Shown here one piece after another: positions 1 to 64,000 of a DNA stretch of 64,000 nucleotides. The notes under the pieces are model-generated. The model saw only the letters and a list, made by a program, of their open reading frames with translations. It was not told the DNA's origin and did no database searches. The stretch covers positions 62,001 through 126,000 of the forward strand of contig NZ_PDJQ01000001.1 of the NCBI RefSeq assembly GCF_002563855.1, read 5' to 3'. Origin of the DNA: Tepidiforma thermophila (GTDB taxonomy: Bacteria > Chloroflexota > Dehalococcoidia > Tepidiformales > Tepidiformaceae). Both the position numbers and the translations under genes were made by a program. Every line of letters starts with the position of its first letter. Within the stretch, counting starts at the first letter, position 1.

Positions 1-457
1 GGAGGCGGACGAGGGCGGTGGCGCCCTGGCGCCGGCGGAAGAGCCAGCCGCGGGCAACGCGGATGTGGATGCGGAGGGTATCGCCGTCGCGTTCGATGGC
101 GACCTCAGGGGCGGAGCGGCTGGCTGCAGCGGCGACGGCTGGAGTTTCGCCCTCGATGCAGGTGCGGACGGTGAGCCTGCCGGCGGTGCTGTCGATTTCG
201 AGGCGGCCGATGCCCTCGAGCGGCGGGAGGGGGCGCTCGACGCGGGCCGCGCCGGCGCCATCGGCGGGGTCGGCGGTGCCGCGGCGTTCGGCGCGCGCGG
301 CGTCGCGCTGGCGGCGGGCCTCGTCGCGGGCGCGGCGGGCCTCGGCCTTCAGTCGCTCCGCCTCGGCCTTTGCTTCGCGGCGCAGGCGCTCGGCGGCCTC
401 GCGGGCACGGCGGGCCTCTTCATGCAGGCGGCGGATTTCGGGGTCGGTGTCAGCCAT
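1..457 (-). CDS. DUF4097-like protein with N-terminal coiled coil (partial)
   Basis: The gene runs off the left edge; 152 residues are visible from ATG at 457. Residues 1-60 are an Arg/Ala/Glu-rich helix with heptad character (begins MADTDPEIRRLHEEARRA), probably a coiled coil. Residues 75-150 are beta-rich, with GRLEIDSTAGRLTVRT, EVAIERDGDTLRI and GWLFRR segments like those of DUF4097/toastrack-type sheets. The start overlaps the stop of the DUF2089 gene by eight bases, so the two are translationally coupled. DUF4097 proteins are often linked to envelope stress systems; the exact role here is unknown. The C-terminus is outside the window. Confidence 0.65.
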   Translation of the reverse strand, partial: MADTDPEIRRLHEEARRAREAAERLRREAKAEAERLKAEARRARDEARRQRDAARAERRGTADPADGAGAARVERPLPPLEGIGRLEIDSTAGRLTVRTCIEGETPAVAAAASRSAPEVAIERDGDTLRIHIRVARGWLFRRRQGATALVRL

Positions 458-833
458 CGCGGGCGGCCAGGGCGCGGAGCTGTTCGGCGGCCTCGGCGGC
501 GGAGATGCGCCCGGCGGCGAGTTCGTCGAGGATGCGCTGGCGGCGCTCGGCGTCGCGGGGGTCTTCGCCGGTTTCGAAGCCGAGGGCGACGAGGACGTCG
601 TTGAGCCGTGCGACGACGGTGGGGTAGGAGATGCCGAGCTCTTCTTCGACGTCCTTAATTTTGCCGCGTGCGCGGAGGAAGGTTTCGACGAAGGCGAGCT
701 GTTCGCGGTTGAGGCGGGCGAGGGGGCCGGCATCGAAGTGGCCATCGACGCCTGTGCCGCATTCGGGGCATTCGAGGCGGCGGACGATCATGGGGCTGTC
801 GCAGCTGGGGCAGGCGCCGATCAGTCGAGCCAT
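450..833 (-). CDS. DUF2089 family zinc-ribbon/HTH protein
   Basis: A 127-residue protein. Residues 1-30 carry two CxxC knuckles (CPSC and CPEC) typical of a zinc ribbon. Residues 40-85 contain a sigma-like helix-turn-helix (KIDVEEELGISYPTV-type segment, read here as KDVEEELGISYPTVVARL). The C-terminal 30 residues (RQRILDELAAGRISAAEAAE) resemble a SHOCT-like oligomerisation helix. This order is that of DUF2089, a presumed regulator family. It sits between a 76-residue hypothetical gene (23 bases upstream) and the DUF4097-like gene (overlap), so it may autoregulate this operon through the inverted repeat at 1144-1188. Function is inferred from domain layout only. Confidence 0.85.
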   Translation of the reverse strand: MARLIGACPSCDSPMIVRRLECPECGTGVDGHFDAGPLARLNREQLAFVETFLRARGKIKDVEEELGISYPTVVARLNDVLVALGFETGEDPRDAERRQRILDELAAGRISAAEAAEQLRALAARDG

Positions 834-856
834 GGGAATGTCCTAGGCAGGGGTTT

Positions 857-1087
857 TCAGCGGGCGCCGCGGCCGCCGAGCGGGAAGGGGTCGGGGAGCT
901 CGGCGGGGCTGCCGGCTGCCCAGGCGTCGAGGGCGGCGGCAGCCCGGCGGAGTGCGGCGGCGCACCGGGCGATCATAGCGGGCAGGGGCCCCGGGCGCCC
1001 AAGGCGGTAGCGCGCCGCCGAGGCGCGGCGGCTGGCGACGAAGTGGTCGCTGAAGGCGGCGACGAACCAGGGGTTGAGGTCGAACAT
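857..1087 (-). CDS. Small hypothetical protein, first gene of the DUF2089 operon
   Basis: A 76-residue ORF that starts MFDLNPWFVAAFSDHF and is rich in Ala and Arg. The ATG at 1087 is preceded by a GGGAGA ribosome-binding site. It has no recognisable domain and no membrane segment; the middle (residues 38-56) is an amphipathic Ala/Arg helix. Its position directly after the AT-rich control region at 1144-1188 and 23 bases before the DUF2089 gene supports a real first gene of that operon. Confidence 0.6.
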   Translation of the reverse strand: MFDLNPWFVAAFSDHFVASRRASAARYRLGRPGPLPAMIARCAAALRRAAAALDAWAAGSPAELPDPFPLGGRGAR

Positions 1088-1143
1088 GGCGGGTCTCCCG
1101 GGGGCAGCGGCCCCAGGGTGCCATTCTTGCTTTCGCGAGGAGG

Positions 1144-1188
1144 AAAGTCAATACCTTACTTAAGAAAATTTATCTTTCACTTGACTTT
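1144..1188. promoter_or_regulatory. AT-rich promoter region with inverted repeat AAAGTCAA / TTGACTTT
   Basis: AAAGTCAA at 1144-1151 is mirrored exactly by TTGACTTT at 1181-1188. The 29 bases between are strikingly AT-rich for this genome and include the CTTAAG palindrome and, on the minus strand, -10-like GATAAA and TAAGGT hexamers. It lies just upstream of the minus-strand DUF2089 operon, so it probably holds that promoter and an operator. Which protein binds it is not known; the DUF2089 product is the obvious candidate. Confidence 0.5.
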
Positions 1189-1254
1189 GCACGCAAGAAG
1201 GATGGCACAGCGGCACTGCGGGCGCCGCGGGAGACCGGCGGCTGCGGGGCAGGT

Positions 1255-1839
1255 TCAGGGGAGAAGGGAGAGGAAGGCGGCGGCGAGGTCGCCGGCTGCG
1301 TCGAGGGCGGCCGGGCGGAGCGGGCGCCCGGCCAGCTCGGCCTCCAGGGCGGCAGGCAGCTGGGCGAGGGCGGCGTCGATCAGCGCCGGGGCGGCGGTGG
1401 CAGGGGCCGGGTGGCGGACGATGGCAACCGGGCCGCCGCCGGCACGTTCGAGGAGCGGTGCCGCGCAGCGGATAGCGACCAGCGTTGCGCCGAGCCGTTC
1501 GCGGGCGAGGGGGAGCCACTCGTCGATGGAGAACTCGTCGAAGGGGATGTCCGGGAGCGGGCCGGGGTCGACGGCGAGCGCTGCGAGCGGGCCGAAGCGG
1601 TCTTCGAGCTCGGCGAGGAACGCGCCGAGGGCGGCGGGGTCGGCGGCGTCGAGGACGCGGTGGAGGTGGTCGGCGCCGAGGGCCCAGAGTTCGTTGGCGA
1701 TACTGGCGGTCGCGAATTCGTGGTCCCGGGCGGGCGCGAGGGTGGTGAGGCCGATGGGGCGGGCAGCTTCGGCCAGGGCAAGCGCGAGGCCGCGGAGCGG
1801 CGGGCCGCCGGGGCCGACGAGGGCGACCGGGCGGTTCAC
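1255..1839 (-). CDS. SDR-like Rossmann-fold protein without catalytic motif
   Basis: 194 residues, GTG start at 1839 overlapping the stop of the preceding membrane-protein gene (GTGA). The order of elements follows short-chain dehydrogenases: an N-terminal beta-alpha unit (VALVGPGGPPLRGLALALAE), an acidic DAADPAALGAFLAELEDRFG helix and a following LAALAVDPG strand where SDRs have NNAG. The catalytic YxxxK pair is not visible and the glycine-rich loop is altered. It is therefore likely a non-catalytic or highly diverged SDR; the substrate is unknown. Confidence 0.6.
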   Translation of the reverse strand: MNRPVALVGPGGPPLRGLALALAEAARPIGLTTLAPARDHEFATASIANELWALGADHLHRVLDAADPAALGAFLAELEDRFGPLAALAVDPGPLPDIPFDEFSIDEWLPLARERLGATLVAIRCAAPLLERAGGGPVAIVRHPAPATAAPALIDAALAQLPAALEAELAGRPLRPAALDAAGDLAAAFLSLLP

Positions 1840-2060
1840 CGGAACACCACCAGGAGCATCGGCAGGACGAGGGCGAGGACGACGAGGATGGCGATGCCGA
1901 GGGCGATGGTGTTCCAGTCGCGGGTGCGGAGCTGGCCGCTGTAGTACTGCTGCTCCCAGGTGCCGTCCATCAGGTCGCGGTCGCGCTCGTCGGGGCCGAG
2001 GTCGCGGTCATCGGCGGGCGGGCCGAGGGGGATGCGGTCGTCATCGTCGTCGGGGTACAC
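1836..2060 (-). CDS. Small single-pass membrane protein
   Basis: 74 residues from a GTG start at 2060. The first 50 residues are hydrophilic and acidic (YPDDDDDRIPLGPPADDRD), followed by one C-terminal membrane helix (NTIALGIAILVVLALVLPM) and a short VVFR tail. An in-frame reading extends further upstream, but that part overlaps the crotonase gene, so GTG 2060, just past the crotonase stop at 2092, is preferred. It overlaps the SDR-like gene downstream and probably shares its mRNA. Function unknown. Confidence 0.55.
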   Translation of the reverse strand: MYPDDDDDRIPLGPPADDRDLGPDERDRDLMDGTWEQQYYSGQLRTRDWNTIALGIAILVVLALVLPMLLVVFR

Positions 2061-2091
2061 GGTGGGATGGTACCGCAGGGCGGCGTCGCGG

Positions 2092-2994
2092 TCAGACCAG
2101 GCGGCCGTGCTCGTCGCGGATTTCGGGGCCCTCGACGCGGGCGCGGCCGTCGCCGAACTTCGCGTCGCGCCAGTGGAGGGCAGCCTTGAGGCCCTGCTCG
2201 GCGGCGATGCGGCCGAATTCGCGGACGGAGGGTGCGAGGTGGGCGCGCGCGTCGTTCTCCGCGCCGAGGCGCTGCATGGTGCGGGCGCCCATGAGTTCGA
2301 GGGCAAGGTTGACGATCCGCTTGTTGGCGGAGAGGAGGTCGGTGTCGATCATGGCCATGCGGTCGACGAGGCCTTCAACCTCCTGGGCGAGGAGATTCGC
2401 GGGGACGGCCTTGAGGACGAGGCCGATCTTGGCGGCCTCCGCGCCGGTGATGGTGTCGCCGGTGAGGAAGAGGCGCTTCGTCCACTGGGGGCCGCAGTGG
2501 TAAACCCACATCTGGTTGGGGAGGGAGCCCATGGCGCGGGCGGGCGGGAAGCCGATGACGGCGTCTTCGGCGGCGATGACGATGTCGCAGAGGAAGGCGA
2601 TATCGGTACCGCCGGCGAGGCAGTAGCCATGGACCTGGGCGACGACGGGCTTGTGCATGTCGAAGATCGCCATGCGGAGGCGCTGGGCGCGCTCGAGCTG
2701 CCAGGCGTCGTCGTCGAAGGTGCGTGCGCCGCGGTACACGGAGGTGTAGTGGTCGCCCTCGGGCGCAGGGCGGCGGTTGCCGAGGGGGGTGAGGTCGTAG
2801 CCGGCGGAGAAGGCGCGGCCGGCGCCGCGGATGATGACGGCGTGGACGCGGGTGTCGTTGTCGGCCTCCCAGAGGGCGTCGTGGAGCTCCTGCTGGAGTT
2901 CGAGGCTGAGGGCGTTGAGCTTTTCGGGGCGGTTGAGGGTGATGCGCGCCCGGCCGCGTTCGACTTCGTAGAGGATGGTGCGGTAGTCGTTCAT
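2092..2994 (-). CDS. Enoyl-CoA hydratase/isomerase family protein
   Basis: 300 residues with the crotonase fold: LNRPEKLNALSLELQQEL near the N-terminus, the oxyanion-hole segments GAGRAFSAGYDL and HGYCLAGGTDIAFLCD, and a C-terminal helical region. The two catalytic glutamates of classical enoyl-CoA hydratase are replaced: the first position is Asp in AGGTDIA and the second lies in IGFPPARA with no Glu. A different acyl-CoA reaction is therefore likely. A ribosome-binding site (GGAGG) precedes ATG 2994, and a TATACT -10 hexamer lies at 3017-3022. Confidence 0.85.
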   Translation of the reverse strand: MNDYRTILYEVERGRARITLNRPEKLNALSLELQQELHDALWEADNDTRVHAVIIRGAGRAFSAGYDLTPLGNRRPAPEGDHYTSVYRGARTFDDDAWQLERAQRLRMAIFDMHKPVVAQVHGYCLAGGTDIAFLCDIVIAAEDAVIGFPPARAMGSLPNQMWVYHCGPQWTKRLFLTGDTITGAEAAKIGLVLKAVPANLLAQEVEGLVDRMAMIDTDLLSANKRIVNLALELMGARTMQRLGAENDARAHLAPSVREFGRIAAEQGLKAALHWRDAKFGDGRARVEGPEIRDEHGRLV

Positions 2995-3016
2995 GCTGCT
3001 GCCTCCGTGGGAGGCG

Positions 3017-3022
3017 AGTATA
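3017..3022 (-). promoter_or_regulatory. -10 hexamer TATACT for the crotonase gene
   Basis: On the minus strand TATACT lies 22 bases before ATG 2994, giving a short leader that still contains a GGAGG ribosome-binding site. No clear -35 is visible. Confidence 0.4.
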
Positions 3023-3112
3023 GCCCGGTGCGGCAGGGGCCTGCGGGAACGGGAAGCGCCCGCCGGCGGCGGGCACGGCGGGCGCTCAGGGGGCGGGAGG
3101 AGCTGCGGGCTG

Positions 3113-4441
3113 CTAGACGGTGATGCCGTAGAGGCGCTGGGCCTCCTTCTTGAGTTCGCCGCGGAAGTCGGGATGGGCGATGGAGATCATCTCGTTGATG
3201 CGTTCGCGGATGGACTTGCCGGTAAGCTTCGCGATGCCCTGTTCGGTGACGACGTAGTCGACGAAGCCGCGGTGGACGGTGACAACCGTTCCAGGCGGGT
3301 GGCCGCCGACGATGCGGGTGTGGCGGGTATCGCCGATGAGCGAGCTGGAGGGGAGGACGATGACGGAACCGTTGGCGGCGGTGGAGGCGCCGATGGCGAA
3401 GACGGCCTGGCCGCCAGTGCCGGAGTAGACGAGGTTGCCCTGGGTCTCGGAGGAGACGTTGCCGGTGAGGTCGACGGCGAGGGCGTTGTTGACGGCGATG
3501 AAGTTCTCGATCTGGAGGAGGAGGCGGATGTCGTCGGTATGGGTGAAGTCGTAGAGCTCGTAGGTGTCGTTGCCGTTGATGCGGGCGAGGTCCTCGGGCG
3601 GAACCTGGCCGAGGGCGCTGGCGACGACCTTGCCGACGTGGTGGGGCTTGTATTTGCCGGTGATGACGCCCTTTTCGACGAGGTCGGGGATGCCGCCGGG
3701 GAGGAGTTCGGTATGGACGCCGAGGTCGTGCTTCTCCTCAAGGAAGACGGGCAGGGCGGCCGAGACATCGCCGATGCCGAACTGGAGGGTGGCGCCGTCG
3801 TAGACGATTTCGTTGGCGACGAGGGTGCAGATGACGTTGGCGGCGAGCTCGGTTTCTTCGGTGCGCGGGGGAATGGGGGCTGCGGCGGGCGGGAGGGTGT
3901 ACTCGCAGACGCGGGCGAAGCGGTCGATGTGGATGCGGTTGCCGCCGCCGGTGCGGATGAAGTTCTCGTGGATTTCGCCGATGAGGGTGGTTGCGATGCC
4001 GGAGACGGTGGGGCCGAAGAAAACGCCGGAGCCGAAGGAGCACCAGCCGTCTTCATCGGGCGGGGAGATGGGGATGAGGGCGACATCGAGGCGGTCGAGG
4101 CCGGGCGGCATTTTGCCTTCGCGGAAGCGGGAGACGGGGACGTATTCGATGCGGCCTTCGCGGGCGGCCTTGCGGTCGAAGGGGCTGCAGTAGCCGGTGA
4201 TGACCTTCCAGTTTGCGAGGACTTCGGGCCTGTCCCAGTTGAAGGGGGAGAGGAAGTTGACGATGGTGAGGTTCTTGAGCTGGCCGGCGCGGGCGGCAAG
4301 GGCAGCGCAGAGCTGAGGCGGGACGGACGTCCAGCCGCCGGTCCAGACCCAGTCGCCATCTTTGACGACGGCGACGGCTTCTTCGGGGGAGACGAGTTTG
4401 TCGGCGACGAGTTCGCGCCAGTTGGGTGCCGTTGGCTTCAC
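3113..4441 (-). CDS. Acetyl-CoA hydrolase/transferase family CoA-transferase
   Basis: 442 residues, the usual length for 4-hydroxybutyrate/acetate CoA-transferases (family I, fused alpha-beta halves). Recognisable features are VWTGGWTSVPPQLCAAL, FGIGDVSAALP near the middle, LGVHTELLPGGIPDLVEKGV, and the C-terminal half with DLTGNVSSETQGN, YSGTGGQAVFAIGA and the terminal FVDYVVTEQGIAKLTGKS signature. It would move CoA between a carboxylate and an acyl-CoA in the cytoplasm. It is followed by the HNH gene on the other side of its start and stands as its own unit. The exact acid is not predictable. Confidence 0.9.
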   Translation of the reverse strand: MKPTAPNWRELVADKLVSPEEAVAVVKDGDWVWTGGWTSVPPQLCAALAARAGQLKNLTIVNFLSPFNWDRPEVLANWKVITGYCSPFDRKAAREGRIEYVPVSRFREGKMPPGLDRLDVALIPISPPDEDGWCSFGSGVFFGPTVSGIATTLIGEIHENFIRTGGGNRIHIDRFARVCEYTLPPAAAPIPPRTEETELAANVICTLVANEIVYDGATLQFGIGDVSAALPVFLEEKHDLGVHTELLPGGIPDLVEKGVITGKYKPHHVGKVVASALGQVPPEDLARINGNDTYELYDFTHTDDIRLLLQIENFIAVNNALAVDLTGNVSSETQGNLVYSGTGGQAVFAIGASTAANGSVIVLPSSSLIGDTRHTRIVGGHPPGTVVTVHRGFVDYVVTEQGIAKLTGKSIRERINEMISIAHPDFRGELKKEAQRLYGITV

Positions 4442-4518
4442 CGGTTTGACCTCCGGGGAGATTCGAACGGAGATGATACCGGAGGCGCGGCTGCGGACGA
4501 GTGACGTTTACCGGCCGG

Positions 4519-5097
4519 TCAGCCGGCGGCGGCGAGGACGGCGTCGTCCCAGCCGGGGATGAACTTGCGCCAGGCTTCTTCGCTTTCGAGGTAGGGGTAG
4601 AAGGCGTGGTAGATGCTGACGCGGGGCGCGGCGGGCTCGCGGAGGAGGGTCATGCGGGCTTCCTGGGGGGTGCGGCCGGCCTTGCGGTGGTTGCAGGTGC
4701 GGCAGGCGGCGACGAGGTTCTCCCAGGTGTGGGGACCTCCGCGGTGGCGGGGGATGACATGGTCGAGGGTGAGGTCGCGGGTCTGGCGGCCGCAGTAGAC
4801 GCACTGCCAGCCGTCGCGCTGGAAGATTTCGCGGCGGGTAAGGCGGAGCTTCGGGCGCGGGCGGCGGACCATGTGAACGAGGCGGATGACGGAGGGGAGG
4901 GCGAGCGTGGTGCGGGCGGTGTGGAGGACGGCGCGGGCGGTTTCGATGATTTCTGCTTTGCCGCGGAGGACGAGGACGATGGCGCGCCGGACGGAGCACA
5001 CGTTGAGCGGCTCGTAATTCTGGTTCAGCACCAGGACGGCTATGCCATCTACCCCCACGGGCGGAGCCTCCGGCCTGCCTTTGCGGGATCGTAGCAA
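4519..5097 (-). CDS. HNH endonuclease family protein
   Basis: 192 residues. The N-terminal part (VLVLNQNYEPLNVCSVRRA) is the conserved lead-in of a widespread single-copy HNH family. The HNH core is RDGWQCVYCGRQTRDLTLDH, then HRGGPHTWENLVAACRTCN, with two CxxC zinc knuckles and the catalytic DH and N. The first 17 residues are poorly conserved in such proteins, so the start could be a little downstream. No restriction or phage genes are nearby; a housekeeping DNA-processing role is more likely than a mobile one. Confidence 0.9.
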   Translation of the reverse strand: MLRSRKGRPEAPPVGVDGIAVLVLNQNYEPLNVCSVRRAIVLVLRGKAEIIETARAVLHTARTTLALPSVIRLVHMVRRPRPKLRLTRREIFQRDGWQCVYCGRQTRDLTLDHVIPRHRGGPHTWENLVAACRTCNHRKAGRTPQEARMTLLREPAAPRVSIYHAFYPYLESEEAWRKFIPGWDDAVLAAAG

Positions 5098-5146
5098 ACG
5101 GCGCGAAGGGTCAGCAATTGCGGGCCGTTAACCCGGCGCGGGTGCG

Positions 5147-6376
5147 TTATGTCGTTGTTACGCGGTGGACGTCGACGCCGGCCTCTGTATCGAGCCGGAT
5201 ATGGAGGGGGTTGCCGGGCTCGAAGTCGGCGGAGAGGGGGATGGTGACGTCGGTCCAGCGCCCGGGCGGGGCGTCGAAGCGGGTCGCGCCGAGGAGGACG
5301 AGGTTGCCGCCGTTATCGTGCCAGGCCTGTGCCTCGCCGCGGCCGCCGGCCAGGGTGACGGTGGCGGCGGTGCTGGGTTCGCGGACGAGGAGGTAGATAT
5401 CGCCGACCTGCCCGGAGCGGCGATATTCGCGGCCGGAGGGGTCGCGCTGGAGGTCGCCCCAGCCCATGGCGATGTGCGGCACCTCATTGATGCCGAAGGT
5501 GACCTCGGGATCGCGCGGGGCCATGTAGAAGGCGAGGTGACCCATATCGAAGAGGGAGGACGGGAAGTACCAGCGGAAGGGGGCCTCGGTTTTGCGGGCG
5601 CGGACGAAGAGGTGGTAGCGGTAGTGGCCCTTCGTGATGCGGCTGACGACGTTGTTCATGAGCCAGCGGAAGATGCGGCGGTTGCGGCTGGCCGGGGGGT
5701 AGATGTCGATGTCGGCGGCGCGCTCGATGGTGTAGCCGCACCCCTCGAGGAGGCCAGTGAGCTCGGCGAGGGTGTACTCGCGGCTGTGGCGGGAGCCCTT
5801 GAGGGGGGCGCCGAGGTGGTAGGGGTCGTAGATGTTGCGGCCGGCGAGGAAGTTGGCGATGGAGTCGGCGCGGGAGGCGTTCGGGGTGGAGATGACGAGC
5901 GCGCCGCCCGGTTTGAGGACGCGGTGGATCTCGGCGAGCGTGTGGACGGGATTTTCGGTGAGGTGCTCGATGACTTCGCACCAGGTGACGAGGTCGAAGG
6001 TGTTGTCGGGGTAGGGGAAGGTATCGGCCTCGGCGTTGAAGCAGGTGCAGACGAATTCGTACGTTTCGCCGAATTCGGGGCTTTCGAGCTGCTGGCGGAG
6101 CTCCGGGCGGCCGTCGGCGGCGTAGCCGGTGAGGAAGAGGTCGTAGTTGCGGAAGCGCTGGAGGAGGAGGGTGATGTGGAAGGGCGGGCTGCCAAGCTCG
6201 AGGGCTTTGCCGCGCTCTTTCGGGTTTGGGACGAAGCGGAGGACCTGGCGCCAGAGGGGGAGGCCGCCCTGGACGAGGATGCGGTGGACCTCCTCGTTGC
6301 GGAAGGGCCAGCGGAAGGAGAGGAGGTACCGCTCGAGCGACCCGGGGTCGCGTTCGGAAACCGGGGGCGGCTGCAT
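5147..6376 (-). CDS. SAM-dependent methyltransferase with C-terminal extension
   Basis: 409 residues from ATG 6376 (MQPPPVSERDPGSLERYLLS). The class I methyltransferase core spans about residues 55-210: KALELGSPPFHITLLL (motif I), DTFPYPDNTFDLVTWCEVIE (motif IV region) and AEIHRVLKPGGALVISTPN. The remaining 180 residues include an RWYFPSSLFDMGHLAFYM segment and a beta-rich end, similar to tails on sugar or lipid methyltransferases. It follows a second methyltransferase with a 50-base gap. The substrate is unknown. Confidence 0.8.
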   Translation of the reverse strand: MQPPPVSERDPGSLERYLLSFRWPFRNEEVHRILVQGGLPLWRQVLRFVPNPKERGKALELGSPPFHITLLLQRFRNYDLFLTGYAADGRPELRQQLESPEFGETYEFVCTCFNAEADTFPYPDNTFDLVTWCEVIEHLTENPVHTLAEIHRVLKPGGALVISTPNASRADSIANFLAGRNIYDPYHLGAPLKGSRHSREYTLAELTGLLEGCGYTIERAADIDIYPPASRNRRIFRWLMNNVVSRITKGHYRYHLFVRARKTEAPFRWYFPSSLFDMGHLAFYMAPRDPEVTFGINEVPHIAMGWGDLQRDPSGREYRRSGQVGDIYLLVREPSTAATVTLAGGRGEAQAWHDNGGNLVLLGATRFDAPPGRWTDVTIPLSADFEPGNPLHIRLDTEAGVDVHRVTTT

Positions 6377-6426
6377 GGAATCTGGATTGTGCCGGAAAGC
6401 GGGCGCGACGTCGAACGGGGGCCGGG

Positions 6427-7287
6427 TCAGGCGGGCTTGCGGGCGCGGACGGCGTACATCTGGGGGATGGCGGGCACGCCGGCGGGGAGGTAGTAGCGGC
6501 GGCCTTCGCGCATTTCGGCGCAGGAGAAGAAGCGGCAGCCGTTGGCGTACTCGTACTCGCGGAAGACTTCGAGGACGAGGCCGGCCTCGATGAGGGCCGT
6601 GATGACGTCGGCGGTGCCGTGGGCAAATTCGGCGCCGCGGTGGGGGTTCTTGAAGCCGGTGACGCCTTCTTCGAAGCCCCAGGGGACGAGCCCCTCGCGG
6701 GAGGCGGCGACGTAATCGCCGACGCCGTCGCCGAGGACCGGTTCGGGGTCGCGGTAGGGCCAGGTCAGCCGGAGTTCGTCGTCGTACATGCAGACGACAG
6801 GGTGGAATTCGACGAGGACGAAGGCGCCGCCGGGCGCGAGGATGCCGGCGATGCCGCGGCCCCAGGCGGAGAGGTCGGAGAGCCAGCAGACGGCGCCGTA
6901 GGACGAGAAGGCGAGGTCGAACTGCTCGCCGGCCGCTGCGGCGGCGTCGAACCAGTCGTAGATATCGGCGCGGACGAAGTCGGCCGGGATGCCGGCGGCG
7001 CGGGAGAGTTCGGACGCGAAGGCGATGGCTTCGTCGGAGATATCGACGCCGGTGACGCGGGCGCCGAGCCGGGCGAGGGAGAGGGAATCCTGGCCGGCGT
7101 TGCACTGGAGGTGGACGAGCCGCTTCCCTTCGAGGGGGCCGAGGAGTTCCAGCTCCTCCGGGAAGAGGGTGGAGCCGCCCTCGCGAAAGAAGCGGGCCTG
7201 GTCGCCCTTGTGGCTGTTGTGTGCGCGGGTGGCTTCGTTCCAGGCGAGGCGGTTGAGCTCGTGGAGGTCGCGGCGCGGAGCGGGCAT
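6427..7287 (-). CDS. Class I SAM-dependent methyltransferase
   Basis: 286 residues from ATG 7287 (MPAPRRDLHELNRLAWNE). Motif I is LVHLQCNAGQDSLSLARLGA, followed by VTGVDISDEAI (acidic ribose-binding Asp) and FDLAFSSYGAVCWLSDL. The C-terminal half carries TWPYRDPEPVLGDGVGDY and FREYEYANGCRFF. It lies 50 bases downstream of hemC and may be a late member of that operon. It does not match a known tetrapyrrole methyltransferase, so its substrate is left open. Confidence 0.85.
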   Translation of the reverse strand: MPAPRRDLHELNRLAWNEATRAHNSHKGDQARFFREGGSTLFPEELELLGPLEGKRLVHLQCNAGQDSLSLARLGARVTGVDISDEAIAFASELSRAAGIPADFVRADIYDWFDAAAAAGEQFDLAFSSYGAVCWLSDLSAWGRGIAGILAPGGAFVLVEFHPVVCMYDDELRLTWPYRDPEPVLGDGVGDYVAASREGLVPWGFEEGVTGFKNPHRGAEFAHGTADVITALIEAGLVLEVFREYEYANGCRFFSCAEMREGRRYYLPAGVPAIPQMYAVRARKPA

Positions 7288-7336
7288 GGCTCCGTTGTAC
7301 CACGACGCGCGGGCAGCGGCGCAGTCAGGGCGGGGG

Positions 7337-8230
7337 CTACCGGAGGCCGGCGCGCTGGAGGAGATCTTCGGCGAGCTGGCGCCCGAGGCCGGCGGCGGTT
7401 TCGGCGGGGCCGCCCATTTTCGAGCGGATGATCCGGCCGCCGGACGCGACCAGGGCGTGGAGCTTGAGGGTCGAGCCAAAATGCTCGGCGTAGGCGGCGG
7501 CGGGGAAGCTGCAGCCGCCCTCGATGGCGGCGAGGAAGCTGCGCTCGGCGGTGACGGCGAGGCGGACCGCGGGGTCGTCGACCCGGGCGAGCAGGTCGCG
7601 CGCGCGGGCATCGTCGGCACGGCATTCGACGGCGAGGGCGCCCTGGCCGGGCGCGGGGAGCATCTCCTCGAGGCCGAAGATTTCGGCGGCTTCGGTTTCG
7701 AGGCCGAGGCGGCGGAGCCCGGCGAGGGCGACGACGGCGGCATCGTACTCGCCATCGCGGACTTTGCGGATGCGGGTTTCGACGTTGCCGCGGATGGGGC
7801 GGATGTCGAGGTCGGGCCGGAGTTCGCGGAGCTGGGCCTCGCGGCGGGGGGAACCGGTGCCGACGACTGACCCGCGGGGGAGATCGCGGAGGGGGGCGCC
7901 GGTGCGGGAGACGAGGGCATCGCGGGGGTCTTCGCGGAGCGGGACGGCGGCGATGACGAGCCCCCCGGGGCGGCGGGTGGGCAGGTCTTTGAGGCTGTGG
8001 ACGGCGATGTCGACCTCGCCGCGCTGGAGGGCCTCCTGGATGGCGGTGGTGAACCAGCCGGGGCGTTCGCCTTCGGCGAGGGGGGTGGACTGGTCGCGGT
8101 CGCCGGCGGTAGCGATGGTGACGAGCTCGACCGCCAGGCCGGGGGCAGCGGCTTCGAGACGGTCGGCCACGAGCCGCGCCTGGGCCAGGGCGAGCTGGCT
8201 GCCGCGCGTGCCGAGGCGGAGGACGGTCAT
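7337..8230 (-). CDS. hemC: Hydroxymethylbilane synthase (porphobilinogen deaminase)
   Basis: 297 residues. It joins four porphobilinogen molecules into hydroxymethylbilane in the cytoplasm. Visible hallmarks are LRLGTRGSQLALAQA at the start, HSLKDLPT with the catalytic Asp at residue 82, the arginine-rich GTGSPRREAQL, RGNVETRIRK, and Cys240 in AIEGGCSFP, which anchors the dipyrromethane cofactor. The start overlaps the hemL stop (ATGA at 8227-8230), so it is the ninth coupled gene of the tetrapyrrole operon. Confidence 0.97.
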   Translation of the reverse strand: MTVLRLGTRGSQLALAQARLVADRLEAAAPGLAVELVTIATAGDRDQSTPLAEGERPGWFTTAIQEALQRGEVDIAVHSLKDLPTRRPGGLVIAAVPLREDPRDALVSRTGAPLRDLPRGSVVGTGSPRREAQLRELRPDLDIRPIRGNVETRIRKVRDGEYDAAVVALAGLRRLGLETEAAEIFGLEEMLPAPGQGALAVECRADDARARDLLARVDDPAVRLAVTAERSFLAAIEGGCSFPAAAYAEHFGSTLKLHALVASGGRIIRSKMGGPAETAAGLGRQLAEDLLQRAGLR

Positions 8231-9498
8231 GCCGGGCAGGCCTCGCGGAGGGCTTCGGCAGCAGCGCAGACGGTGGCATCGATCTCGGGCTCGTTGTGGG
8301 CGAGGGAGACGAACCAGGTTTCGAACTGGGAGGGCGGGATGAGGACACCACGCGCGCGCATGGCGCGGTGAAAGCGGGCGAAGGCGGCGGTATCGGCCTC
8401 GCGGGCCTGGGCGTAGTCACGCGGGGGTTCGGGGCGGAAGAAGAGGGAGAGCATGGAGCCGTAGCGGACGACGCTGGCCGGGGCCTCGGCGCGGCGGATG
8501 GCCGTGCGCAGGCCGTTTTCGAGGTGGCGGGCGACCTGTTCGAGCCGCTGGTAGGCGGCGGGTGTGAGCAGCTGCAGGGTGGCGAGCCCGGCAGCCATGA
8601 CGGCGGGGTTGGCGCTGAAGGTGCCGGCCTGGTAAACGGGGCCTTCGGGCGCGAGGAGGCCGAGCAGGCGCGCGGGGCCGCCGATGGCGCCGATGGGGAG
8701 CCCGCCGCCGATGATCTTCCCGAGGGTCACGAGGTCGGCTGCGGGGAGGACCCCGGAGAGGCCGCGGGCGAGCCGGAAGCCGGTGATGATTTCGTCGGCG
8801 ATGAGGAGGGCGCCGTGCGCGCGGGGGACGGCCTGGAGCACCTGGAGGAATTCGGGGTCCGGCGCGAGGATGCCGACGTTTGCCGGGATGCTCTCGACGA
8901 TGACGGCGGCGGTATCGGCAGGGTGGGCATCGAACCAGCGGATGAGGGCGGCCGGATCGTTGTAGGGGAGGACGGCGGTGAGGCCAGCGACGGCCTGGGG
9001 GACGCCGGCGGAATCGCTCATGCCGAGGGTGGCGACGCCGCTCCCGGCCCGGACGAGGAGGCCGTCGCTGTGGCCGTGGTAGCAGCCGTCGAACTTGACC
9101 ACCAGGTCGCGGCCGGTGGCGGCGCGGGCGATGCGGATGGCCGTCATGGTCGCCTCGGTGCCGGAGTTGAGGAAGCGGAGGCGTTCGAGGCCGGTGGCGT
9201 CGCGGATGACAGCGGCGAGCTCGACCTCCCGCGGGCCGAGCGCGCCGAAGGCGAGCCCATCGGCGGCGGCCTCGGCGATGGCGCGAGTCACTTCGGGGCG
9301 GGCGTGGCCGAGGATAGCGGGCCCGAAGCCGCCGACGTAGTCGATGTAGCGGGCGCCGTCGGCGTCGAAGACGTACGGGCCGGCGCCGCGGACGATGGGG
9401 AGGGGGTCGCCGCCGACGGAGCGGTAGGAGCGGACGGGGCTGTTGACGCCGCCGGGGAAGAGGCCGGCGGCGGCTTCACGGATCGACTGGTTGGTCAT
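8227..9498 (-). CDS. hemL: Glutamate-1-semialdehyde 2,1-aminomutase
   Basis: 423 residues, normal length. It converts glutamate-1-semialdehyde to 5-aminolevulinate with PLP. The family pattern is clear: FPGGVNSPVRSYRSVGG, FLNSGTEATMTAIRIARAAT, KFDGCYHGHSDGLLV, LIADEIITGFR and the PLP lysine at residue 261 in TLGKIIGGGLPIG. It completes the C5 pathway started by hemA in the same operon. It overlaps both its upstream neighbour (ATGA at 9495-9498) and hemC. Confidence 0.98.
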   Translation of the reverse strand: MTNQSIREAAAGLFPGGVNSPVRSYRSVGGDPLPIVRGAGPYVFDADGARYIDYVGGFGPAILGHARPEVTRAIAEAAADGLAFGALGPREVELAAVIRDATGLERLRFLNSGTEATMTAIRIARAATGRDLVVKFDGCYHGHSDGLLVRAGSGVATLGMSDSAGVPQAVAGLTAVLPYNDPAALIRWFDAHPADTAAVIVESIPANVGILAPDPEFLQVLQAVPRAHGALLIADEIITGFRLARGLSGVLPAADLVTLGKIIGGGLPIGAIGGPARLLGLLAPEGPVYQAGTFSANPAVMAAGLATLQLLTPAAYQRLEQVARHLENGLRTAIRRAEAPASVVRYGSMLSLFFRPEPPRDYAQAREADTAAFARFHRAMRARGVLIPPSQFETWFVSLAHNEPEIDATVCAAAEALREACPA

Positions 9499-10922
9499 GC
9501 GGGGGCTCCGGGGTGTGCCGGTTCGAGGATAGCGGCGAGGACGGCTTCGCGGATTTCGTTGCCGGGCTCTTCGAAGGCGGCGAAGGGGATGGCGGGGTCG
9601 ACGGGGGCGGGCTCGGCGCCGTCGCGCTCCCAGGCGGCGGCCTCGCGGGCGAGGGCGACGAAGACGCTGCAGGCCTCGGGGCAGGGCGGGGAGCCGGGAG
9701 CCGGGAGCGGGGAGCCGGGAGCGGGGAGGGAGGAGAGGGGCCAGGCGGGGGTGCGGATGCAGCGGCCGCAGAGGATGTCGCGGAGGACGCGGCGGCCGCG
9801 CCCGGAGAGGGAGCGGGCGCTCTCGTAGCGGCCGGACTGGCGTTCGAGGACCTCGTCGAGGGGGACGATGCGGAGTTCGCCGGCGCGGGCCTGCCGCTCG
9901 TGGACGGTGGCGAGGGGGTAGACGGCTTCGACGACGGCTTCCGCGGTGCAGTCCTCGCCGGTGCGGACGAACCAGCCGCCGGGGAGGCCGCGTGCGCCGG
10001 GGAGCGGCCGGTAGCGGCCATCTTCGCCGATGCGGACGTGGCGGCGGACCGCTTCGGGGTCGGGCGGGAGTTCGCGGACGGGTTCGCCGGGTCCGCAGAC
10101 CCGGCCGTCCTCAATGCGGAGTTCGCCGATGACGCGGGGCAGCGGGGCGGGGGCAGGCCGGGCGGGGCGAGCGGAGGCGGCGGAAGGGGGGAAGGCGGTG
10201 AGGGCCTCGCGGGCGAGTTCGCGGACGACCGCGGCGAGGGCGGGGTGGGTGCCGACTGGCGGGGTGTAGTGGACGACGCGGCCGCCGCGGCGGGTCTCGG
10301 GGCCGTCGAGGGCGAGGTCGGCGGGGATAGTCTCGCCGACGTGCCAGCCTTCAGCGATGAAGAGCGGGACGACGAAGAGGCGGTCGGCGCGGAACCGTTC
10401 GAGCATGGTGAGCATGCCGGGCTCCTGGTCGATGAAGGCGACGCCGCACTCGGCGAAGAGGGCGCGCCGGGCGACGAGGTCGGCCATGGCGTAGACGTTC
10501 TTCTCGGACTGGGAGTCGCGGCGGGTGCCGTGGCCGAGGACGACGAGGGCGTCAGCCGGGCCGGCGCCGGCTTCGCGGGCGCGTTCGATGATGACGTCGG
10601 CGAGGCGCGGATGGGTGCCGACGGGCGGGGTATAGCGGATCCGCTGGCCGGCGCGGCGGGTCAGCGGACCGTCGAGGCGCATTTCGCGGGGCACGACCGT
10701 GCGGGTGAAGTAGCCGGTGGAGATGAAGATGGGGACGACGACGACCTCGGGGTCGGTGACGGCGTCGAGGGCGAGGGCGAGGGACGGCTCCTCCTTCCAG
10801 AGGGCGACGGAGACGGCATCGAAGTCGCCGGAGGTGCGGAGGGCGGCGGCGAGGCGGTGGAAGGGCTCGCTCGAATCTGCGTTGAGGTGGGAGCCGTGGC
10901 CGGCGAGGATGAGGTGGGTCAT
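9495..10922 (-). CDS. CbiX/SirB-type sirohydrochlorin chelatase with DR2241-like Fe-S domain
   Basis: 475 residues from ATG 10922. Residues 1-125 (LILAGHGSHLNADSSEPFHR) and 135-250 (LVVLGHGTRRDSQSEKNV) are two CbiX/SirB repeats, each with the metal-binding GHG motif. The remaining part resembles the Deinococcus DR2241 type: a VIGELRIEDGRV beta domain followed by a four-cysteine cluster site (LCGRC, then CPEAC). It would insert Fe or Co into sirohydrochlorin. Between the two cysteine pairs lies a Pro-Ala-Gly-Ser repeat encoded by a G-rich minisatellite (9690-9735), an odd insertion. It overlaps sirC and hemL by four bases each. Confidence 0.88.
   Translation of the reverse strand: MTHLILAGHGSHLNADSSEPFHRLAAALRTSGDFDAVSVALWKEEPSLALALDAVTDPEVVVVPIFISTGYFTRTVVPREMRLDGPLTRRAGQRIRYTPPVGTHPRLADVIIERAREAGAGPADALVVLGHGTRRDSQSEKNVYAMADLVARRALFAECGVAFIDQEPGMLTMLERFRADRLFVVPLFIAEGWHVGETIPADLALDGPETRRGGRVVHYTPPVGTHPALAAVVRELAREALTAFPPSAASARPARPAPAPLPRVIGELRIEDGRVCGPGEPVRELPPDPEAVRRHVRIGEDGRYRPLPGARGLPGGWFVRTGEDCTAEAVVEAVYPLATVHERQARAGELRIVPLDEVLERQSGRYESARSLSGRGRRVLRDILCGRCIRTPAWPLSSLPAPGSPLPAPGSPPCPEACSVFVALAREAAAWERDGAEPAPVDPAIPFAAFEEPGNEIREAVLAAILEPAHPGAPA
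9690..9735. repeat. GGGAGC-type minisatellite inside the chelatase gene
   Basis: On the plus strand GAGCCGGGAGC and GAGCCGGGAGCGGG units alternate four times in about 45 bases. On the coding (minus) strand they give Leu-Pro-Ala-Pro-Gly-Ser repeats between the two cysteine pairs of the Fe-S site. The same motif recurs outside genes at 56731-56746 and 59632-59655, next to the larger repeat arrays. Confidence 0.75.
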
Positions 10923-11431
10923 GCGTTGGGCTCCGTAGTGCGGCGGGCGGCGCGGGCGGCGCGGGCGGCGGCGACCTCCGCGGCGCGGCCGGGGCCGAGG
11001 GCTTCGGCGACCGAATCGCGGAGGCGGGCGGCAAGCGCCGGGTCGGCGCCCGAGGTGGAGACGCCGACGAGGAGGTCGCCGTCGCGGTGAAGGGCGGGGA
11101 AGGCGATGGTGCTCTCGGCGCGGGCGTCGGCGACAAGGACGGGGATGTGGCGGGCGCGGGCGAGCTCGCCGACGGTGCGGTTGACCTCGCGGTCCGCGGT
11201 ACAGGCGAGGACGAGCGCCCACGGGCGGGCATCGACATCGACGTGAACGAAGGGCCGACGGATGCAGGTCACGGTGTCGAGTGCGGCGATGGCCGGGTCG
11301 ACCTCGGGGGCGATGACGACGACGGTGAAGCCCCCGTCAACGAGGGCCTGGACCTTGCGCCGGGCGACGGTACCGCCGCCGATGACGAGGACGGGCCCGG
11401 CCCCGGGGAGGAGTTCGACCAGGATGCTCAT
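10919..11431 (-). CDS. Precorrin-2 dehydrogenase (siroheme synthase N-terminal type)
   Basis: 170 residues. Single-domain NAD-binding protein of the Met8/SirC/CysG-N family, which oxidises precorrin-2 to sirohydrochlorin. The dinucleotide site is VLVIGGGTVARRKVQALVDGG, followed by VVVIAPEVDP and LACTADREVNRTV. The conserved GDLLVGVSTSGADPALAARL helix closes the family signature. The chelatase role often found in this family is probably supplied by the adjacent CbiX/DR2241 protein. It overlaps cobA-hemD and the chelatase gene by four bases. Confidence 0.93.
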   Translation of the reverse strand: MSILVELLPGAGPVLVIGGGTVARRKVQALVDGGFTVVVIAPEVDPAIAALDTVTCIRRPFVHVDVDARPWALVLACTADREVNRTVGELARARHIPVLVADARAESTIAFPALHRDGDLLVGVSTSGADPALAARLRDSVAEALGPGRAAEVAAARAARAARRTTEPNA

Positions 11432-12915
11432 GCAAGGACCTCCAGGACGGCGCCGACGAGGGCGGGGATGGAGGGCTCGGGGGCCTCGGCGTCGACGCGG
11501 CCGAAGGCGGCGCGGACGGCGGCAGAGGTGGCGGGGCCGATGCTCACGAGGCGGACTTCCGGGGCGAGGACGGTCTCGGCGAGGGCCTGGCGGAGGAAGC
11601 GGGCCGTGGAGGCGCTGGTGAAGGTGATGGCGTCGGCGGCCTGCACCCGGGCGATGGTGGCCGGGTCGAGCGTTTCGGGGATGGTGTCATAGGCGTCCAC
11701 CCGTTCGACGTGAGCGCCGCGGGCACGGAGGGCGTCTTCGAGCTCGGGACCGGCGAGGGAGGAGATGGGGAGGAAGACCCGGGCGCCCCGCACGCGGGGG
11801 AGTTCGTCGGCGAGGGCGGCCGAGGTGGCGCGTGAGGGGAGGAAGTCGGGGCGGATGGCACGGGCGCGGAGGGCGGCAGCGGTGGCATCGCCGACGGCAG
11901 CGATGCGGGTGGTGCCGAAGGCGCGGGCATCGAGGCCGGCGGCGTCGAACGCGTCGAAGACGGCGGCGACAGCGTTCTGGCTGGTGAACACGACCCAGTC
12001 CCAGCGGCTGGCGCAGCGCTCATCGGCGAGGATGCGCTCGGGGTGGAGGCGGATGGCGATGGCGGGCGCTTCGATCACCGTGGCACCGAGGTTGCGAAGC
12101 GCCTCGCTGAGCGTTGACGACTGCGTGCGCGAGCGGGTGACCACGACGGAACGGCCGACAAGCGGTCCAAACCGGCCGGGGCCGAGCTGTTCGGCGAGGG
12201 CGGCCACCGGGCCGACGACGGTGATGAGGGGCGTGGGGAGGCACGACGCCGCGAGTGCGATGCCGGCGAGGGGCGCGGTGACGACCTGCTGCCCGGGGAG
12301 GGTGCCGTTCGCGATCGAGGCCGCGGGGGTATCCGGGTCCCAGCCGGCGGCGAGGAGGCGTTCGACGAGGGCGGGGAGAGCGGCCGCACCCATGAGGATG
12401 ACGAGGGTGCCGGCGGCAGCGGGCCCGGGGAGGTCAGCGGGGACCGCGCCGGCGCGGTCGGCGGCGGTGATGACGGTAAAGCGAGTCGCGAGGCCGCGGT
12501 GGGTGACGGGGATGCCGGCGGCGGCGGGGACGGCGACGGCGGAGGTGACGCCGGGGATGACGGTAAAGGGGAGGCCGGCGGCACGGAGGGCGAGGGCTTC
12601 TTCGCCGCCGCGGCCGAAGACGAAGGGGTCGCCGCCCTTGAGGCGGACGACGCGGCGGCCTTCGCCGGTGCGGGCGACGAGGAGGCGGTTGATCTCCTCC
12701 TGGGGCATCGCGTGGGCGCCGGCGCGCTTACCGACGGGCACGAGCTCGGCCCCGGGGCGGGCGAAGCGGAGCACCTCGGGGCCGATGAGCGCGTCGTAGA
12801 GGACGACGTCGGCCTGCTGGAGGGCGTCGCGGGCGGCGAGGGTGAGGAGGCCGGGGTCGCCGGGGCCGGCGCCGACGAGCCAGGCGTGGCCTGTGAGGTT
12901 CGGCATGGTGTTCAT
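11428..12915 (-). CDS. cobA-hemD: Uroporphyrinogen-III C-methyltransferase fused to uroporphyrinogen-III synthase
   Basis: 495 residues with two enzymes in one chain. Residues 8-250 are CobA/SUMT: WLVGAGPGDPGLLTL, VRLKGGDPFVFGRGGEEA, TVIPGVTSAVAVPAAAGIPV and LVILMGAAALPALVERLL. Residues 253-495 are HemD: GRSVVVTRSRTQSSTLSEAL, WVVFTSQNAV, RIAAVGDATAAALRAR and ADAITFTSASTARFL. The chain would cyclise hydroxymethylbilane and methylate the product to precorrin-2, sending flux toward siroheme. Such fusions are known in several phyla. The start lies 43 bases after hemQ. Confidence 0.96.
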   Translation of the reverse strand: MNTMPNLTGHAWLVGAGPGDPGLLTLAARDALQQADVVLYDALIGPEVLRFARPGAELVPVGKRAGAHAMPQEEINRLLVARTGEGRRVVRLKGGDPFVFGRGGEEALALRAAGLPFTVIPGVTSAVAVPAAAGIPVTHRGLATRFTVITAADRAGAVPADLPGPAAAGTLVILMGAAALPALVERLLAAGWDPDTPAASIANGTLPGQQVVTAPLAGIALAASCLPTPLITVVGPVAALAEQLGPGRFGPLVGRSVVVTRSRTQSSTLSEALRNLGATVIEAPAIAIRLHPERILADERCASRWDWVVFTSQNAVAAVFDAFDAAGLDARAFGTTRIAAVGDATAAALRARAIRPDFLPSRATSAALADELPRVRGARVFLPISSLAGPELEDALRARGAHVERVDAYDTIPETLDPATIARVQAADAITFTSASTARFLRQALAETVLAPEVRLVSIGPATSAAVRAAFGRVDAEAPEPSIPALVGAVLEVLA

Positions 12916-12958
12916 TGTGACATGTCGAGTCGAAGGCGCTGGCGGAGGGACGCCGGGG

Positions 12959-13729
12959 TCAGGGGGTGAAGATGTTCTCGGGCGTGGTCTTGAGGCAGGT
13001 GAACATGGGCGTGTCGCGCTGGGTGTAGAGGGAGGCTTCGGTGAAGCGGAGGCGGCCGACGAGGTCGACGAACTCCTGGGGGTAGTCGGAATCGAAGGCG
13101 ACGACGAACTCCTGGTCGTCGATGCCGTAGCTGTAGCTGGTGTTGAGGCGGACGCCTTTGAAGGGGGCGGAGACGTGGATGTGCTCGTCCATCATGCCCT
13201 GGCGGGCGTGGGGGCTGAGGGCGTACCAGGCGCGAGTTTTGACGAAAGGATAGACGAAGAGGAACTGGCCTTCGCCGGGGAGGAGCTCGACGCCCTGCCC
13301 GGAGCCTTCAATGCGGTTAACGTACTGGGAGCGCTTCTGGAGGGAGAGGAAGCTGTAGGCGGGGCTGAGCCAGCCGGCCATGCCGGTGGCGTTGAGGTCG
13401 CGCTGCATCTCGTTGAAGCGGCGGACGTCGTGGGCGATGCGCCAGAGCATGAAGTCGCAGTCGGCACGGAGGCCTTCGAGGGTGTAGGTGCGGAGGATGA
13501 CATCGTCGCGGCCGGCCCAGCGGCGGAGGACCTCGACGTATTCGCGGTGGAGGGCGCAGCGCTCTTCGCGGGGGAGGCGGCGGAAGGCGGGGTCGATGCG
13601 GAAGAAGGCGTAGTTGAGGAACTGGCGGCGGGCGCGGTCGGGCTCCTTCGGGTTGACGCGGCCGGAGGGGTCGAGTTCGACCATGGGGCCGCGCGGGCGG
13701 GCGGGCTGGGCGGCGGGTTCGGCGGTCAT
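12959..13729 (-). CDS. hemQ: Coproheme decarboxylase (HemQ, chlorite dismutase family)
   Basis: 256 residues from ATG 13729, coupled (ATGA) to the aldo/keto reductase. It would decarboxylate two propionates of Fe-coproporphyrin III to give heme b. The redox tyrosine and its lysine are Tyr160 and Lys164 in [12 protein letters not shown], and the proximal heme ligand is His183 in ARQGMMDEH. The distal glycine-rich and LxTRGEA-type chlorite dismutase Arg is absent, as in HemQ. Other supporting segments are [13 protein letters not shown]-like (here [16 protein letters not shown]) and [11 protein letters not shown]. In this operon it is the only heme-forming terminal step seen. Confidence 0.94.
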
Positions 13730-14724
13730 GCGGGGGCTCCTTCGGGTTCGGGGTATCCGGCGGCGCGGAGGCGCTGGATGGCGTCGTACTCGGCGTCGGT
13801 GAGCGGCGGGGCTTCGCAGGCTGCGGCGAACTCGCGGAGGCCGGCCTCGTCGTAGATGTTGGGGATGACGGCGCCGATGGAGGGCTCGCGGAGGATGAAC
13901 TGGATGGCGGCCTGGCCGAGGGTGCGGCCATCGCGGGCGAGGAAGGCGAGGGTGCCGGCGCGGCGGATGCCCTCTTCCCAAGCGGCGCGCTTTTCGGGGG
14001 TATCGATGCGCCAGCGGCGGTGGTCGCCAGGCGGGAATTCGGTGGTGCGGGTTGCGGTGCCATCGAGCAGGCCGGAGGCGTGGGGGACGCGGGCGAGCGT
14101 GCCGACGCCGCATTCGCGGGCGACGGGGAAGATCGCTTCGCCGAGCTCCTGCTCGAGGATGTTGTAGATGAGCTGGGCGGGCATGCCGCGACGGACGGCG
14201 GCGATGCCCTCATCGGCCTGGCGCATATCAATGGCGGGGCCGAGGGCGACGCCGTAGGCGCGGATGAGCCCCTCGCGGCGGGCGTCTTCGAGGGCGGCGA
14301 GGAGGTCGTCGCGCTGGATGGCGTCGATGCGGGGGTTGTGGAGCTGGTAGTAGTCGATCCAGCCGGTGCGGAGGCGGCGGAGGGAGTCTTCGAGGGAGCG
14401 GCGCATGTGGGCGGGTGACCAGTCGTGCGGGCGCTCCTGCTGGTTCGGGCGGGGCGGGACGGAGAGGTCGTACCCGAACTTGGTGGCGATGACGATGTCG
14501 GAGCGGCGATGGCCGAGGGCGTCGGCGAGGATGGTCTCGGCGGCGCCGTCGGCGTAGGTGTTGCCGGTATCGAAGAAGGTGATGCCGAGGTCGAAGGCGA
14601 GGCGGAGGAGGCGGATGCCCTCCTGGCGGTCGGTGACGCCCCACCAGGTGGTTCCGACGGTCCAGACGCCGAAGCCGACGGCGGAGAGGGTGAGGGGTGT
14701 GCCGTTGAGGGGTCGATACTGCAT
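13726..14724 (-). CDS. Aldo/keto reductase
   Basis: 332 residues from ATG 14724. TIM-barrel NADPH oxidoreductase: [34 protein letters not shown] with catalytic Asp and Tyr, VIATKFGYD with the catalytic Lys, and YYQLHNP where most relatives have His. The C-terminal NADPH segment is [20 protein letters not shown]. It sits between the siroheme decarboxylase-like gene (2-base gap) and hemQ (ATGA overlap), so it is translated with heme enzymes; no known heme step uses this family. Confidence 0.93.
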
Positions 14725-14726
14725 GG

Positions 14727-15860
14727 TCAGGCGTCCTCGCGCATGGTGTCGGGGTCGATGCCGCGTTCGCGGCAGAAGGTTTCGTAGGCAGAGGGGAGGA
14801 TTTCGGAGGGCTTGATTTCGGAGCGGCCGCCCCAGAACTGGGTGGTGTAGGCGACGGGGATGCCGGCTTCGGCGAGGTGGGCGTCGATGGCGGCCTTGTG
14901 GGCGAGGAGGGCGGCCTTTTCGGTGCCGTGGGCGACGGCCATGATGTTGACGTTGCCGAATTCGGGGCCGGCCTCGCGCCAGTAGGCGTGGGTGATGATG
15001 TGGTGGCGGCCGACTTCGGCGCCGGCTTCGAGTTCGCGGCCGGGTTCGACGGCCCAGTGGAAGAGGGCGTTGTAGCGGGTGACCCGTTCGCCGGTGGGGA
15101 GTTCTTTGACGTGTTCGAGGAAGGTGGAGAAGCGGGCGATGAGGCCTTTCGCTTCGAGGCCGCGGACCGCTTCGAGGAAGGCTTCGTACGGGAGGCCGAA
15201 CCGATCGGCGCGGGCGCGCCACGGCTCGGGGAGGAGTTCGCCGGGCTCGAGCGGCTCCTTGAGGGCGGCGAGGGCCTGCCATTCGGCGGCGGTGAGCCGG
15301 GTCAGTTGGGGGAACTGGGGCTGTGCGGGGGCATCGGCGCGGGCGCCCGGTTCGAGGCTGCGGCGGCGGACATGACCGACGCCGAGGGCGAAGAGGCAGC
15401 GCGCGGGCATGACCCGCCACGCTTCGGCGCCGATGACGCGGGCTATATACGCCACGTGGCGTTCAAGGGAGAAGCCCTGCGGCACCTTGACGGTGGTCCA
15501 GAGCCGGAAGGCGGCTCCGGGCAGGGAGGAGTCGGTGGAGCGGATGACGACGTGGCCGGAGAAGGGGTCGTCGCGGAAGAGGGTATCGAAGGCGTCGTGG
15601 AGCGCATCGGCGGGGACCTTCCACGCGACGAGGGCGCCGTGGGCGAGGCTGCCGGTATTGAGGGTCTGGCGGACGCGGCGGACGACGCCGGCTTCGAGGA
15701 GGTCGCGGATGCGTTCAATGACGAGCTGCTCGGGGAGGCCGGCGCGTTCGGCGATGGCGGCGAAGGGGCGTTCGTGGAAGCCGGCGAGGCCGTCTTCGGC
15801 GACGGCGAGGATGCGGGCGGTCTCGGGGTGGGCGGTGCTGAGGACGGATGTGGCGGTCAT
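14727..15860 (-). CDS. Siroheme decarboxylase-like protein, AhbA-AhbB type fusion
   Basis: 377 residues made of two Lrp/AsnC-like halves. Half 1 (20-170) has a winged helix with [13 protein letters not shown] and [17 protein letters not shown], then a ligand-binding sheet. Half 2 (190-350) has [16 protein letters not shown] and the decarboxylase signature [20 protein letters not shown], ending at MAVAHG (His291, Tyr293, His311). AhbA/AhbB convert siroheme to 12,18-didecarboxysiroheme; fused forms exist. It overlaps hemA by four bases, so a heme role is far more likely than a transcription factor. Confidence 0.85.
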
Positions 15861-16909
15861 GGCTGCTCCGCGGGTTCGAAGATGGCGGCGACGATGCTGG
15901 CGGTGGCAGGGTCGAGGGCGCGGAGGCGCTCCGACGGCTCGTGGAGGATGTGGGCGACGAGGCTGCGGGTGATGGTTTCGAGAACGTGGCGGGGAATTTC
16001 GGGGTGGCGTCGGGCGATGCGTTCGAGGTCGGCGCGGCGGCGGAGCTCGACGGCGCGGCGGAAGCGGCCGACGGGGGAGGCGGCATCTTCGGACCAGTGG
16101 GCGAGGACGCGGTCGATGTCGTTGTCGAGTTCAGCGAAGAGGGGTGCGCGGCCTTCGAAGCCGGCGAGTTCGCGCAGGGCGCGGAGGTCGGTGACGCGGG
16201 GGTCGGCGGGGTCGGTGCGGCGGGGGGTGGAGAGGTCGAGGACGGCGGCAGCGGGGAGGTCGGCGGGCTGGAGGACGGGGGCATCGCCGCCGAGGGCGAC
16301 GACGGCGAGGTCGTGCGGGGGGAGCGCGGGGAGGCGGTCGAGCGGCTGCCAGGCGGAGGCGCGGCCGCGGAGCCAGGCCGGGGCGGTGCGGGAAACCACG
16401 GTCACCTGCGGAATGGCGAGGTCGCGGGCGGTGCGGCAGACGGCGGCGGCGGTGGGCCCGGAGCCGACGATGAGGAGCGAGGCCGGGACCGGGAGGCGGC
16501 GGAGGGCGAGGCGGAGGAGGGAGCCGGAATCGGCATCGCTGGGGTGGCGCTTGCGGAAGGCGCGGGCGGCGGCGATGGCGCGGGCGAAGACAGCGGCAAG
16601 CGGCGGCGGGGCAGCATCGGCGGCGCGGCGGACCTGCCCGAGGATTTCGTGTTCGCCGAGGGCGATGGAGTGGAGGCCGGCGGCGAGGGCAGTGAGGTAG
16701 CGGAAGGCGTCGCGGCCGGTGCGGCTGGCGGCGCAGCCGAGAGGGCAGGGTGCGAGAGCGACGGCCTCGATGCGCTGGCAGGTGACGATGAGGGATGCGT
16801 CGTGGGCGAGGGCCTCAGCGCAGGCGAGGTCGAAGGCGGCTGCGTCGCAGGAGGTGGTGTCCCACGAGCAGACGACCAAACGATCCAAACCTTCCAAATG
16901 ATCGGTCAT
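15857..16909 (-). CDS. hemA: Glutamyl-tRNA reductase (short, divergent)
   Basis: 350 residues, shorter than the usual 410-450. It reduces Glu-tRNA to glutamate-1-semialdehyde. The catalytic cysteine is Cys44 in SLIVTCQRIEAVAL; GLHSIALGEHEILGQVRRAA is the family signature; SLLIVGSGPTAAAVCRTARD is the NADPH domain. The C-terminal dimerisation helix is present (AVELRRRADLERIARRHPEI). It is the first gene of the minus-strand tetrapyrrole operon, divergent from the phosphotransferase gene across about 90 bases. Confidence 0.93.
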   Translation of the reverse strand: MTDHLEGLDRLVVCSWDTTSCDAAAFDLACAEALAHDASLIVTCQRIEAVALAPCPLGCAASRTGRDAFRYLTALAAGLHSIALGEHEILGQVRRAADAAPPPLAAVFARAIAAARAFRKRHPSDADSGSLLRLALRRLPVPASLLIVGSGPTAAAVCRTARDLAIPQVTVVSRTAPAWLRGRASAWQPLDRLPALPPHDLAVVALGGDAPVLQPADLPAAAVLDLSTPRRTDPADPRVTDLRALRELAGFEGRAPLFAELDNDIDRVLAHWSEDAASPVGRFRRAVELRRRADLERIARRHPEIPRHVLETITRSLVAHILHEPSERLRALDPATASIVAAIFEPAEQP

Positions 16910-16982
16910 CAGGCAGATCTACGAGGTTTTCGAGCTTTGCGATCTTCGCCCTTCTGCGGCTTCGGCGCAAGGAGCCGGGGCG

Positions 16983-16988
16983 TATACT
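16983..16988 (+). promoter_or_regulatory. -10 hexamer TATACT for the phosphotransferase operon
   Basis: TATACT lies 10 bases before the first possible ATG (16999) and 22 before the second (17011), which has its own GAGGA ribosome-binding site. The -35 is weak (TTCGGC at 16961-16966, 16-base spacer). It lies in the divergent hemA/phosphotransferase intergenic region. Confidence 0.5.
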
Positions 16989-17010
16989 TTCCGGTTCGAT
17001 GAGGAACGAA

Positions 17011-18081
17011 ATGACGAACGAGGTACCGGCGGGGATCCGCTACGAGGCGGTCTCGAAGTTCTTTGCGGAGCACGTGCCCGGGGGCGACGTGCCGCTGCGC
17101 TTTACGCTGATCAGCGGCGGGCGCTCGAACCTGACGTACCGGGTGGAGGGCGACGGCCATACCTGGGTGCTGCGGCGGCCGCCGCTGGGGCATGTGCTGC
17201 CGACGGCGCACGACATGGTGCGGGAGTTCCGGGTGCTGACAGCGATGCAGCGGGCGGGATTCCCGGCGCCGCCGCCAATCGCGCTGTGCGAGGACCCTTC
17301 GGTGAACGAATACCCGTTCTACGTGATGGAGTACCGGGAGGGCGTGGTCATCGGGGAGGATTTGCCGCCGGGGTATGCGGAGACGGCGGAGGAGCGGCAG
17401 AAGATTGCGCGGGCGCTGGTGGAGACGCTGGTGCAGCTGCACGCCATCGACTACGAGGCGGTGGGGCTCGGCGATTTCGGGCGGCCGCAGGGATACCTCG
17501 AGCGGCAGGTGCGGCGCTGGAGCGAGCAGTGGGAGCGCTCGAAGACGCGGGAGCTGCCGGCGATCGATGAGCTGATCCGGCGGCTGCGGGCGAGCATACC
17601 GGAATCGCCGGCGCCGACGATCGTGCACGGGGACTACCGGCTCGGGAATATGATGCTCGACCCGAAGGACCCGGGCCGGGTGGTGGCTGTGCTCGACTGG
17701 GAGATGGCGACGCTCGGGGACCCGCTCACGGACCTCGGGTACACCCTCGGGTACTGGGGCGAAGTGGGCGATTCGGAGCGGTTCCTGAACGCCCGGATTG
17801 CGGCGAAGGCAACGGCCTACCCGGGGTTCCCGACGCGCCGCGAGATTGTCGAGATGTATGGCCGGCTGAGCGGACGGGACGTTTCGCGGGTCGAATGGTA
17901 CGAGGTGTTCGCGACCTACAAGCTGGCGGTCATTGTGGAGGGCATCCACGCGCGGTACCTGAAGGGGGAGACCGTGGGCGAGGGGTTCGAGGCTTTCGGG
18001 GAGCGGACAGTCGCGCTGGTGGAGGATGCGCTGGAGATGGCGAACCGCGCATCGGACCCGCGGCTGCGGGGGGAGGCGTAG
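17011..18081 (+). CDS. Phosphotransferase family protein (ACAD11-like kinase domain)
   Basis: 356 residues from ATG 17011, chosen because GAGGA lies five bases upstream; an in-frame ATG at 16999 is possible. Aminoglycoside phosphotransferase fold: a small N-lobe (TLISGGRSNLTYRV, WVLRRPP), catalytic HGD in TIVHGDYRLGNMML and the metal Asp in VLDWEMATLGDPLTDLGY. Relatives are fused to or encoded next to acyl-CoA dehydrogenases, as in human ACAD11, where the kinase acts on 4-hydroxyacyl-CoAs. Here the dehydrogenase gene follows 61 bases downstream. Confidence 0.92.
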   Translation: MTNEVPAGIRYEAVSKFFAEHVPGGDVPLRFTLISGGRSNLTYRVEGDGHTWVLRRPPLGHVLPTAHDMVREFRVLTAMQRAGFPAPPPIALCEDPSVNEYPFYVMEYREGVVIGEDLPPGYAETAEERQKIARALVETLVQLHAIDYEAVGLGDFGRPQGYLERQVRRWSEQWERSKTRELPAIDELIRRLRASIPESPAPTIVHGDYRLGNMMLDPKDPGRVVAVLDWEMATLGDPLTDLGYTLGYWGEVGDSERFLNARIAAKATAYPGFPTRREIVEMYGRLSGRDVSRVEWYEVFATYKLAVIVEGIHARYLKGETVGEGFEAFGERTVALVEDALEMANRASDPRLRGEA

Positions 18082-18142
18082 GGCGGCTACCGCCGGTTCC
18101 CCCGCCGCGGTAGAGTGCGCGAAACGCGGCGAGGGGTGCGCC

Positions 18143-19282
18143 ATGGAGTTCCGGTTCTCCGCGGAGGACGAGGCGTTCCGGCAGGAGGTCCGCGCGTTCA
18201 TCCGCGCGGAGCTGCCGAAGGTGCGCGAGGGGGAGTCGTTCACGAAGAAGCTGGCGGCGAGGGGCTGGCTGACGATGTCGTGGCCGAAGGAGTACGGAGG
18301 ACAGGGGGCGCCTCACCTGCGCCAGCTCGTGTACAACGAGGAGATGGCGTACCACCGGGCCCCGGGCCAGACGATGGGGGCCGACCGGGTGGGGCCGACG
18401 CTGATCCTGTTCGGGACGGAGGAGCAGAAGGCACAGTTTCTGCCGGCAATCGCCCGGGACGAGATGACCTGGTGCCAGGGGTTCAGTGAGCCGGGCTCGG
18501 GCTCGGACCTTGCCTCGCTCCAGACGCGGGCAGTGCGCGACGGCGACTGCTGGGTGATCAACGGGCAGAAGATCTGGACCTCGAACGCGCAGCGGGCGGA
18601 CTACATGATTCTGCTGGCGCGGACGGACCCGGATGCGCCGAAGCACCGCGGCATCACCTACTTCCTCGTGGATATGAAGCTTCCCGGGATTACCGTTCGC
18701 CCGCTGGTGCAGATGACCGGGCAGGCGGGCTTCAACGAAGTGTTCTTCGACGACGTGCGGGTGCCGGCGAACATGGTGGTCGGGGAGGTGAACCGGGGCT
18801 GGTACGTGTCGACGGCGACGCTGGATTTTGAGCGGTCGGGCATCGGGCGGGTGATCGGCGGGCTGCGGACGTTTGAGGAGGTGGTGGCGTACGCGAAGGC
18901 GACGCCGGCGCGCGACAGCGGCGGCGGGACACTGTTCGACCGGGCGCCGGTGCGGCTGGCGCTGGCGGACGTGGCGCTCAGCTTCGAGGTGGGGCGGCTG
19001 ATGTCGTACCGGGTGGCGTGGATGCAGAGCCGGGGGCTGGTGCCGAACTACGAGGCGTCGATGGCGAAGACGTTCGGTACGGAGCTCCACCAGCGGATGG
19101 CGCGGGTGGCGTACACGACGCTCGGGCTGCGGGGGCAGCTGCTGGACGGGGCGTGGGCGCCGCTCGCGGGGCAGATCCCGGCGACGGTGCTGCAGGCGGT
19201 TGCGTTGACGATTGCGGCCGGGACCTCGGAGATCAATCGCAACATCATTGCGACGCGCGGGCTGGGGCTGCCGCGCGGCTGA
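18143..19282 (+). CDS. Acyl-CoA dehydrogenase
   Basis: 379 residues from ATG 18143. FAD enzyme for the alpha,beta-oxidation of an acyl-CoA. Features: N-terminal helical domain (FSAEDEAFRQEVRAFIRAEL), the FAD/substrate loop WCQGFSEPGSGSDLASLQTR, the WVINGQKIWTSNAQRADY sheet, and the C-terminal ATRGLGLPRG end common to this subfamily. It belongs to the FadE-like group that handles branched or cyclic substrates. It lies between the phosphotransferase and CoA-transferase genes in one operon. Confidence 0.95.
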   Translation: MEFRFSAEDEAFRQEVRAFIRAELPKVREGESFTKKLAARGWLTMSWPKEYGGQGAPHLRQLVYNEEMAYHRAPGQTMGADRVGPTLILFGTEEQKAQFLPAIARDEMTWCQGFSEPGSGSDLASLQTRAVRDGDCWVINGQKIWTSNAQRADYMILLARTDPDAPKHRGITYFLVDMKLPGITVRPLVQMTGQAGFNEVFFDDVRVPANMVVGEVNRGWYVSTATLDFERSGIGRVIGGLRTFEEVVAYAKATPARDSGGGTLFDRAPVRLALADVALSFEVGRLMSYRVAWMQSRGLVPNYEASMAKTFGTELHQRMARVAYTTLGLRGQLLDGAWAPLAGQIPATVLQAVALTIAAGTSEINRNIIATRGLGLPRG

Positions 19283-19309
19283 CGGGAGCGAGGACGCGCA
19301 GGGGTGACG

Positions 19310-20623
19310 ATGGAGACGATCCGGGGCGTGTTCGAAGGGGTGCGGGTGCTCGACCTGAGCGAGTACATCGCCGGGCCGCTGGCGGGAGAGATGCTGGCGG
19401 ACCTCGGGGCCGACGTGGTCAAGGTCGAACCGCCGCTCGGGGATTTCTGGCGGCACACCGCGCCGGTTGCGCCGGGCGAGAGCCGCGGGTTCATGGGGGT
19501 GAACAAGGGGAAGCGGAGCATCTCGATCGACCTGAAGCGGCCGGAGGGGAAGGAGGTGTTCCTCCGGCTGGTGGAGACGGCGGACATCCTGCTGGCGAAC
19601 TACCGGCCGGGGGTGGCGGAGCGGCTGGGGGTGGATTACGCGACGCTCTCGGCGGTCAATCCGCGGCTGATCTACTGCCAGAACACGGCGTTCGGGAGCG
19701 CGGGGCCGTACCGGGACCGGCCGGGGTTCGACCTCGTGTCGCAGGCGATGACGGGGATCATGGCGTTCGAGGGGGCCGGCGGACTGCCGCACCCGATCAT
19801 CACGACCTCGCCGACGGACCTCGCGGCGGGGATGTGGCTCGCCTACGGGGCCGCGGCGGCGCTCTACCACCGGGAGCGGACCGGGAAGGGGCAGTTCATT
19901 GAGACAAGCCTGTTCGCGGCGGGGATCGCGGTGCAGTACCGCCCAATGTTCTCGATTGAGCGGCTGGACCGGGAGCAGCGGGAGCGGGTGCTGACCGCGA
20001 TTGCGCAGGCGCGGGCGGAGGGGCGGCGGGTTGAGGAGGTGCTGCGGGAAATGCCGACGCGGCACGAGACGGGCCGGCGGAACAACCCGTACTACAAGGT
20101 GTACGAGACGAAGGATTCGTACATCGCGCTCGCCTGCCTGAACAACCGGCTGCGGCGGGCGGCGGTGCGGGTGCTCGGCGTGGAGGACCCGCGGGTGGAG
20201 GGCGACGAGTTCGATACGGAAGCGCTCTCGCCGGACGAGAACCTGGTGTTGAACGAACTGATCGCGGCGATCTTCAGCACGAAGACGACCGACGAGTGGG
20301 TGGCGGCGTTCGATGCGGCCGGGGTGCCGTGCGGGCCGGTGCGGTACACGGCGGAGCTGTTCGATGACCCGCAGGTGAAGGCGATGGAACTGCTGCGGAC
20401 GTTCGACCACGCGGTGCTGGGGCCGGTGGTGATGGCGAACAGCCCGCTGCGGATGAGCGGCGGGGAGACCGGGACGCGGCTGCCGTCGCCGGCGCTGGGC
20501 CAGCACACGCGGGAGGTGCTGCGTGAGCTGGGCTTCGCGGATGACGAGATCGAGGGACTGATTGCGGCGGAGGCGGTGCGGGCGTGGGAGCCGCCCGCGG
20601 GGGTCGAGGGGCGCCGGGATTAG
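19310..20623 (+). CDS. CaiB/BaiF family CoA-transferase
   Basis: 437 residues from ATG 19310 (AGGGG five bases upstream; GTG 19304 is an alternative). Family III CoA-transferase: [54 protein letters not shown] and the catalytic aspartate in [14 protein letters not shown]. It moves CoA onto a carboxylic acid from another acyl-CoA. With the kinase-like protein and dehydrogenase upstream it likely activates a substrate for oxidation. Its stop overlaps the convergent FKBP gene. Confidence 0.94.
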
Positions 20624-21150
20624 CGGATATCGAGCAGCTCGACTTCGAAGATGAGGTCGGTATCGGGCGGGATGGGGCCCTGTCCGCGGCTGCCGTAGGC
20701 GAGGTTCGCGGGGATGTAGAGCAGCCGCTTGCCGCCGACCTTCATGGTGGCGACGCCTTCGTCCCAGCCCTTGATGACCTGTCCGACGCCGAGGACGAAG
20801 GTGAACGGCTGCCCGCGGTCGAGCGAGCTGTCGAACTTGCGGCCGTCGGTGAAGTAGCCGGTGTAGTGGACGGTGACGCGCTGGCCGGGCTGGGGCGAGG
20901 GGCCATCGCCGATGGCGATGTCCTGGTAGCGGAGGCCGGAGGCGGTGACCGTCGGGTTCTCGAGGGTGATGGGGCCGGCGGTCGCTGTGGCGGCCGGGGT
21001 GCCGGTGCGGGCCGGAGTAGCCTGGGTCGCCGCAGGCGAGGGGGTGGAGGGCGTGGGGGCGGTGTCGTCATCATCGCCGCCGCATGCGCCGGCGGCGATG
21101 AGCCCGGCGGCGGCAATGGCGGCGAGGAGGGGGTGCAGTCTGCGGGTCAT
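20620..21150 (-). CDS. FKBP-type peptidyl-prolyl isomerase, lipoprotein
   Basis: 176 residues. The signal peptide ends in a lipobox ([14 protein letters not shown]; Cys about residue 23), followed by a Thr/Pro/Ala-rich linker (residues 30-60). The FKBP domain follows: [53 protein letters not shown] and [11 protein letters not shown]. It would catalyse proline isomerisation in extracytoplasmic proteins. It starts at ATG 21150 and overlaps the next upstream gene's stop. Confidence 0.95.
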
Positions 21151-21647
21151 GGGGCGAGGGTAGCTTCGGCGGCGCTTAGGGATAATGCAGGCTGGGGGAC
21201 TGGCAGACAGAAGGGGTAAAGGAGGGGAATGACGCGGGCCATCTCGGCGGCGACGGCCCCGGCGAGCTGGCGGGTGAGGGTTTCGAAGGCGAAGGTGCGG
21301 TGGAGCCGGCGCCAGGAGGGGGTCCACACTTCGAGCTCCCAGGCGGGGCCGAGCGCGGCGATGAGCGGGCCGGCGTGGGCGGCGACGAGAGCAGCGCGGG
21401 CGTCGTTCACCTCGACGGGACCTTCGAAGTGGAGGCCGAGTTCGACGATGCTGCGGGCGGGCTGGGGCTGGAGTTCGATGTGCGAGGCGGGGTCGCCCCA
21501 GGAGAGCTGGAGGATGGTCCACATGACCCTGCGGGAGGGCGCCGGGACGGCCGGCGGGAGGGCGCGGAGGGCGAGGTCCTCGGCGAGGAAGAGGAATTCT
21601 CGGGCCTTGAGCTGGTCGCGCGGCACGCTTCCCAGTGTACCGTTCAC
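21147..21647 (-). CDS. Hypothetical protein upstream of the FKBP gene
   Basis: Up to 166 residues from GTG 21647; GTG 21626 (GTGCCGCGC, with GGGAAG just upstream) is a likely alternative, giving 159 residues. Segments such as [20 protein letters not shown] and [20 protein letters not shown] look like a folded soluble domain, with no signal peptide or membrane helix. Its stop overlaps the FKBP start (ATGA), so the two are coupled. No family recognised. Confidence 0.65.
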
Positions 21648-21669
21648 CGGGAGGCATGCCGGGCGCTGC

Positions 21670-21675
21670 TATAGT
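21670..21675 (+). promoter_or_regulatory. -10 hexamer TATAGT, leaderless promoter of pyk
   Basis: TATAGT ends six bases before ATG 21682, so transcription should begin at or next to the start codon. No ribosome-binding site precedes the ATG. Confidence 0.55.
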
Positions 21676-21681
21676 CGGGAC

Positions 21682-23127
21682 ATGAGCATGCTGCGCAGGA
21701 CGAAGATCGTGGCGACGCTGGGGCCTGCCTCGCTGCCCCCGGCAACCCTGCGGGCGATGATGCGCGCGGGGATGGACGTGGCGCGGCTGAACACGAGCCA
21801 CGGGACGCTGGAGAGCCACCGGGAGGCGGTGCGGCTGGTGCGGGAGGCAGCGAAGGAGGTGGGGCGGCCGGTGGCGGTGCTGCTCGACCTGGCGGGTCCG
21901 AAAATCCGGACGGGGGAGAACGCGGGCGGCCGTTCGCTGGAGCTGAAAGCGGGAGCGACGGTGCGGGTGACGGCGGAGCCGGTGGCGGGGACAGAGGAGC
22001 GGTTCACCATCAGCTATGAGCGGCTGGTGGAGGATGTGGAAGCCGGCGAGCGGATCCTGCTCGACGACGGGCGGATTGAGCTGCGCGTGCTGGACCGGGA
22101 CGGTGACGACCTGGTCTGCGAGGTGGTGGCCGGCGGGGTGCTCCCGGCGCGGCGGGGCGTGCACTTTCCGGAGACGGCGCTGACAGCCCCGGCGCTGACC
22201 GACCGCGACCGCGAGGCGATGGCGATGGCGGTAGCGGAGTGCGTGGACTACGTGGCGGTGAGCTTCGTGCAGGATGCTGCCGACATCGAGGCGGCGCGAG
22301 CGGCGATTGCCGCGCTGGGGGGCGATATCCCGATCGTGGCAAAGATCGAGCGGAAAGTTGCAGTGGAACGGCTCGACGAGATCGTGGCCGTTGCGGACGG
22401 GGTGATGGTGGCGCGGGGGGACCTTGGGGTGGAGCTGCCGCCGGAGGAGGTGCCGGTGCAGCAGCGGCGGATCATCGCGGCGGCGGCGCGGGAGATGGTC
22501 CCGGTGATTACGGCGACGCAGATGCTGGAGTCGATGATCGAATCGCCGCGCCCGACCCGGGCGGAGGCATCGGACGTTGCGAATGCGACGTGGGAGTTTT
22601 CGGACGCGGTGATGCTGAGCGGGGAGACTGCGATTGGGAAGTATCCGGTGGCGGCGGTGACGATGATGGACCGGATTATCCGGCAGGCTGAGGCGGTGGC
22701 GGGGCCGGCGCCGGAGGGCACCGGACATGGCGAGCACGACGACCATTCGTACGTGGTGGCGGTAGCGGCACGGCGGATCGTGGAATCGGACCCGAATATG
22801 CGCGGCATCGCCTGCTTCACACGGAGCGGGTATTCGGCGCTGCTGATGAGCAAGGTGCATCCTGATGCGCCGATTTTCGGGGTGACGCACGCGGAGGCGG
22901 TCTACCGGCGGCTGGCGCTGGCGCGGGGCGTGGTGCCGATCCTGAGCCGGGCGGTGACGACGACCGACGAGCTGCTGCGGGTGCTCGACGAGGCGCTGCT
23001 GGGCGGCCGTTTTGTGGAGGAGGGTGACGAGGTGGTGGTGGTCGCGAGCCTGCCTGTCCGTGCGCAAGGGACGACGAACTTCCTCAAGCTGCACCGCGTG
23101 GGCGACGCGGCGGCCTACCAGTGGTAG
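21682..23127 (+). CDS. pyk: Pyruvate kinase
   Basis: 481 residues, normal length. It makes pyruvate and ATP from phosphoenolpyruvate and ADP. Landmarks: [36 protein letters not shown], the B-domain (about 75-165), [20 protein letters not shown] with the catalytic Lys, [33 protein letters not shown], and the C-terminal domain ([15 protein letters not shown]). It ends three bases before the convergent degenerate-GGDEF gene. Confidence 0.98.
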
Positions 23128-23130
23128 CTG

Positions 23131-23880
23131 TCAGGCGGCGAGGGAATCGGGGCGCGGGGGTTCGCGACGGCGGAGAGGGAGTGTCTCTTCGAGGTCGCGG
23201 AGGACGTCGGTGGCGTAGAGGGCTTCGAGGTCGTACTGGAGGACGCGGGCCGTCACGGGCACATCGAGGACGTTATGGCCATCGGAGACGGCGATAGTGC
23301 CGGGGACGCGCTTGAGGTAGATGAACGACTGCTCAAGCGTGCATTCGACGAGCATGACGCAGAACTTTGCACCGCCGAGGTGGGCGAGGAAATCGGAGCT
23401 GCGGGTGAGGCGCTTGAGGACCTCGGCGAGGGCGTTGACGGCGCGGTTGGCGAAATCGTCGCCGCGGCGTTCGCGGATGTCGTTGATGTTTTCGATGGAG
23501 AGCTGGACGAGGACGAAGGGGGACTGGAGGGCGCGAGCGCGCGGCATTTCGCGGCGGAGCTCGGCGAGGACGTAGTTCCGGTTCGGCAGGTTGTGGAATT
23601 CGGAGAGGTAGGCTGCGCCCTGGAGGCGGGCGGCGACGCGGTGCCAGTGGCGCTTGCGGACGACCTGCATGAAGACGGCGTGGGCGAGGAAGAGGAGGAA
23701 AAGGGCGGCCAGGCCGACCGTGACGATGAAGTTCGCGGTGGTCGGCTGGCGGAGGTACTGGACGGCCTGCACGGCGAGGACGACACCCCAGCCGGCGAGG
23801 GCAGCCATGCGGAGGAGGTGCCGCTGGGGCGCTTCAGGCTCCTGTTCCGGGCTGGCAGGCACCGACGGTGCGGGATTCAT
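23131..23880 (-). CDS. Membrane protein with degenerate GGDEF domain and intact I-site
   Basis: 249 residues. Two membrane helices (about 25-43 and 50-72) are followed by a GGDEF-fold domain (90-245) opening with SEFHNLPNRNYVLAEL. The active-site motif is GGAKF (169-173) in place of GGDEF, and the substrate and metal residues are lost, so it should not make c-di-GMP. The inhibitory-site motif RxxD (RSSD, 160-163) lies exactly five residues before it and is kept, as in c-di-GMP receptors. It is followed upstream by HDOD and PAS-GGDEF genes. Confidence 0.82.
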   Translation of the reverse strand: MNPAPSVPASPEQEPEAPQRHLLRMAALAGWGVVLAVQAVQYLRQPTTANFIVTVGLAALFLLFLAHAVFMQVVRKRHWHRVAARLQGAAYLSEFHNLPNRNYVLAELRREMPRARALQSPFVLVQLSIENINDIRERRGDDFANRAVNALAEVLKRLTRSSDFLAHLGGAKFCVMLVECTLEQSFIYLKRVPGTIAVSDGHNVLDVPVTARVLQYDLEALYATDVLRDLEETLPLRRREPPRPDSLAA

Positions 23881-23923
23881 CTGTGCTCCTTACAGGAGGA
23901 TTCGACTGCCGGCAGGCGGATCA

Positions 23924-24889
23924 TCAGGCTGCCGGGGTTTCCTCGGCCGGGAGTTCGGCTCCTTCGTCTTCTCCATGGTGGGGGCGGTACCAGCGCGGCG
24001 GACGTGAGGTGACATGGGTAAGGAAGGCGCGGGCCTTCTCCTCGAGGGTGGCGATGCCGCCGTGGACTTTTCCGACGGCGAGGTCGCAGGCGGGCGGCAC
24101 GGCGGCGGCCGGCCGGCGCTCCGGCTCGTGGGTGTAATCGAAGCCGGCGGCGAGCCCCTCGCGGTTCGCCATGAGGTTGGCGGCAGCGACGATGTCGGAC
24201 ATGGATTCGATTGCGGCGACGGGCTGATGATGGGCCTGGATGGCCGAGACGAGCGGTTCGGGGAATTTCCAGCGGGCGGCGAGGCGGGAGCCGACGAGTT
24301 CGTGGCCAAAGCCGAAGACGGCGAACTCGGCGTCGCGGTACTTCATGCCTTCGGTTTCGACGAGGTCGATGACCTCGGCGAAGGCGGCGGGCTCGGCGAG
24401 CATCATGGCGAGCTTGCCGATGTCGTGGAGGACGCCGGCGGTGAAGGCGTCTTCGGAGCGGGCGACCCGGGTTTCGCGGGCGATGACCTCGGCGATGATG
24501 CCGACGGTGACGCTGTGGGCCCAGAAGAGGTCCTGGTCGAAGCGGGAGCCTTCGAGCTGGGGGAGGCGGAGGGCGTCGATGATGGCGGTGGAGATGGCGA
24601 CGGAGCGGACGGTCCGCATGCCGAGGAGGATGACCGCTTCGCGGACATTGGAGATGCGGCGGGCGTAGCCGTAGTAGGCGGAGTTCGAGAGCTTGAGCAG
24701 GCGGGCGGTGAGGGCCTGGTCGGAGCTGATGACGGTTGCGAGGTCCATGGCGGCCGACCGTTCGTCCTCGGCGAGCTGGATCGCTTTGGTGGCGACGGCT
24801 TTGAGCGGGGCGAGGTCGGTGGTGGCCTGGACGATGGTGCGCAGGCGGTTGCGAAAGAAGGGGGACTCGGCGGTCGGGTCGGCGGTCAT
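23924..24889 (-). CDS. HDOD domain protein
   Basis: 321 residues. HDOD (HD-related output domain) signature: LATVISSDQALTARLLKLSN, YYGYARRISNVREAVILLG, DLFWAHSVTVGIIAEVIA, GVLHDIGKLAMML and the HHQPVAA segment. HDOD proteins usually act in two-component or c-di-GMP signalling by protein contact and are not proven hydrolases. The last 70 residues are low complexity. Its start overlaps the PAS-GGDEF stop (ATGA), so the two are made together. Confidence 0.92.
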   Translation of the reverse strand: MTADPTAESPFFRNRLRTIVQATTDLAPLKAVATKAIQLAEDERSAAMDLATVISSDQALTARLLKLSNSAYYGYARRISNVREAVILLGMRTVRSVAISTAIIDALRLPQLEGSRFDQDLFWAHSVTVGIIAEVIARETRVARSEDAFTAGVLHDIGKLAMMLAEPAAFAEVIDLVETEGMKYRDAEFAVFGFGHELVGSRLAARWKFPEPLVSAIQAHHQPVAAIESMSDIVAAANLMANREGLAAGFDYTHEPERRPAAAVPPACDLAVGKVHGGIATLEEKARAFLTHVTSRPPRWYRPHHGEDEGAELPAEETPAA

Positions 24890-25875
24890 GCGGCGCTCCT
24901 CTGCTCGGAATCAGCGGCGACGACGCGATTGCGGCCGGCGCGTTTTGCGGCATAGAGGCGTTCATCCGCGATGCGGATGGCCTCTTCGAGGTTTTCGGCA
25001 GACTCGGGGATACTGGCGACCCCGGCGCTGACGGTGATTGCGATGGCGAGGGTCTCATCGATGGGGACGTGGCGGGCCTGGACGGCCTGGCGGATGCGCT
25101 CGGCGAAGGCGGCGGCATCGGCGAGGGAAGCGCCGGGGAGGAAGGCGACGAATTCTTCGCCGCCGAAGCGGCCGATGACATCGCCGTGGCGGGCGAGCTG
25201 GCGGAGGGTTTCGCCGAAGGCCTGGAGGACGGCATCGCCGGCGAGGTGGCCGTAGGAGTCGTTGACGGCCTTAAAGCGGTCGAGGTCGAAGATAACGACG
25301 CCGAGACGGGCGGCGCCGACCGGGAAGGCGAGGAGGATATCGCGGGCGGCATCCATAGCGGCGGCGCGGTTGAGGAGGCGGGTAAGGGAGTCGTGGCGGG
25401 CGAGATGGTCGAGCCGGGCGACGAGGTGGGTGAGCTGGGCGTTGTTCCTGCGGAGGGCGTCTTCGATTTCGCGGTAGGCGGAGTGGTCGCGGATGTAGTA
25501 GACGGTGGCGAGCAGCTCGCCGAGGCGGCCGGTCACGCGGGCGGCGGAGACGGCGGCGGGGAACGGCGGGGCGTCTTTGCGGGCAGCCGGGAGCTCGAAG
25601 GCGGCGACCCGGCCATCCCGGGCGAGGGCGGCGCGGAGTGCGCGGCGGCGGACGCGGTCGGGGAAGAGCACGTCGATGCGGCGGCCCATGACTTCGACGG
25701 GGGCGAAGCCGAACATGGCCTCGGCGGCGCCGGTGTAGAGCGCGATGCGGTTTTCGGGGGTCGTGACGATCACGGCGTCGGGGCAGGCGACGAGGAGGAG
25801 CTGGAGGAGGTCGGGGTCGGCGAGGACGGCGAGGAAGTCTCCCCGGCGGGCGAGGGCGGCGTTCGGGCGTACCAT
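24886..25875 (-). CDS. PAS-GGDEF diguanylate cyclase
   Basis: 329 residues. PAS domain about 25-130 (ACPDAVIVTTPENRIALYTG, AEAMFGFAPVEVMGRRI), a short helix, and a GGDEF domain about 160-315 with LTRLLNRAA, DLDRFKAVNDSYGHLAGD and the active GGEEF at 238-242. The I-site RHGD at 229-232 lies five residues before it, so product inhibition by c-di-GMP is expected. It starts a coupled signalling operon that includes the HDOD gene and the degenerate GGDEF gene, divergent from an acyl-CoA dehydrogenase. Confidence 0.95.
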   Translation of the reverse strand: MVRPNAALARRGDFLAVLADPDLLQLLLVACPDAVIVTTPENRIALYTGAAEAMFGFAPVEVMGRRIDVLFPDRVRRRALRAALARDGRVAAFELPAARKDAPPFPAAVSAARVTGRLGELLATVYYIRDHSAYREIEDALRRNNAQLTHLVARLDHLARHDSLTRLLNRAAAMDAARDILLAFPVGAARLGVVIFDLDRFKAVNDSYGHLAGDAVLQAFGETLRQLARHGDVIGRFGGEEFVAFLPGASLADAAAFAERIRQAVQARHVPIDETLAIAITVSAGVASIPESAENLEEAIRIADERLYAAKRAGRNRVVAADSEQRSAA

Positions 25876-25941
25876 CAGTTGAGGTATCGGCAGACGGCGG
25901 CGGACCGTTCAGCGGGGAATGATCGTGGGGCCGGGCGGGGG

Positions 25942-25947
25942 TAAGCT
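25942..25947 (+). promoter_or_regulatory. -10 hexamer TAAGCT, leaderless promoter
   Basis: TAAGCT ends seven bases before ATG 25955 of the acyl-CoA dehydrogenase, and no ribosome-binding site is seen between them. Confidence 0.4.
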
Positions 25948-25954
25948 TCGCGGC

Positions 25955-27145
25955 ATGGACTTTCGCGATTCCCCGGAAGAGGCAGCGTTCCGGGCCGAGG
26001 TGCGGGCCTGGATCGCGGAGAACCTGCCGGACGCGCTGAAGGGCGATGCCGGCGAAGGTGAATGGGGCCAGCTTTCGAGCGGCCACGAGCGGGACAAGGA
26101 GGCGCTGGCGGAGTGGCGGCGGCGGCTGCAATCGCGGGGATGGGTGGCGCCGGCGTGGCCGAAGAAGTACGGTGGCGCGGAGCTGCCGGTGATGCAGCAG
26201 TTCATCCTGAAGGAGGAGATGGCCCGCGCCCGGGCGCCGCGATTCGGCGGGGTGGGGATCGGCTGGGTGGCGCCGACGCTGATGCAGTACGGCGAGGAGT
26301 GGATGAAGGAGCGGTTCATCGAGCCGATTCTTTCGGGGAAGGAGCGGTGGTGCCAGGGGTTCAGCGAGCCGGGCGCGGGCTCGGATCTGGCGAGCGTGCA
26401 GACGCGGGCGGTACGGGATGGCGACGATTATGTCATCAACGGCCAGAAGATCTGGACGAGCGGCGCGCACATTGCGGACTGGATGATCCTGCTGGCGCGG
26501 ACCGACCCTTCGGCGCCGAAGCACAAGGGGCTCTCGTACTTCCTGGTGGATATGAAATCGCCGGGGATCACGCTCTCGCCGATTATCAACATGGTTGGGA
26601 ACAGCGGGTTCAACCAGGTGTTCTTCGAGAATGTGCGGGTGCCGGCGCGGAACATGGTGGGGGAGGAGAACCGGGGCTGGTACGTGGCGGCGACGACGCT
26701 GGACTTCGAACGGAGCCTGGTGGACCTGTGCGTGGAGTACCGGGCGATCCTCGAGGAGGCGGTTGCCTGTGCGAAGGCGGAGGGGCTGACGAACCTGGCG
26801 TGGGCGCGGCACCGGCTGGCCGATTTGTTCATTGAGGTCGAGGTGGCCCGGAACCTGAGCCTGCGGGTGGTTTCGATGCAGGCGCGGGGGGTGCAGCCGA
26901 ACTACGAGGCGAGCATTGTGAAGCTGTACGCGAGCGAAGTGGAGCAGCGGATGGCTGCGGTGATCTACCGGATGGCGGGGCTGCGGGGGCAGATTACGTC
27001 GCGGGGAGCCTCGCGCTGGGAGCTGCTGATGGGCCGGATCGGCCGGTTCCAGCTGCACTCGGTCGCGGCGACGATCGGCGGGGGCACGAGCGAGGTGCAG
27101 CGGAACATCATCGCGACGCGCGGGCTCGGGCTGCCGCGGGCGTAA
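25955..27145 (+). CDS. Acyl-CoA dehydrogenase
   Basis: 396 residues. It has the same architecture as the enzyme at 18143: DSPEEAAFRAEVRAWIAENL, APAWPKKYGGAELPVMQQFI, WCQGFSEPGAGSDLASVQTR, YVINGQKIWTSGAHIADWM and the ATRGLGLPRA end. It is longer by a GDAGEGEWGQLSSGHERDKE insertion at about residues 30-50. FAD-dependent oxidation of an acyl-CoA in the cytoplasm is expected. It begins a plus-strand run with DUF2277, tesB and an LLM oxidoreductase. Confidence 0.95.
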   Translation: MDFRDSPEEAAFRAEVRAWIAENLPDALKGDAGEGEWGQLSSGHERDKEALAEWRRRLQSRGWVAPAWPKKYGGAELPVMQQFILKEEMARARAPRFGGVGIGWVAPTLMQYGEEWMKERFIEPILSGKERWCQGFSEPGAGSDLASVQTRAVRDGDDYVINGQKIWTSGAHIADWMILLARTDPSAPKHKGLSYFLVDMKSPGITLSPIINMVGNSGFNQVFFENVRVPARNMVGEENRGWYVAATTLDFERSLVDLCVEYRAILEEAVACAKAEGLTNLAWARHRLADLFIEVEVARNLSLRVVSMQARGVQPNYEASIVKLYASEVEQRMAAVIYRMAGLRGQITSRGASRWELLMGRIGRFQLHSVAATIGGGTSEVQRNIIATRGLGLPRA

Positions 27146-27166
27146 GCGGGGAGAGGAGACCGGGGC

Positions 27167-27394
27167 GTGTGCCGAAGCATCCGGACCCTGCGGGGACAGG
27201 AGCCGCCGGCGACTGACGAGGAGGTGCGGGCGGCTGCGCTCCAGTACGTGCGCAAGGTGAGCGGCTACCGCCAGCCATCGCAGCGGAATGCGGCGGCGTT
27301 CGAGGACGCGGTGGCGGCGGTGGCGGCGGCGACGGCGCGGCTGCTCGCGGCGCTCGAGGCCGGGCGGGGAGACCGGGACGCCGGCAGCCGGTAG
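27167..27394 (+). CDS. DUF2277 family protein
   Basis: 75 residues from a GTG start, which places the family's usual first residues (M-C-R-S-I-R-T-L) at the N-terminus. The core EEVRAAALQYVRKVSGYRQP matches DUF2277. The rest is an Ala-rich helix (FEDAVAAVAAATARLLAAL). The family is common in soil and marine bacteria, often near acyl-CoA or coenzyme F420 genes, but its function is unknown. Confidence 0.9.
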   Translation: MCRSIRTLRGQEPPATDEEVRAAALQYVRKVSGYRQPSQRNAAAFEDAVAAVAAATARLLAALEAGRGDRDAGSR

Positions 27395-27462
27395 GCTGAT
27401 TCAACACAAGCGTACGAACGGCCCGGCCCCGGAGCGGGGCAGGGGCGGGAGATGGAGGAACC

Positions 27463-28350
27463 ATGACGGAGGCACGGGAAGCCCCCGGCGGGGCGATTCG
27501 TGAGTTTTTGCGGCAGATGACGCTGGAGCCCGCAGATTACGACCGGTTCCGCGGTGAACCGGGACAGGAAGAGGGGCGCCTGTTCGGCGGGCTGGTGCTG
27601 GCGCAGGCGATTGTGGCGGCCGGGCGAACGGCGAGCTTTGGGTCGATCCACTCGCTCCATGCCTACTTCCTGCGGGCGGGCAAGCCGCAGGACCCGATCG
27701 ACTACACGGTGGAGCGGATTCGCGAGGGACGGAACTTCCTGACCCGGCGAGTGACGGCGGTGCAGGCCGGGCACACCATCTTCGAGGCGTCGGTGAGCTT
27801 CGCCGCGCCGGAGGAGGGGATTTCGCACCAGGCGCCGATGCCTGAAGCGCCGGACCCGGAGGGCTGCCCGCCCTGGTGGACGACGATCGCGCTGCCGCGC
27901 ATGGCGGACATCCCGCCGGCGATGCCGGAGCGGATGCGGAGCCGGCTGGGCCGGCCGATCGACCTGCGATCAGCGGCTGCGCCCACACGCGCGGACGATG
28001 GGACGGGGCGGCTGCCGGCGCGGGCAGTGTGGGGCCGGATGGCTGAGCCGCTCCCGGAGGACCCGCTGCTGCATGCAGCGGCGCTGGCCTACTTCAGCGA
28101 CAGCGGCCTGGTGGCGACCGTTGCGCACCATTACGGGCTGTGGCGGCCCGGCGGAAGCTCGGCGAGCCTGGACCACGCGATGTGGTTCCACCGGCCGCCG
28201 CGGTTCGATGACTGGGTGCTCTATGTGAGCGAGAGCCCGGCAGCGCACGCGGCGCGGGCGATCATGATCGCCGGGATGTACGACCGCTCAGGGACGCGGA
28301 TTGCGACGGTCGCGCAGGAGGGGCTTTTCCGGGCGCCGCGCGAGGGGTAG
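27463..28350 (+). CDS. tesB: Acyl-CoA thioesterase II
   Basis: 295 residues, double hotdog fold. N-terminal hotdog: RLFGGLVLAQAIVAAGRTA, HSLHAYFLRAGKP, NFLTRRVTAVQAG. C-terminal hotdog: ASLDHAMWFHRPPRFDDWVL, which carries the catalytic aspartate of TesB. It hydrolyses acyl-CoA to free acid and CoA, a release valve for beta-oxidation. GGAGGAACC precedes ATG 27463. Confidence 0.95.
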   Translation: MTEAREAPGGAIREFLRQMTLEPADYDRFRGEPGQEEGRLFGGLVLAQAIVAAGRTASFGSIHSLHAYFLRAGKPQDPIDYTVERIREGRNFLTRRVTAVQAGHTIFEASVSFAAPEEGISHQAPMPEAPDPEGCPPWWTTIALPRMADIPPAMPERMRSRLGRPIDLRSAAAPTRADDGTGRLPARAVWGRMAEPLPEDPLLHAAALAYFSDSGLVATVAHHYGLWRPGGSSASLDHAMWFHRPPRFDDWVLYVSESPAAHAARAIMIAGMYDRSGTRIATVAQEGLFRAPREG

Positions 28351-28491
28351 GGCGCGCCGCGGCTCCTCCTCGGCGGGGGCGGAAGCGGGCGTACGGCGGT
28401 GCCGGGAGCCGCGCAGCTTGACGCGGATATTGCGAAGGCGTATGGATGAGGCACGCCGCGCTGAGCGTGGCGCAGCCGCTGGAGGGGCAGC

Positions 28492-29736
28492 ATGAAGTTC
28501 CACTGGTTCCACCTGATGCCGTACCCGTACCTGCCGGACGACTTTAAGGAGCGGTACCGGAGCGTCTGGGTCGACGTTCCGTACTCGCTGTTCGATCCGG
28601 TGAAGGGGCACCACGTCTACAACGAGTACCTCGACGAGCTCGAGTACGCGGAGCGGTGCGGGTTCGACGGGATCTGCTGCAATGAGCACCACTCGAACGC
28701 ATACGGGCTGATGCCGAGCCCGAACCTGATTGCGGCGGCGCTGGCGCGGCGCACCTCGCGGGCTGGGCTGGTGGTGCTGGGGAACTCGATTGCGCTGTAC
28801 AACCCGCCGCTCCGGGTGGCGGAGGAGTTTGCGATGCTCGACGTCATCTCGGGCGGGCGGCTGGTAGCCGGCTTCCCGGTGGGGACGAGCATGGACACGA
28901 ACTTCGCCTACGGGATGACGCCGGCGACGCTGCGGGAGCGATACTACGAGAACCACGACTTCATCCTGCAGGCGTGGACGAACACGGAGACGTTCCACTT
29001 CAACGGGAAGTACAACCAGGTGCGGTATGTGAATCCGTGGCCGCGGCCGCTGCAGCAGCCGCACCCGCCGATCTGGATCCCGGGCGGCGGCTCGCTGGAG
29101 ACGTGGGACTGGACGACGGAGAAGGACTACCTCTACTGCTACCTTTCGTACTTCGGCTACCTGCGCGGCAAGAGCGTGATGGACCAGTACTGGGCGCGGG
29201 TGGATGAGCTGGGCGGGGAGTTCAATCCGTACCGGGCGGGTTTTTTGCAGCTGGTCTGCGTGGCGGAGAGCGACGCGGAGGCGGAGCGGCTGTACAGCGA
29301 GCACGTGGACTACTTCTACAACCGGTGCCTGCACGTCTACGCGGGGTTTGCGGATGCGCCGGGCTACCGGACGCTGCGGACGGTGAAGGCCGGGATCACG
29401 GCCCAGGTGGGCGCGCAGGCGAGCGCACAGCGTGCGGGGCTTACCTGGGCGGACTTCGTGAAGCAGGGGTACGTGATTGCGGGCAGCCCGGAGAGCGTTG
29501 CGCAGCAGATGGAGGAGGTTATCAGGGGGCTGAAGGTCGGTCACCTGATGTGCCTGATGCAGATCGGGAACATGCCGCGGGAGAAGGTGCTCTACAACAC
29601 GAAGCTGTTCGCGGAGAAGGTGATGCCGAAGCTGCGCGGCATCTGGAGCGAGTACGAGGACCGCTGGTGGATCCGGCCGCTGCCGGAGGAGCAGCGGGCG
29701 AAGCCGGCGGAGTGGCGGGAGGCGGTGGGGGTGTAG
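28492..29736 (+). CDS. LLM class flavin-dependent oxidoreductase
   Basis: 414 residues with a luciferase-like TIM barrel: CGFDGICCNEHHSNAYG, LVVLGNSIALYNPPLRVAEE, MLDVISGGRLVAGFPVG and a long C-terminal segment (WTNTETFHFNGKYN) typical of bacterial luciferase-like monooxygenases acting on alkanes or amides. FMN or F420 use cannot be told from sequence alone. A GGAGG ribosome-binding site lies before ATG 28492, and a strong hairpin follows at 29767-29792. Confidence 0.92.
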   Translation: MKFHWFHLMPYPYLPDDFKERYRSVWVDVPYSLFDPVKGHHVYNEYLDELEYAERCGFDGICCNEHHSNAYGLMPSPNLIAAALARRTSRAGLVVLGNSIALYNPPLRVAEEFAMLDVISGGRLVAGFPVGTSMDTNFAYGMTPATLRERYYENHDFILQAWTNTETFHFNGKYNQVRYVNPWPRPLQQPHPPIWIPGGGSLETWDWTTEKDYLYCYLSYFGYLRGKSVMDQYWARVDELGGEFNPYRAGFLQLVCVAESDAEAERLYSEHVDYFYNRCLHVYAGFADAPGYRTLRTVKAGITAQVGAQASAQRAGLTWADFVKQGYVIAGSPESVAQQMEEVIRGLKVGHLMCLMQIGNMPREKVLYNTKLFAEKVMPKLRGIWSEYEDRWWIRPLPEEQRAKPAEWREAVGV

Positions 29737-29766
29737 CCCCGCCCGCGAAGGCCCGGACGAGCAGCG

Positions 29767-29792
29767 AGGCCGCCCCGGTACCGGGGCGGCCT
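29767..29792. terminator. Bidirectional hairpin between LLM gene and pnp
   Basis: A perfect 26-bp palindrome centred on GGTACC (AGGCCGCCCCGG followed by TACCGGGGCGGCCT). It lies between the convergent ends of the LLM oxidoreductase and pnp; CTGCTTTGT follows on the plus strand. The location suggests termination for both genes. Confidence 0.65.
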
Positions 29793-29830
29793 GCTTTGTC
29801 GGCTGTGTTTCGACTGTGCGCGGTTGGGTG

Positions 29831-32218
29831 TCAGTCTTCGTTCATGCCGCCGCCGAAGTCACGGCGCGGGGGCGGGGGCGCGCCTTCAGCGGGCGGGGTG
29901 CGGCGGACCCAGCCGCGGGTGGCGCCGCCGACGGGGCCGGTGCTGGCGGGCGCGGGGCGCGAGGGCTGGGGCTGGCTGGCCCGCTGGGGCTGGGGACCGC
30001 CGCCTCGGCCGCCGCGGTCGCGGTCGGAGGGGCGGGAGCCGCCGCCGGGGCCGCCTGGACCGCCGCCGCGCGGGCCGCGATCGCGGTCGCGGCCGCCGTC
30101 GCGGCTGGCTGCGGCGGCCTGCTCCGGTGTTTCGCCGAGGAGGACGGCGCGGCGGGAGAGGTTGATGCGGCCGAGGTTGTCGATCTCGGAGACCATGACG
30201 GTGACTTCGTCGCCGACTTTGACCTCATCTTCGACGCTGCGGACGTGGTCGGCGCCGAGCTGGGAGATGTGGATAAGGCCTTCTTTGCCGGGGAGGATTT
30301 CGACGAAGGCGCCGAAGTTGAGGAGGCGGGTGACTTTGCCGGTGTAGATTTCGCCGACCTGGACCTCTTTGGTGAGGCCTTCGATCATGCGGATGGCTTT
30401 GCGGGCGACCTCTTCGTTCGGGGAACCGACGATGACGGTGCCGTCTTCCTGGATGTCGATGGTGGCGCCGCCGGATTCGTCCTGGATGCGGCGGACAGTC
30501 TTGCCGCCGGGCCCGATGAGGGTGCCGATCATGTCCTGCGGGATGGTGACCTTGTACATCTTGGGCGCGTAGGGCGAGAGCTCGGGCCTCGGCTCGGGGA
30601 TGACTTCGAGCATGCGCTCGAGGATGTACTGGCGGGCTTCGCGGGCCTGTTCGAGGGCGGTGGCGAGGAGTTCGCGGGAGACGCCGGAGATTTTGATGTC
30701 CATCTGGAGGGCGGTGATGCCCTTTGCGGTGCCGGCGACCTTGAAGTCCATGTCGCCCATGAAGTCTTCCTGGCCGGCGATATCGGTGAGGACGCGGTAG
30801 TTGCCGTCTTCGCCCATGATGAGGCCCATGGCGATGCCGGCGACGGGTGCGGAGATGGGGACGCCGGCATCCATAAGGGCGAGGGTGCTGCCGCAGACGG
30901 AGGCCATGGAGGTGGAGCCGTTGGAGGACATGACCTCACTGACGAGGCGGAGGGCGTAGGGGAACTCTTCTTCGGAGGGGATGACGGGTTCGAGGGCGCG
31001 CTCGGCGAGGGCGCCGTGGCCGATTTCGCGGCGGCCGGCCCCGCGGAGGGGGCGCACTTCGCCGACGGAGTAGGGCGGGAAGTTGTAGTGGTGCATGTAC
31101 CGCTTGTACTCGTCGGGCGAGAGGGTATCGAGCTTCTGCACCATGCTGAGCCCGCCGAGGGTGGCGATGGTGAGGACCTGCGTTTGGCCGCGCTGGAAGA
31201 GGCCGGAGCCGTGGGTGCGGGGGAGGACGCCGACGTGGATATCGAGCGGGCGGATGTCTTTGATCCCGCGGCCGTCGGCGCGGATGCCCTGCTCGAGGAT
31301 CTGCTTGCGCATGGCCTTCTTGATGATGTTCCAGAGGGCATCGGCGATGTCGGCGGAGGTGAAGCGGTCGCCGAACCGCTCCTGGAGTTCCTGGCGGACA
31401 GCTTTATTGGCGTCGGAGCGCTCGGAGGCGGCGGTGGCGACGAGCTCGGGGATGCGGTCCTTGAGGTACTCGCTGATGACGGCGATGGCTTCTTCGTTCT
31501 CTTTGGCCGGGGTGAAGGGCTTCTTCACCGGGGCGACGTCGGCCGCGATCTGCTCCTGGAGGGCGATGATCTTGCGGTTCGCCTCCATGGCGACCTCGAT
31601 GGCCTCGAGGACGACGTCTTCGGAGACCTGCTTGGCGCCGGCTTCGACCATGACGACGGCGTCCTTCGTGCCGGCGACGACGATGTCGAGGTCGCCGCGT
31701 TCGGTTTCATCGAAGGTGGGGTTGACGATGTACTGGCCGTCGAGGCGGGTGACGCGGACGGAGGAGACGGGGCCGTTGAAGGGGATATCGCTGATGCCGA
31801 GGGCGGCGGAGGCTCCGATGGTGATAAGGGTATCGGGCTGGTGTTCGCGGTCGGCGGAGAGGGTGGTGGCGATGACCTGGACTTCGTTGCGGAACCCCTT
31901 GGGGAAGAGGGGGCGAAGGGGGCGGTCGGTGAGGCGCATGGCGAGGATGGCCTCGGTGGAGGCGCGGCCTTCGCGGCGGGGGAAGCCGCCGGGGATTTTG
32001 CCGACGGCGTAGAGCCGCTCCTCGTAGTCGACCGTGAGTGGGAAGAAGTCGATGCCTTCGCGGGCTTCGGCCATGCAGACGGTGACGAGGACGACGGTAT
32101 CGCCGAGGCGGACGGTGACGGCGCCGTTGGCCTGCTGGGCGAGGATGCCGTGCTGGATGGTGAGGGTTTTGCCCCCGATTTCGATTTCGTAGGTGCGTGG
32201 GTCGTTCATGGTGGTCAC
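29831..32218 (-). CDS. pnp: Polyribonucleotide nucleotidyltransferase
   Basis: 795 residues. Two RNase PH domains (about 10-140 and 310-545), the KH domain with LIGPGGKTVRRIQDESGG, and an S1 domain (IYTGKVTRLLNFGAFVEILP). The phosphorolytic-site residues are in PHTHGSGLFQRGQTQ-like (here PRTHGSGLFQRGQTQVLTI). The last 90 residues are an Arg/Gly/Asp/Pro-rich disordered tail (RDRGPRGGGPGGPGGGSRP). It degrades RNA 3' to 5' as a trimer. Downstream of rpsO, the classical order. Confidence 0.98.
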   Translation of the reverse strand: MTTMNDPRTYEIEIGGKTLTIQHGILAQQANGAVTVRLGDTVVLVTVCMAEAREGIDFFPLTVDYEERLYAVGKIPGGFPRREGRASTEAILAMRLTDRPLRPLFPKGFRNEVQVIATTLSADREHQPDTLITIGASAALGISDIPFNGPVSSVRVTRLDGQYIVNPTFDETERGDLDIVVAGTKDAVVMVEAGAKQVSEDVVLEAIEVAMEANRKIIALQEQIAADVAPVKKPFTPAKENEEAIAVISEYLKDRIPELVATAASERSDANKAVRQELQERFGDRFTSADIADALWNIIKKAMRKQILEQGIRADGRGIKDIRPLDIHVGVLPRTHGSGLFQRGQTQVLTIATLGGLSMVQKLDTLSPDEYKRYMHHYNFPPYSVGEVRPLRGAGRREIGHGALAERALEPVIPSEEEFPYALRLVSEVMSSNGSTSMASVCGSTLALMDAGVPISAPVAGIAMGLIMGEDGNYRVLTDIAGQEDFMGDMDFKVAGTAKGITALQMDIKISGVSRELLATALEQAREARQYILERMLEVIPEPRPELSPYAPKMYKVTIPQDMIGTLIGPGGKTVRRIQDESGGATIDIQEDGTVIVGSPNEEVARKAIRMIEGLTKEVQVGEIYTGKVTRLLNFGAFVEILPGKEGLIHISQLGADHVRSVEDEVKVGDEVTVMVSEIDNLGRINLSRRAVLLGETPEQAAAASRDGGRDRDRGPRGGGPGGPGGGSRPSDRDRGGRGGGPQPQRASQPQPSRPAPASTGPVGGATRGWVRRTPPAEGAPPPPRRDFGGGMNED

Positions 32219-32354
32219 GTGGTGTGCTTCATCTCAGCTGCTGGGGTGGCCGTGGGATATGGGCCACGGTGCCCGTTTCGCGGTGGCTCCGCGATGGCGG
32301 GACGCAGGTGAGGAAGTGCGGGCGGGGCGGTTGCGGACCCCGCGAAAGCGAAAA

Positions 32355-32375
32355 GCCTCCGCTATCTGCGGAGGC
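32355..32375 (-). terminator. Intrinsic terminator overlapping the end of rpsO
   Basis: Stem GCCTCCGC / GCGGAGGC with a five-base loop, read on the minus strand and followed by TTTTCGCTTTCG. The rpsO stop codon (32362-32364) is inside the stem. It would separate rpsO from pnp, so part of pnp expression must come from read-through or from its own promoter in 32219-32354, where a second GCCACGG-type hairpin is seen. Confidence 0.7.
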
Positions 32376-32628
32376 CGAGGCGGGCGATGAGTTCGCGGTA
32401 CCGGTTGACGTCGCGGCTGTTGAGGTACCGAAGCTGGCGGCGACGCTGGCCGACGAGCTTCAGGAGGCCGCGACGTGTGTGGTAGTCGTGCTTGTGCACC
32501 TTGAGGTGCTCGGTGAGGTACTTGATCCGCTCGGTGAGGATGGCAACCTGCACCTCAGGCGACCCGGTGTCGTTGGGGTGAGTGCCGAACTCCTTGATGA
32601 GGTCGGTCTTGCGCTCTTTCGTCAGCAA
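32362..32628 (-). CDS. rpsO: 30S ribosomal protein S15
   Basis: 88 residues, full length. Typical S15 segments: [58 protein letters not shown] and a final ARLGLRR. It binds 16S rRNA in the small subunit and commonly represses its own mRNA. The start appears to be TTG at 32628, directly preceded by AACAAGG, an unusual arrangement with almost no spacer. Confidence 0.97.
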
Positions 32629-32674
32629 CCTTGTTCTCTGTCTTCCTTTTCCTGTCGTCTCTACGGCTTCACGC

Positions 32675-32680
32675 TAGCAT
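32675..32680 (+). promoter_or_regulatory. -10 hexamer TAGCAT, leaderless promoter
   Basis: TAGCAT ends six bases before ATG 32687. This spacing favours ATG 32687 over the in-frame ATG 32681 that abuts the hexamer. Confidence 0.45.
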
Positions 32681-32686
32681 ATGGGC

Positions 32687-33214
32687 ATGGTTAGCGGCAA
32701 TCGGGGAGGGGGCGAAGGGGTGCTCGTGCTGCTCTCGGGGCTGCCCGGTTCGGGGAAGACGACGCTGGCGCGGCAGCTGACGGAGCGGCTGGGGGCGGTG
32801 CACGTGGAGAGCGATGCGGTGCGGCGGCAGCTCTTTCCGGAGCCGGCCTACACGCCGGAGGAGCACGCGGCGGTGTTCGCGCGGGCGGAGGCGCTGGCAG
32901 CGGATGCGCTGGCCGAGGGGCAGACGGTGGTGGTGGATGCGACGAACCTGACGCGGCGGGACCGGCGGCGGTTCGTGCGGCTGGGGGAGCGGGCCGGGGG
33001 GCTGGTGCGGGTGCGGGTGACGGCGCCGGAGGCGGTGGTGCGGGAGCGGCTGCGCCGTCCGCGGGAGGGGTTTTCGCAGGCGGACGAAGCGGTCTATGAG
33101 CGGATGCTTCCGCGGGCGGAGGCGCTGGACGGCCCGAACGTGGTGGTCGACACGCGCTTCGAGACGGGGCCAAGCGTGGAGCTCATCGCCCGGCTGGTGG
33201 AGCGGCTGCGGTGA
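32687..33214 (+). CDS. P-loop AAA-type kinase (zeta/chloramphenicol-kinase-like)
   Basis: 175 residues. The Walker A motif is LLSGLPGSGKTTLARQL, followed by VHVESDAVRRQLFPEP, the VVVDATNLTRRDRRRFVRLG strand (Walker B-like Asp), and a lid ARGs region VRERLRRPREGFSQADEAVY. This is the family of small metabolite or RNA-repair kinases (AAA_33). No antitoxin-like gene is adjacent, so a zeta-toxin role is not supported. The downstream gene starts at its stop (GTGA). Confidence 0.85.
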   Translation: MVSGNRGGGEGVLVLLSGLPGSGKTTLARQLTERLGAVHVESDAVRRQLFPEPAYTPEEHAAVFARAEALAADALAEGQTVVVDATNLTRRDRRRFVRLGERAGGLVRVRVTAPEAVVRERLRRPREGFSQADEAVYERMLPRAEALDGPNVVVDTRFETGPSVELIARLVERLR

Positions 33215-33543
33215 GGGAGCGGTTTCGGCCGCTGTTGGTGATGCGGGCGTGGCCGGCGCCGGAGCATTTCGAGGCATTCGCCCGGTGGGCGCGGGAGGTG
33301 CACGTCCGCGACACGGGGGCGGTGCCCGGCGTGCGGCGGGTGGAGGTGGGGCTGGCGCCGGAGGGGGTGGTGCTGGTGGTGTACGTGTTTGAAGATGCCG
33401 ATTCGGTGCCGGTGGCGTTGCAAAGCCCGGAGGCGGCCTACGCCCGGGGCACGCTCCAGCAGTGGCTGGGGAAGGTGTACGAGGTGCGGTTCGAGATGCT
33501 GACGGCGGTGGCGCCGGAGCAGGCGTTCGCCTCGATCAACTGA
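33211..33543 (+). CDS. Small dimeric alpha/beta-barrel-like hypothetical protein
   Basis: 110 residues, GTG start overlapping the kinase stop. Segments LLVMRAWPAPEHFEAFARWA, PGVRRVEVGLAPEGVVLVVY and YEVRFEMLTAVAP give a beta-alpha-beta-beta pattern like small ferredoxin-like or EthD-type domains (DUF4286-like). No catalytic residues can be assigned. Translationally coupled to the kinase. Confidence 0.7.
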   Translation: MRERFRPLLVMRAWPAPEHFEAFARWAREVHVRDTGAVPGVRRVEVGLAPEGVVLVVYVFEDADSVPVALQSPEAAYARGTLQQWLGKVYEVRFEMLTAVAPEQAFASIN

Positions 33544-33564
33544 GGCGCGGACAGCGGAACGGCT

Positions 33565-33592
33565 CCGGCCCGCAGCCGGGGCTGCGGGCCGG
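33565..33592. terminator. Bidirectional hairpin between convergent genes
   Basis: CCGGCCCGCAGCC (33565-33577), loop GG, then GGCTGCGGGCCGG (33580-33592): a perfect 13-bp stem. It lies between the ends of the plus-strand hypothetical gene (33543) and the minus-strand aldehyde dehydrogenase (33618). No U-run, as elsewhere in this window. Confidence 0.6.
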
Positions 33593-33617
33593 GCGAGTCG
33601 ATAGAGCGGGGGCGGCG

Positions 33618-35102
33618 CTACTGGAGCTTGATCTGGATGGACTTGGTCTCCATGTACTCCTCGAGGCCGAGGTCGCCGAGTTCGCGGCCGAGGCCGCTCT
33701 GCTTGTAGCCGCCGTAGGGCATGTTGTAGAGGCCGGTGGAGTGGTAGGCGTTGACCCAGACGGTGCCGGCGCGGAGGCCTTTGGCGACTTTCAGGGCGAC
33801 GTTGATGTCCTTCGTCCAGACGGCTGCGGCAAGGCCGTACATGGTGTCGTTGGCGATGCGGATGACATCGTCGAGGTTGTCGAAGGAGAGGACGGAGAGG
33901 ACGGGACCGAAGATCTCTTCGCGGGCGATGGTGGCCTGCGCGGGGACCTCATCGAAGATGGTGGGTTTGACGAAGAGGCCTTTTTCGAGGCCGGGGTCGG
34001 TGGCGCGGGAGCCGCCGGTGAGCAGCTTCGCTTCCTGCCTGCCGCGTTCGAGGTAGCTCTCGATCTTTGCGAGCTGGTTTTCGTTGATGACCGGGCCCAT
34101 GGTGGTGGCGGGGTCGAAGGGGTCGCCGAGCTTGAGCGTTTGGCTGAGGGCGGTGAGCTTCGCGACGAATTCGTCCTTGATCGGCTTCGCGACGAGGAGG
34201 CGGGAGCCGGCCTGGCAGACCTGGCCGCTGTTGAGGTAGATGCCGAAGAAGGCGCCGGCGACGGCGGCATCGAGGGCGGCATCGGGGAAGACGATGTTGG
34301 GGGACTTGCCGCCGAGTTCGAGGCTGACCTTTTTGACGTTGTTTGCGGCGGCGCGCATGACGGCCTTGCCGCTGGCGGTGGAGCCGGTGAAGGCGACCTT
34401 ATCGACGAGCTCGGAGGCGGCGATGTGCTGGCCGACGAGAGCGCCGTTATCGGTTTCGCTGGTGACAACGTTGAAGACGCCGTCCGGCAGGCCGGCTTCG
34501 GCGAGGAGGCCGGCGAGCATGAGGGTGGAGCCGGGGGTGTAGTGGGAGGGCTTGGCCACCATGGTGCAGCCGGCGGCGATGGCGGGGCCGATCTTCCAGG
34601 AGATGAGAAGGAGCGGGAAGTTCCAGGGGGTGATGATGCCGACCACGCCGACGGGTTCATGGGCGACGATGCCGACGGCGTCGGGGATTTGCTGGGTGAA
34701 GGATTCGCCTTTGAGGTTGAGGGCCTTGGCGGCGAAGAGCTGGAAGACCTCGGCGGTGGCCATGACTTCGCCGAGGGCCATGGTCTTAGGCTTGCCGACT
34801 TCGGCGGCGATGCAGGTGGCGAAGGCATCGGCGCGCTCGGCGAGGAGGTCGGCGGCCCGGCGGAGGATGCGTGCGCGGTCGGCGGCGGGGGAGGTGGGCC
34901 AGGAGGTCTCGTCGAAGGCGCGGCGCGCGGCGCGGATGGCGCGCTCGGCGTCTTCGATGCCGCTGTTGGGGTAGACGCCGACGACGGAGCCGTCGTAGGG
35001 GCTGGTGCGGGTGAAGGTTGCGCCGCTGAGGGCGTCGACCCACTGGCCGTCGATGAACTGCTGGTAGGTGGTGACGCCGGGGCGTTCGGCGATGGACGTC
35101 AT
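33618..35102 (-). CDS. Aldehyde dehydrogenase family protein
   Basis: 494 residues, full length. NAD(P)-dependent oxidation of an aldehyde to a carboxylate. Landmarks: VGIITPWNFPLLLISWKIGP, FTGSTASGKAVMRAAANNVK, the catalytic Glu in SLELGGKSPNIVFPDA, the nucleophile Cys in LNSGQVCQAGSRLLV, and EEIFGPVLSVLSF. The C-terminal MPYGGYKQSGLGRELGDLGL end is typical of betaine or phenylacetaldehyde dehydrogenases. A GGAGG-type site precedes ATG 35102. Confidence 0.96.
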   Translation of the reverse strand: MTSIAERPGVTTYQQFIDGQWVDALSGATFTRTSPYDGSVVGVYPNSGIEDAERAIRAARRAFDETSWPTSPAADRARILRRAADLLAERADAFATCIAAEVGKPKTMALGEVMATAEVFQLFAAKALNLKGESFTQQIPDAVGIVAHEPVGVVGIITPWNFPLLLISWKIGPAIAAGCTMVAKPSHYTPGSTLMLAGLLAEAGLPDGVFNVVTSETDNGALVGQHIAASELVDKVAFTGSTASGKAVMRAAANNVKKVSLELGGKSPNIVFPDAALDAAVAGAFFGIYLNSGQVCQAGSRLLVAKPIKDEFVAKLTALSQTLKLGDPFDPATTMGPVINENQLAKIESYLERGRQEAKLLTGGSRATDPGLEKGLFVKPTIFDEVPAQATIAREEIFGPVLSVLSFDNLDDVIRIANDTMYGLAAAVWTKDINVALKVAKGLRAGTVWVNAYHSTGLYNMPYGGYKQSGLGRELGDLGLEEYMETKSIQIKLQ

Positions 35103-35171
35103 GGGGAGGGGCCTCCTTTCGTGCTGTCGGTGGGAGCATATCGAGAGGGGGGAAGGGATGCCAGCGGGCGG

Positions 35172-35582
35172 CTAAAAGACGATGATGGCCGCCACCGGCA
35201 GCAGCGCCAGGGCGGCGGCGCGGACGATGGTCCCGGTACCGATTGGCCCTGCAGTCCTCCCGAAGCACCCGCACGAGGGGTTGACACTTCGCTTGAGAAT
35301 CACGGCCTGGCCTGCCGCAAGCAGCAAGAACAGCGGGGCGAGCAACGCAAGAGCCGCGACCTGGCGTCCCATCAACGTGAGACCAATCGCAGCCAGGCCC
35401 GTGGCGACCTCAGCCGCCGGCAGCCCGGTGGTGAACGGCTGAATCCCACGCGGGGGAAGGACCCCCCAGGCGACGATCGCGGAGGCGAATTCGCGGCGGA
35501 ACCGAAGCTTGATGACGCCAGCGATGACAGCAACCGACGCCGGAATGCCAATGGCCAAGTACTGCATGCCCTGAATCATCAT
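35172..35582 (-). CDS. MauE/DoxX-like redox-associated membrane protein
   Basis: 136 residues from ATG 35582 (GGGAG upstream). Four membrane helices (about 8-24, 55-70, 74-92, 114-135). A conserved cysteine pair, Cys104 and Cys106 in VNPSCGCFGRTAG, precedes the last helix, as in MauE. MauE is needed, with MauD, for the disulfide-rich small subunit of methylamine dehydrogenase; relatives are thought to pass electrons for oxidative folding. Here it ends a lower-GC operon that encodes a 14-cysteine protein. No mau genes are nearby. Confidence 0.8.
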   Translation of the reverse strand: MMIQGMQYLAIGIPASVAVIAGVIKLRFRREFASAIVAWGVLPPRGIQPFTTGLPAAEVATGLAAIGLTLMGRQVAALALLAPLFLLLAAGQAVILKRSVNPSCGCFGRTAGPIGTGTIVRAAALALLPVAAIIVF

Positions 35583-35610
35583 GCGGCTCCCAAGCTCAGC
35601 CTCATCGCGG

Positions 35611-36300
35611 TTAACGTTTGACGTCAGACGGTGGGTACACGACGGCGTCTCCGTTGGCCTCCCAGAAGGACACCAGACCCGGTGGAGACGCGCCGCAGCC
35701 GAAGTACACCCCAACTATTCCGCTCTCCTTGACCGAAACCGCGCGACCGGCGCCTGACTCGACCCCGTAGACGAGGACGTAGGCCCGTTCGGGCGATCCG
35801 AAAGACTCCCTCGCCCAGACCACAGCGTGCAACTCGGCGCCTTCGTCGCGGAGGCCAATGATGCGATCCACAACCCCTGCCCCCGCCGGCACGCTAAAGC
35901 CCTCGCAGTCGCCGATTACGATAAATTGCCCGACAAGCGTTCCGGGGCTCGATCCGGGTGGACACGTCGGGTTCGGCCCGGCACCAATTCCCGGCGTTGG
36001 AGTCTGGCCACACGGTTCAGGCTCACCGCCGAGCAGTTGGAGCAGTCTGGCAGCATCCCGATCCCGGATCGCTTCGGCGACCTCTACTACAACAGGTGGC
36101 AGTGGCGAGCGAGCCGGGTCCGCCGTGGCCGAGGGCGTCGCTGAAGACGCGGACGTGGCCTGCGTGCCGCCGGCCGTGGCGGAAGCAGCCGGCGTTTGAG
36201 TCTGGTCGTCGCCTGAACAGCCAACGGCCAGCCAGAGCAAGAGACTCAGTAGGAGTACCTGAAGACCCATGAGAGACTGCGGAGCATCGTATCGCCGCAT
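35611..36300 (-). CDS. Secreted lipoprotein of unknown function
   Basis: 229 residues. Signal peptide with lipobox: LLLSLLLWLAVGCSG, Cys near residue 28, then a Thr/Ala/Ser-rich linker (33-65). The C-terminal 150 residues form one globular domain with FIVIGDCEGFSVPAGAG, ELHAVVWARESFGSPERAYV and YFGCGASPPGLVSF; five cysteines lie in it. ATG 36300 gives overlap with the end of the cysteine-rich gene; ATG 36270 is a possible shorter start. Base composition is lower in GC than neighbours. Confidence 0.75.
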   Translation of the reverse strand: MRRYDAPQSLMGLQVLLLSLLLWLAVGCSGDDQTQTPAASATAGGTQATSASSATPSATADPARSPLPPVVVEVAEAIRDRDAARLLQLLGGEPEPCGQTPTPGIGAGPNPTCPPGSSPGTLVGQFIVIGDCEGFSVPAGAGVVDRIIGLRDEGAELHAVVWARESFGSPERAYVLVYGVESGAGRAVSVKESGIVGVYFGCGASPPGLVSFWEANGDAVVYPPSDVKR

Positions 36301-36866
36301 GATATACTCGCATTCACGACAGAATTACCGCAACGCTCCCAATGGAGGTGTTGCCCTGTATAGCATCGCCCGCACGAACCAGATGGTACGGAGCCTATCA
36401 CCTTGTAAGCGTGCCCTGTTCCAGGCTCAATTGATGTATTGTAATATCCGCTCGCAATGGCATTATTCACATGGACAAATATAACAACCCCTAGAAATGT
36501 GCCACTACCGTTCAGCCCAGAGTACATGTAGACGGTCATGACCCTCGTGTACGGAAGCGAGCTGCACCCAGATCCGCTCGAGCAGGCATTGCTGGCCAGT
36601 CCAACCCAGATCGAAGCGACGATTGGGTCAGCAGTGAACACGATGTCTGGGGTTCCACCACCAGTGCTGATATCCTGTGGCTCATTGCAAGATACTGAGG
36701 GGTGGCAGCACGGACCGCATGTGTATGCCCCGCCGCAGTACTTGCCTGTGGCTGCCATCTGACTACTGTTCCCGCAGCCGTTTGGGTCTGCCGGACAGGC
36801 GACGGGACCGGTCCAGCAGGAAGTCACTGTACCGGTTATGGGCGCATACCCATAGAAGCCAGGCAC
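36246..36866 (-). CDS. Cysteine-rich protein with M23-peptidase-like C-terminal motif
   Basis: 206 residues, GTG start at 36866 with AGGGG seven bases upstream; an in-frame TAG at 36882-36884 excludes a longer start. Fourteen cysteines, eight of them within residues 17-60 (e.g. YCGGAYTCGPCCHP). The end RCYTGQHLHWERCG (His173, His175) plus GVVIFVHVNN (His132) recall the M23 metallopeptidase HxH site, but the usual HxxxD is not clear. It has no signal peptide, although such cysteine content implies an oxidising compartment. Codon use and GC differ from the surrounding genome. Confidence 0.65.
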   Translation of the reverse strand: MPGFYGYAPITGTVTSCWTGPVACPADPNGCGNSSQMAATGKYCGGAYTCGPCCHPSVSCNEPQDISTGGGTPDIVFTADPIVASIWVGLASNACSSGSGCSSLPYTRVMTVYMYSGLNGSGTFLGVVIFVHVNNAIASGYYNTSIEPGTGHAYKVIGSVPSGSCGRCYTGQHLHWERCGNSVVNASISCGDTMLRSLSWVFRYSY

Positions 36867-36900
36867 GAAACATTCCCCTTTCTATCGAAGGTTCATTGCG

Positions 36901-37566
36901 TTAAACCTGCTGGAATTCGAACGGAAATCTCTCCGCCGGCAAAGCGGGGGCGCGCATCGTGGCAGTCATTCTGTACAGTCCTTCGTCGGACGCCCAGATT
37001 GCCACGATTTCGAGAGGGGCAGTCCAATATATTCCCGCGACGGGCGTCGCCGAGGTCTTTGCCGGGAACACTGGTCGCTCCGGGATGCCTGCGACAGGGA
37101 CGGGATATGGCCGAATATAGTGAGGCTGAGCGGTGATGACTATGGATGAGTACGGACCGTCTTCGGCCTCCGTGATCGTGGCTACCTCGAATACCCGGGA
37201 GCCAGAAAACGTGGCTCGGATCGATGAGACCGGTTGCCCTTTGACCTTCCAGAGGGGGACACCCAAGGATCGCGCTTCAGCGCCGGAAAGCGAACGCGCA
37301 AATCCGGTCGGTTCGGGCCCGTCCCCGATCTTCTCCAGTATCGGTGGAGCGAGCACCGGCACTCTCTCCGGCGCCGGGCGGGTTGCGCCGGGTGCGAGAA
37401 GCAGGAGCCCGTTGTAAAGCTCTCCCGCGTCCGAGCCGCGCCCATCAGCGGCACGGGCGGCATCGCGGCTTCGGAGGCCCAGCGGGTCAACCATGGCGCC
37501 GGCCACCGCCATGGGGCCGGCTGCCAGCTTGCGGAGGATCTGTCGGCGCGTCGCTTCGCGAAACAT
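36901..37566 (-). CDS. Putative Tat-exported protein of unknown function
   Basis: 221 residues. The N-terminus has a twin-arginine motif (TRRQILRKLAAG) followed by a short hydrophobic stretch (PMAVAGAMV), suggesting Tat export. The mature part has no cysteines and contains PTGFARSLSGAEARSLGVPL, YSSIVITAQPHYIRPYPVPV and YWTAPLEIVAIWASDEGLY, probably a beta-rich fold. It lies 34 bases before the cysteine-rich gene in the same operon. Family not recognised. Confidence 0.65.
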   Translation of the reverse strand: MFREATRRQILRKLAAGPMAVAGAMVDPLGLRSRDAARAADGRGSDAGELYNGLLLLAPGATRPAPERVPVLAPPILEKIGDGPEPTGFARSLSGAEARSLGVPLWKVKGQPVSSIRATFSGSRVFEVATITEAEDGPYSSIVITAQPHYIRPYPVPVAGIPERPVFPAKTSATPVAGIYWTAPLEIVAIWASDEGLYRMTATMRAPALPAERFPFEFQQV

Positions 37567-37642
37567 CTCTTTGTCTCCGATTGCCCGCCGGGGGACCGGA
37601 ATAAGCCTACCCTCCGGCGCCGGGCCGATGTGAGAATATTTC

Positions 37643-37942
37643 TCAGAAGATGCGGTTTTCCCTGATCATTTTGAACGCTGGCGCGCAGCAGCAGGTTCCG
37701 TGCAGCTCGGCCCAAGTACGAAGGAAAGCCCGGGTTGGCTCGAATCCAACCGGGTCCAGAACGTGGCAGGCAAGCTCTCTTATGTGGCGATAGACGGCCT
37801 TCGAACTTTGGCCGCTGGCTGCGGCGATGTCCGGCGGAGCCCAGCCCACGCAGATGGCAGCTACCAGGCGCTGCTGGTAGCCGTTCAGCTCACGCACGTG
37901 GTGCCTGCCCAACACGCGGAGCACCTCGCTCGGCTGATACAT
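37643..37942 (-). CDS. LuxR-type helix-turn-helix regulator (small)
   Basis: 99 residues from ATG 37942, chosen because AGGAG lies eight bases upstream; longer readings lack a site. The HTH is in residues 20-70: LNGYQQRLVAAICVGWAPPD then IAAASGQSSKAVYRHIRELA, the pattern of LuxR/sigma-4 DNA-binding domains. It has no receiver or other sensor domain. As the first gene of the lower-GC island it is a likely local regulator. Confidence 0.7.
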   Translation of the reverse strand: MYQPSEVLRVLGRHHVRELNGYQQRLVAAICVGWAPPDIAAASGQSSKAVYRHIRELACHVLDPVGFEPTRAFLRTWAELHGTCCCAPAFKMIRENRIF

Positions 37943-37991
37943 GAGGCACTCCTGCCCCCGGCTCCAGGGTCCGCCACCGGGGCACCTGTCG

Positions 37992-38021
37992 TGTCTACCA
38001 CAAGAAGTAATGGGCATTCAA
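37992..38021 (-). promoter_or_regulatory. Candidate promoter of the MauE island
   Basis: On the minus strand TTGAAT (38021-38016), an 18-base AT-rich spacer and TAGACA (37997-37992), about 50 bases before ATG 37942. The best -35/-10 pair seen ahead of the island. Confidence 0.4.
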
Positions 38022-38112
38022 CGCTTGACGGGTCGACCAGTTGACCGGTCGGCGAACGGGCGGCCAGGCATGGGCTTCCAGCACGGCGGCTTACGGCGAA
38101 AGCGGACAGGCT

Positions 38113-38907
38113 TCACTTCACCGGCTCGCGGGCGGGGAGGCGGGCGGCGAGCGCCCGGGCGGCTGGATGCCAGAACCGTTCGATGAGGAGGGCGATGCCG
38201 AAGCCGGCGAAGGCGACGATGCCGCCGAAGACGGCATCGAGGATGAAGTGGTTCCCGGTCATGACGACAGCGAAGAACATCGCGACCGGCCAGGCGACGC
38301 CGAAAGCGACGGCGAGCGGATGCCGCCCGACCCAGGCGACGACGGCGCCGAGGAGGAGCGACCAGCCGAAGTGGAGGCTGGGGACGGCGGCGAAGGGGTT
38401 GACGAAGGCTTCGGTCTCCTGGGCGTTGTAGCCGAAGCGGTCGAAGGCGGCCATGGTATCGATGAAGCCGGAGAAGGGGACGAGCCGCGGCGGGGCGACG
38501 GGGAAGAGCCAGTAGATGACGACGCCGATGGCCCCTGAGGCGAGGAAGGCGTTCCGGGTGCTGTAGTAGGCGCGGCGGTGGAAGACGAAGAGCCAGACGG
38601 CGAGGAGGGCGACGAGGGGCATGTGGCCCCAGAAGTAGACCCAGTTGAGTGCCCGGATGGCCCAGTAGGAATCGAGAATCCAGCTCTGCATACGGAGCTC
38701 CCAGTAGATGCGGAGCTGCTGCTCGAGTTCGATGAGGTTGAAGGCGCGGACCATCGCCTCGCCGGCGCGGTCGACGACGAGGCCCCGGACGGTGAAGTAG
38801 ATGAGGAAGGCGACGACGACCACGACGGCTTCGTAGATGCCGTACTGCCGGATGAGTGCCCAGGCCCGGGCGAGGCGGTGAGCGGTGCGGTCGAATCGGG
38901 GCGCCAT
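38113..38907 (-). CDS. PAP2-superfamily membrane phosphatase / inositol phosphotransferase-like
   Basis: 264 residues from ATG 38907 with six membrane helices. The PAP2_3 motifs are present: AAVPSLHFGWSLLLG (catalytic His) and MTGNHFILDAVFG (second His and Asp), and an N-terminal WGHMPLVALLAVWLF helix. Relatives include Aur1/Ipt1-type enzymes that move phospho-head groups between lipids. It is divergent from pepA. A longer reading frame exists upstream but overlaps pepA control sequence. Confidence 0.88.
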   Translation of the reverse strand: MAPRFDRTAHRLARAWALIRQYGIYEAVVVVVAFLIYFTVRGLVVDRAGEAMVRAFNLIELEQQLRIYWELRMQSWILDSYWAIRALNWVYFWGHMPLVALLAVWLFVFHRRAYYSTRNAFLASGAIGVVIYWLFPVAPPRLVPFSGFIDTMAAFDRFGYNAQETEAFVNPFAAVPSLHFGWSLLLGAVVAWVGRHPLAVAFGVAWPVAMFFAVVMTGNHFILDAVFGGIVAFAGFGIALLIERFWHPAARALAARLPAREPVK

Positions 38908-39006
38908 GGGGATCCGCGAGTGGCCGCAGGCGGTTGCCGCGACGATAATGCTGATTTCAAGGTAGCACGCCGGCGGCATGCCGGGACTTCGACGGGGGAA
39001 CGGAAC

Positions 39007-40515
39007 GTGAAGGTACGTGTCGAGCAAGGCGATATCACCCGGGCAGCGGCGGATGCGGTCGTCGTGAACCTGTTCGAAGGTGTGACGGTGCCGGGGGGCG
39101 GGACCGGCGCGGTGGATATGGCGCTGGGCGGTGCAATTTCACAGGTGATCGCCGCGGGCGACCTGCGAGGCAAGGCCGGCGAGCTGGTGACGATCCACAC
39201 GCTGGGGCGGATGCCTGCGCCGCGCGTGCTGGTGGCCGGGCTGGGGAACCGCGACGAGTTCGACATCGACGCGGTGCGGAACCTTGCGGCGAACGTGGTG
39301 CGGGCGCTGCGGAGGCCGGGCATCCGCCGGATTGCGACGATTGCGCACGGAGCGGGGATCGCCGGGCTCGACCCGGAGGCGTGCGCGCAGGCGATCGCGG
39401 AGGGGTCGATTCTCGGCGGGTACCAGTTCCTGAAGCACAAGTCGAGCGCAGGGGACGACCGGGCGGAGATCGAGGAGGTGGTGATCATCGAGCACGACGC
39501 GTCGAAGGTGGCGGGGATGGCGCGGGCGGCGGAGCGGGGGTCGATCCTGGCGGAGGCGACGAATATCGCGCGGGACTGGGCGAACGAGCCATCGAACCAC
39601 CTGACGCCGACGGTGATGGCGGAGCGAGCTGCGGAGCTGGCGCGGGAGGCGGGGATGGAGTTCGAGGTGCTGGAGCGGGCGGACATGGAGCGGAAGGGGA
39701 TGGGCTCGCTGCTCTCGGTTGCGAAGGGGAGCGTGGAGCCGCCGAAGCTCATCCGGCTCGGCTACCGGGGCCGCGGCGGCGAGGGGTGGGACCTCGCGCT
39801 GGTGGGGAAGGGGATTACGTTCGATACCGGCGGCATCAGCATCAAGCCGGCGGCGAACATGGAGGCGATGAAGGCGGACATGACCGGCGCCGCGAACGTG
39901 ATAACGGCGGCGTGGGCCCTGGCGCGGCTGGGAGCGAAGCTGAACGTGCTGGCGATTGCTCCATGCACGGAGAACATGCCCTCAGGCAGCGCGACGAAGC
40001 CGGGCGACGTGGTCCGGGCGATGAACGGGCGGACGATCGAGGTGATCAACACGGATGCCGAGGGGCGGCTCGTGCTGGCGGACGCGATCTGCTGGGCGAA
40101 CGAGCTGGGCGCGAAGCGGATTGTCGACGTGGCGACGCTGACCGGGGCGGTGACGACGGCGCTCGGGGACGTGTGCTACGCGCTGATGACGAACGACGAT
40201 GCGCTCTGCCGGGAGGTGGAGGCGGCGGCTGCGGCGGCGGGGGAGAAGACCTGGCGGCTGCCGATGTGGAAGGAGTACGACGAGTACATCAAGAGCGATG
40301 TGGCCGACTGCCGGAACGTCGGCGCCGGGAACCGGGGTGCGGGGACGATTGTCGGGGCGAAGTTCCTGGAGCCGTTCGCGGGGAAGACGCCGTGGGTGCA
40401 CCTCGACATCGCCGGGGTGGACAACATGTCGTCGGACCGGGGCTGGGTGACGAAGGGTGCGAGCGGCTACAGCGTGCGGGCGCTCATCAACCTGGGGCTG
40501 CGGCTGGCGCAGTAG
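39007..40515 (+). CDS. pepA: Leucyl aminopeptidase (M17)
   Basis: 502 residues, GTG start at 39007 with GGGGGAA upstream. N-terminal macro-like domain (1-170), then the M17 catalytic domain: NEPSNHLTPTVMAERAAEL, the active-site loop GKGITFDTGGISIKP, MKADMTGAANVI, and NTDAEGRLVLADAICWANEL with the two-zinc ligands. The catalytic Lys and Arg are both present. It removes N-terminal residues from peptides as a hexamer. A GC-rich hairpin follows at once. Confidence 0.97.
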   Translation: MKVRVEQGDITRAAADAVVVNLFEGVTVPGGGTGAVDMALGGAISQVIAAGDLRGKAGELVTIHTLGRMPAPRVLVAGLGNRDEFDIDAVRNLAANVVRALRRPGIRRIATIAHGAGIAGLDPEACAQAIAEGSILGGYQFLKHKSSAGDDRAEIEEVVIIEHDASKVAGMARAAERGSILAEATNIARDWANEPSNHLTPTVMAERAAELAREAGMEFEVLERADMERKGMGSLLSVAKGSVEPPKLIRLGYRGRGGEGWDLALVGKGITFDTGGISIKPAANMEAMKADMTGAANVITAAWALARLGAKLNVLAIAPCTENMPSGSATKPGDVVRAMNGRTIEVINTDAEGRLVLADAICWANELGAKRIVDVATLTGAVTTALGDVCYALMTNDDALCREVEAAAAAAGEKTWRLPMWKEYDEYIKSDVADCRNVGAGNRGAGTIVGAKFLEPFAGKTPWVHLDIAGVDNMSSDRGWVTKGASGYSVRALINLGLRLAQ

Positions 40516-40541
40516 GCCCCGCCAGGGAGAGCCGGCGGGGC
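40516..40541 (+). terminator. Hairpin after pepA
   Basis: GCCCCGCC (40516-40523) and GGCGGGGC (40534-40541) around a ten-base loop, beginning directly after the pepA stop. There is no U-run; assignment as terminator rests on position. Confidence 0.5.
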
Positions 40542-40794
40542 GGGCGACCTCGGTGATGCGGCAGGTGCCGGCCGGGCCGCACACAAGGGTGACGCCGACC
40601 GCCTGGCCGGAAGCCCAGCGGCCGACGACCAGGCGCATCCGCTCGAGGGTGGAGCCTTCGAGCACGAGGTAGCAGTGCGCCGTCTGGCCGGGGTCGGCGG
40701 TGATGGCGAGGCAGGCGCCGGCGAGGGTGAGCTCCCTCCCCGCGAGGCAGGCGCGGAGCGCATCCTCGGCCGCTGGGGGCAGCTCACCGGGCAG
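40516..40794 (-). pseudogene. Coding-like minus-strand segment without start or stop, possible gene remnant
   Basis: The 283 bases between pepA and the GNAT gene read, on the minus strand from 40794, as a protein-like frame with near-complete G/C in third positions: LPGELPPAAEDALRACLAG, then LAGACLAITADPGQTAHCYL and WASGQAVGVTLVCGPAGTC. No ATG or GTG lies near its beginning and the frame runs on into pepA antisense without a stop. A remnant, possibly a former C-terminal domain of the GNAT gene split by a frameshift, fits; a chance effect of GC bias is also possible. Confidence 0.3.
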
Positions 40795-40798
40795 GAGA

Positions 40799-41416
40799 CT
40801 ACTCGGGGGCAGCCAACAGGCGCGGTGCGGGCGCGAGGCCGCGGTGTGGGGCCTTCGGCAGGAGCGAGCGCTGGGCCGGCGCAGCGGCGGGCTCGGGCAG
40901 GACGGTGAGATCGAGCTTCACGAAGGCGCAGTCACCCTCGACGGAGACCTGCGGGCGGAATGGGGAGGCGCGGAAGACGGCGAGCATGGCGGTGTTCTCG
41001 TTGAGGACAGCGGCAGTGAAGCGGTCGATGCCCTGGCTGCGGGCGTGCTCGGCGAGACGGGCGAGGAGGGCGGGGCCGATGCCCTGGCCCTGGAGGGCGT
41101 CTTCGACGATGAAGGCGACCTCGGCGGAGCGGGGTGCGTCGCGCTCGTAGCGGCCGATGCCGTGGATGGTGTCGCTGTCGAGCGGGCTGGCGACGAAGGC
41201 GGCGCGGTCGCGGAAGTCGACGGTGCAGAGGTGGCGGGCGACCTCATTGGTGAGCCGGCGGCGAGGTGTGAAGTAGCGCATGCGGAGCGACTCGATGGAG
41301 AGGCGCTCGTGGAAGGCGAAGAGGTTGGGCACATCCTCCGGTCGGATCGGCCGGAGGCGCATGGTTGTGCCGGTGCGCGTGACGAAGGTGCGTTCCGGAG
41401 GATAGACGACGTCCAC
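40799..41416 (-). CDS. GNAT family N-acetyltransferase
   Basis: 205 residues from GTG 41416, preceded by GATACT six bases upstream (leaderless type). MRLRPIRPEDVPNLFAFHER and SIESLRMRYFTP match the Pat-like protein acetyltransferase subgroup. The acetyl-CoA site is EDALQGQGIGPALLARLAEH. The last 30 residues (PEPAAAPAQRSLLPKAPHRG) are unstructured and read toward the possible remnant downstream. Substrate unknown; a protein lysine target is plausible. Confidence 0.88.
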   Translation of the reverse strand: MDVVYPPERTFVTRTGTTMRLRPIRPEDVPNLFAFHERLSIESLRMRYFTPRRRLTNEVARHLCTVDFRDRAAFVASPLDSDTIHGIGRYERDAPRSAEVAFIVEDALQGQGIGPALLARLAEHARSQGIDRFTAAVLNENTAMLAVFRASPFRPQVSVEGDCAFVKLDLTVLPEPAAAPAQRSLLPKAPHRGLAPAPRLLAAPE

Positions 41417-41422
41417 GGTTTG

Positions 41423-41428
41423 AGTATC
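41423..41428 (-). promoter_or_regulatory. -10 hexamer GATACT, leaderless promoter of the GNAT gene
   Basis: GATACT on the minus strand ends six bases before GTG 41416; no ribosome-binding site is visible. Confidence 0.45.
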
Positions 41429-41508
41429 GCAGACGGGGCGGAGGTATCGAGTTATCGGCCGGTGCAGATTTCAGGTTCCGATAGGGCCTCAGGAAGGAGT
41501 CTATCGGG

Positions 41509-42846
41509 TCAGTCGGCGCCGGAGGGAGAGCGGAGAGCGGGCCCGGGGGCGGCCTCGGCAGCGCGGGACTTCGCGGGGCGGGCGAAGAGGATGGCGACGG
41601 CGGCGAGGTAGGTGAGGGCCGCGGTGATGGTGAAGGGGACGGTGTAGCCGCCGGTGGCGTCGTGGATGATGCCGACGCCGATGGGACCGAGGCCGCTCCC
41701 GACCTGGCCGGCGAGACTGATGAGCCCGAAGACGGTTCCGAATGAGACCATGCCGAAAATTTCGCCGACGAGGAGGGACTGCATCATGTAGACGTTGCCG
41801 ATGGTGAGGCCGAAGACGAGGGTGAGGGCCCAGGTGGCAGCGATGCTGTCGGTGTGAATGATGAGCAGGATGGCGGTGGCCTGGACGACGAAGAGGATGA
41901 CGGTGAGGAGGCGGCGGTCGACGTTGTCGGCGAAGATGCCGACGGCGAGGCGGGCGACGATGGAGCCGAAGGCGGTGACGGAGATGGTGAAGGCGGCGGC
42001 GCTGCGGGAGCCGAGGCGGTCTTCGAGGAAGGTGACCTGGTGGACGACGTAGCCGGTCTGGGCGATGAGGACGAGGAGGAAGGCGACGAGGATGCCCCAG
42101 AATCCGACGGTGCGGACTGCCTCGGCGCGGGTCCAGGTGCGCATCTGGGCGGCGAGGACCGCCTGCTGTGCGGGCGGCGGTGCTGATTCCGCGGTGTCGC
42201 CGTCGGGGAGCATGCCGACGTCGCGGGGGTCGAAGACGATGACGCCGAGGATGACGGGGATGGACGTGAGGATGACGAGGGCGCCGAGGATCGGGGTCGC
42301 CAGTTCGAGTCCGCCGGCGTCGATGAGGCGGCTGGCGACCGGAGCAAGGATAACGCCGCCGAGGGAGACGCCGGTGAAGGAGATGCTCATGGCGAGGGCG
42401 CGGCGGCGGATAAACCAGCGGGTGAGGATGGCGTTAACGGCGATGTTGCTGGACATGCCGAAGGCGACGGCGAAGACGAAATAGACGAGGTAGAGCTGCC
42501 AGAGCTCATTGACGATCCCGATCATGGCGGCGCTGGCGCCGTTGATGAGGCTGCCGATGAGCATGAAGCGGCGAGGGCCGTATTTGTCGACGTAGGGGCC
42601 GACGATGGCGGCGGTGAGGCCGGAGACGCAGAAGTAGATGGCGGGGGCCCAGCTGACTTCGGCGGTTGACCAGCCGTGGGCCTCTTTGAGCGGCTTGAGG
42701 AAGATGGGGAGGCCGTAATAGCCGACCCCGACGCCGACCATCATCAGCAGGGAGCAGGCGACGGCCACGTACCAGCCGTAGAACCACCCGCCGGGGAGGA
42801 GACGTGCAGCGGGCGGCAGGGGGCGCGGGGGGTGCTGCGCGGTCAT
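41509..42846 (-). CDS. MFS transporter (monocarboxylate/OFA-like)
   Basis: 445 residues, twelve membrane helices. It opens with WFYGWYVAVACSLLMMVGVG, the usual beginning of oxalate/formate or monocarboxylate-type MFS carriers. The loop between helices 2 and 3 is DKYGPRRFMLIG, and the matching loop in the second half is DNVDRRLLTVI. The substrate is likely a small carboxylate but is not certain. TAGAGT lies seven bases before ATG 42846, a leaderless arrangement. Confidence 0.92.
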   Translation of the reverse strand: MTAQHPPRPLPPAARLLPGGWFYGWYVAVACSLLMMVGVGVGYYGLPIFLKPLKEAHGWSTAEVSWAPAIYFCVSGLTAAIVGPYVDKYGPRRFMLIGSLINGASAAMIGIVNELWQLYLVYFVFAVAFGMSSNIAVNAILTRWFIRRRALAMSISFTGVSLGGVILAPVASRLIDAGGLELATPILGALVILTSIPVILGVIVFDPRDVGMLPDGDTAESAPPPAQQAVLAAQMRTWTRAEAVRTVGFWGILVAFLLVLIAQTGYVVHQVTFLEDRLGSRSAAAFTISVTAFGSIVARLAVGIFADNVDRRLLTVILFVVQATAILLIIHTDSIAATWALTLVFGLTIGNVYMMQSLLVGEIFGMVSFGTVFGLISLAGQVGSGLGPIGVGIIHDATGGYTVPFTITAALTYLAAVAILFARPAKSRAAEAAPGPALRSPSGAD

Positions 42847-42853
42847 TCAGCGT

Positions 42854-42859
42854 ACTCTA
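42854..42859 (-). promoter_or_regulatory. -10 hexamer TAGAGT, leaderless promoter of the MFS gene
   Basis: TAGAGT on the minus strand ends seven bases before ATG 42846. Confidence 0.45.
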
Positions 42860-42887
42860 ACGAAATCCGCGCCGGGCTGCGCGGGGC

Positions 42888-43691
42888 TCAGCGGCCGTGG
42901 AAGACGGGTTCGCGCTTTTCGACGAAGGCGCGGGCGGCGTTCCGGTGGTCTTCGGTTTGGCCGCTGGCGACCATGTTTTCGGCCTCGCGGGTGAGGGTAT
43001 CGGCGAAGGTGTTGGTCTCGCCGTAGACGAAGTTGTCCTTCATGCGGGCGTAGGCAAGGGTGGGGCCGCTGGCGAGCCGCTTTGCGAGGGCCATGGTCTC
43101 GGCCCAGAACTGGTCGTGGGGGACGACGCGGGAGACGATGCCGAGCTCGAGGGCGCGGGCGGCATCGATGACGTCGGAGAGGAAGTAAAGCTCGCGGGCG
43201 CGCATGGGGCCCACGAGGCGCTGGAGGAGCCAGGTGCCGCCGAAGTCGCCGCTGAAGCCGACTTTGGCGAAGGCGGTGGTGAAGCGCGCCTGGTCGCTGG
43301 CGATGCGGAGGTCGGCGGCGAGGGCGACGCTGAGGCCCGCGCCGGCAGCGACGCCGTTGACCGCGGCGATGGTGGGCTTGGGCATCTCGTGGAGGAGGCG
43401 GGAGACCTCTTCCTGCTGGCGGAGGACATCGACGCGGGAGACGAGGCCACCGCCGCCGGAGGCAGCGGCTTCGTTGGCGGCAGCCATGGCTTTGACATCG
43501 CCGCCGGCGCAGAAGGCGCGCCCGGCGCCGGTGATCACCACGCAGCGGATGGCGGGGTCGGCGGCGGCCTTCGCGGCGACGTCGGCGAGGGTATCGAGCA
43601 TCTCAGGGGTCATGGCGTTGAGGGATTCGGGGCGGTTCATGGTGATGACCATGACGGCATCTTCGACCGAGGTGAGGACAACGTCAGACAT
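42888..43691 (-). CDS. Enoyl-CoA hydratase/isomerase family protein (PaaG-like)
   Basis: 267 residues from ATG 43691. Crotonase fold: MNRPESLNAMTPEMLDTLAD, GAGRAFCAGGDVKAMA, AAVNGVAAGAGLSVALAADL. The first hydratase Glu position is Ser (GAGLSVAL) and the second lies in TAFAKVGFSGDFGG, where Asp is kept as in the isomerase PaaG. Isomerisation is therefore more likely than hydration. It lies between an MFS gene and an F420-type oxidoreductase on the same strand. Confidence 0.9.
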   Translation of the reverse strand: MSDVVLTSVEDAVMVITMNRPESLNAMTPEMLDTLADVAAKAAADPAIRCVVITGAGRAFCAGGDVKAMAAANEAAASGGGGLVSRVDVLRQQEEVSRLLHEMPKPTIAAVNGVAAGAGLSVALAADLRIASDQARFTTAFAKVGFSGDFGGTWLLQRLVGPMRARELYFLSDVIDAARALELGIVSRVVPHDQFWAETMALAKRLASGPTLAYARMKDNFVYGETNTFADTLTREAENMVASGQTEDHRNAARAFVEKREPVFHGR

Positions 43692-43753
43692 GCGGCAGGT
43701 CCTTTCGCGCAGGTTTATCGGATTGTAGGGGGCTGCCCGGGAGAGGCGGGAGG

Positions 43754-44698
43754 TTACTCGGCGGCGAGTTCTCCGAGGGCGGCGAGGGTGCGGGGCAGGG
43801 CCTCGCGGTCGCCGGGCGGCAGGATGGGCATGGCGAGGATTTCGCCGGCGCCGAAGGCTGGGGCTTCGCGGAGGCGGGCCTTGACGGCTTCGGCGGTGCC
43901 GTGGACGACGAGGGCATCGATCATCCGGTCGGAGAGCTGACCCTCGAGGGCCTCGGGGAAGCCGGCATCGGCGAACATCTGCTGGTAGAAGGGAACGCGG
44001 GGGTAGATGCCGATCTGGCGGCGGGCACCTTCGCGGACAGCCTCGGCGTCTTCGGAGACGACGACAGGGATGTGGGCGACGAGGGGCGGCGGGGTGCGCC
44101 CGGCTTTTTCGGCGCCCTGGCGGATGGCGGGGATGGCGACGTCGCGGAGGTAGGGGAGGGGGCAGACCCAGGAGATAGCGCCATCGGCGAGTTCGCCGCA
44201 GAGGCGGAAGCCGTTGGCGCGGAGGGCGGAGGCCATGACGGTGACGCCGGTCGGCCCGCCGATGGAGCCGCGGGCGATGAGGCGCTTGCCTTCGAAGGCG
44301 ACGGAGCCGGTGCCGAGGATGGCTTTGAGGATGGTGAGGTATTCGCGGAGGTGTTCGAGGGGGCGCTCGAAGGGGATGCCCCAGGTGCCTTCGATGACGG
44401 GCTTGTGGCTGGGGCCGACGCCGAGGCGGAGACGGCCAGGTGCGAGGGTATCGACGGCGGCAGCGCCCTGGGCCATGGCGAGGGGATGGCGGGGGAAGGT
44501 AGGGACGATGCTGGTGCCGAACTTGATGCGCGAGGTGCGCATGGCGGCGGCGCCGAAGACGGCGAAGGGGTCGGGGGCGAGGCCGCCGACGGTGAGCCAT
44601 GCGCATTCGATGCCGGCCTGTTCGGCGGCGACGATGCCGTCGACAAGTTCGGGGGCGGTGCGGGCAACGATATGGACACCGACGGTTATGCCGTGCAT
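43754..44698 (-). CDS. LLM class F420-dependent oxidoreductase
   Basis: 314 residues with a luciferase-like barrel: AEQAGIECAWLTVGGLAPDP, RIKFGTSIVPTFPRHPLAMA, LAPGRLRLGVGPSHKPVIEG and RPLEHLREYLTILKAIL. The RLGVGPSH and HPLA segments match F420-dependent members of the family. It would transfer hydride with coenzyme F420H2 to an unknown substrate. A ribosome-binding site is weak. Neighbours are a crotonase and an MFS carrier. Confidence 0.9.
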   Translation of the reverse strand: MHGITVGVHIVARTAPELVDGIVAAEQAGIECAWLTVGGLAPDPFAVFGAAAMRTSRIKFGTSIVPTFPRHPLAMAQGAAAVDTLAPGRLRLGVGPSHKPVIEGTWGIPFERPLEHLREYLTILKAILGTGSVAFEGKRLIARGSIGGPTGVTVMASALRANGFRLCGELADGAISWVCPLPYLRDVAIPAIRQGAEKAGRTPPPLVAHIPVVVSEDAEAVREGARRQIGIYPRVPFYQQMFADAGFPEALEGQLSDRMIDALVVHGTAEAVKARLREAPAFGAGEILAMPILPPGDREALPRTLAALGELAAE

Positions 44699-44774
44699 GG
44701 GCAGGGGCCTCCGGAGACTGCGGGTGTGGTGAGCCGAACTCTACCGGCCGCGAGGCTGCGGCGGAAGGCCGGCT

Positions 44775-46091
44775 TCAGGCCCGGGCGGGGGCCCGGCGGC
44801 GCCCGGCGAAGACCTCGGGCTCGCGGACGAGCATGGCTGCGGCGAGGGCAGCGAGGACGAGGATGACGCCGATGACGATGTAGACGGCGCCGATGCCGCC
44901 GACGCCGGAAGTGAAGCCGCCGCCGAGGGGGCCGAGGAGGAGCGCCATGGACTGCATGCTGGCGGCGAGACCGAAGGCGCTGCCCTGCTTGCCATCGGGG
45001 GTGCCGGCGGCGATGAGGGCGTTTGTGCCGGGGACCATGGCGCCCTGGAAGAGGCCGACCGCGCCGAAGAGGAGCAGGAAGGCGGTAAGGCCCTGGGCGA
45101 GGGCCACGAGCGGGTAGAGGAGGCCGGTGATGAGTGCGGCGGCGACAACGGTGTTGCGGTAGCCGAAGCGCTCGCCGAGGGGCGCGACGGAGAGGGCGGC
45201 GATGGTGGAGGTGAGCCCGATGACGGCGAAGACGATGCCGGTTGCGGCCTCTTTGCGGAGGTCCCAGGCGGCGCCGGGGAGTTCGAGGTGGACGCGCCCC
45301 TCGCCGGGGGCAGCAGCGGCGAACTTATCGATGCTGAGCGGCATCACGGGGCGGACGAAGGTGGTGGAGAGCCAGAGGACGAAGAGGAAGAGGAGGACGA
45401 GGACGACCTGGCGCTCGCCGATGACCACGCGGAGGTTTTCGAGGAGGGAGCCCTCGCTGCGGCGGGCGGCGGGACCGGGCTCGCTGCCGGCGACGGGGGT
45501 TTCGCTGACGAAGAAGAAGACGAGGATTGCGGCGATGCCGTAAAGGGCCGCGCAGAAGATGAAGGATTCGCGGATGCCGAGGCTGGAGGCGACGATGCCG
45601 CCGAGGACGGGGCCGAGCATGTTGGCGGCGAACTGCCCCGTCTGGAGGGTGCCGAGGGCGCGCCCGACCTGTTCTTTGGGGGTGGTGGCGGCGACGAGGG
45701 CAGCGGCGGCGCCCATGGTGCCGGCGAAGGCGCCCATGAGGAAGCGGAGGATGATGAGCTGCCAGACCGCCTGGGCGATGCCCATGATGCCGATGAGGAG
45801 GCCGGCGCCGACCAGGGCGCGGAGGAACATCGGTTTGCGGCCGAAGCGGTCGGCGAGGGAGCCCCAGAGCGGCGCGGTGAGCGTGAGCGAGAGCCCGGTG
45901 GCGCTGGCGGTGATGCCGGTGTAGAAGGCGACGCGGGATTCGTCGGTGACGCCGAGGTCCTGGATGAAGAAGGGGATGAATGGGAAGACGAAGTTGGCGC
46001 CCATGAGCCCGACGAAGACGCCGATCCAGATGAAGACGAGATTGCGGCGCCAGCCGGGCGCGGCGTGGGCGGCCGGGCGGGCCCCGGCCAT
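44775..46091 (-). CDS. MFS transporter (multidrug-type)
   Basis: 438 residues, twelve helices. The loop GSLADRFGRKPMFLRAL is the MFS signature after helix 2; FLMGAFAGTMGAAAALVAAT and LGTLQTGQFAANMLGPVLGG match drug efflux carriers of the DHA1 group. The second half has PLGERFGYRNTVVAAALITG. The substrate is unknown. It stands upstream of and divergent from isocitrate dehydrogenase. Confidence 0.92.
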   Translation of the reverse strand: MAGARPAAHAAPGWRRNLVFIWIGVFVGLMGANFVFPFIPFFIQDLGVTDESRVAFYTGITASATGLSLTLTAPLWGSLADRFGRKPMFLRALVGAGLLIGIMGIAQAVWQLIILRFLMGAFAGTMGAAAALVAATTPKEQVGRALGTLQTGQFAANMLGPVLGGIVASSLGIRESFIFCAALYGIAAILVFFFVSETPVAGSEPGPAARRSEGSLLENLRVVIGERQVVLVLLFLFVLWLSTTFVRPVMPLSIDKFAAAAPGEGRVHLELPGAAWDLRKEAATGIVFAVIGLTSTIAALSVAPLGERFGYRNTVVAAALITGLLYPLVALAQGLTAFLLLFGAVGLFQGAMVPGTNALIAAGTPDGKQGSAFGLAASMQSMALLLGPLGGGFTSGVGGIGAVYIVIGVILVLAALAAAMLVREPEVFAGRRRAPARA

Positions 46092-46215
46092 CAGGGGCGG
46101 CCGCCGGGGAGCGGAGTTTGGGTGAGGGGAGCCACAGGGCGAAACCGGATGGTTAGGGTGGCGTTCATGATGCCACCGGGGGACAGTTACGTCACCAGAC
46201 AGACGACCGTCAACT

Positions 46216-46239
46216 CACGACTCAAACGTCGTGTATCAT
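46216..46239 (+). promoter_or_regulatory. Inverted repeat and -10 ahead of icd
   Basis: CACGAC (46216-46221) and GTCGTG (46228-46233) form an inverted repeat with a six-base spacer, directly abutting TATCAT (46234-46239), a good -10 hexamer about 30 bases before icd. A repressor or activator bound here would touch the promoter. Confidence 0.45.
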
Positions 46240-46268
46240 GGGCAGAGTTTACCGCTGGAGGTGCCTGG

Positions 46269-47705
46269 ATGGCGAAAATTCCGATTACGGTTGCGCGGGG
46301 TGACGGGATCGGCCCGGAGATTATGGATGCGACGCTGCGCATCCTGGAGGCTGCGGGGGCGGAGCTGGAGATCGAGGAGATCGAGATTGGCGAACAGGCG
46401 TACCTGAAGGGGTACAGCGCCGGTATTGCGCCGGAGGCGTGGGAATCGCTGCGGCGGACGAAGGTGTTCCTGAAGGCGCCGATCACGACGCCGCAGGGCG
46501 GGGGCTTCAAGAGCCTCAACGTGACGGTGCGGAAGACGCTGGGCCTGTATGCGAACGTGCGGCCCTGCACAGCCTATGCGCCGTTTGTCGAGACGAAGCA
46601 CCCGGGGATGGACGTCGTCATCATCCGCGAGAACGAAGAGGACCTCTACGCGGGGATTGAGCATCGGCAGACCGACCAGGTGTACCAGTGCCTGAAGCTG
46701 ATTACGCGGCCGGGCACAGAGAAGATCGTGCGGTACGCGTTCGAATACGCGCGGATGAACGGGCGGAAGAAGGTCACCTGCTTCACGAAAGATAACATCA
46801 TGAAGATGACCGACGGCCTCTTCCACAAGGTGTTCGAGGAGGTCGCGGCGGAGTACCCGGGCATCGAGGCGGAGCACTGGATTGTCGACATCGGGGCCGC
46901 GAAGCTGGCGGACACGCCGGAGGCGTTCGATGTGGTGGTGCTGCCGAACCTGTACGGCGACATCCTGAGCGACGTGGCGGCACAGATTGCGGGGTCGGTG
47001 GGCCTGGCGGGCTCGGCGAACATCGGCGAGCACGGTGCGATGTTCGAGGCGATTCACGGTTCGGCGCCGCGGCGGGCCGGGCAGGACCTCGCGAATCCGT
47101 CGGGCCTGCTGCTGGGCGCGGTGATGATGCTGGTGCACATCGGGCAATCGGATGTAGCGACGCGGGTGCACAACGCGTGGCTGCGGACGATCGAGGACGG
47201 CATCCACACGTACGACATCTACGACCCGGGCGTGAGCAAGGAGAAGGTGGGTACGCGGGCCTTCGCCGATGCGGTGATTGCGCGGCTGGGGCAGGAGCCG
47301 CAGCACCTGAAGCCGGTGCGGTACACGGCGGAGGGGCGGTTCACGCCGCCGCCGCTGAAGCCGCAGCCGCGGGCGAAGAAGGAGACGATCGGGGTGGATG
47401 TCTTCGTGCACGACCCGGAGACGACGCCGGACGGGCTGGCGGCGCGGCTCCAGGCGCTGGAGGGCGACGGGCTGCACCTGGCGATGATCACGAACCGCGG
47501 GGTGAAGGTCTGGCCCGAGGGGCTCCCGGAGACGTTCTGCACGGACCACTGGCGGTGCCGGTTCAAGGCGGACGGGCCGATCAGCCACACGGCGATTGTG
47601 GGACTGCTGGGGCGGCTGGCGGGAGCCGGCATCGACTTCATCAAGACCGAGCACCTGTGCACCTTCGACGGCGAGGAGGCCTTCTCGAAGGGGCAGGGGG
47701 AGTGA
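46269..47705 (+). CDS. icd: Isocitrate dehydrogenase (Thermus-type, long C-terminal domain)
   Basis: 478 residues from ATG 46269 (GGAGGT upstream). TCA-cycle decarboxylation of isocitrate to 2-oxoglutarate. VARGDGIGPEIMDATLRIL opens the chain; substrate binding is in FKSLNVTVRKTLGLYANVRP; the metal Asp residues are in VVVLPNLYGDILSDVAAQIA; the cofactor site is FEAIHGSAPRRAGQDLANPS. Residues 340-478 form an added domain (IGVDVFVHDPETTPDGLAAR) like that of Thermus thermophilus isocitrate dehydrogenase. NADP or NAD preference is not decided. Confidence 0.95.
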   Translation: MAKIPITVARGDGIGPEIMDATLRILEAAGAELEIEEIEIGEQAYLKGYSAGIAPEAWESLRRTKVFLKAPITTPQGGGFKSLNVTVRKTLGLYANVRPCTAYAPFVETKHPGMDVVIIRENEEDLYAGIEHRQTDQVYQCLKLITRPGTEKIVRYAFEYARMNGRKKVTCFTKDNIMKMTDGLFHKVFEEVAAEYPGIEAEHWIVDIGAAKLADTPEAFDVVVLPNLYGDILSDVAAQIAGSVGLAGSANIGEHGAMFEAIHGSAPRRAGQDLANPSGLLLGAVMMLVHIGQSDVATRVHNAWLRTIEDGIHTYDIYDPGVSKEKVGTRAFADAVIARLGQEPQHLKPVRYTAEGRFTPPPLKPQPRAKKETIGVDVFVHDPETTPDGLAARLQALEGDGLHLAMITNRGVKVWPEGLPETFCTDHWRCRFKADGPISHTAIVGLLGRLAGAGIDFIKTEHLCTFDGEEAFSKGQGE

Positions 47706-47711
47706 CGGGCG

Positions 47712-47900
47712 ATGGCGTACCGGGTGCTCATGGCGACGCGGCGGGGCTGGGAGGAGGTGTGGTGCACCTGCCCGGCTGCGCGGGCGTGTTTCGCCGACCC
47801 GGCTGAGGCGGCGCGGGCCGCGGAGCTCCACCGCCGGAGCTGCCGGCTCCTCGGCTCGGCGCTCGCATACCGGGTGGCCGCAACGGAATTGCACGACTGA
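47712..47900 (+). CDS. Small hypothetical protein after icd
   Basis: 62 residues, starting six bases after the icd stop (ATG 47712). MAYRVLMATRRGWEEVWCTC opens a small domain with five cysteines (CTCP, ACF, SCRLL). No family recognised. The tight spacing suggests co-expression with icd. Confidence 0.55.
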   Translation: MAYRVLMATRRGWEEVWCTCPAARACFADPAEAARAAELHRRSCRLLGSALAYRVAATELHD

Positions 47901-47935
47901 GGGCTCCAGCGGGCAGGCAGCCGCGGCGCGGGCCG

Positions 47936-47941
47936 TAGAAT
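47936..47941 (+). promoter_or_regulatory. -10 hexamer TAGAAT, leaderless promoter of the DinB gene
   Basis: TAGAAT ends six bases before ATG 47948, with no ribosome-binding site. Confidence 0.5.
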
Positions 47942-47947
47942 GGTGCG

Positions 47948-48439
47948 ATGGCGCGGCTGCCCGCTGACCTGGAGGATGTCCTGGCGCGCTACGTGCGCGG
48001 CCCGGCCCTGGTGCGCGAGGCGGTGAACGGCGCCGGGCCGGGCGTCATCTCCCGGGCGGGGAGCGGCGGCTGGAGCGTGCGGGATGTGCTGGTGCACCTC
48101 GCGGATGCGGAGCTGGTCCGGGCGAGCCGGCTGCGGTTCATGCTCGCTGAGGAGGAGCCGCCGGCGCTCCCGGGGTTCGACGAAGGGCGATGGAAACGGC
48201 GGCTCCAGTACCTTTGGCGCAGCCCGGAAGCGGCGCTCGCGCTGTACGACGCCCTCGTGTATTCGAATGCGGAGCTGCTGCGGCAGTTCCCGGCGGAGGC
48301 GTTCGGGCGCGACGGGCTGGTCGATGGGGAGCGGGTGACGGTGGCGGAGCTCCTGCAGCGGGGTGCAGCGCACAGCGAGGAGCATGCGGACCAGATCCGT
48401 GCGCTGCGGGCGGAGCTGGGCGACCGGCCTGGCCGCTAG
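47948..48439 (+). CDS. DinB-like metalloenzyme family protein
   Basis: 163 residues in a four-helix DinB/YfiT bundle: WSVRDVLVHLADAELVRASR with the first His ligand, FDEGRWKRRLQYLWRSPEAA, and the C-terminal RGAAHSEEHADQIRALRAEL with the other two His ligands. DinB proteins bind a divalent metal and include thiol transferases and mycothiol-dependent enzymes; the substrate is open. The end overlaps the convergent hypothetical gene by four bases. Confidence 0.9.
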   Translation: MARLPADLEDVLARYVRGPALVREAVNGAGPGVISRAGSGGWSVRDVLVHLADAELVRASRLRFMLAEEEPPALPGFDEGRWKRRLQYLWRSPEAALALYDALVYSNAELLRQFPAEAFGRDGLVDGERVTVAELLQRGAAHSEEHADQIRALRAELGDRPGR

Positions 48440-48774
48440 GGCTCAGCCCGGAGGAGTTCGAGCAGGCGGTCGATGGCCCGCAGGCCGAAGCCGGCGACGA
48501 TGCCGCGGCAGGCGGCTGCGATAGGGTCGGGCGTTTCGCCGTCCCACGGGGTTGTCGCCACGGCGATGACGGGCCTGGGGTGGGCGCGGATGACGTCGGC
48601 GATCCGTTCTGCGTGGCTGGCCGGGATGCCATCGCGGACGAGGATGGCCGGCAGCGGGCAGCTGGCGAGGATGCCCGGGACATCGAGCGGGGAGGAGTAG
48701 CGGTGCACATCGGCGCCGGGCCAGGTGAGGCCGGGTGCGCAGGCCGCCGGGAGGAGGACAAGGACGGGCTCCAT
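48436..48774 (-). CDS. Hypothetical protein
   Basis: 112 residues from ATG 48774, preceded by TACACT six bases upstream. The pattern VLVLLPAACAPGLTWPGADV, LPAILVRDGIPASHAERIAD and RPVIAVATTPWDG alternates beta strands and helices like a small Rossmann or receiver-like domain. No signature residues. The leaderless promoter and GC3 pattern support a real gene. It converges on the DinB gene. Confidence 0.65.
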   Translation of the reverse strand: MEPVLVLLPAACAPGLTWPGADVHRYSSPLDVPGILASCPLPAILVRDGIPASHAERIADVIRAHPRPVIAVATTPWDGETPDPIAAACRGIVAGFGLRAIDRLLELLRAEP

Positions 48775-48780
48775 GGGGCC

Positions 48781-48786
48781 AGTGTA
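48781..48786 (-). promoter_or_regulatory. -10 hexamer TACACT, leaderless promoter
   Basis: TACACT on the minus strand ends six bases before ATG 48774. Confidence 0.5.
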
Positions 48787-48832
48787 CGCGACCGGGGTGG
48801 ACGGCGGCCGCGCGGCACGGCAGGATGCGCGC

Positions 48833-49246
48833 ATGGCGAAGGAGTCCCGGCCGCCGATGGGCTTCCAGCTGCTCGTTGGGTTCGACATGACGGAGCGGGG
48901 CGAAGGGTTCAGCCGGTGCGAGCTGGAGGTGGAGGAGAAACACCTGAACCCGCACGGCGTGGTGCACGGGGGTGTGGTGTACACGCTGGCCGATACGGGG
49001 ATGGGGGCCGCGGTCTACAGCGTCCTTGAGCCGCACGAATCGTGCGCGACCATCGAGCTGAAGGTGGTGTACATCGCGCCGGTGCGTGCGGGGCGGCTGG
49101 TGTGCGAGTCGCGGGTGCTCCACCGCGGGCGACGGGTGATCGTGCTGGAATCCGAGGTTCGGAACGGCGACCGGCTGGCGGCGAAGGCACTGGGGACGTT
49201 CGCGGTGATCGCAAACAGCAACCAAGGAGGCGAAGATGGCCAGTGA
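48833..49246 (+). CDS. PaaI family hotdog thioesterase
   Basis: 137 residues from ATG 48833. Hotdog-fold signature NPHGVVHGGVVYTLADTGMG with the helix that carries the catalytic residues, then TIELKVVYIAPVRAG and RRVIVLESEVRNGDRLAAKA. It hydrolyses an acyl-CoA, possibly an aromatic one, and complements the acyl-CoA genes in this genome. Its end overlaps the MOSC gene start by eleven bases. Confidence 0.92.
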   Translation: MAKESRPPMGFQLLVGFDMTERGEGFSRCELEVEEKHLNPHGVVHGGVVYTLADTGMGAAVYSVLEPHESCATIELKVVYIAPVRAGRLVCESRVLHRGRRVIVLESEVRNGDRLAAKALGTFAVIANSNQGGEDGQ

Positions 49247-49730
49247 GCTGGCCGGTAAAGGCACGGTCGTTTCGTTGAATGTGTCGCAGGGCGGGGTGCC
49301 GAAGCTGCCGGTGGCGGAGGCGCAGGTGACGCGGCTGGGGATGGAGGGCGACCGGCAGGCGAACCCGAACGTGCACGGGGGGCCGGAGCGGGCGCTCTGC
49401 CTGTTTTCGGCTGACCTGATCGCGGCGCTGCAGGCGGAAGGGCACCCGATCGCGCCCGGAACGACGGGGGAGAACGTGACAATCGCCGGGCTGGACTGGG
49501 CGGAGGTGGCGCCGGGCACGCGGTGGCGGCTGGGCGGGGAGGTGGAAATTGAGATCACGCAGCCAACAACGCCATGTAAGACGATTGCGGCGTCGTTTGC
49601 GGGCGGCGACTTCAACCGGATCCACCACGCGCGGTTCCCCGGGTGGAGCCGGGTGTACGCGCGGGTGCTGCGGGAGGGCGTGGTGCGGACCGGCGACCCG
49701 GTTACCCGGGTCGAGGCGGAGCGGGGTTAG
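49236..49730 (+). CDS. MOSC domain-containing protein
   Basis: 164 residues, the whole of a stand-alone MOSC (molybdenum cofactor sulfurase C-terminal) domain: LGMEGDRQANPNVHGGPERA, TTGENVTIAGLDWAEVAPGT and the conserved cysteine in TTPCKTIAASFAGGDF. MOSC proteins bind molybdenum cofactor or deliver sulfur; moaC at 55 kb shows this genome makes the cofactor. AAGGAGG precedes ATG 49236, inside the thioesterase gene. Confidence 0.93.
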   Translation: MASELAGKGTVVSLNVSQGGVPKLPVAEAQVTRLGMEGDRQANPNVHGGPERALCLFSADLIAALQAEGHPIAPGTTGENVTIAGLDWAEVAPGTRWRLGGEVEIEITQPTTPCKTIAASFAGGDFNRIHHARFPGWSRVYARVLREGVVRTGDPVTRVEAERG

Positions 49731-50521
49731 CCGAGGAACTCCGTCACGACGCGGGTGAATTCGGGGGTATTTTCGAGCGGGACCATGTGGCCGGCTCCGG
49801 GGATCATGGCGACCTGGGCGTTGGGAATCTTGGAGCGGAAGAGCTCGGCGTAGGCGGGCGGGACGAGCCTGTCCTGGTCGCCCCAGACGATGAGGGTCGG
49901 CGCCTTGATCCGGTGGAGCCGCTTCTTCAGGCCCTTATCGGGGATGGGCCAGATGAACTTGCCGGTGGCGCTGAAGTTAGCGAGCTGGAAGTAGTAGGCC
50001 TCGGCCATCTCTTCCTCGTTGGCGGGCGGCGGGAAGAGCTTCGGGATGACGGGGTTGGAGAGGTCGCCGAAGATGACGCCGGGGATTTCGTTGGGCATGA
50101 GGATGAAGAGGTCGGTGACGGGCGCCTCGTCCATCCAGAGGCCGACGGGGCAGACGAGGACGAGCTTTTTGACCATATCGGGGCGGGCGGCGGCGAGTTC
50201 GGCAGCGAACATGCCGCCGATGGAGTGGCCGGCGAGGAAGAAGGAGGTGAGGCCGATGGCGTCGCAGAAGTCCTGGTAGTAGACGACCATGTCGTGGACG
50301 TCGTCGATGTGCTCGAGGCCGGGGGTTTCGTCCCAGCCGGGGTGGGTGGGGACGATGACGTCGTAGTGCTCGGCGAGGGCGAGCATTTCGGGGGTCATGC
50401 CTTTGCGGATGCCACCGGCGGCGTGGAGGTAGAGGAGCGGCTGACCGGTGCCCTTGCGGTAGACGGGGACCTGGAACATGCCGTTCCGGACGGAGACGAC
50501 CTGGGGCTCGGGTGAGGTCAT
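49727..50521 (-). CDS. Alpha/beta hydrolase
   Basis: 264 residues. QPLLYLHAAGGIRKGMTPEM (oxyanion region), the nucleophile elbow SFFLAGHSIGGMFAAEL, Asp in LIVWGDQDRLVPPAYAELF and His in MIPGAGHMVPLENTPEF complete the triad. Likely a hydrolase of a ring-cleavage or ester product; the substrate is unknown. Its stop overlaps the convergent MOSC gene. GGAAAGGCG lies before ATG 50521. Confidence 0.94.
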   Translation of the reverse strand: MTSPEPQVVSVRNGMFQVPVYRKGTGQPLLYLHAAGGIRKGMTPEMLALAEHYDVIVPTHPGWDETPGLEHIDDVHDMVVYYQDFCDAIGLTSFFLAGHSIGGMFAAELAAARPDMVKKLVLVCPVGLWMDEAPVTDLFILMPNEIPGVIFGDLSNPVIPKLFPPPANEEEMAEAYYFQLANFSATGKFIWPIPDKGLKKRLHRIKAPTLIVWGDQDRLVPPAYAELFRSKIPNAQVAMIPGAGHMVPLENTPEFTRVVTEFLG

Positions 50522-50627
50522 GGCATCGCCTTTCCTGGAGGTGAGCTGCTGCCTGCGGGCGCGGAGCCCGGTGGGAGGTGCGGCGGAACTGTACCCGAAC
50601 GGCGGGCAGGGTGCCAGCCGGGCAGGC

Positions 50628-51299
50628 TCAGGCAGGGCGGGTGAAGGGCGGGCCGTCGTAGCGCTCGAGGGTGGCGAAGGCTTCGACGGGCTTGCGGCGG
50701 AGGCGGGTGAGCTGCCGGGCGGGGCGCCCGAGGGTGATGATGGTGGCGACGGCGACGTGCGGGGGCAGGTGGAGGAGGGCCTGGAGGTCGGGCTCGCGGG
50801 CGATGGGCATGGTGGTCAGGGTGCCGCCGAGCCCTTCGTTGCGGGCGGCGAGGAGGATATTCCAGGCGAAGGGGTAGATGGAGGCGCCGCTGGCGATGCC
50901 GACCCGCGGGAGCTCCTGGTCGATGGAGGCGACGACGGAGAGGTCGACGCAGACCGCGAGGAGGACGGGGGCATTGCGGTAGGGCTCGGTCAGGATCGGG
51001 GGGACGGGGGTGGCCGCGATCTGCTCGGGGGTGAGTTTGGTGGGGACGACCGTGTTCCAGGGGTTTTCGCCGGCGGCGACCTGGGCTGCGTAGCGACGGG
51101 CAGCGGGGATGGCAGCTTCGGCGATGGCGGCTTTCGTTGCGGGGTCGCGGATGATGATGACGCGCCAGCCCTGGCGGTTGCCGCCGCTTGGGGCGAAGCG
51201 GGCGTTTTCGAGGATGCGGTAGAGGGTGGCGTCCTCGACGGGGTCGGCGGTGAATTCGCGCGCGGAGAAGGCGGTGCGCATGACGTCGTAGAGGTCCAT
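50628..51299 (-). CDS. Nitroreductase family FMN oxidoreductase
   Basis: 223 residues. AFSAREFTADPVEDATLYRI, LENARFAPSGGNRQGWRVII (the FMN and NAD(P)H-binding opening) and GLGGTLTTMPIAREPDLQAL match the nitroreductase family. It uses FMN to reduce nitro or quinone compounds. CACAAT lies six bases before ATG 51299, the leaderless pattern. Confidence 0.93.
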   Translation of the reverse strand: MDLYDVMRTAFSAREFTADPVEDATLYRILENARFAPSGGNRQGWRVIIIRDPATKAAIAEAAIPAARRYAAQVAAGENPWNTVVPTKLTPEQIAATPVPPILTEPYRNAPVLLAVCVDLSVVASIDQELPRVGIASGASIYPFAWNILLAARNEGLGGTLTTMPIAREPDLQALLHLPPHVAVATIITLGRPARQLTRLRRKPVEAFATLERYDGPPFTRPA

Positions 51300-51342
51300 G
51301 CGCGGATTGTGCCGCCTCGCCGGCGTGGTGTCGCGCGATGTC

Positions 51343-51633
51343 CTAGATGGACTGCGCGATCATGGGGAGGAGCGCGGTGATGAGCGCGCCAAGGTGGACC
51401 CCGCGGGCGATGGGGGTGGCGACGGCGGCCTCGGTGTTGATCTGGTAGTGGTTGCGGCGGCCGTGGCGCTCACGCTGGAGGTACCCGGCGCGTTCGAGGT
51501 CGGCGACGATGCGCTTGACGGCGCGCTCGCTGATGCCGACTTCGGCGGCGAGTTCGCGGAGGCGGATATCCGGGTTGCGGGTGATGGCGAGGAGGACGTT
51601 TGCGTGATTGGTGAAGAGAGACCACTCAGCCAT
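51343..51633 (-). CDS. Winged-helix transcriptional regulator
   Basis: 96 residues. HANVLLAITRNPDIRLRELA, then AAEVGISERAVKRIVADLER and the wing AGYLQRERHGRRNHYQI form a MarR/ArsR-like winged helix. The C-terminus is a short helix. TAGCCT lies six bases before ATG 51633 (leaderless type). Targets are unknown; the divergent or adjacent nitroreductase is one option. Confidence 0.88.
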   Translation of the reverse strand: MAEWSLFTNHANVLLAITRNPDIRLRELAAEVGISERAVKRIVADLERAGYLQRERHGRRNHYQINTEAAVATPIARGVHLGALITALLPMIAQSI

Positions 51634-51722
51634 GGCTCGAGGCTACTTCTGTGCCACTGCTTGCACCAGTGACATCTGTGACGTGAATAAAGGTTCCCTT
51701 ATCCGACGGCTGGAGGAGCCGG

Positions 51723-52025
51723 TCAGCGTTCGACGACGAAGGCGCCGAGGCGCTGGTCGAGGGGGAGCGAGGTGACCTCGATGCCGTCGATGCGGGCATC
51801 GGAGGGGCCGCGCTTGCAGGCGATGATGAACTGCTTAACGAGGTTGCGTTCGCCCTGGACGTGAACCTGGAGGGTGCCGTCGGGGAGGAGGCGGCAGGAG
51901 CCGAAGAGGTTGAGGGAGTTGGCGACGTTGCGGAGCCAGAGGCGGATGCCGATGCCCTGCACCTGGCCCCGGATGATGATTTGGCGGTGTTCGAGGATAT
52001 AGAGGGCGTTGGGTGCGCGCTCCAT
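51723..52025 (-). CDS. Degenerate acylphosphatase-like protein
   Basis: 100 residues with the acylphosphatase fold: RQIIIRGQVQGIGIRLWLRN keeps the phosphate-binding loop and catalytic Arg. The second signature, normally GxVRNxxDG, is LFGSCRLLPDG, so the catalytic Asn is lost. The C-terminus is FIIACKRGPSDARID. Catalysis is doubtful; a binding role is possible. GATCAT lies six bases before ATG 52025. Confidence 0.75.
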   Translation of the reverse strand: MERAPNALYILEHRQIIIRGQVQGIGIRLWLRNVANSLNLFGSCRLLPDGTLQVHVQGERNLVKQFIIACKRGPSDARIDGIEVTSLPLDQRLGAFVVER

Positions 52026-52044
52026 ACCGGGATGATCGGCAGGT

Positions 52045-52485
52045 TCAGGAGCGCGGTTGAGCCTCCCAGATGGCGGGCCAGGCGCGGGAGCCGCGGCAGG
52101 CTTCCTTCATCGCTTCGCGCTCGAGTTCGAGGGCCTGTTCGACGGCGTCGTCGAAGCGGCGGAGGGCATCGCCGTGGAGGCGGGAGCGGAGGATGCCGAG
52201 GGTGCCGCGCTCGACGAGGTTGCGGACCGTCTTGGGCCAGACGAAGAAGGCGAAGGCGCGGGGCGGGCCGAAGGAGCCGCGGTGTTTGCCGAGCCAGAGG
52301 TAGCGCTCCTGGACGGAGGCGACGGGCTCGACGATGCCGGCCCACTGGCCGTCGTGTTCGTTTTCGCGGGTATCGACGAGGAGGCGCAGGGGGAAGAGGG
52401 AGAAGCCGATGGTGATGAGGTCGCCTTCGGCGAGGATGCGCTCGATCGCCTGGATATCGACATCGATCCCGTTTTCGGTGCGCAT
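52045..52485 (-). CDS. Hypothetical protein upstream of the acylphosphatase-like gene
   Basis: 146 residues, ATG 52485 with GGAGG five bases upstream. DLITIGFSLFPLRLLVDTRE, WAGIVEPVASVQERYLWLGK and AFAFFVWPKTVRNLVERGTL suggest a compact alpha/beta domain. A C-terminal helix rich in Glu/Arg follows. Family not recognised. It lies 19 bases upstream of the acylphosphatase-like gene and probably shares its transcript. Confidence 0.7.
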   Translation of the reverse strand: MRTENGIDVDIQAIERILAEGDLITIGFSLFPLRLLVDTRENEHDGQWAGIVEPVASVQERYLWLGKHRGSFGPPRAFAFFVWPKTVRNLVERGTLGILRSRLHGDALRRFDDAVEQALELEREAMKEACRGSRAWPAIWEAQPRS

Positions 52486-52516
52486 GGGTGCCTCCGCTGG
52501 GGTGGTCGGGGATGGC

Positions 52517-52552
52517 GAGGGGGTGGTCCGGCTGGTGCCGTTCCACCCCCTC
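52517..52552. terminator. Long hairpin downstream of groEL
   Basis: GAGGGGGTGG (52517-52526) pairs perfectly with CCACCCCCTC (52543-52552); inside, CGGC (52529-52532) pairs with GCCG (52537-52540). It lies 38 bases beyond the groEL stop and before the hypothetical gene at 52485. No U-run. Confidence 0.55.
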
Positions 52553-52589
52553 GGGGATTGCCGGGCGATTCCCGGGGAGCTGCCGCCGG

Positions 52590-54265
<1,676 letters not shown>

Positions 54266-54303
54266 CGGTTGCCGCCGGGGCGCCCCGGAGGGAGACTGCC
54301 GGC

Positions 54304-54918
54304 GTGGCCGGAGGACCGCTGCTGATCGTGGGGGGAACGTTCGACCCGCCCCACCTGGGGCACCTGGTGCTGGCGGAGTGTGCGCGCTGGCAGTTCGGGT
54401 GCGGGCGGGTGCTGTTCATCCCGGCGGGGGACCCGTACCGGAAGACGGGGACGCCGACGCCGGAGAATGCGCGGGCGGGCGGCGTGGCAGGGCGGCGGGT
54501 GACCCCGGCGGCGCTCCGGCTGGAGATGACGCGGCTGGCGACGGCGGGCAATCCAGCCTTCGCGGTGGACGCGCGGGAGACGCGCCGCCCCGGGCCGAGC
54601 TATACGGTCGAGACGCTCGAGGAGCTGTATGCGGAGGGGTGGCGGGAGCTGGTGCTGGTGCTCGGGAGCGACGCGGCGGCCGACCTGCCGAACTGGCGGG
54701 CGCCGGAGCGGATCCGGGAGCTGGCGCGGGTGGTGGTGGCGGAGAAGGCGGGAGCGCCGGCGCCGGCAGGCTTCGAGCGGGTGGACATGCCGCGGCTGGA
54801 GGTGAGTTCGACGCTTATCCGTGAGCGGGTGCGGACCGGCAGGCCGATCCGCTACCTCGTGCCCGATGCGGTGGCGGCGTTCATCGAGGCGCGGGGGCTC
54901 TACCGGGACGGGGATTGA
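54304..54918 (+). CDS. nadD: Nicotinate-nucleotide adenylyltransferase
   Basis: 204 residues from GTG 54304 (GGGAG upstream). The nucleotidyltransferase signature is [31 protein letters not shown]-type strand is [20 protein letters not shown]; the closing motif is [20 protein letters not shown]. It adenylates nicotinate mononucleotide in NAD synthesis. An in-frame GTG at 54259 lies inside the CIRCE arm and is less likely. Its 3' end overlaps moaC by 19 bases, convergently. Confidence 0.95.
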
Positions 54919-55400
54919 GGCGCAGAGTCGGCGAGCCAGTGGCCGCTCTTGCCGCCGCGCTTCTCGAGGAGGCGGACACCTTCGATGCGGATGCCTTTTT
55001 CGGCGGCCTTGCACATGTCGTAGATGGTGAGTGCGGCGACGGCGGCAGCGGTGAGGGCCTCCATTTCGACGCCGGTGCGCCCGGTGGTGCGAACGACAGC
55101 GCGGATGCGGAGGGTGCGGTCGTCGGCGGGTTCGATATCGACGGAGACGCCGGAGATGGGGAGGGGGTGGCAGAGGGGGATGAGGTCGGGGGTGCGCTTG
55201 GCGGCCATGATGCCGGCGATGCGGGCCGTTGCGATGACATCGCCCTTGGGGACGGCGCCTTCGAGGATGAGGCGGAGGGTGGCCGGCTGCATGAGGACGA
55301 GGGCTTCGGCCGCGGCTTCGCGGGCGGTTTCGGGCTTGCCGGAGACATCGACCATGCGGGCGGCGCCGCGTTCGTCGAGGTGGGAGAGCTCATCGGCCAT
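54900..55400 (-). CDS. moaC: Cyclic pyranopterin monophosphate synthase
   Basis: 166 residues. MoaC converts 3',8-cH2GTP to cyclic pyranopterin phosphate in molybdenum cofactor synthesis. Key motifs: [80 protein letters not shown] and the terminal [12 protein letters not shown] with the catalytic Lys. The start overlaps the upstream small membrane-protein gene. Confidence 0.98.
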
Positions 55401-55602
55401 GGCGGCGCCGCCACATGAGGGTGTCGTAGCCGTAGGTGACGGCGTAGGCGAACGCACCGACGGCGAGGCCGCCCGGCACGCCAAGCCAGTGGGAGAACCA
55501 CGTGTCGGCGGCGATGATGCCGATGCCGGCGCCCGCGAGGAAGGAGAGGAAGGCCGTGCGGCGACGCTCGATTTCGAAGCGCTCGCGGAGCGGGTCGGGC
55601 AT
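55390..55602 (-). CDS. Small two-helix membrane protein
   Basis: 70 residues from ATG 55602, with TACACT six bases upstream. After a charged start ([15 protein letters not shown]), two membrane helices follow ([20 protein letters not shown] and [18 protein letters not shown]), then a basic WRRRHGR tail. Its last ten bases overlap the moaC start. Function unknown. Confidence 0.6.
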
Positions 55603-55608
55603 GGGGAG

Positions 55609-55614
55609 AGTGTA
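55609..55614 (-). promoter_or_regulatory. -10 hexamer TACACT, leaderless promoter
   Basis: TACACT on the minus strand ends six bases before ATG 55602 of the small membrane protein, so it probably also serves moaC. Confidence 0.5.
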
Positions 55615-55672
55615 CGCGATGGGGCGGTGCAGGGGTGTGGCCGGCGATGCCGGCAGCCGATGTTTGTGAGGG

Positions 55673-56614
55673 ATGAGGGTTCGTGTCCGGCTGCCGATGC
55701 GGGTATCGCACGCGGCGCGGGTGATGCTGGCGGGCACGCTGGTGGCCAGTGTGGCGGCAGTGGTCACTGCGCAGCAGCCGCGCGGGACAGAGGCGGGCGG
55801 CGACGCTGGCTCCTCGGCGGCTGCGGGGGAGCCGGCCGCCCGGGCGGGCGCAGCCGCCGGATGGCTGCCTCTGCCCTCGCCGACGCCGACCCTGACGCCG
55901 GCGCTGCACACGGAGGAGGGAGCGGTGGAGGTGCCGGGTTCGAACGCGCTGCCGGGGGCGGAGGTGGCGCAGGCGGCGGTGAGCCGGTTCCAGCTGCCGC
56001 TGCGGGCGTGGAGCCGGGTCACCGACCGGTACGGGGCGACGAACCGGGGGCCGGGCCGCATTCACGGCGGGATCGACCTTGCGCTGGAAGGGCTGAGCCG
56101 GTCGCCGGTGTACAGCGCGTGCACGGGGACCGTGGCGACGACCGACTATTCGTCGGCGTACGGGTACCACGTGATTGTGGACTGCGGCGACGGGTGGTCG
56201 ACGCTGTATGCGCACCTGAGCCAGGTGCTGGTGAAGCCGGGCGAGGCCGTGAACAACGACGTGGTGCTGGGAATCACGGGGAGTTCGGGATTCTCGACGG
56301 GGGAGCACCTGCATTTCGAGATTCGCTGGCAGGATACGCCGGTCAATCCCGAGGACTACCTCGACTTCAAGATCCCGCCAGGGACGCCACTCTCGGATGG
56401 GCCGCTGTGGTTCCCGGGGGCCGGCGGGGGCGCGAAACCAGCGCCGGCCGCACCGACGGCGACGCCGACGCCGACCGAGACGCCGACGCCGACGAACACG
56501 CCGACGGTCACGCCGACACCGACGATTACGCCGACGCCGACGTGGACGCCGACGCCCACGCCGACGCCCCGTCCGCCGACGCGGACGCCGACGCCGCTGC
56601 CCCGGGCGTACTAA
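55673..56614 (+). CDS. Secreted M23 family metallopeptidase with Thr-Pro repeat tail
   Basis: 313 residues. N-terminal signal/anchor helix (about 13-33), a linker, then the M23 domain (110-235): HGGIDLAL (His131, Asp135), [17 protein letters not shown] (His181) and [12 protein letters not shown] (His212, His214), a complete zinc site. The last 60 residues are [14 protein letters not shown]-type repeats with no membrane anchor. It would cut peptidoglycan cross-links outside the cell. The 53-bp repeat array begins three bases after the stop. Confidence 0.93.
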
Positions 56615-56617
56615 GCG

Positions 56618-56723
56618 GGGAGGAGGGAGCCCCGCCCGGCCTCACTGCCCCGCCGGGGGAGGAAGGATAAGGGAGGAGGGAGCCCCGCCCGGCCTCACTG
56701 CCCCGCCGGGGGAGGAGGGATAT
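56618..56723. repeat. Tandem repeat array A, two 53-bp units
   Basis: Two copies (56618-56670 and 56671-56723), nearly identical; differences are confined to the last bases (GGAAGGATAA against GGAGGGATAT). Each unit runs GGGAGGAGGG, AGCCCCGCCC, a short variable part, CTGCCCCGCCGGGGG, GGAGG. GGGAGCCGGGAGCC minisatellite follows at 56731-56746. The region 56615-56816 holds no gene. Confidence 0.9.
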
Positions 56724-56816
56724 GGGAACAGGGAGCCGGGAGCCGGGGGCGGGTGGTAGGCTGGGGGCGGCCGGCGGGATGGTGCGCCGGCGGAATCTGT
56801 TCTTGGGAGCAGGCCT

Positions 56817-58160
56817 GTGGCTGGAATTGAGCGGCAGTATGAGCTCGTTGTTATCGGCAACGGGGCGGCGGGCGACAACATCGCCCGGACGCTCGGGCGG
56901 CAGGGCCGGAAGGTGGCGCTGGTGGAGAAGGCGCACCTGGGCGGCGAATGCCTGAACGACGGCTGCGTGCCGAGCAAGGCGCTGATCGAGATTGCGCGGG
57001 AGGCGCGCCGCCACCCGATTTCCTGGACGGAGGCGCTGGCGCGGGTGCATGCGGTGCAGCTGCTGGTCCGCGGCAACGACCCCGGCGGCGGCTTCGACCG
57101 CGACGGGGTGGACCTGTACTGGGGCGAGGCGCGGTTCCTCGCGCCCGGCCGGGTGGCGGTCGGCGATGACGTGCTGGTTGCGCCGGACGTGGTCGTGGCG
57201 ACGGGCACAGAGCCGGGGCTGCCGCCGATCCCGGGGCTGGCCGAAGCGCGCCCGCTGACGAACCGGACGATCTTCCGGGTTGCGCAGCTGCCGCGCCGGC
57301 TGGCGGTCATCGGCGGAGGGCCGATCGGGCTGGAGCTGGGGCAGGCGCTCCACCGGCTCGGGAGCGAGGTGACGCTGTTCGAAGCGCTGGACCGGATCGC
57401 CGCGACCGAGGAGCCAGAGGTGTCGCTGGAGCTGCAGCGGATCTTCGAGGCGGAGGGCATCCGGGTCGTCACCGGCGCGAAGCTGGCGCGGGCGGAGCGG
57501 CTCGCCGATGGCACGGTGGCACTCGAGACGGCCGACGGCCGGTTTGTGGTCGACGACGTGCTGGTCGCGGCAGGGCGGAAACCGGTCATCCCGGCGGGGC
57601 TGGCCGAGCTGGGGCTGGCGCGCGACAGCCGGGGGTTCATTGCCATCGAGCCGTGCGGGCGGACGAGCGTACCGGGGACGTGGGCGGCCGGCGACGTGAC
57701 GGGCAAGTTCCAGTTCACGCACTACGCTGCGTACCAGGCGCACCACATTGCGAAGCACATCGCTGAGGGGGTGTGCGAACCGATCCCGGACGCGATTGTG
57801 CCGTGGGCGATTTTCACCGACCCGGAGATTGGGCACGCCGGGATGACGGAGGCGCAGGCGCGGGAGCGGGGGCTGGCGGTGGCGACGGGGATGCTCGCTG
57901 CACGGGAGCTGGACTGGTTCCGGACGACGGGGCAGGTGGAGGGCTTCGCGAAGGTGGTGGTCGACGCGGAGACGGGCGCGCTGCTGGGGGCGCACTTCCT
58001 CTGCGCGCGGGCGAGCACGCTGGCCGGCGAAGCCTGCCTTGCCATCCAGCACGGGCTGACGGACCGGCAGGTTGCGGGCACCATCCACCCCTACCCGACG
58101 GCGGGCGAACTGTTCCGGTGGGCCTGCGCGCGGGCGGTCTCGGGGCGGCAGCGGGGGTAA
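56817..58160 (+). CDS. FAD-dependent NAD(P)-disulfide oxidoreductase
   Basis: 447 residues, GTG start at 56817. FAD site YELVVIGNGAAGDNIARTLG, redox-active disulfide Cys45/Cys50 in GGECLNDGCVPSK, NAD(P) site RLAVIGGGPIGLELGQALHR, and the second FAD motif TWAAGDVTGKFQFTHYAAY. The C-terminal His-Glu pair is in TIHPYPTAGELFRWA. Close to dihydrolipoamide dehydrogenase and mercuric reductase-like enzymes; without lipoyl-complex genes nearby, the substrate is uncertain. Confidence 0.93.
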   Translation: MAGIERQYELVVIGNGAAGDNIARTLGRQGRKVALVEKAHLGGECLNDGCVPSKALIEIAREARRHPISWTEALARVHAVQLLVRGNDPGGGFDRDGVDLYWGEARFLAPGRVAVGDDVLVAPDVVVATGTEPGLPPIPGLAEARPLTNRTIFRVAQLPRRLAVIGGGPIGLELGQALHRLGSEVTLFEALDRIAATEEPEVSLELQRIFEAEGIRVVTGAKLARAERLADGTVALETADGRFVVDDVLVAAGRKPVIPAGLAELGLARDSRGFIAIEPCGRTSVPGTWAAGDVTGKFQFTHYAAYQAHHIAKHIAEGVCEPIPDAIVPWAIFTDPEIGHAGMTEAQARERGLAVATGMLAARELDWFRTTGQVEGFAKVVVDAETGALLGAHFLCARASTLAGEACLAIQHGLTDRQVAGTIHPYPTAGELFRWACARAVSGRQRG

Positions 58161-58184
58161 TTGCGCGGAGCGGGCGTTCGCGGC

Positions 58185-58190
58185 TACGCT
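58185..58190 (+). promoter_or_regulatory. -10 hexamer TACGCT, leaderless promoter
   Basis: TACGCT ends seven bases before ATG 58198 of the YprB-like gene, with no ribosome-binding site between. Confidence 0.4.
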
Positions 58191-58197
58191 CGCACAC

Positions 58198-59412
58198 ATG
58201 TTCGAACGGGATGCGCAGGGGCTGCGGGAGCGGCTCCGGGCTGCGCTGCACCAGCCGGTCCGGCGGGATACCGGGGCGTTCGACCGGAGCGTGACGGAGC
58301 GGGCCGACCTTTCGCGGTTGGGGGGCCGGTGGTTCGAAACGCCGCTGGGGCCGGCGTACGTGATTGAAAGCGTGTACGATGCCGGGCATTACCACGGTGA
58401 GGTTCCGCTCCGGCGGGCGCTGGCGCTGCCGCTCGGGCGGCTGGCGCAGCAGGTGCGCGATGCTCGGCTGGCGGAGCTGGAGCCGGCGCGGCTGCGGTTC
58501 GTGGACACGGAGACGACCGGGCTGGGCGGGGCAGGGACGATGGTGTTCCTCTGCGGCGTGGCGCGATTCGAGGGGACGGAGCTGCGGCTGCGGCAGTACC
58601 TGCTGCCGGGGCCGGAGTACGAGGGCGGGCTGCTCGGCGGACTGGGGGAGGAGCTGGAGGAGGCGGGCGGGCTCGTGAGCTACAACGGCAAGGCGTTCGA
58701 CATCCCAGCGCTGGAGACGCGGTACGTGCTCGCGCGGATGCGGCCGCGGCTGCGCGACCTGCCGCACCTCGACCTGCTGCACCCGAACCGGCGCCTCTTC
58801 AAGGGGGCGTTCAGCTCACACCGGCTGGCGGTGGTGGAGCGGGAGCTGCTGGGATTTGAGCGGGAGGACGACTGCCCGTCGGCGGAGGTGCCGGAGCGGT
58901 ACCGGTGGTTCGCGCGGACGGGCGACCCGACGCACATTCTGCCGGTGCTGCGGCATAACGCGTGGGACGTGCTCTCGCTGGTGGCGCTGGCGGCGTATTT
59001 GGGGTCATCGTGCGATGACCCGGGCCGGCCGCTGCAGGCGGCGCGGGCAGCAGCGTACGCGGGCGACTGGCTGGAGGCCGCGAGGCGGTACGAGGCGGCG
59101 ATTGCGCAGGGGCTTCCGCGGGCGGAGCGGCTGGAGGCGCTGGAGCGGGCGGCGCGGGCCTACCAGAAAGCGGGGGCGTGGGAGCAGGCGGCGGCGTGCT
59201 GGGAGCGGCTGCTGGCGGAGCCCAGGTCGCGGCGGGTGGCGCCGTACGTGGAGCTGGCGAAGCTGCGGGAGCGGCGGCTCGGGGACCGCGCTGGGGCGCT
59301 GGCGCTGATGGAGGAGGTGGTGGCGCTGGCGGAGCGAGGACTGGTGCGGCCGGGGAGCGGGGAGTACGGGATGGAGGCGCTGCGGCGGCGGCTGGAACGG
59401 CTTGGGGGATGA
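58198..59412 (+). CDS. YprB-like ribonuclease H-fold protein with TPR-like tail
   Basis: 404 residues. Residues 95-275 are a DEDD exonuclease-like RNase H domain (COG3359): LRFVDTETTGLGGAGTMVFL with the first Asp and Glu, GGLVSYNGKAFDIPALETRY, LPHLDLLHPNRRLFKG and HILPVLRHNAWDVLSLVALA with the last Asp. Residues 290-400 are TPR-like helices (AGDWLEAARRYEAAIAQGL). It probably trims RNA or single-stranded DNA. The repeat array B starts at its stop codon. Confidence 0.9.
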   Translation: MFERDAQGLRERLRAALHQPVRRDTGAFDRSVTERADLSRLGGRWFETPLGPAYVIESVYDAGHYHGEVPLRRALALPLGRLAQQVRDARLAELEPARLRFVDTETTGLGGAGTMVFLCGVARFEGTELRLRQYLLPGPEYEGGLLGGLGEELEEAGGLVSYNGKAFDIPALETRYVLARMRPRLRDLPHLDLLHPNRRLFKGAFSSHRLAVVERELLGFEREDDCPSAEVPERYRWFARTGDPTHILPVLRHNAWDVLSLVALAAYLGSSCDDPGRPLQAARAAAYAGDWLEAARRYEAAIAQGLPRAERLEALERAARAYQKAGAWEQAAACWERLLAEPRSRRVAPYVELAKLRERRLGDRAGALALMEEVVALAERGLVRPGSGEYGMEALRRRLERLGG

Positions 59413-59656
59413 GGGAGGAGGGGGCCCCGCCCGAGCCCCTGCCCCGCCGAGGGAGGAGGGAGGAGGGATGAGGGAGCCCCGCACCGCCGCCCTGCCCCGC
59501 CGAGGGAGGAGGGATGAGGGAGCCCCGCACCGGCGCCCTGCCCCGCCGAGGGAGGAGGGAGGAGGGGGCCCCGCCCGAGCCCCCTGCCCCGCCGGGGGAG
59601 GAGGGAGGAGGGAGGAGGGAGGAGGGATGAGGGAGCGGGGAGCGGGGAGCGGGATA
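59411..59656. repeat. Tandem repeat array B, four 46-52 bp units plus G-rich tail
   Basis: The landmark GCCCCGC occurs at 59424, 59476, 59522 and 59568 (spacings 52, 46, 46). Each unit ends CTGCCCCGCCG(A/G)GGG, then GGAGGAGGG as in array A, followed by GGAGGGAGGAGGGAGGAGGG and three GGGAGC units (59632-59655). The 278 bases between the YprB gene and the convergent crotonase contain only this. Strongly purine-skewed, capable of G-quadruplex formation on one strand. Confidence 0.9.
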
Positions 59657-59690
59657 GCGTCGCTCCCGGCTCGCTGACGCGGCGGGCGGG

Positions 59691-60551
59691 TTATTCGAAT
59701 TCGGGGGTTTTGTAGAAGGGGAAGAGGTCGGGCAGGTCCTTTGAGACGGACATGGTGAAGTTGGGTTTGCGCTTTTCGAGGAAGGCGGCGACGCCCTCTT
59801 TGACATCAGGGCTGGCGCCCATGATGAGGATGCCGCGGGAGTCGGCCATGTGCGCTTTCATCGGGTGGTCGGCGACGAGCCCGCGCCACAGGAGCTGGCG
59901 GCTGAGGGCGACGGAGACGGCGGAGGTGTTGTCGGCGATTTCGCGGGCGAGGGCATAGGCGGCGGGCAGCAGCTCTTCGGGCGGGTGGACGGAGCGGACG
60001 AGGCGGCCGCGGAGCGCCTCCTGGGCGTCGAAGACGCGGCCGGTGGCGACCCACTCCATCGCCTGCTGGATGCCGACGGCGCGGGGGAGGAACCAGGAGC
60101 TGGCGGCCTCTGGGACGATGCCGCGCCGGGCGAAGACGAAGCCGAAGCGGGCGTTTTCGCTGGCGAGGCGGACATCCATGGCGAGGGTCATGGTCACGCC
60201 AACGCCGACCGCCGGGCCGTTGATCGCGGCGATGATTGGCTTCTTCAGTTCGAAGATACGGAGGGTGACCATGCCGCCGCCGTCGCGGTACTCGCGGATG
60301 TCGGCGGGGCGGCCGCGGGCCCCGGCATCGAAGGTGGAGGGCCCGGCAGAGAGGTCGGCGCCGGCGCAGAACGCGCGGCCGCGGCCGGTGACGACGATGA
60401 CGCGGACGGCGTCGTCGGCGTCGGCTTCGTCGAAGGCGGCGATGAGCTCGCGCTGCATGGTGGCCGTGAAGGCGTTGAGCTGCTCTGGGCGGTCGAGGGT
60501 GATGGTGAGGATACCGTCGGAGAGTTCGGTTGCGATGTGTTCGTAGGGCAT
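59691..60551 (-). CDS. Enoyl-CoA hydratase/isomerase family protein
   Basis: 286 residues from ATG 60551. Crotonase fold: LDRPEQLNAFTATMQRELIA, GRGRAFCAGADLSAG, AINGPAVGVGVTMTLAMDVR. The hydratase Glu of the GGGxE motif is Thr here, but Glu is kept in RRGIVPEAASSWFLPRAVG, as in enoyl-CoA isomerases and related enzymes. It lies convergent to the YprB gene across repeat array B. Confidence 0.92.
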   Translation of the reverse strand: MPYEHIATELSDGILTITLDRPEQLNAFTATMQRELIAAFDEADADDAVRVIVVTGRGRAFCAGADLSAGPSTFDAGARGRPADIREYRDGGGMVTLRIFELKKPIIAAINGPAVGVGVTMTLAMDVRLASENARFGFVFARRGIVPEAASSWFLPRAVGIQQAMEWVATGRVFDAQEALRGRLVRSVHPPEELLPAAYALAREIADNTSAVSVALSRQLLWRGLVADHPMKAHMADSRGILIMGASPDVKEGVAAFLEKRKPNFTMSVSKDLPDLFPFYKTPEFE

Positions 60552-60593
60552 GGAGGGGATTTTGGGGAGGCGGCGCACGAATGTCGAACGATA

Positions 60594-60619
60594 TGACGTG
60601 CTACACTGGTGATACGTCA
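60594..60619. promoter_or_regulatory. Inverted repeat TGACGT / ACGTCA around a TACACT -10
   Basis: TGACGT (60594-60599) and ACGTCA (60614-60619) are exact mirror halves 14 bases apart; TACACT (60602-60607), a -10 form used elsewhere in the window, lies between. The element is in the gap between the crotonase and helicase starts, oriented for the helicase. Confidence 0.5.
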
Positions 60620-60626
60620 CGTTGTG

Positions 60627-60667
60627 TGCGGCCCGCCGGGTGCGCCCGGGAGCTGGCAGGGGCCGCA
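60627..60667 (+). promoter_or_regulatory. Structured 5' leader of the helicase mRNA
   Basis: Outer stem TGCGGCCC (60627-60634) with GGGCCGCA (60660-60667), inner stem CCGGG (60636-60640) with CCCGG (60645-60649). It lies just downstream of the predicted start point and about 85 bases before GTG 60751, unlike the leaderless neighbours. Confidence 0.4.
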
Positions 60668-60750
60668 GCGGATGTCTTCATTTTCTTGACGCGATGTATT
60701 CCGCCGGTTTCCCTGCGGGGAGAGAACGAGCCGGCGGCGAAGAACAGGAC

Positions 60751-62328
60751 GTGAAACTGACCAGGCTGATCGACACGATTGCGCGCCCCTTCCGGCGGAC
60801 TGCCGGCGAGGAGGGCGCCCCCTCTCCAACCATCCATTCCCTCCCATCTCCATCCATCAATGGCAATGCGGCCGAACCTGCCGCCCCGGCGGCCCGCGAA
60901 CAGGCTGCGCGCGGGGCATCGCCGGGGGCGCGGCGCCCGAGCCGGCTGGCGAGCGCGAACGGCCGCTCAGGGGCAGGAGCGGCTGCAGCGCCGCGCCAGC
61001 AGGCGGCTTCGCCCGGGCCGGCAGGTCAGAGCGACGCGCAGGCCGGCGGCGCACCTTCGCGGCGGAAGCGCCGGCGGCGCGGTCGCGGCACGGGTGCGGC
61101 GCAGGCTGCTCCCGGCGAGGCGCGGCAGAGCCGCCCGCCGGCGCTGGCTCCGATTTCGGAGGCGTTCCGCGCGCTGGGGGTCGATGCGACCGGGCTGGAG
61201 GCGATTGCGGCGCTGGGCTTTACGGAGCCGACGCCGATCCAGCGCGAGGCGATGCCCCGGCTGTTCGCGGGCAGCGACGTTGTTGGGCTGGCGCAGACAG
61301 GGACCGGGAAGACGCTCGCGTTCGGGCTGCCGCTCGCGCGGACCATCGACCCGGAGGCCCGCGAGGTGCAGGCGATTGTGCTCGTGCCGACGCGCGAGCT
61401 GGCGAAGCAGGTGCGCGAGGTGATGGACCACCTCGCGCTTTTTTACGGGTTAACGGCGTGGGCCCTGACGGGCGGAAGCCGGGTGCAGACGGACATCGAC
61501 CGGCTGTCGCAGGGCGTCCACGTGGTGGTCGGGACCCCGGGGCGGGTGATCGACCACATCAAGCGGGGGACGCTGTCGCTGGCGAAGGTGCGGTTCGTGG
61601 TGCTGGACGAGGCGGACCAGATGCTCGACATCGGGTTCGCGCGGGATATTGACTACATCCTGCGGCATGCGCCGAAGGAGCGGCAGACGGCGCTGTTCAG
61701 CGCGACGATGCCCGAGAGCATCGGGCGGCTGGTGTGGCGGTACATGCGGAACGCGGAGCGGGTGGCGGTCGACCCGGAGCAGCGGACGGCGGAGGGCGTC
61801 GAGCAGTACTACTGCGAGGTGGCGGAGCGGGACAAGCTGCGGGCGCTGCAGTACCTGTACGAAATGCGCGGGCTGGGGCGGACGCTGATTTTCTGCAACA
61901 CGAAGATCGGCGTGGACCGGCTGACGGCGGCGCTGAACGCGGCCGGGGTGCCGGCCCAGGCGATCCACGGGGACCTGCGGCAGTCGCAGCGAGACCGGGT
62001 GATGGCCGATTTCCGGGCGGGCCGGCTGGAGTTCCTGGTGGCGACGAACGTTGCGGCGCGGGGGCTCGACATCCCGGACATTGAAGACGTGGTGAACTAC
62101 GACGTGCCGCAGAACCCGGAGGAGTACATCCACCGGATCGGGCGGACGGCGCGGGCTGGCCGCCGGGGCTGCTCGTACACGTTCGTGAGCGAGTGGGACG
62201 TCCCCGCGTGGGATGCGATCGTGCGCGAGGTGGGCGAGGGCGTGGTGCAGTACCTGCCGGTGCCGGCGCGCTGGGACATCGAGGAGCCGGTCGCGGCCGG
62301 GTCGGGCGAGGCGGCGGGCGGGAGCTGA
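60751..62328 (+). CDS. DEAD-box RNA helicase
   Basis: 525 residues from GTG 60751; in-frame ATG 60694 would add 19, and neither has a good ribosome-binding site. Residues 15-125 are Ala/Pro/Arg-rich and disordered, ending in a basic RRKRRRRGRG patch. The helicase core has the Q motif LGFTEPTPIQREAM, Walker A LAQTGTGKTLAFGL, VVLDEADQMLDIGF, SATMP, and YIHRIGRTARAGRRG. It unwinds RNA duplexes, for example in ribosome assembly or RNA decay with PNPase. Confidence 0.95.
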   Translation: MKLTRLIDTIARPFRRTAGEEGAPSPTIHSLPSPSINGNAAEPAAPAAREQAARGASPGARRPSRLASANGRSGAGAAAAPRQQAASPGPAGQSDAQAGGAPSRRKRRRRGRGTGAAQAAPGEARQSRPPALAPISEAFRALGVDATGLEAIAALGFTEPTPIQREAMPRLFAGSDVVGLAQTGTGKTLAFGLPLARTIDPEAREVQAIVLVPTRELAKQVREVMDHLALFYGLTAWALTGGSRVQTDIDRLSQGVHVVVGTPGRVIDHIKRGTLSLAKVRFVVLDEADQMLDIGFARDIDYILRHAPKERQTALFSATMPESIGRLVWRYMRNAERVAVDPEQRTAEGVEQYYCEVAERDKLRALQYLYEMRGLGRTLIFCNTKIGVDRLTAALNAAGVPAQAIHGDLRQSQRDRVMADFRAGRLEFLVATNVAARGLDIPDIEDVVNYDVPQNPEEYIHRIGRTARAGRRGCSYTFVSEWDVPAWDAIVREVGEGVVQYLPVPARWDIEEPVAAGSGEAAGGS

Positions 62329-62387
62329 GCTGCCCGGGTGCAGCCGGACGCGTTGCGGCGCAGCGCCGGCACCCCGAGAATGCGGGC

Positions 62388-62600
62388 GTGTACCGGGCGC
62401 TGTTCGAACGGTTCGGCGCGGAATGCGTGGCGAAGATCTGGCGCGGCGAACTCCTCACCGACGAGGAGCTCGCCGCGTTTCGCATGCTGCTCGATGCGCG
62501 CGAGGCATCGGGGCGGCGTCTGCTCGGGAAATTCGCCGGGCCGGACCCGTGCTTCGACACGGTGACGGGGCGGTGCGGGGTGCGGCCGCTCTTCCGGTAG
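62388..62600 (+). CDS. Small hypothetical protein
   Basis: 70 residues, GTG start at 62388 with GAGAAT six bases upstream, the leaderless pattern. YRALFERFGAECVAKIWRGE, LLTDEELAAFRMLLDAREAS and PDPCFDTVTGRCGVRPLFR read as a mostly helical protein with three cysteines. No family recognised. It lies 59 bases after the helicase gene. Confidence 0.55.
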   Translation: MYRALFERFGAECVAKIWRGELLTDEELAAFRMLLDAREASGRRLLGKFAGPDPCFDTVTGRCGVRPLFR

Positions 62601-62621
62601 GCGCGACGGCCAGCGCCGGGG

Positions 62622-64000
62622 TCAGGCGGCGGGCGGCTCTTCGAGGATGGTGACGGTGCCGGCGATGCCGTCGATGGCGATGAGGTCGCCGGTGCGGATG
62701 CGGGTGGTGCCCTGGCGGACGTTGACGACGGCGGGGAGGCCGTATTCGCGGGCGACGGTGCTGCCGTGGCTGAGGGCGCTGCCCATATCGACGACCAGCC
62801 CTGCGGCGAGCGCGAAGAGCGGCGTCCAGCCGGCATCGGTGACGGGCGCGACGAGGATTTCGCCGGGCTGGAGCGGGCCATCGACCTGGGGGTCGAGGAT
62901 GACGCGGGCACGCCCGGTGACGCGGCCGGGGCTGACGGGCGTGCCTTTCAGGACATCGCCGGCGTGGCCGGCTTCGGCGGGAGGCAGGGGCACCGGTCGG
63001 CCGCGGAACCGCTCGGGGAGGATGACGTGACGGTTGCGCTCGTATTCGCGGCGCCGGGCGAGGACGCGTGCGGAGAGGTCGACGCGGAGGCCGTTGGCGA
63101 GGACGTTTGAGAGCTCTTCGTGGGACAGGAAGAAGATGTCGTCGGGCTCGCGGATGACGCCGAGGTCGAGGAGGCGGGCCTGGATGGCGGCGAGGTGCCA
63201 GTCGCCGAGGCGTGCGGCGCGCACGAGGATGGACTTGGTTCGCTCGCGGAGGGCGACCCAGCCCTGTGCGCGGGGCAGGAGCCAGCGGAAGAGGCGGCGC
63301 CGGGCGAACCCAAGGCGGGCGTCGATTTCGCGGGTGAGGGCGAGGCGTTCGGCCTCCTGGCGGGCGAGGACGGCGGGCGGGGCGTGGCCGGGGTCGATGT
63401 CGAGGTAGGAGGCGACCATGTTGACGACGGGGGCGGGGTCCCACCGCCAGGTTTTCGCGGCGACCTCCATTTCGTGGAGACCGCGGTGGCCGTGGCGCTC
63501 GATGAAGGCGGTGAAGCGCTGCTGCCAGGGGGCCGGGAGGGCGGGGTCGCGGGGGTCGAAGCCGGGCTCACGGAGGCGGCCGGCGATGCCGGTCTCGATG
63601 GCGACGCGGGAGAGCTCCCAGAGGTCGAGGCTGATGCGGGCGCTTTCGACGCCGGGGAGGCCAGTGAAGAGGGTGGGCACGCGGCCTTCGGCTTCGTCGC
63701 CGAGGACGGGTCGGACGAGCGCGAGGACGTTGTCGTAGCCGGCGCCGGCGACGCCGGTGACGCGGAGATGGACGCGCGAGATGCGGGCGGCGAAGTCGAG
63801 GATCCGCTCGCGGTAGCGCTGGAGTTCGGCGGAGGAGAGGGCGTAGGGGTCGACGGCGCGGACCTTCTGTTCGGCGTCGAGGACGGCGCGCTCTGCGCGG
63901 TCGGCCTGTTTGTCGAGCGTGGCCATGAGGCGGAGCATGCGGGGCGCGGTGAGGAGGCGGCGGCGCCAGGTGGTGAAGCGCGGGAGGGGCGTCCGCCAGC
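62622..64000 (-). CDS. PEP-utilising enzyme (pyruvate phosphate dikinase-like), partial
   Basis: The gene enters from the right edge; 458 codons are visible, the frame being open through 64000 (WRTPLPRFTTWRRRLLTAPR before the first internal Met). The C-terminal part is the phosphohistidine swivelling domain: GTPVSPGRVTGRARVILDP, ILVAPVTDAGWTPLFALAAG and GSALSHGSTVAREYGLPAVV, with the catalytic His in SHG. Upstream is a long helical region. Proteins of this layout include PEP synthase-like and rifampicin phosphotransferase-like enzymes; the ATP-grasp domain would lie outside. Confidence 0.85.
   Translation of the reverse strand, partial: WRTPLPRFTTWRRRLLTAPRMLRLMATLDKQADRAERAVLDAEQKVRAVDPYALSSAELQRYRERILDFAARISRVHLRVTGVAGAGYDNVLALVRPVLGDEAEGRVPTLFTGLPGVESARISLDLWELSRVAIETGIAGRLREPGFDPRDPALPAPWQQRFTAFIERHGHRGLHEMEVAAKTWRWDPAPVVNMVASYLDIDPGHAPPAVLARQEAERLALTREIDARLGFARRRLFRWLLPRAQGWVALRERTKSILVRAARLGDWHLAAIQARLLDLGVIREPDDIFFLSHEELSNVLANGLRVDLSARVLARRREYERNRHVILPERFRGRPVPLPPAEAGHAGDVLKGTPVSPGRVTGRARVILDPQVDGPLQPGEILVAPVTDAGWTPLFALAAGLVVDMGSALSHGSTVAREYGLPAVVNVRQGTTRIRTGDLIAIDGIAGTVTILEEPPAA

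Follow-up and report, generated by a model that had tools for sequence, protein, structure and literature searches.

In Tat hitchhiker pairs, such as the one involving the gamma subunit of FAD glucose dehydrogenase (PMC6719666), the Tat signal sits on a small protein, which carries along a leaderless partner whose gene is adjacent; heterodimeric Tat cargo with a single signal is likewise known (PMC10924467). Disulfide formation in the cytoplasm followed by Tat export has been engineered in E. coli with the artificial CyDisCo-Tat secretion system (PMC6350376). MauE (PF07291), a membrane protein linked in the mau cluster to a cysteine-rich exported protein, has been given a speculative role in disulfide formation in the beta subunit of methylamine dehydrogenase (PMC7794033). 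The other described families that resemble parts of the locus reported here are the DCC1-like oxidoreductases (PF04134) and the M23/LytM peptidases (PF01551). The literature searched, which covered few subscription journals, held no paper connecting MauE with Tat signals and no description of this combination of components.

The locus lies in the window (the whole 64-kb stretch of DNA that was analysed), part of a 2.74-Mb, single-contig genome; loci of the same genus are referred to below as Tepidiforma. A sequence-only reading had proposed five linked genes on one strand. All five ORFs were confirmed on the minus strand, in the order HTH, A, B, C and MauE, with PAP2 and aldehyde dehydrogenase (ALDH) genes on either side:

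38113-39027, minus strand: PAP2 gene (PF14378), flank outside the system, upstream border of the cluster
37643-37942, minus strand: gene for a small HTH regulator of 99 aa that resembles sigma-70 region 4/LuxR, two adjacent Cys conserved near the C-terminus
36901-37566, minus strand: gene A, putative Tat-signal carrier protein, 221 aa, starting TRRQILRKLAAG, with a beta-rich extracytoplasmic domain
36246-36866, minus strand: gene B, leaderless 14-Cys M23/LytM-like protein, 206 aa, GTG start
35611-36270, minus strand: gene C, small lipoprotein, with lipobox LAVGC in the translation
35172-35582, minus strand: MauE-family membrane protein (PF07291), four TM segments, CGCFG motif
33618-35102, minus strand: aldehyde dehydrogenase gene (PF00171), flank outside the system, downstream border of the cluster

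Gene C overlaps the end of gene B by 25 nt, the frame of gene B is closed 5 codons upstream of its start, and MauE begins at the ATG at 35582 rather than with the longer TTG ORF. A comparison of two Tepidiforma species shows purifying selection on each of the five genes (dN/dS 0.19-0.49), and 14 of 14 B cysteines are kept in another Tepidiforma species; by these criteria they are real genes, and the selection rules out a reading of the cluster as chance ORFs. An antisense ORF on the plus strand (33462-35621) was rejected as a gene; it has no family match and overlaps ALDH. The membrane protein, earlier called MauE-like, is a genuine family member (54.2 bits against a PF07291 cut-off of 27). 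A Pfam scan of the five genes and both flanks matched only MauE, PAP2 and ALDH, with no linked mau structural gene among them. A and B had no match in Pfam, NCBIfam or PDB, save that some A proteins begin with a DCC1-like domain; for gene C neither Pfam nor NCBIfam offered a convincing match, and the HTH protein matched only weakly there.

Export signals were called by motif and hydropathy rather than with a trained predictor. Window A has a twin-arginine motif (TRRQILRK) and a weakly hydrophobic segment; its extracytoplasmic domain matched no Pfam or PDB family, and a structure model built from a three-row alignment (mean pLDDT 52) was unusable and had no significant PDB fold match. A TatC gene is present in the genome. 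Most intact pairs combine an RR signal on A with a leaderless B; this arrangement is found in Tepidiforma and in G008, G010, G548, G295 (three copies), G530, G576, G609 and G640. Two loci, L103 and L105, have the arrangement swapped, with the Tat signal on B and a leaderless A, and in L104 the Tat signal is on B while A is a lipoprotein. The two types of A are bridged through L104 (hhalign probabilities of 86% and 84%, P about 5e-6; controls near 0); the A-position genes of L106 and L109 are at most putative homologues. Five further genomes were opened after the rule of one signal per pair had been stated: the three intact pairs (L165, L166 and L167) all obey it, one locus is decayed (L168) and one is a remnant (L169). 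The exceptions are L044, where B and MauE are intact but A is reduced to a fragment, L043, where the RR motif is in a neighbouring frame, and G004, where B has a stop at codon 5; the B frame of L103 is interrupted by TAA. Adjacent genes with a Tat signal on one partner only, together with the reciprocal swap in L103 and L105, are what Tat hitchhiking predicts, and the pattern points to this mode of export. The putative cargo here differs from that of described hitchhikers in being a cysteine-rich M23-like protein rather than a cofactor enzyme, and the pair differs in having its signal exchanged between partners among relatives and a dedicated redox module linked to it.

This module takes one of two forms. 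MauE homologues accompany the other genes in L019-L022, L044, L075, L104, L111 and L167, and seven genera have MauE only (g1, g4, g6, g8, g109, g334 and g410). In four genera (g212, g323, g390 and g183) a DCC1-like domain is fused to A: a CxxC domain stands N-terminal to the RR motif in G295, G530, G640, G698 and their relatives, so that the Tat signal is internal and, like the extracytoplasmic domain, comes after it, an arrangement that sets it apart from described DCC1-like proteins. The Pfam match of this domain to PF04134 is weak (best E 0.0011, in 3 of 14 A proteins), with the CxxC near the N-terminus, and in intact pairs with a DCC-type A, B is leaderless. No locus has both modules (Fisher p 0.003, or 0.021 when two genera that have short contigs and lack both modules are counted); the short contigs of L043 and L166 carry neither. 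These p-values are descriptive, as the search itself picked some of the lineages and they are related. Few of the lineages are independent. A single family, f107, holds both solutions (DCC in G640, MauE in G694). The presence of a module tracks the cysteine content of B: cysteines number 3.7-11.5 per 100 aa of mature B at module-linked loci and 1.0-3.1 at loci without one, so that Cys-rich B loci carry MauE or a DCC-fused A and Cys-poor B loci carry neither. Two of the loci opened later, L165 and L167, fit the trend (6.0 and 5.5 Cys per 100 aa). As a separate observation, pieces of the DCC-like N-terminal module are attached directly to secreted HExxHxxGxxH (M10-like) metallopeptidases at L070:3873-4685(-), L070:9104-9871(-) and L074:15326-16162(-), as if the module behaved like a shuffled 5' cassette.

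Both modules are predicted to face the cytoplasm. The CGCFG motif of MauE sits in the loop that precedes the final TM segment, and this loop is positively charged. All seven MauE proteins have a net positive CxC loop and a net positive loop 1, and their termini have almost no positive charge. G010 encodes a natural MauE-lipoprotein fusion (L031/L111:1317-2522(+)) in which the last MauE TM segment doubles as the lipobox signal and leads through the lipobox LAMAC into a domain that resembles the C protein of Tepidiforma (hhalign 89%, P 2e-6; blastp 2e-6). Since that lipoprotein domain would be outside, the CxC loop preceding the TM segment should be inside. The DCC domain, being N-terminal to the Tat signal, should be on the cytoplasmic side as well. 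Two unrelated modules on the same side of the membrane, each tracking cysteine content, suggest that oxidation or quality control of B precedes its export. The MauE at this locus thus resembles that of the mau cluster in family and in its link to a cysteine-rich exported protein, but its neighbours are not mau genes, it is interchangeable with DCC, and its CxC loop is predicted to be cytoplasmic.

Our preferred reading, to which we assign a probability of about 0.6, is that the cluster encodes an export pair (A and B) with a maturation helper, B being oxidised in the cytoplasm and carried by A via Tat. B, a cysteine-rich M23/LytM-like envelope protein, would be made without a signal of its own. 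MauE, or in other lineages the A-fused DCC1-like domain, would hold its CxC or CxxC centre at the cytoplasmic face of the membrane and help to install or proofread the disulfides of B before export; the oxidising direction of this step, and with it the electron flow, is the one we infer. Folded B would then dock on A in a physical complex, and the twin-arginine signal of A would take the pair through Tat. Exported B would act near A and lipoprotein C, probably outside the cell at the cell wall, most likely by attaching to or cleaving peptidoglycan or a different polymer of the wall, with the HTH protein probably regulating the operon. A more specific claim, that a membrane-tethered, cytoplasm-facing thiol oxidase (MauE or DCC) encoded in a natural operon oxidises one protein that is then exported as a Tat passenger, is tentative, and we put it at somewhat under even odds; such an operon would be the natural counterpart of the artificial CyDisCo-Tat arrangement. 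An exported, disulfide-dependent set with its own folding helper had been proposed earlier. That proposal stands insofar as the set is apparently exported, Cys-rich and redox-linked, although the redox motif seems to face the cytoplasm rather than outward. Points beyond it are that B is leaderless and apparently depends on A, and that MauE can be replaced by an A-fused DCC.

Alternatively, A and B could be exported as a pair while MauE oxidises B on the outer face of the membrane with an extracellular thioredoxin, DCC having a different role. The proposed function of MauE in methylamine dehydrogenase maturation would suit this arrangement, the cysteine correlation fits either side of the membrane, and the disulfides of B could form outside after export. 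We nevertheless consider it rather unlikely: the positive-inside charge of all seven MauE proteins and the MauE-lipoprotein fusion place the CxC loop inside, the DCC domain that replaces MauE precedes the Tat signal and would thus be cytoplasmic, and no linked thioredoxin was seen at the loci.

What B does after export depends on its relationship to M23 proteins, to which the sequence-only reading had likened it from motifs. Leaderless members of the B family begin with a motif of the type M-x-x-YVYAPxxG, lack any hydrophobic stretch resembling a signal at the N-terminus, and in family alignments share D65 (nearly), C95, H132, C168, H173 and H175. Compared by hhalign in local mode with an M23 alignment whose members came from the same lineage, B matched with 53% probability (P 1.3e-4), over the C-terminal half only, from H132 to HxH; 100 column-permuted controls reached at most 1.4% and a reversed profile 0.3%. 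In global mode the match was not significant. None of 15 B-family members scored above the M23 (PF01551) cut-off. Of the M23/LytM features, B has GHV with the catalytic His, the G, HxH and the Asp, and a check of the putative zinc site found HxH and H132 invariant and the Asp nearly so. The first zinc His of the canonical HxxxD is displaced or missing, no His standing four residues before the Asp in leaderless members, and B further departs from M23/LytM in its many cysteines and its lack of a signal peptide. Profile-profile comparison thus supports homology of B to M23 below the Pfam threshold. B is M23-like, but assigning it to the M23 peptidases is not warranted, because it fails the defining zinc motif and score, and any predicted catalysis is uncertain because the canonical HxxxD is not conserved. 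A structure model from a three-row alignment (mean pLDDT 31) was too poor to use, and PDB profile searches with B and A were negative. Tepidiforma is a monoderm whose peptidoglycan contains no detectable DAP or lysine (PMC10284905), which makes the cell wall a plausible target.

A lipoprotein adjoins B in most loci; it is a small lipoprotein in some lineages and a propeller-like one in others, and homology of C across genera is partly supported. In G010 an M10-like metallopeptidase (HEMGHWMYLNH; L031/L111:2949-3647(+)) lies just downstream of the A-B-MauE-lipoprotein locus. The HTH protein, with the C-terminal motif GTCCCAPAF...NRIF, was found by tblastn in L019, L020, L021 and L029 (77.8-92% identity), L104 (76%) and L105 (27%, TCC motif kept), and twice in L103; in L022 the gene at this position encodes a LuxR/GerE protein. 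A C-terminal Cys-Cys (TCC or GCC) is common to the HTH proteins at window:37643-37942(-), L105:5680-6069(-), L103:2288-2527(+) and L103:4936-5175(+), and is possibly a redox or metal switch.

An M23-like fold, a lipoprotein adjoining B in most loci, a patchy distribution and a genus with multiple and decayed copies could also describe a secreted antagonistic (bacteriocin-like) M23 toxin with C as its immunity protein. We hold this to be quite unlikely, as the catalytic HxxxD spacing is not kept, C differs between lineages with only partly supported cross-genus homology, and selection between the two species is purifying rather than diversifying. PADLOC anti-phage models matched none of seven proteins (E 0.01), which also tells against the toxin; a defence-system reading was rejected on the same result.

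The absence of a signal peptide on B in the window and in most relatives would fit a cytoplasmic metal or redox sensor, with a secreted neighbour by chance and no joint export. This is very improbable: B homologues carry Tat signals in L103, L104 and L105 and Sec-like signals in L106, L109 and L110, and therefore the B fold appears to work outside; moreover, B resembles wall peptidases and, in intact pairs, leaderless B stands beside a Tat-signal A.

Comparison of neighbourhoods across genomes found the genes together well beyond the window, so the earlier proposal of a linked set survives the condition named for refuting it, namely genes that do not recur together in other genomes. The cluster occupies the same PAP2-ALDH site in G003, G004 and G005, and the PAP2 border is common to L019, L020, L021, L029, L030 and L104. 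Genus g4 (L022/L041) has the complete HTH-A-B-C-MauE order in a different genomic context, and genus g8 (L104) has HTH, B', A' and MauE between the corresponding PAP2 and ALDH genes (HTH 76% and MauE 53% identical to those of the window). In G002 (L030) the cluster is cleanly absent, PAP2 and ALDH being about 110 bp apart at the empty site; G001 keeps the HTH gene, and the rest of the stretch is N-filled. A-B pairs, with or without MauE or DCC, are present in several Chloroflexota families. B relatives were found in 12 of 38 genomes in a family-wide search and are rare elsewhere in the phylum (14 of 396 genomes in the class to which G295 belongs, 1 of 47 in that of G215); plasmid searches for B found nothing. 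A single genome of genus g212 can carry as many as five copies, and part of the copies in this genus are decayed. Broken or partial B copies (L074:2215-5817(-), L076:1522-1967(+), L168:1634-2759(-) and L169:5589-5747(+)) suggest birth and decay of the A-B pair. In the closest species, G004, codon 5 of B is TAA, and a GTG beyond it could serve as a restart (L019:9457-10074(+)), which would mean silent loss or an alternative start. The ALDH gene beside the cluster in G005 (L021:6383-7866(-)) reads in several frames, probably through assembly error or frameshift.

The stretch had been described as AT-richer and as possibly gained by transfer. The composition was confirmed: the hand-counted G+C values hold (50.0% at 36301-36360, 68.3% at 26041-26100), and the lowest-GC 600 bp of the window fall inside the cluster (54.8% at 36301, against a minimum of 61.7% elsewhere). 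The dip is mostly due to gene B (55.4% GC, GC3 59%); A, C, HTH and MauE have 62-66% GC (GC3 69-80%), and the two flanking genes 67% (GC3 about 91%). That the cluster is a recently transferred island encoding an exported complex, as its AT-richness against the flanks and its absence from G002 might suggest, is highly improbable, given that the same site is filled in another genus (L104) and that the L022 and L104 copies are also low in GC. The cluster site shared with g8 argues instead for old presence followed by loss in G002.

Together, these comparisons lead us to regard the cluster as a real, conserved and undescribed system whose proposed mechanism is well motivated. If that mechanism is true, MauE, a family of unclear mechanism, gains a testable topology, with its CxC inside, and a functional equivalent in DCC, and a natural system would be found to join cytoplasmic disulfide formation to Tat export. 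It would also give a name to B, a protein family absent from Pfam, NCBIfam and PDB, whose hosts are peptidoglycan-containing Chloroflexota with chemically unusual walls (PMC10284905).

Follow-up and report, generated by a model that had tools for sequence, protein, structure and literature searches.

Do the two nearly identical 53-bp units behind an M23 peptidase gene of Tepidiforma thermophila reflect a local event, or do they belong to a dispersed family, and if so, what governs where its copies lie and how they are oriented? In the window (the whole 64,000-nucleotide stretch analysed, C1:62001-126000 of the 2743337-bp genome), unit 1 (56618..56670, + strand) and unit 2 (56671..56723, +) begin 3 nt beyond the end of the M23 gene (55724..56614, +) and are identical at 51/53 positions, with mismatches at unit positions 47 and 53 only; the two nearly identical units of the preliminary description are thus confirmed. 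A unit of this array, array A, consists of a purine block, a C-rich core (CCCCGCC...GCCCCGCC), and a second purine block, and a heptamer-like tail (GGGAACA GGGAGCC GGGAGCC; 56724..56753, +) follows the pair; TRF reports a period of 53 with 2.3 copies at 56618-56737 (score 212). The adjacent M23 gene is itself repetitive at its 3′ end (56453-56596), where CCGACG-type hexamer repeats encode a repetitive tail; alignment identity of the gene end (117204-118628) to a close relative, G001, is only 85%.

A dispersed family with a composite grammar

Array A is followed by genes for a pyridine nucleotide-disulphide oxidoreductase (DLD-like; 56817..58160, +) and an RNase_H_2 exonuclease-like protein (58198..59412, +), at whose stop codon array B (59413..59655, +) starts, with an enoyl-CoA hydratase/isomerase gene (59691..60578, −) on its other side. 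Array B has four core-bearing units spaced about 46-53 bp apart and then a GGGAGNN heptamer tail; its grammar is that of array A, and the kinship proposed earlier for the two arrays thus holds. The window also contains a heptamer-only array of the same family, (GGGAGCC/GGGAGCG)n without cores (9686..9740, +), which is the first heptamer run listed on the contig (genome 71689-71728).

A BLAST search of the T. thermophila genome with the 53-bp unit returned 97 rows, 84 of which, including all 81 at E ≤ 0.05, fall within 33 array segments spread over 27 intergenic regions; segment limits were set by hand from the BLAST rows, and the other 13 rows (E 0.135-3.06, each isolated) were dropped. The supposition of a dispersed repeat family is thereby borne out, since units stand in tandem at several intergenic loci that are not linked. 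Read on the purine strand, an array alternates GGGAGNN heptamer blocks, in which NN is GA, AA, CT, CC, CG, or others, with C-rich cores that mostly start CCCCGC and end in GCCCCGCC or CGCCCC. A regular expression finds 110 cores, of which 86 are 25-27 nt long; a looser, earlier expression gave 128 matches, heptamer tails among them, whose letters are 64% C. In 59/80 cases the purine block between successive cores has a length divisible by 7, such that the arrays combine a 7-bp period with 7-bp length steps. Cores are often similar inside one array and different between arrays and between species. GGGAGNN triples number 180 and 264 on the two strands of the genome, and two very long heptamer-only runs (~60 copies each) lie beside short arrays at genome 367594-368018 and about 576340-576770.

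The arrays are rich in G4 motifs, with 95 in 6978 bp of arrays versus 63 in 327017 bp of far stretches; 58 of the 95 are on the array (purine) strand and 37 on the opposite strand. The GC-rich self-complementary blocks first noted in the units do not stand out as structure, because single-stranded DNA folds of the unit, array A, and three further arrays do not improve on dinucleotide shuffles (eight folds, z −0.61 to +2.49, DNA parameters). Rfam gave no match over window positions 55500-61000.

Arrays surround a putative origin and point toward it

We place the T. thermophila replication origin at ~569 kb (~568.9 kb), as suggested by rpmH, yidC, parAB, and parS. Sites were sought with consensus sequences for parS, the DnaA box, and KOPS. 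There are five parS-like sites within 3 mismatches, all at 568730-569335 between yidD and yidC, with rpmH, parA, and parB close by; rnpA and yidD were identified near this cluster by eye. Most bacteria have parS and par operons within the origin domain (PMC7022226). The GC skew changes sign at the parS cluster, and forks leaving ~569 kb would run co-directionally with the 16S gene, the atp operon, a mur/fts cluster, and 352/604 genes called with a small custom script rather than a published caller. Against this placement, the ftsK gene and one operon are oriented against its forks. The dnaA gene, at genome 940545, is separated by about 372 kb from the parS/rpmH cluster, while DnaA boxes (TTWTNCACA) show no cluster, either among the 9 matches genome-wide or among 81 matches with ≤1 mismatch in sampled stretches, where no 4 fall within 600 bp. 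We also considered the skew flip at ~560 kb as the terminus, following the usual rule of a G-rich leading strand, with the arrays as a terminus-centred KOPS-like system; we rejected this because the parS cluster, rpmH, yidC, and parAB lie at the flip and because of the gene co-direction.

Relative to the inferred origin, the arrays are nearly all origin-near and mostly origin-pointing. Twenty-six of the 27 array regions lie within 0.52 Mb of it (p=2e-10), in a zone that makes up 38% of the genome, and the purine strand runs 5′ to 3′ toward it in 21/22 single-orientation regions (p=1.1e-5). By segment, 27/33 point to the origin; the six that point away are all <190 kb from it, five of them having an oppositely oriented segment in the same region and the sixth (region 685660) having heptamers on the other strand too. 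Heptamer pairs in sampled stretches give 452 toward the origin and 16 away in T. thermophila, and 219 toward and 21 away in G001. The origin cluster of G001 lies at 1296-1297 kb, and unit matches extend from 846 to 1988 kb with the same strand switch. Samples of T. flava contain heptamers at 640-1738 kb, most of them + ahead of a skew switch near 1.14 Mb and − beyond it, and a further pair at 40-48 kb.

An explanation of array orientation by the neighbouring genes is not supported. All segments are intergenic, apart from overlaps of 2 and 20 nt between two of them and a gene call, and 24/33 start ≤60 nt from a gene edge. The array regions comprise nine ++, nine −+, five +−, and four −− types, resembling other regions of at least 100 bp in the zone, and array orientation is independent of that of the flanking genes, whose directions do not predict it. 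We also rejected the idea that the zone exists because intergenic gaps are larger close to the origin: at distances above 0.6 Mb, an array is present in 1/42 sampled regions of at least 150 bp.

Of the two strands, the one that carries the arrays is rich in G on both arms, and the arrays themselves have a GC skew of +0.13 on it. Chromosomal GC skew is about ±0.2 and remains close to 0.2 as far as about 0.9 Mb from the origin, as computed from samples totalling 771 kb of the 2743 kb, many of them picked for containing arrays; third-position skew tracks the arm of the chromosome, whichever strand a gene is on. If the origin at ~569 kb holds, the leading strand appears to be C-rich, the opposite of the usual rule as given in the SkewDB paper (PMC8941118). 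The skew of G001 is also C-rich on the inferred leading strand, and the T. flava samples appear consistent. Among the literature matches listed, which mostly concern mitochondrial or gene-level skew, none described whole-chromosome inverted GC skew in a bacterium by its title or the start of its abstract, a statement about those matches and not about absence in print; the terms 'skew' and 'origin of replication' do not occur in the available part of a Tepidiforma paper (PMC10284905). Should the origin be right, a C-rich leading strand would confront theories of GC skew with an unusual exception from nature.

Array sites persist while their sequences change

We compared the arrays with G001, in which long aligned DNA blocks are mostly 85-95% identical to T. 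thermophila. The comparison covers 22 orthologous windows representing 21/27 regions; one of the other six is a breakpoint region. Heptamer pairs are present in 22/22 G001 site windows and cores in 17/22, with a common core type in 2/22; the coreless sites are array A, 174k, 250k, 576k, and 1013k. At the array A site, G001 has no 53-bp unit, only the heptamers GGGAGCG, GGGAACA, and GGGAGCA. T. flava and G004 carry GGGAGTT/TTGGAGG-type heptamers at this site, where, upstream of the DLD gene, an extra GC-rich inverted repeat (GCGGGGCTCCGTCCCCGC) also stands amid the heptamers; heptamers were not seen in these two genomes at site B, behind the exonuclease gene. Copy number at the same locus thus varies between relatives, each species being represented by one genome. 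Judged from these sequences, array sites last while the array sequence turns over. The earlier suggestion of recent change fits these differences in core sequence and copy number among closely related species, and in place of a purely local event, with no other copies and identical arrays everywhere, we find further copies in the genome and relatives that differ.

Within the genus, heptamer triples on both strands total 444 in T. thermophila, 341 in G001, 617 in G002 (taken as T. flava), 358 in G004, 1 in G003 (72% complete), and 2 in G005, the last two having 0-1 triples per strand. Across the order, matches at E ≤ 1e-5 occur in 6/38 genomes. G012, of another genus, has a short array with heptamers and a C-rich core beside GCGAGTT heptamers; another genome, G035, has no heptamers in 15 sampled stretches, and its skew is weak. 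An exact-pattern scan of public genomes returned 64 stretches, one of which is T. flava and the other 63 of which have one match each.

Array sequence lies at the ends of an origin-spanning inversion

T. thermophila and G001 differ by one inversion that spans the origin. The T. thermophila breakpoints fall at 180281|180701 and 931302|931452, and both intervals contain array sequence, with long, near-perfect (TCATCCC)n runs at about 180500-180690 and 931285-931465. These runs are inverted relative to the preceding array, with GAGAGCATCTC or GAGAGCTTCTC in between. In G001, the junction at 928804|928825 directly adjoins an array; at 1614016|1614265, only the ends of aligned blocks were observed. 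Two breakpoints within arrays are unlikely by chance because array-bearing regions make up 0.5% of the genome, and the association concerns a single inversion event. The ends of an inversion symmetric about the origin are here found to carry repeats; such rearrangements occur in many bacteria, and their substrates are often unknown.

Likeness to known repeat systems

Mycobacterial MIRU-VNTRs, minisatellites of about 50-100 bp, are dispersed among intergenic sites and vary in copy number, and the Tepidiforma arrays resemble them in dispersal, intergenic position, and variable copy number; we know of no heptamer scaffold or origin polarity in MIRU-VNTRs. KOPS, SRS, and AIMS are short G-rich single octamers that point from origin to terminus and become denser near the terminus. 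The arrays share with them short G-rich motifs in one main orientation per replication arm, and T. thermophila has an FtsK/SpoIIIE gamma domain (PF09397); unlike these octamers, the Tepidiforma motifs form long, origin-near arrays that point toward the inferred ~569 kb origin, as the 27/33 segments do. REP/BIME sequences are dispersed intergenic GC-rich palindromic hairpins, and the arrays are likewise dispersed, intergenic, and GC-rich, although none of eight folds shows a palindromic stem-loop clearly better than shuffles.

A parallel in heptamer organization is provided by the TAACTGA direct repeats, which are found in Beggiatoaceae, Cyanobacteria, and Bacteroidetes and are also species-specific intergenic heptamer arrays whose strain differences are mostly 7-nt steps (PMC4679880). 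The same paper describes them as mostly forward and just before a start codon, and reads them as post-transcriptional sites; in a Microcystis sample, the sets between stop codons all share one chromosomal orientation, a pattern whose generality its authors would like to establish (PMC4679880). The Tepidiforma arrays differ in having arm-dependent orientation, GC-rich purine heptamers, and an interleaved C-rich core, and they are not confined to a forward orientation directly before start codons. Borg elements also have pervasive intergenic tandem repeats in two-replichore genomes; they are archaeal and extrachromosomal, about half of their repeats lie within genes, and the text consulted contains no statement on repeat polarity (PMC11208441).

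A replication-polarized minisatellite and its alternatives

With moderate confidence, we propose that the arrays are a composite, rapidly evolving minisatellite, mostly non-adaptive, with growth linked to the direction of replication. Heptamers and whole units would gain and lose copies through slippage or unequal exchange, while neighbouring units would homogenize each other and spread along the array. The purine, G4-prone strand would be the leading-strand template on both arms, and heptamer runs on that template may gain copies more readily; the polarity bias would then arise because purine runs in this orientation slip and grow more than those in the opposite one. Arrays on opposite arms would therefore be inverted repeats, and recombination between them could flip the origin region symmetrically with polarity kept. 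As a guess, the zone limit near 0.5 Mb may reflect an effect of copy number or repair near the origin. Several observations speak against parts of this proposal. Strong skew continues to about 0.9 Mb, yet arrays end near 0.52 Mb, which counts against a slippage bias; a single grammar at 27 sites requires more than local slippage; heptamer retention at 22/22 sites could indicate constraint rather than neutrality; and a G4-strand bias must contend with motifs on the non-array strand as well (37 versus 58).

Some of these same observations would suit an alternative that we regard as possible, if unlikely, namely that the arrays are functional polar signals of the origin domain, with a nucleoid, partition, or translocase protein that reads heptamers or core as direction marks and loads at, or steers along, each arm. 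The best argument for it is that the zone ends where skew continues; it also draws on the sharpness of the zone around parS, the single main polarity per arm, the retention of 22/22 sites despite sequence turnover, the same zone and polarity in G001 and, by samples, T. flava, and an FtsK with a gamma domain (PF09397 at 1475042-1475227, E 1.7e-17). It is weakened by the near lack of heptamer triples in G003 (72% complete) and G005, by the five coreless sites in G001, by core sequences that differ from site to site, and by arrays that point opposite to KOPS-type motifs if the origin is at 569 kb. A more specific version, to which we give slightly less credence, makes the arrays a self-renewing compass of the origin macrodomain, in which a protein would read GGGAG polarity over about 1 Mb around parS and wrongly oriented or out-of-zone arrays would be lost; recombination between arms would be tolerated because it preserves polarity.

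We think it improbable that polarity is a mere by-product of base skew, with a G-rich purine repeat landing on the G-rich strand. Such a reading accords with an array strand that is G-rich on both arms; however, skew is no weaker at 0.6-0.9 Mb from the origin, a distance at which we find just 1/27 regions, and the array strand itself is C-rich in the cores, which is why the skew of the array strand stays below that of much surrounding DNA (about 0.2). More doubtful still is a role in transcription punctuation, as terminators or insulators in the gaps between genes: all segments do lie between called genes, most of them starting close to a gene edge, but the arrays ignore gene orientation, 9/27 regions are divergent promoter regions, hairpins are at shuffle level with DNA parameters, and Rfam has no match in 55500-61000. 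RAYT transposases prefer a GGAG tetranucleotide, and a REP/BIME-kind element moved by such an enzyme would suit dispersed intergenic copies in which GGAG adjoins a GC-rich block, but is very improbable given eight folds with no fold signal, tandem copies with length steps of 7, and coreless G001 sites that contain heptamers rather than being empty.

The arrays observed, and the minisatellite that we favour to explain them, connect the way a repeat points both with the direction of replication and with a limited zone surrounding the inferred origin. Close genomes in which the same sites differ in sequence allow a direct test of whether repeats grow with a strand bias.
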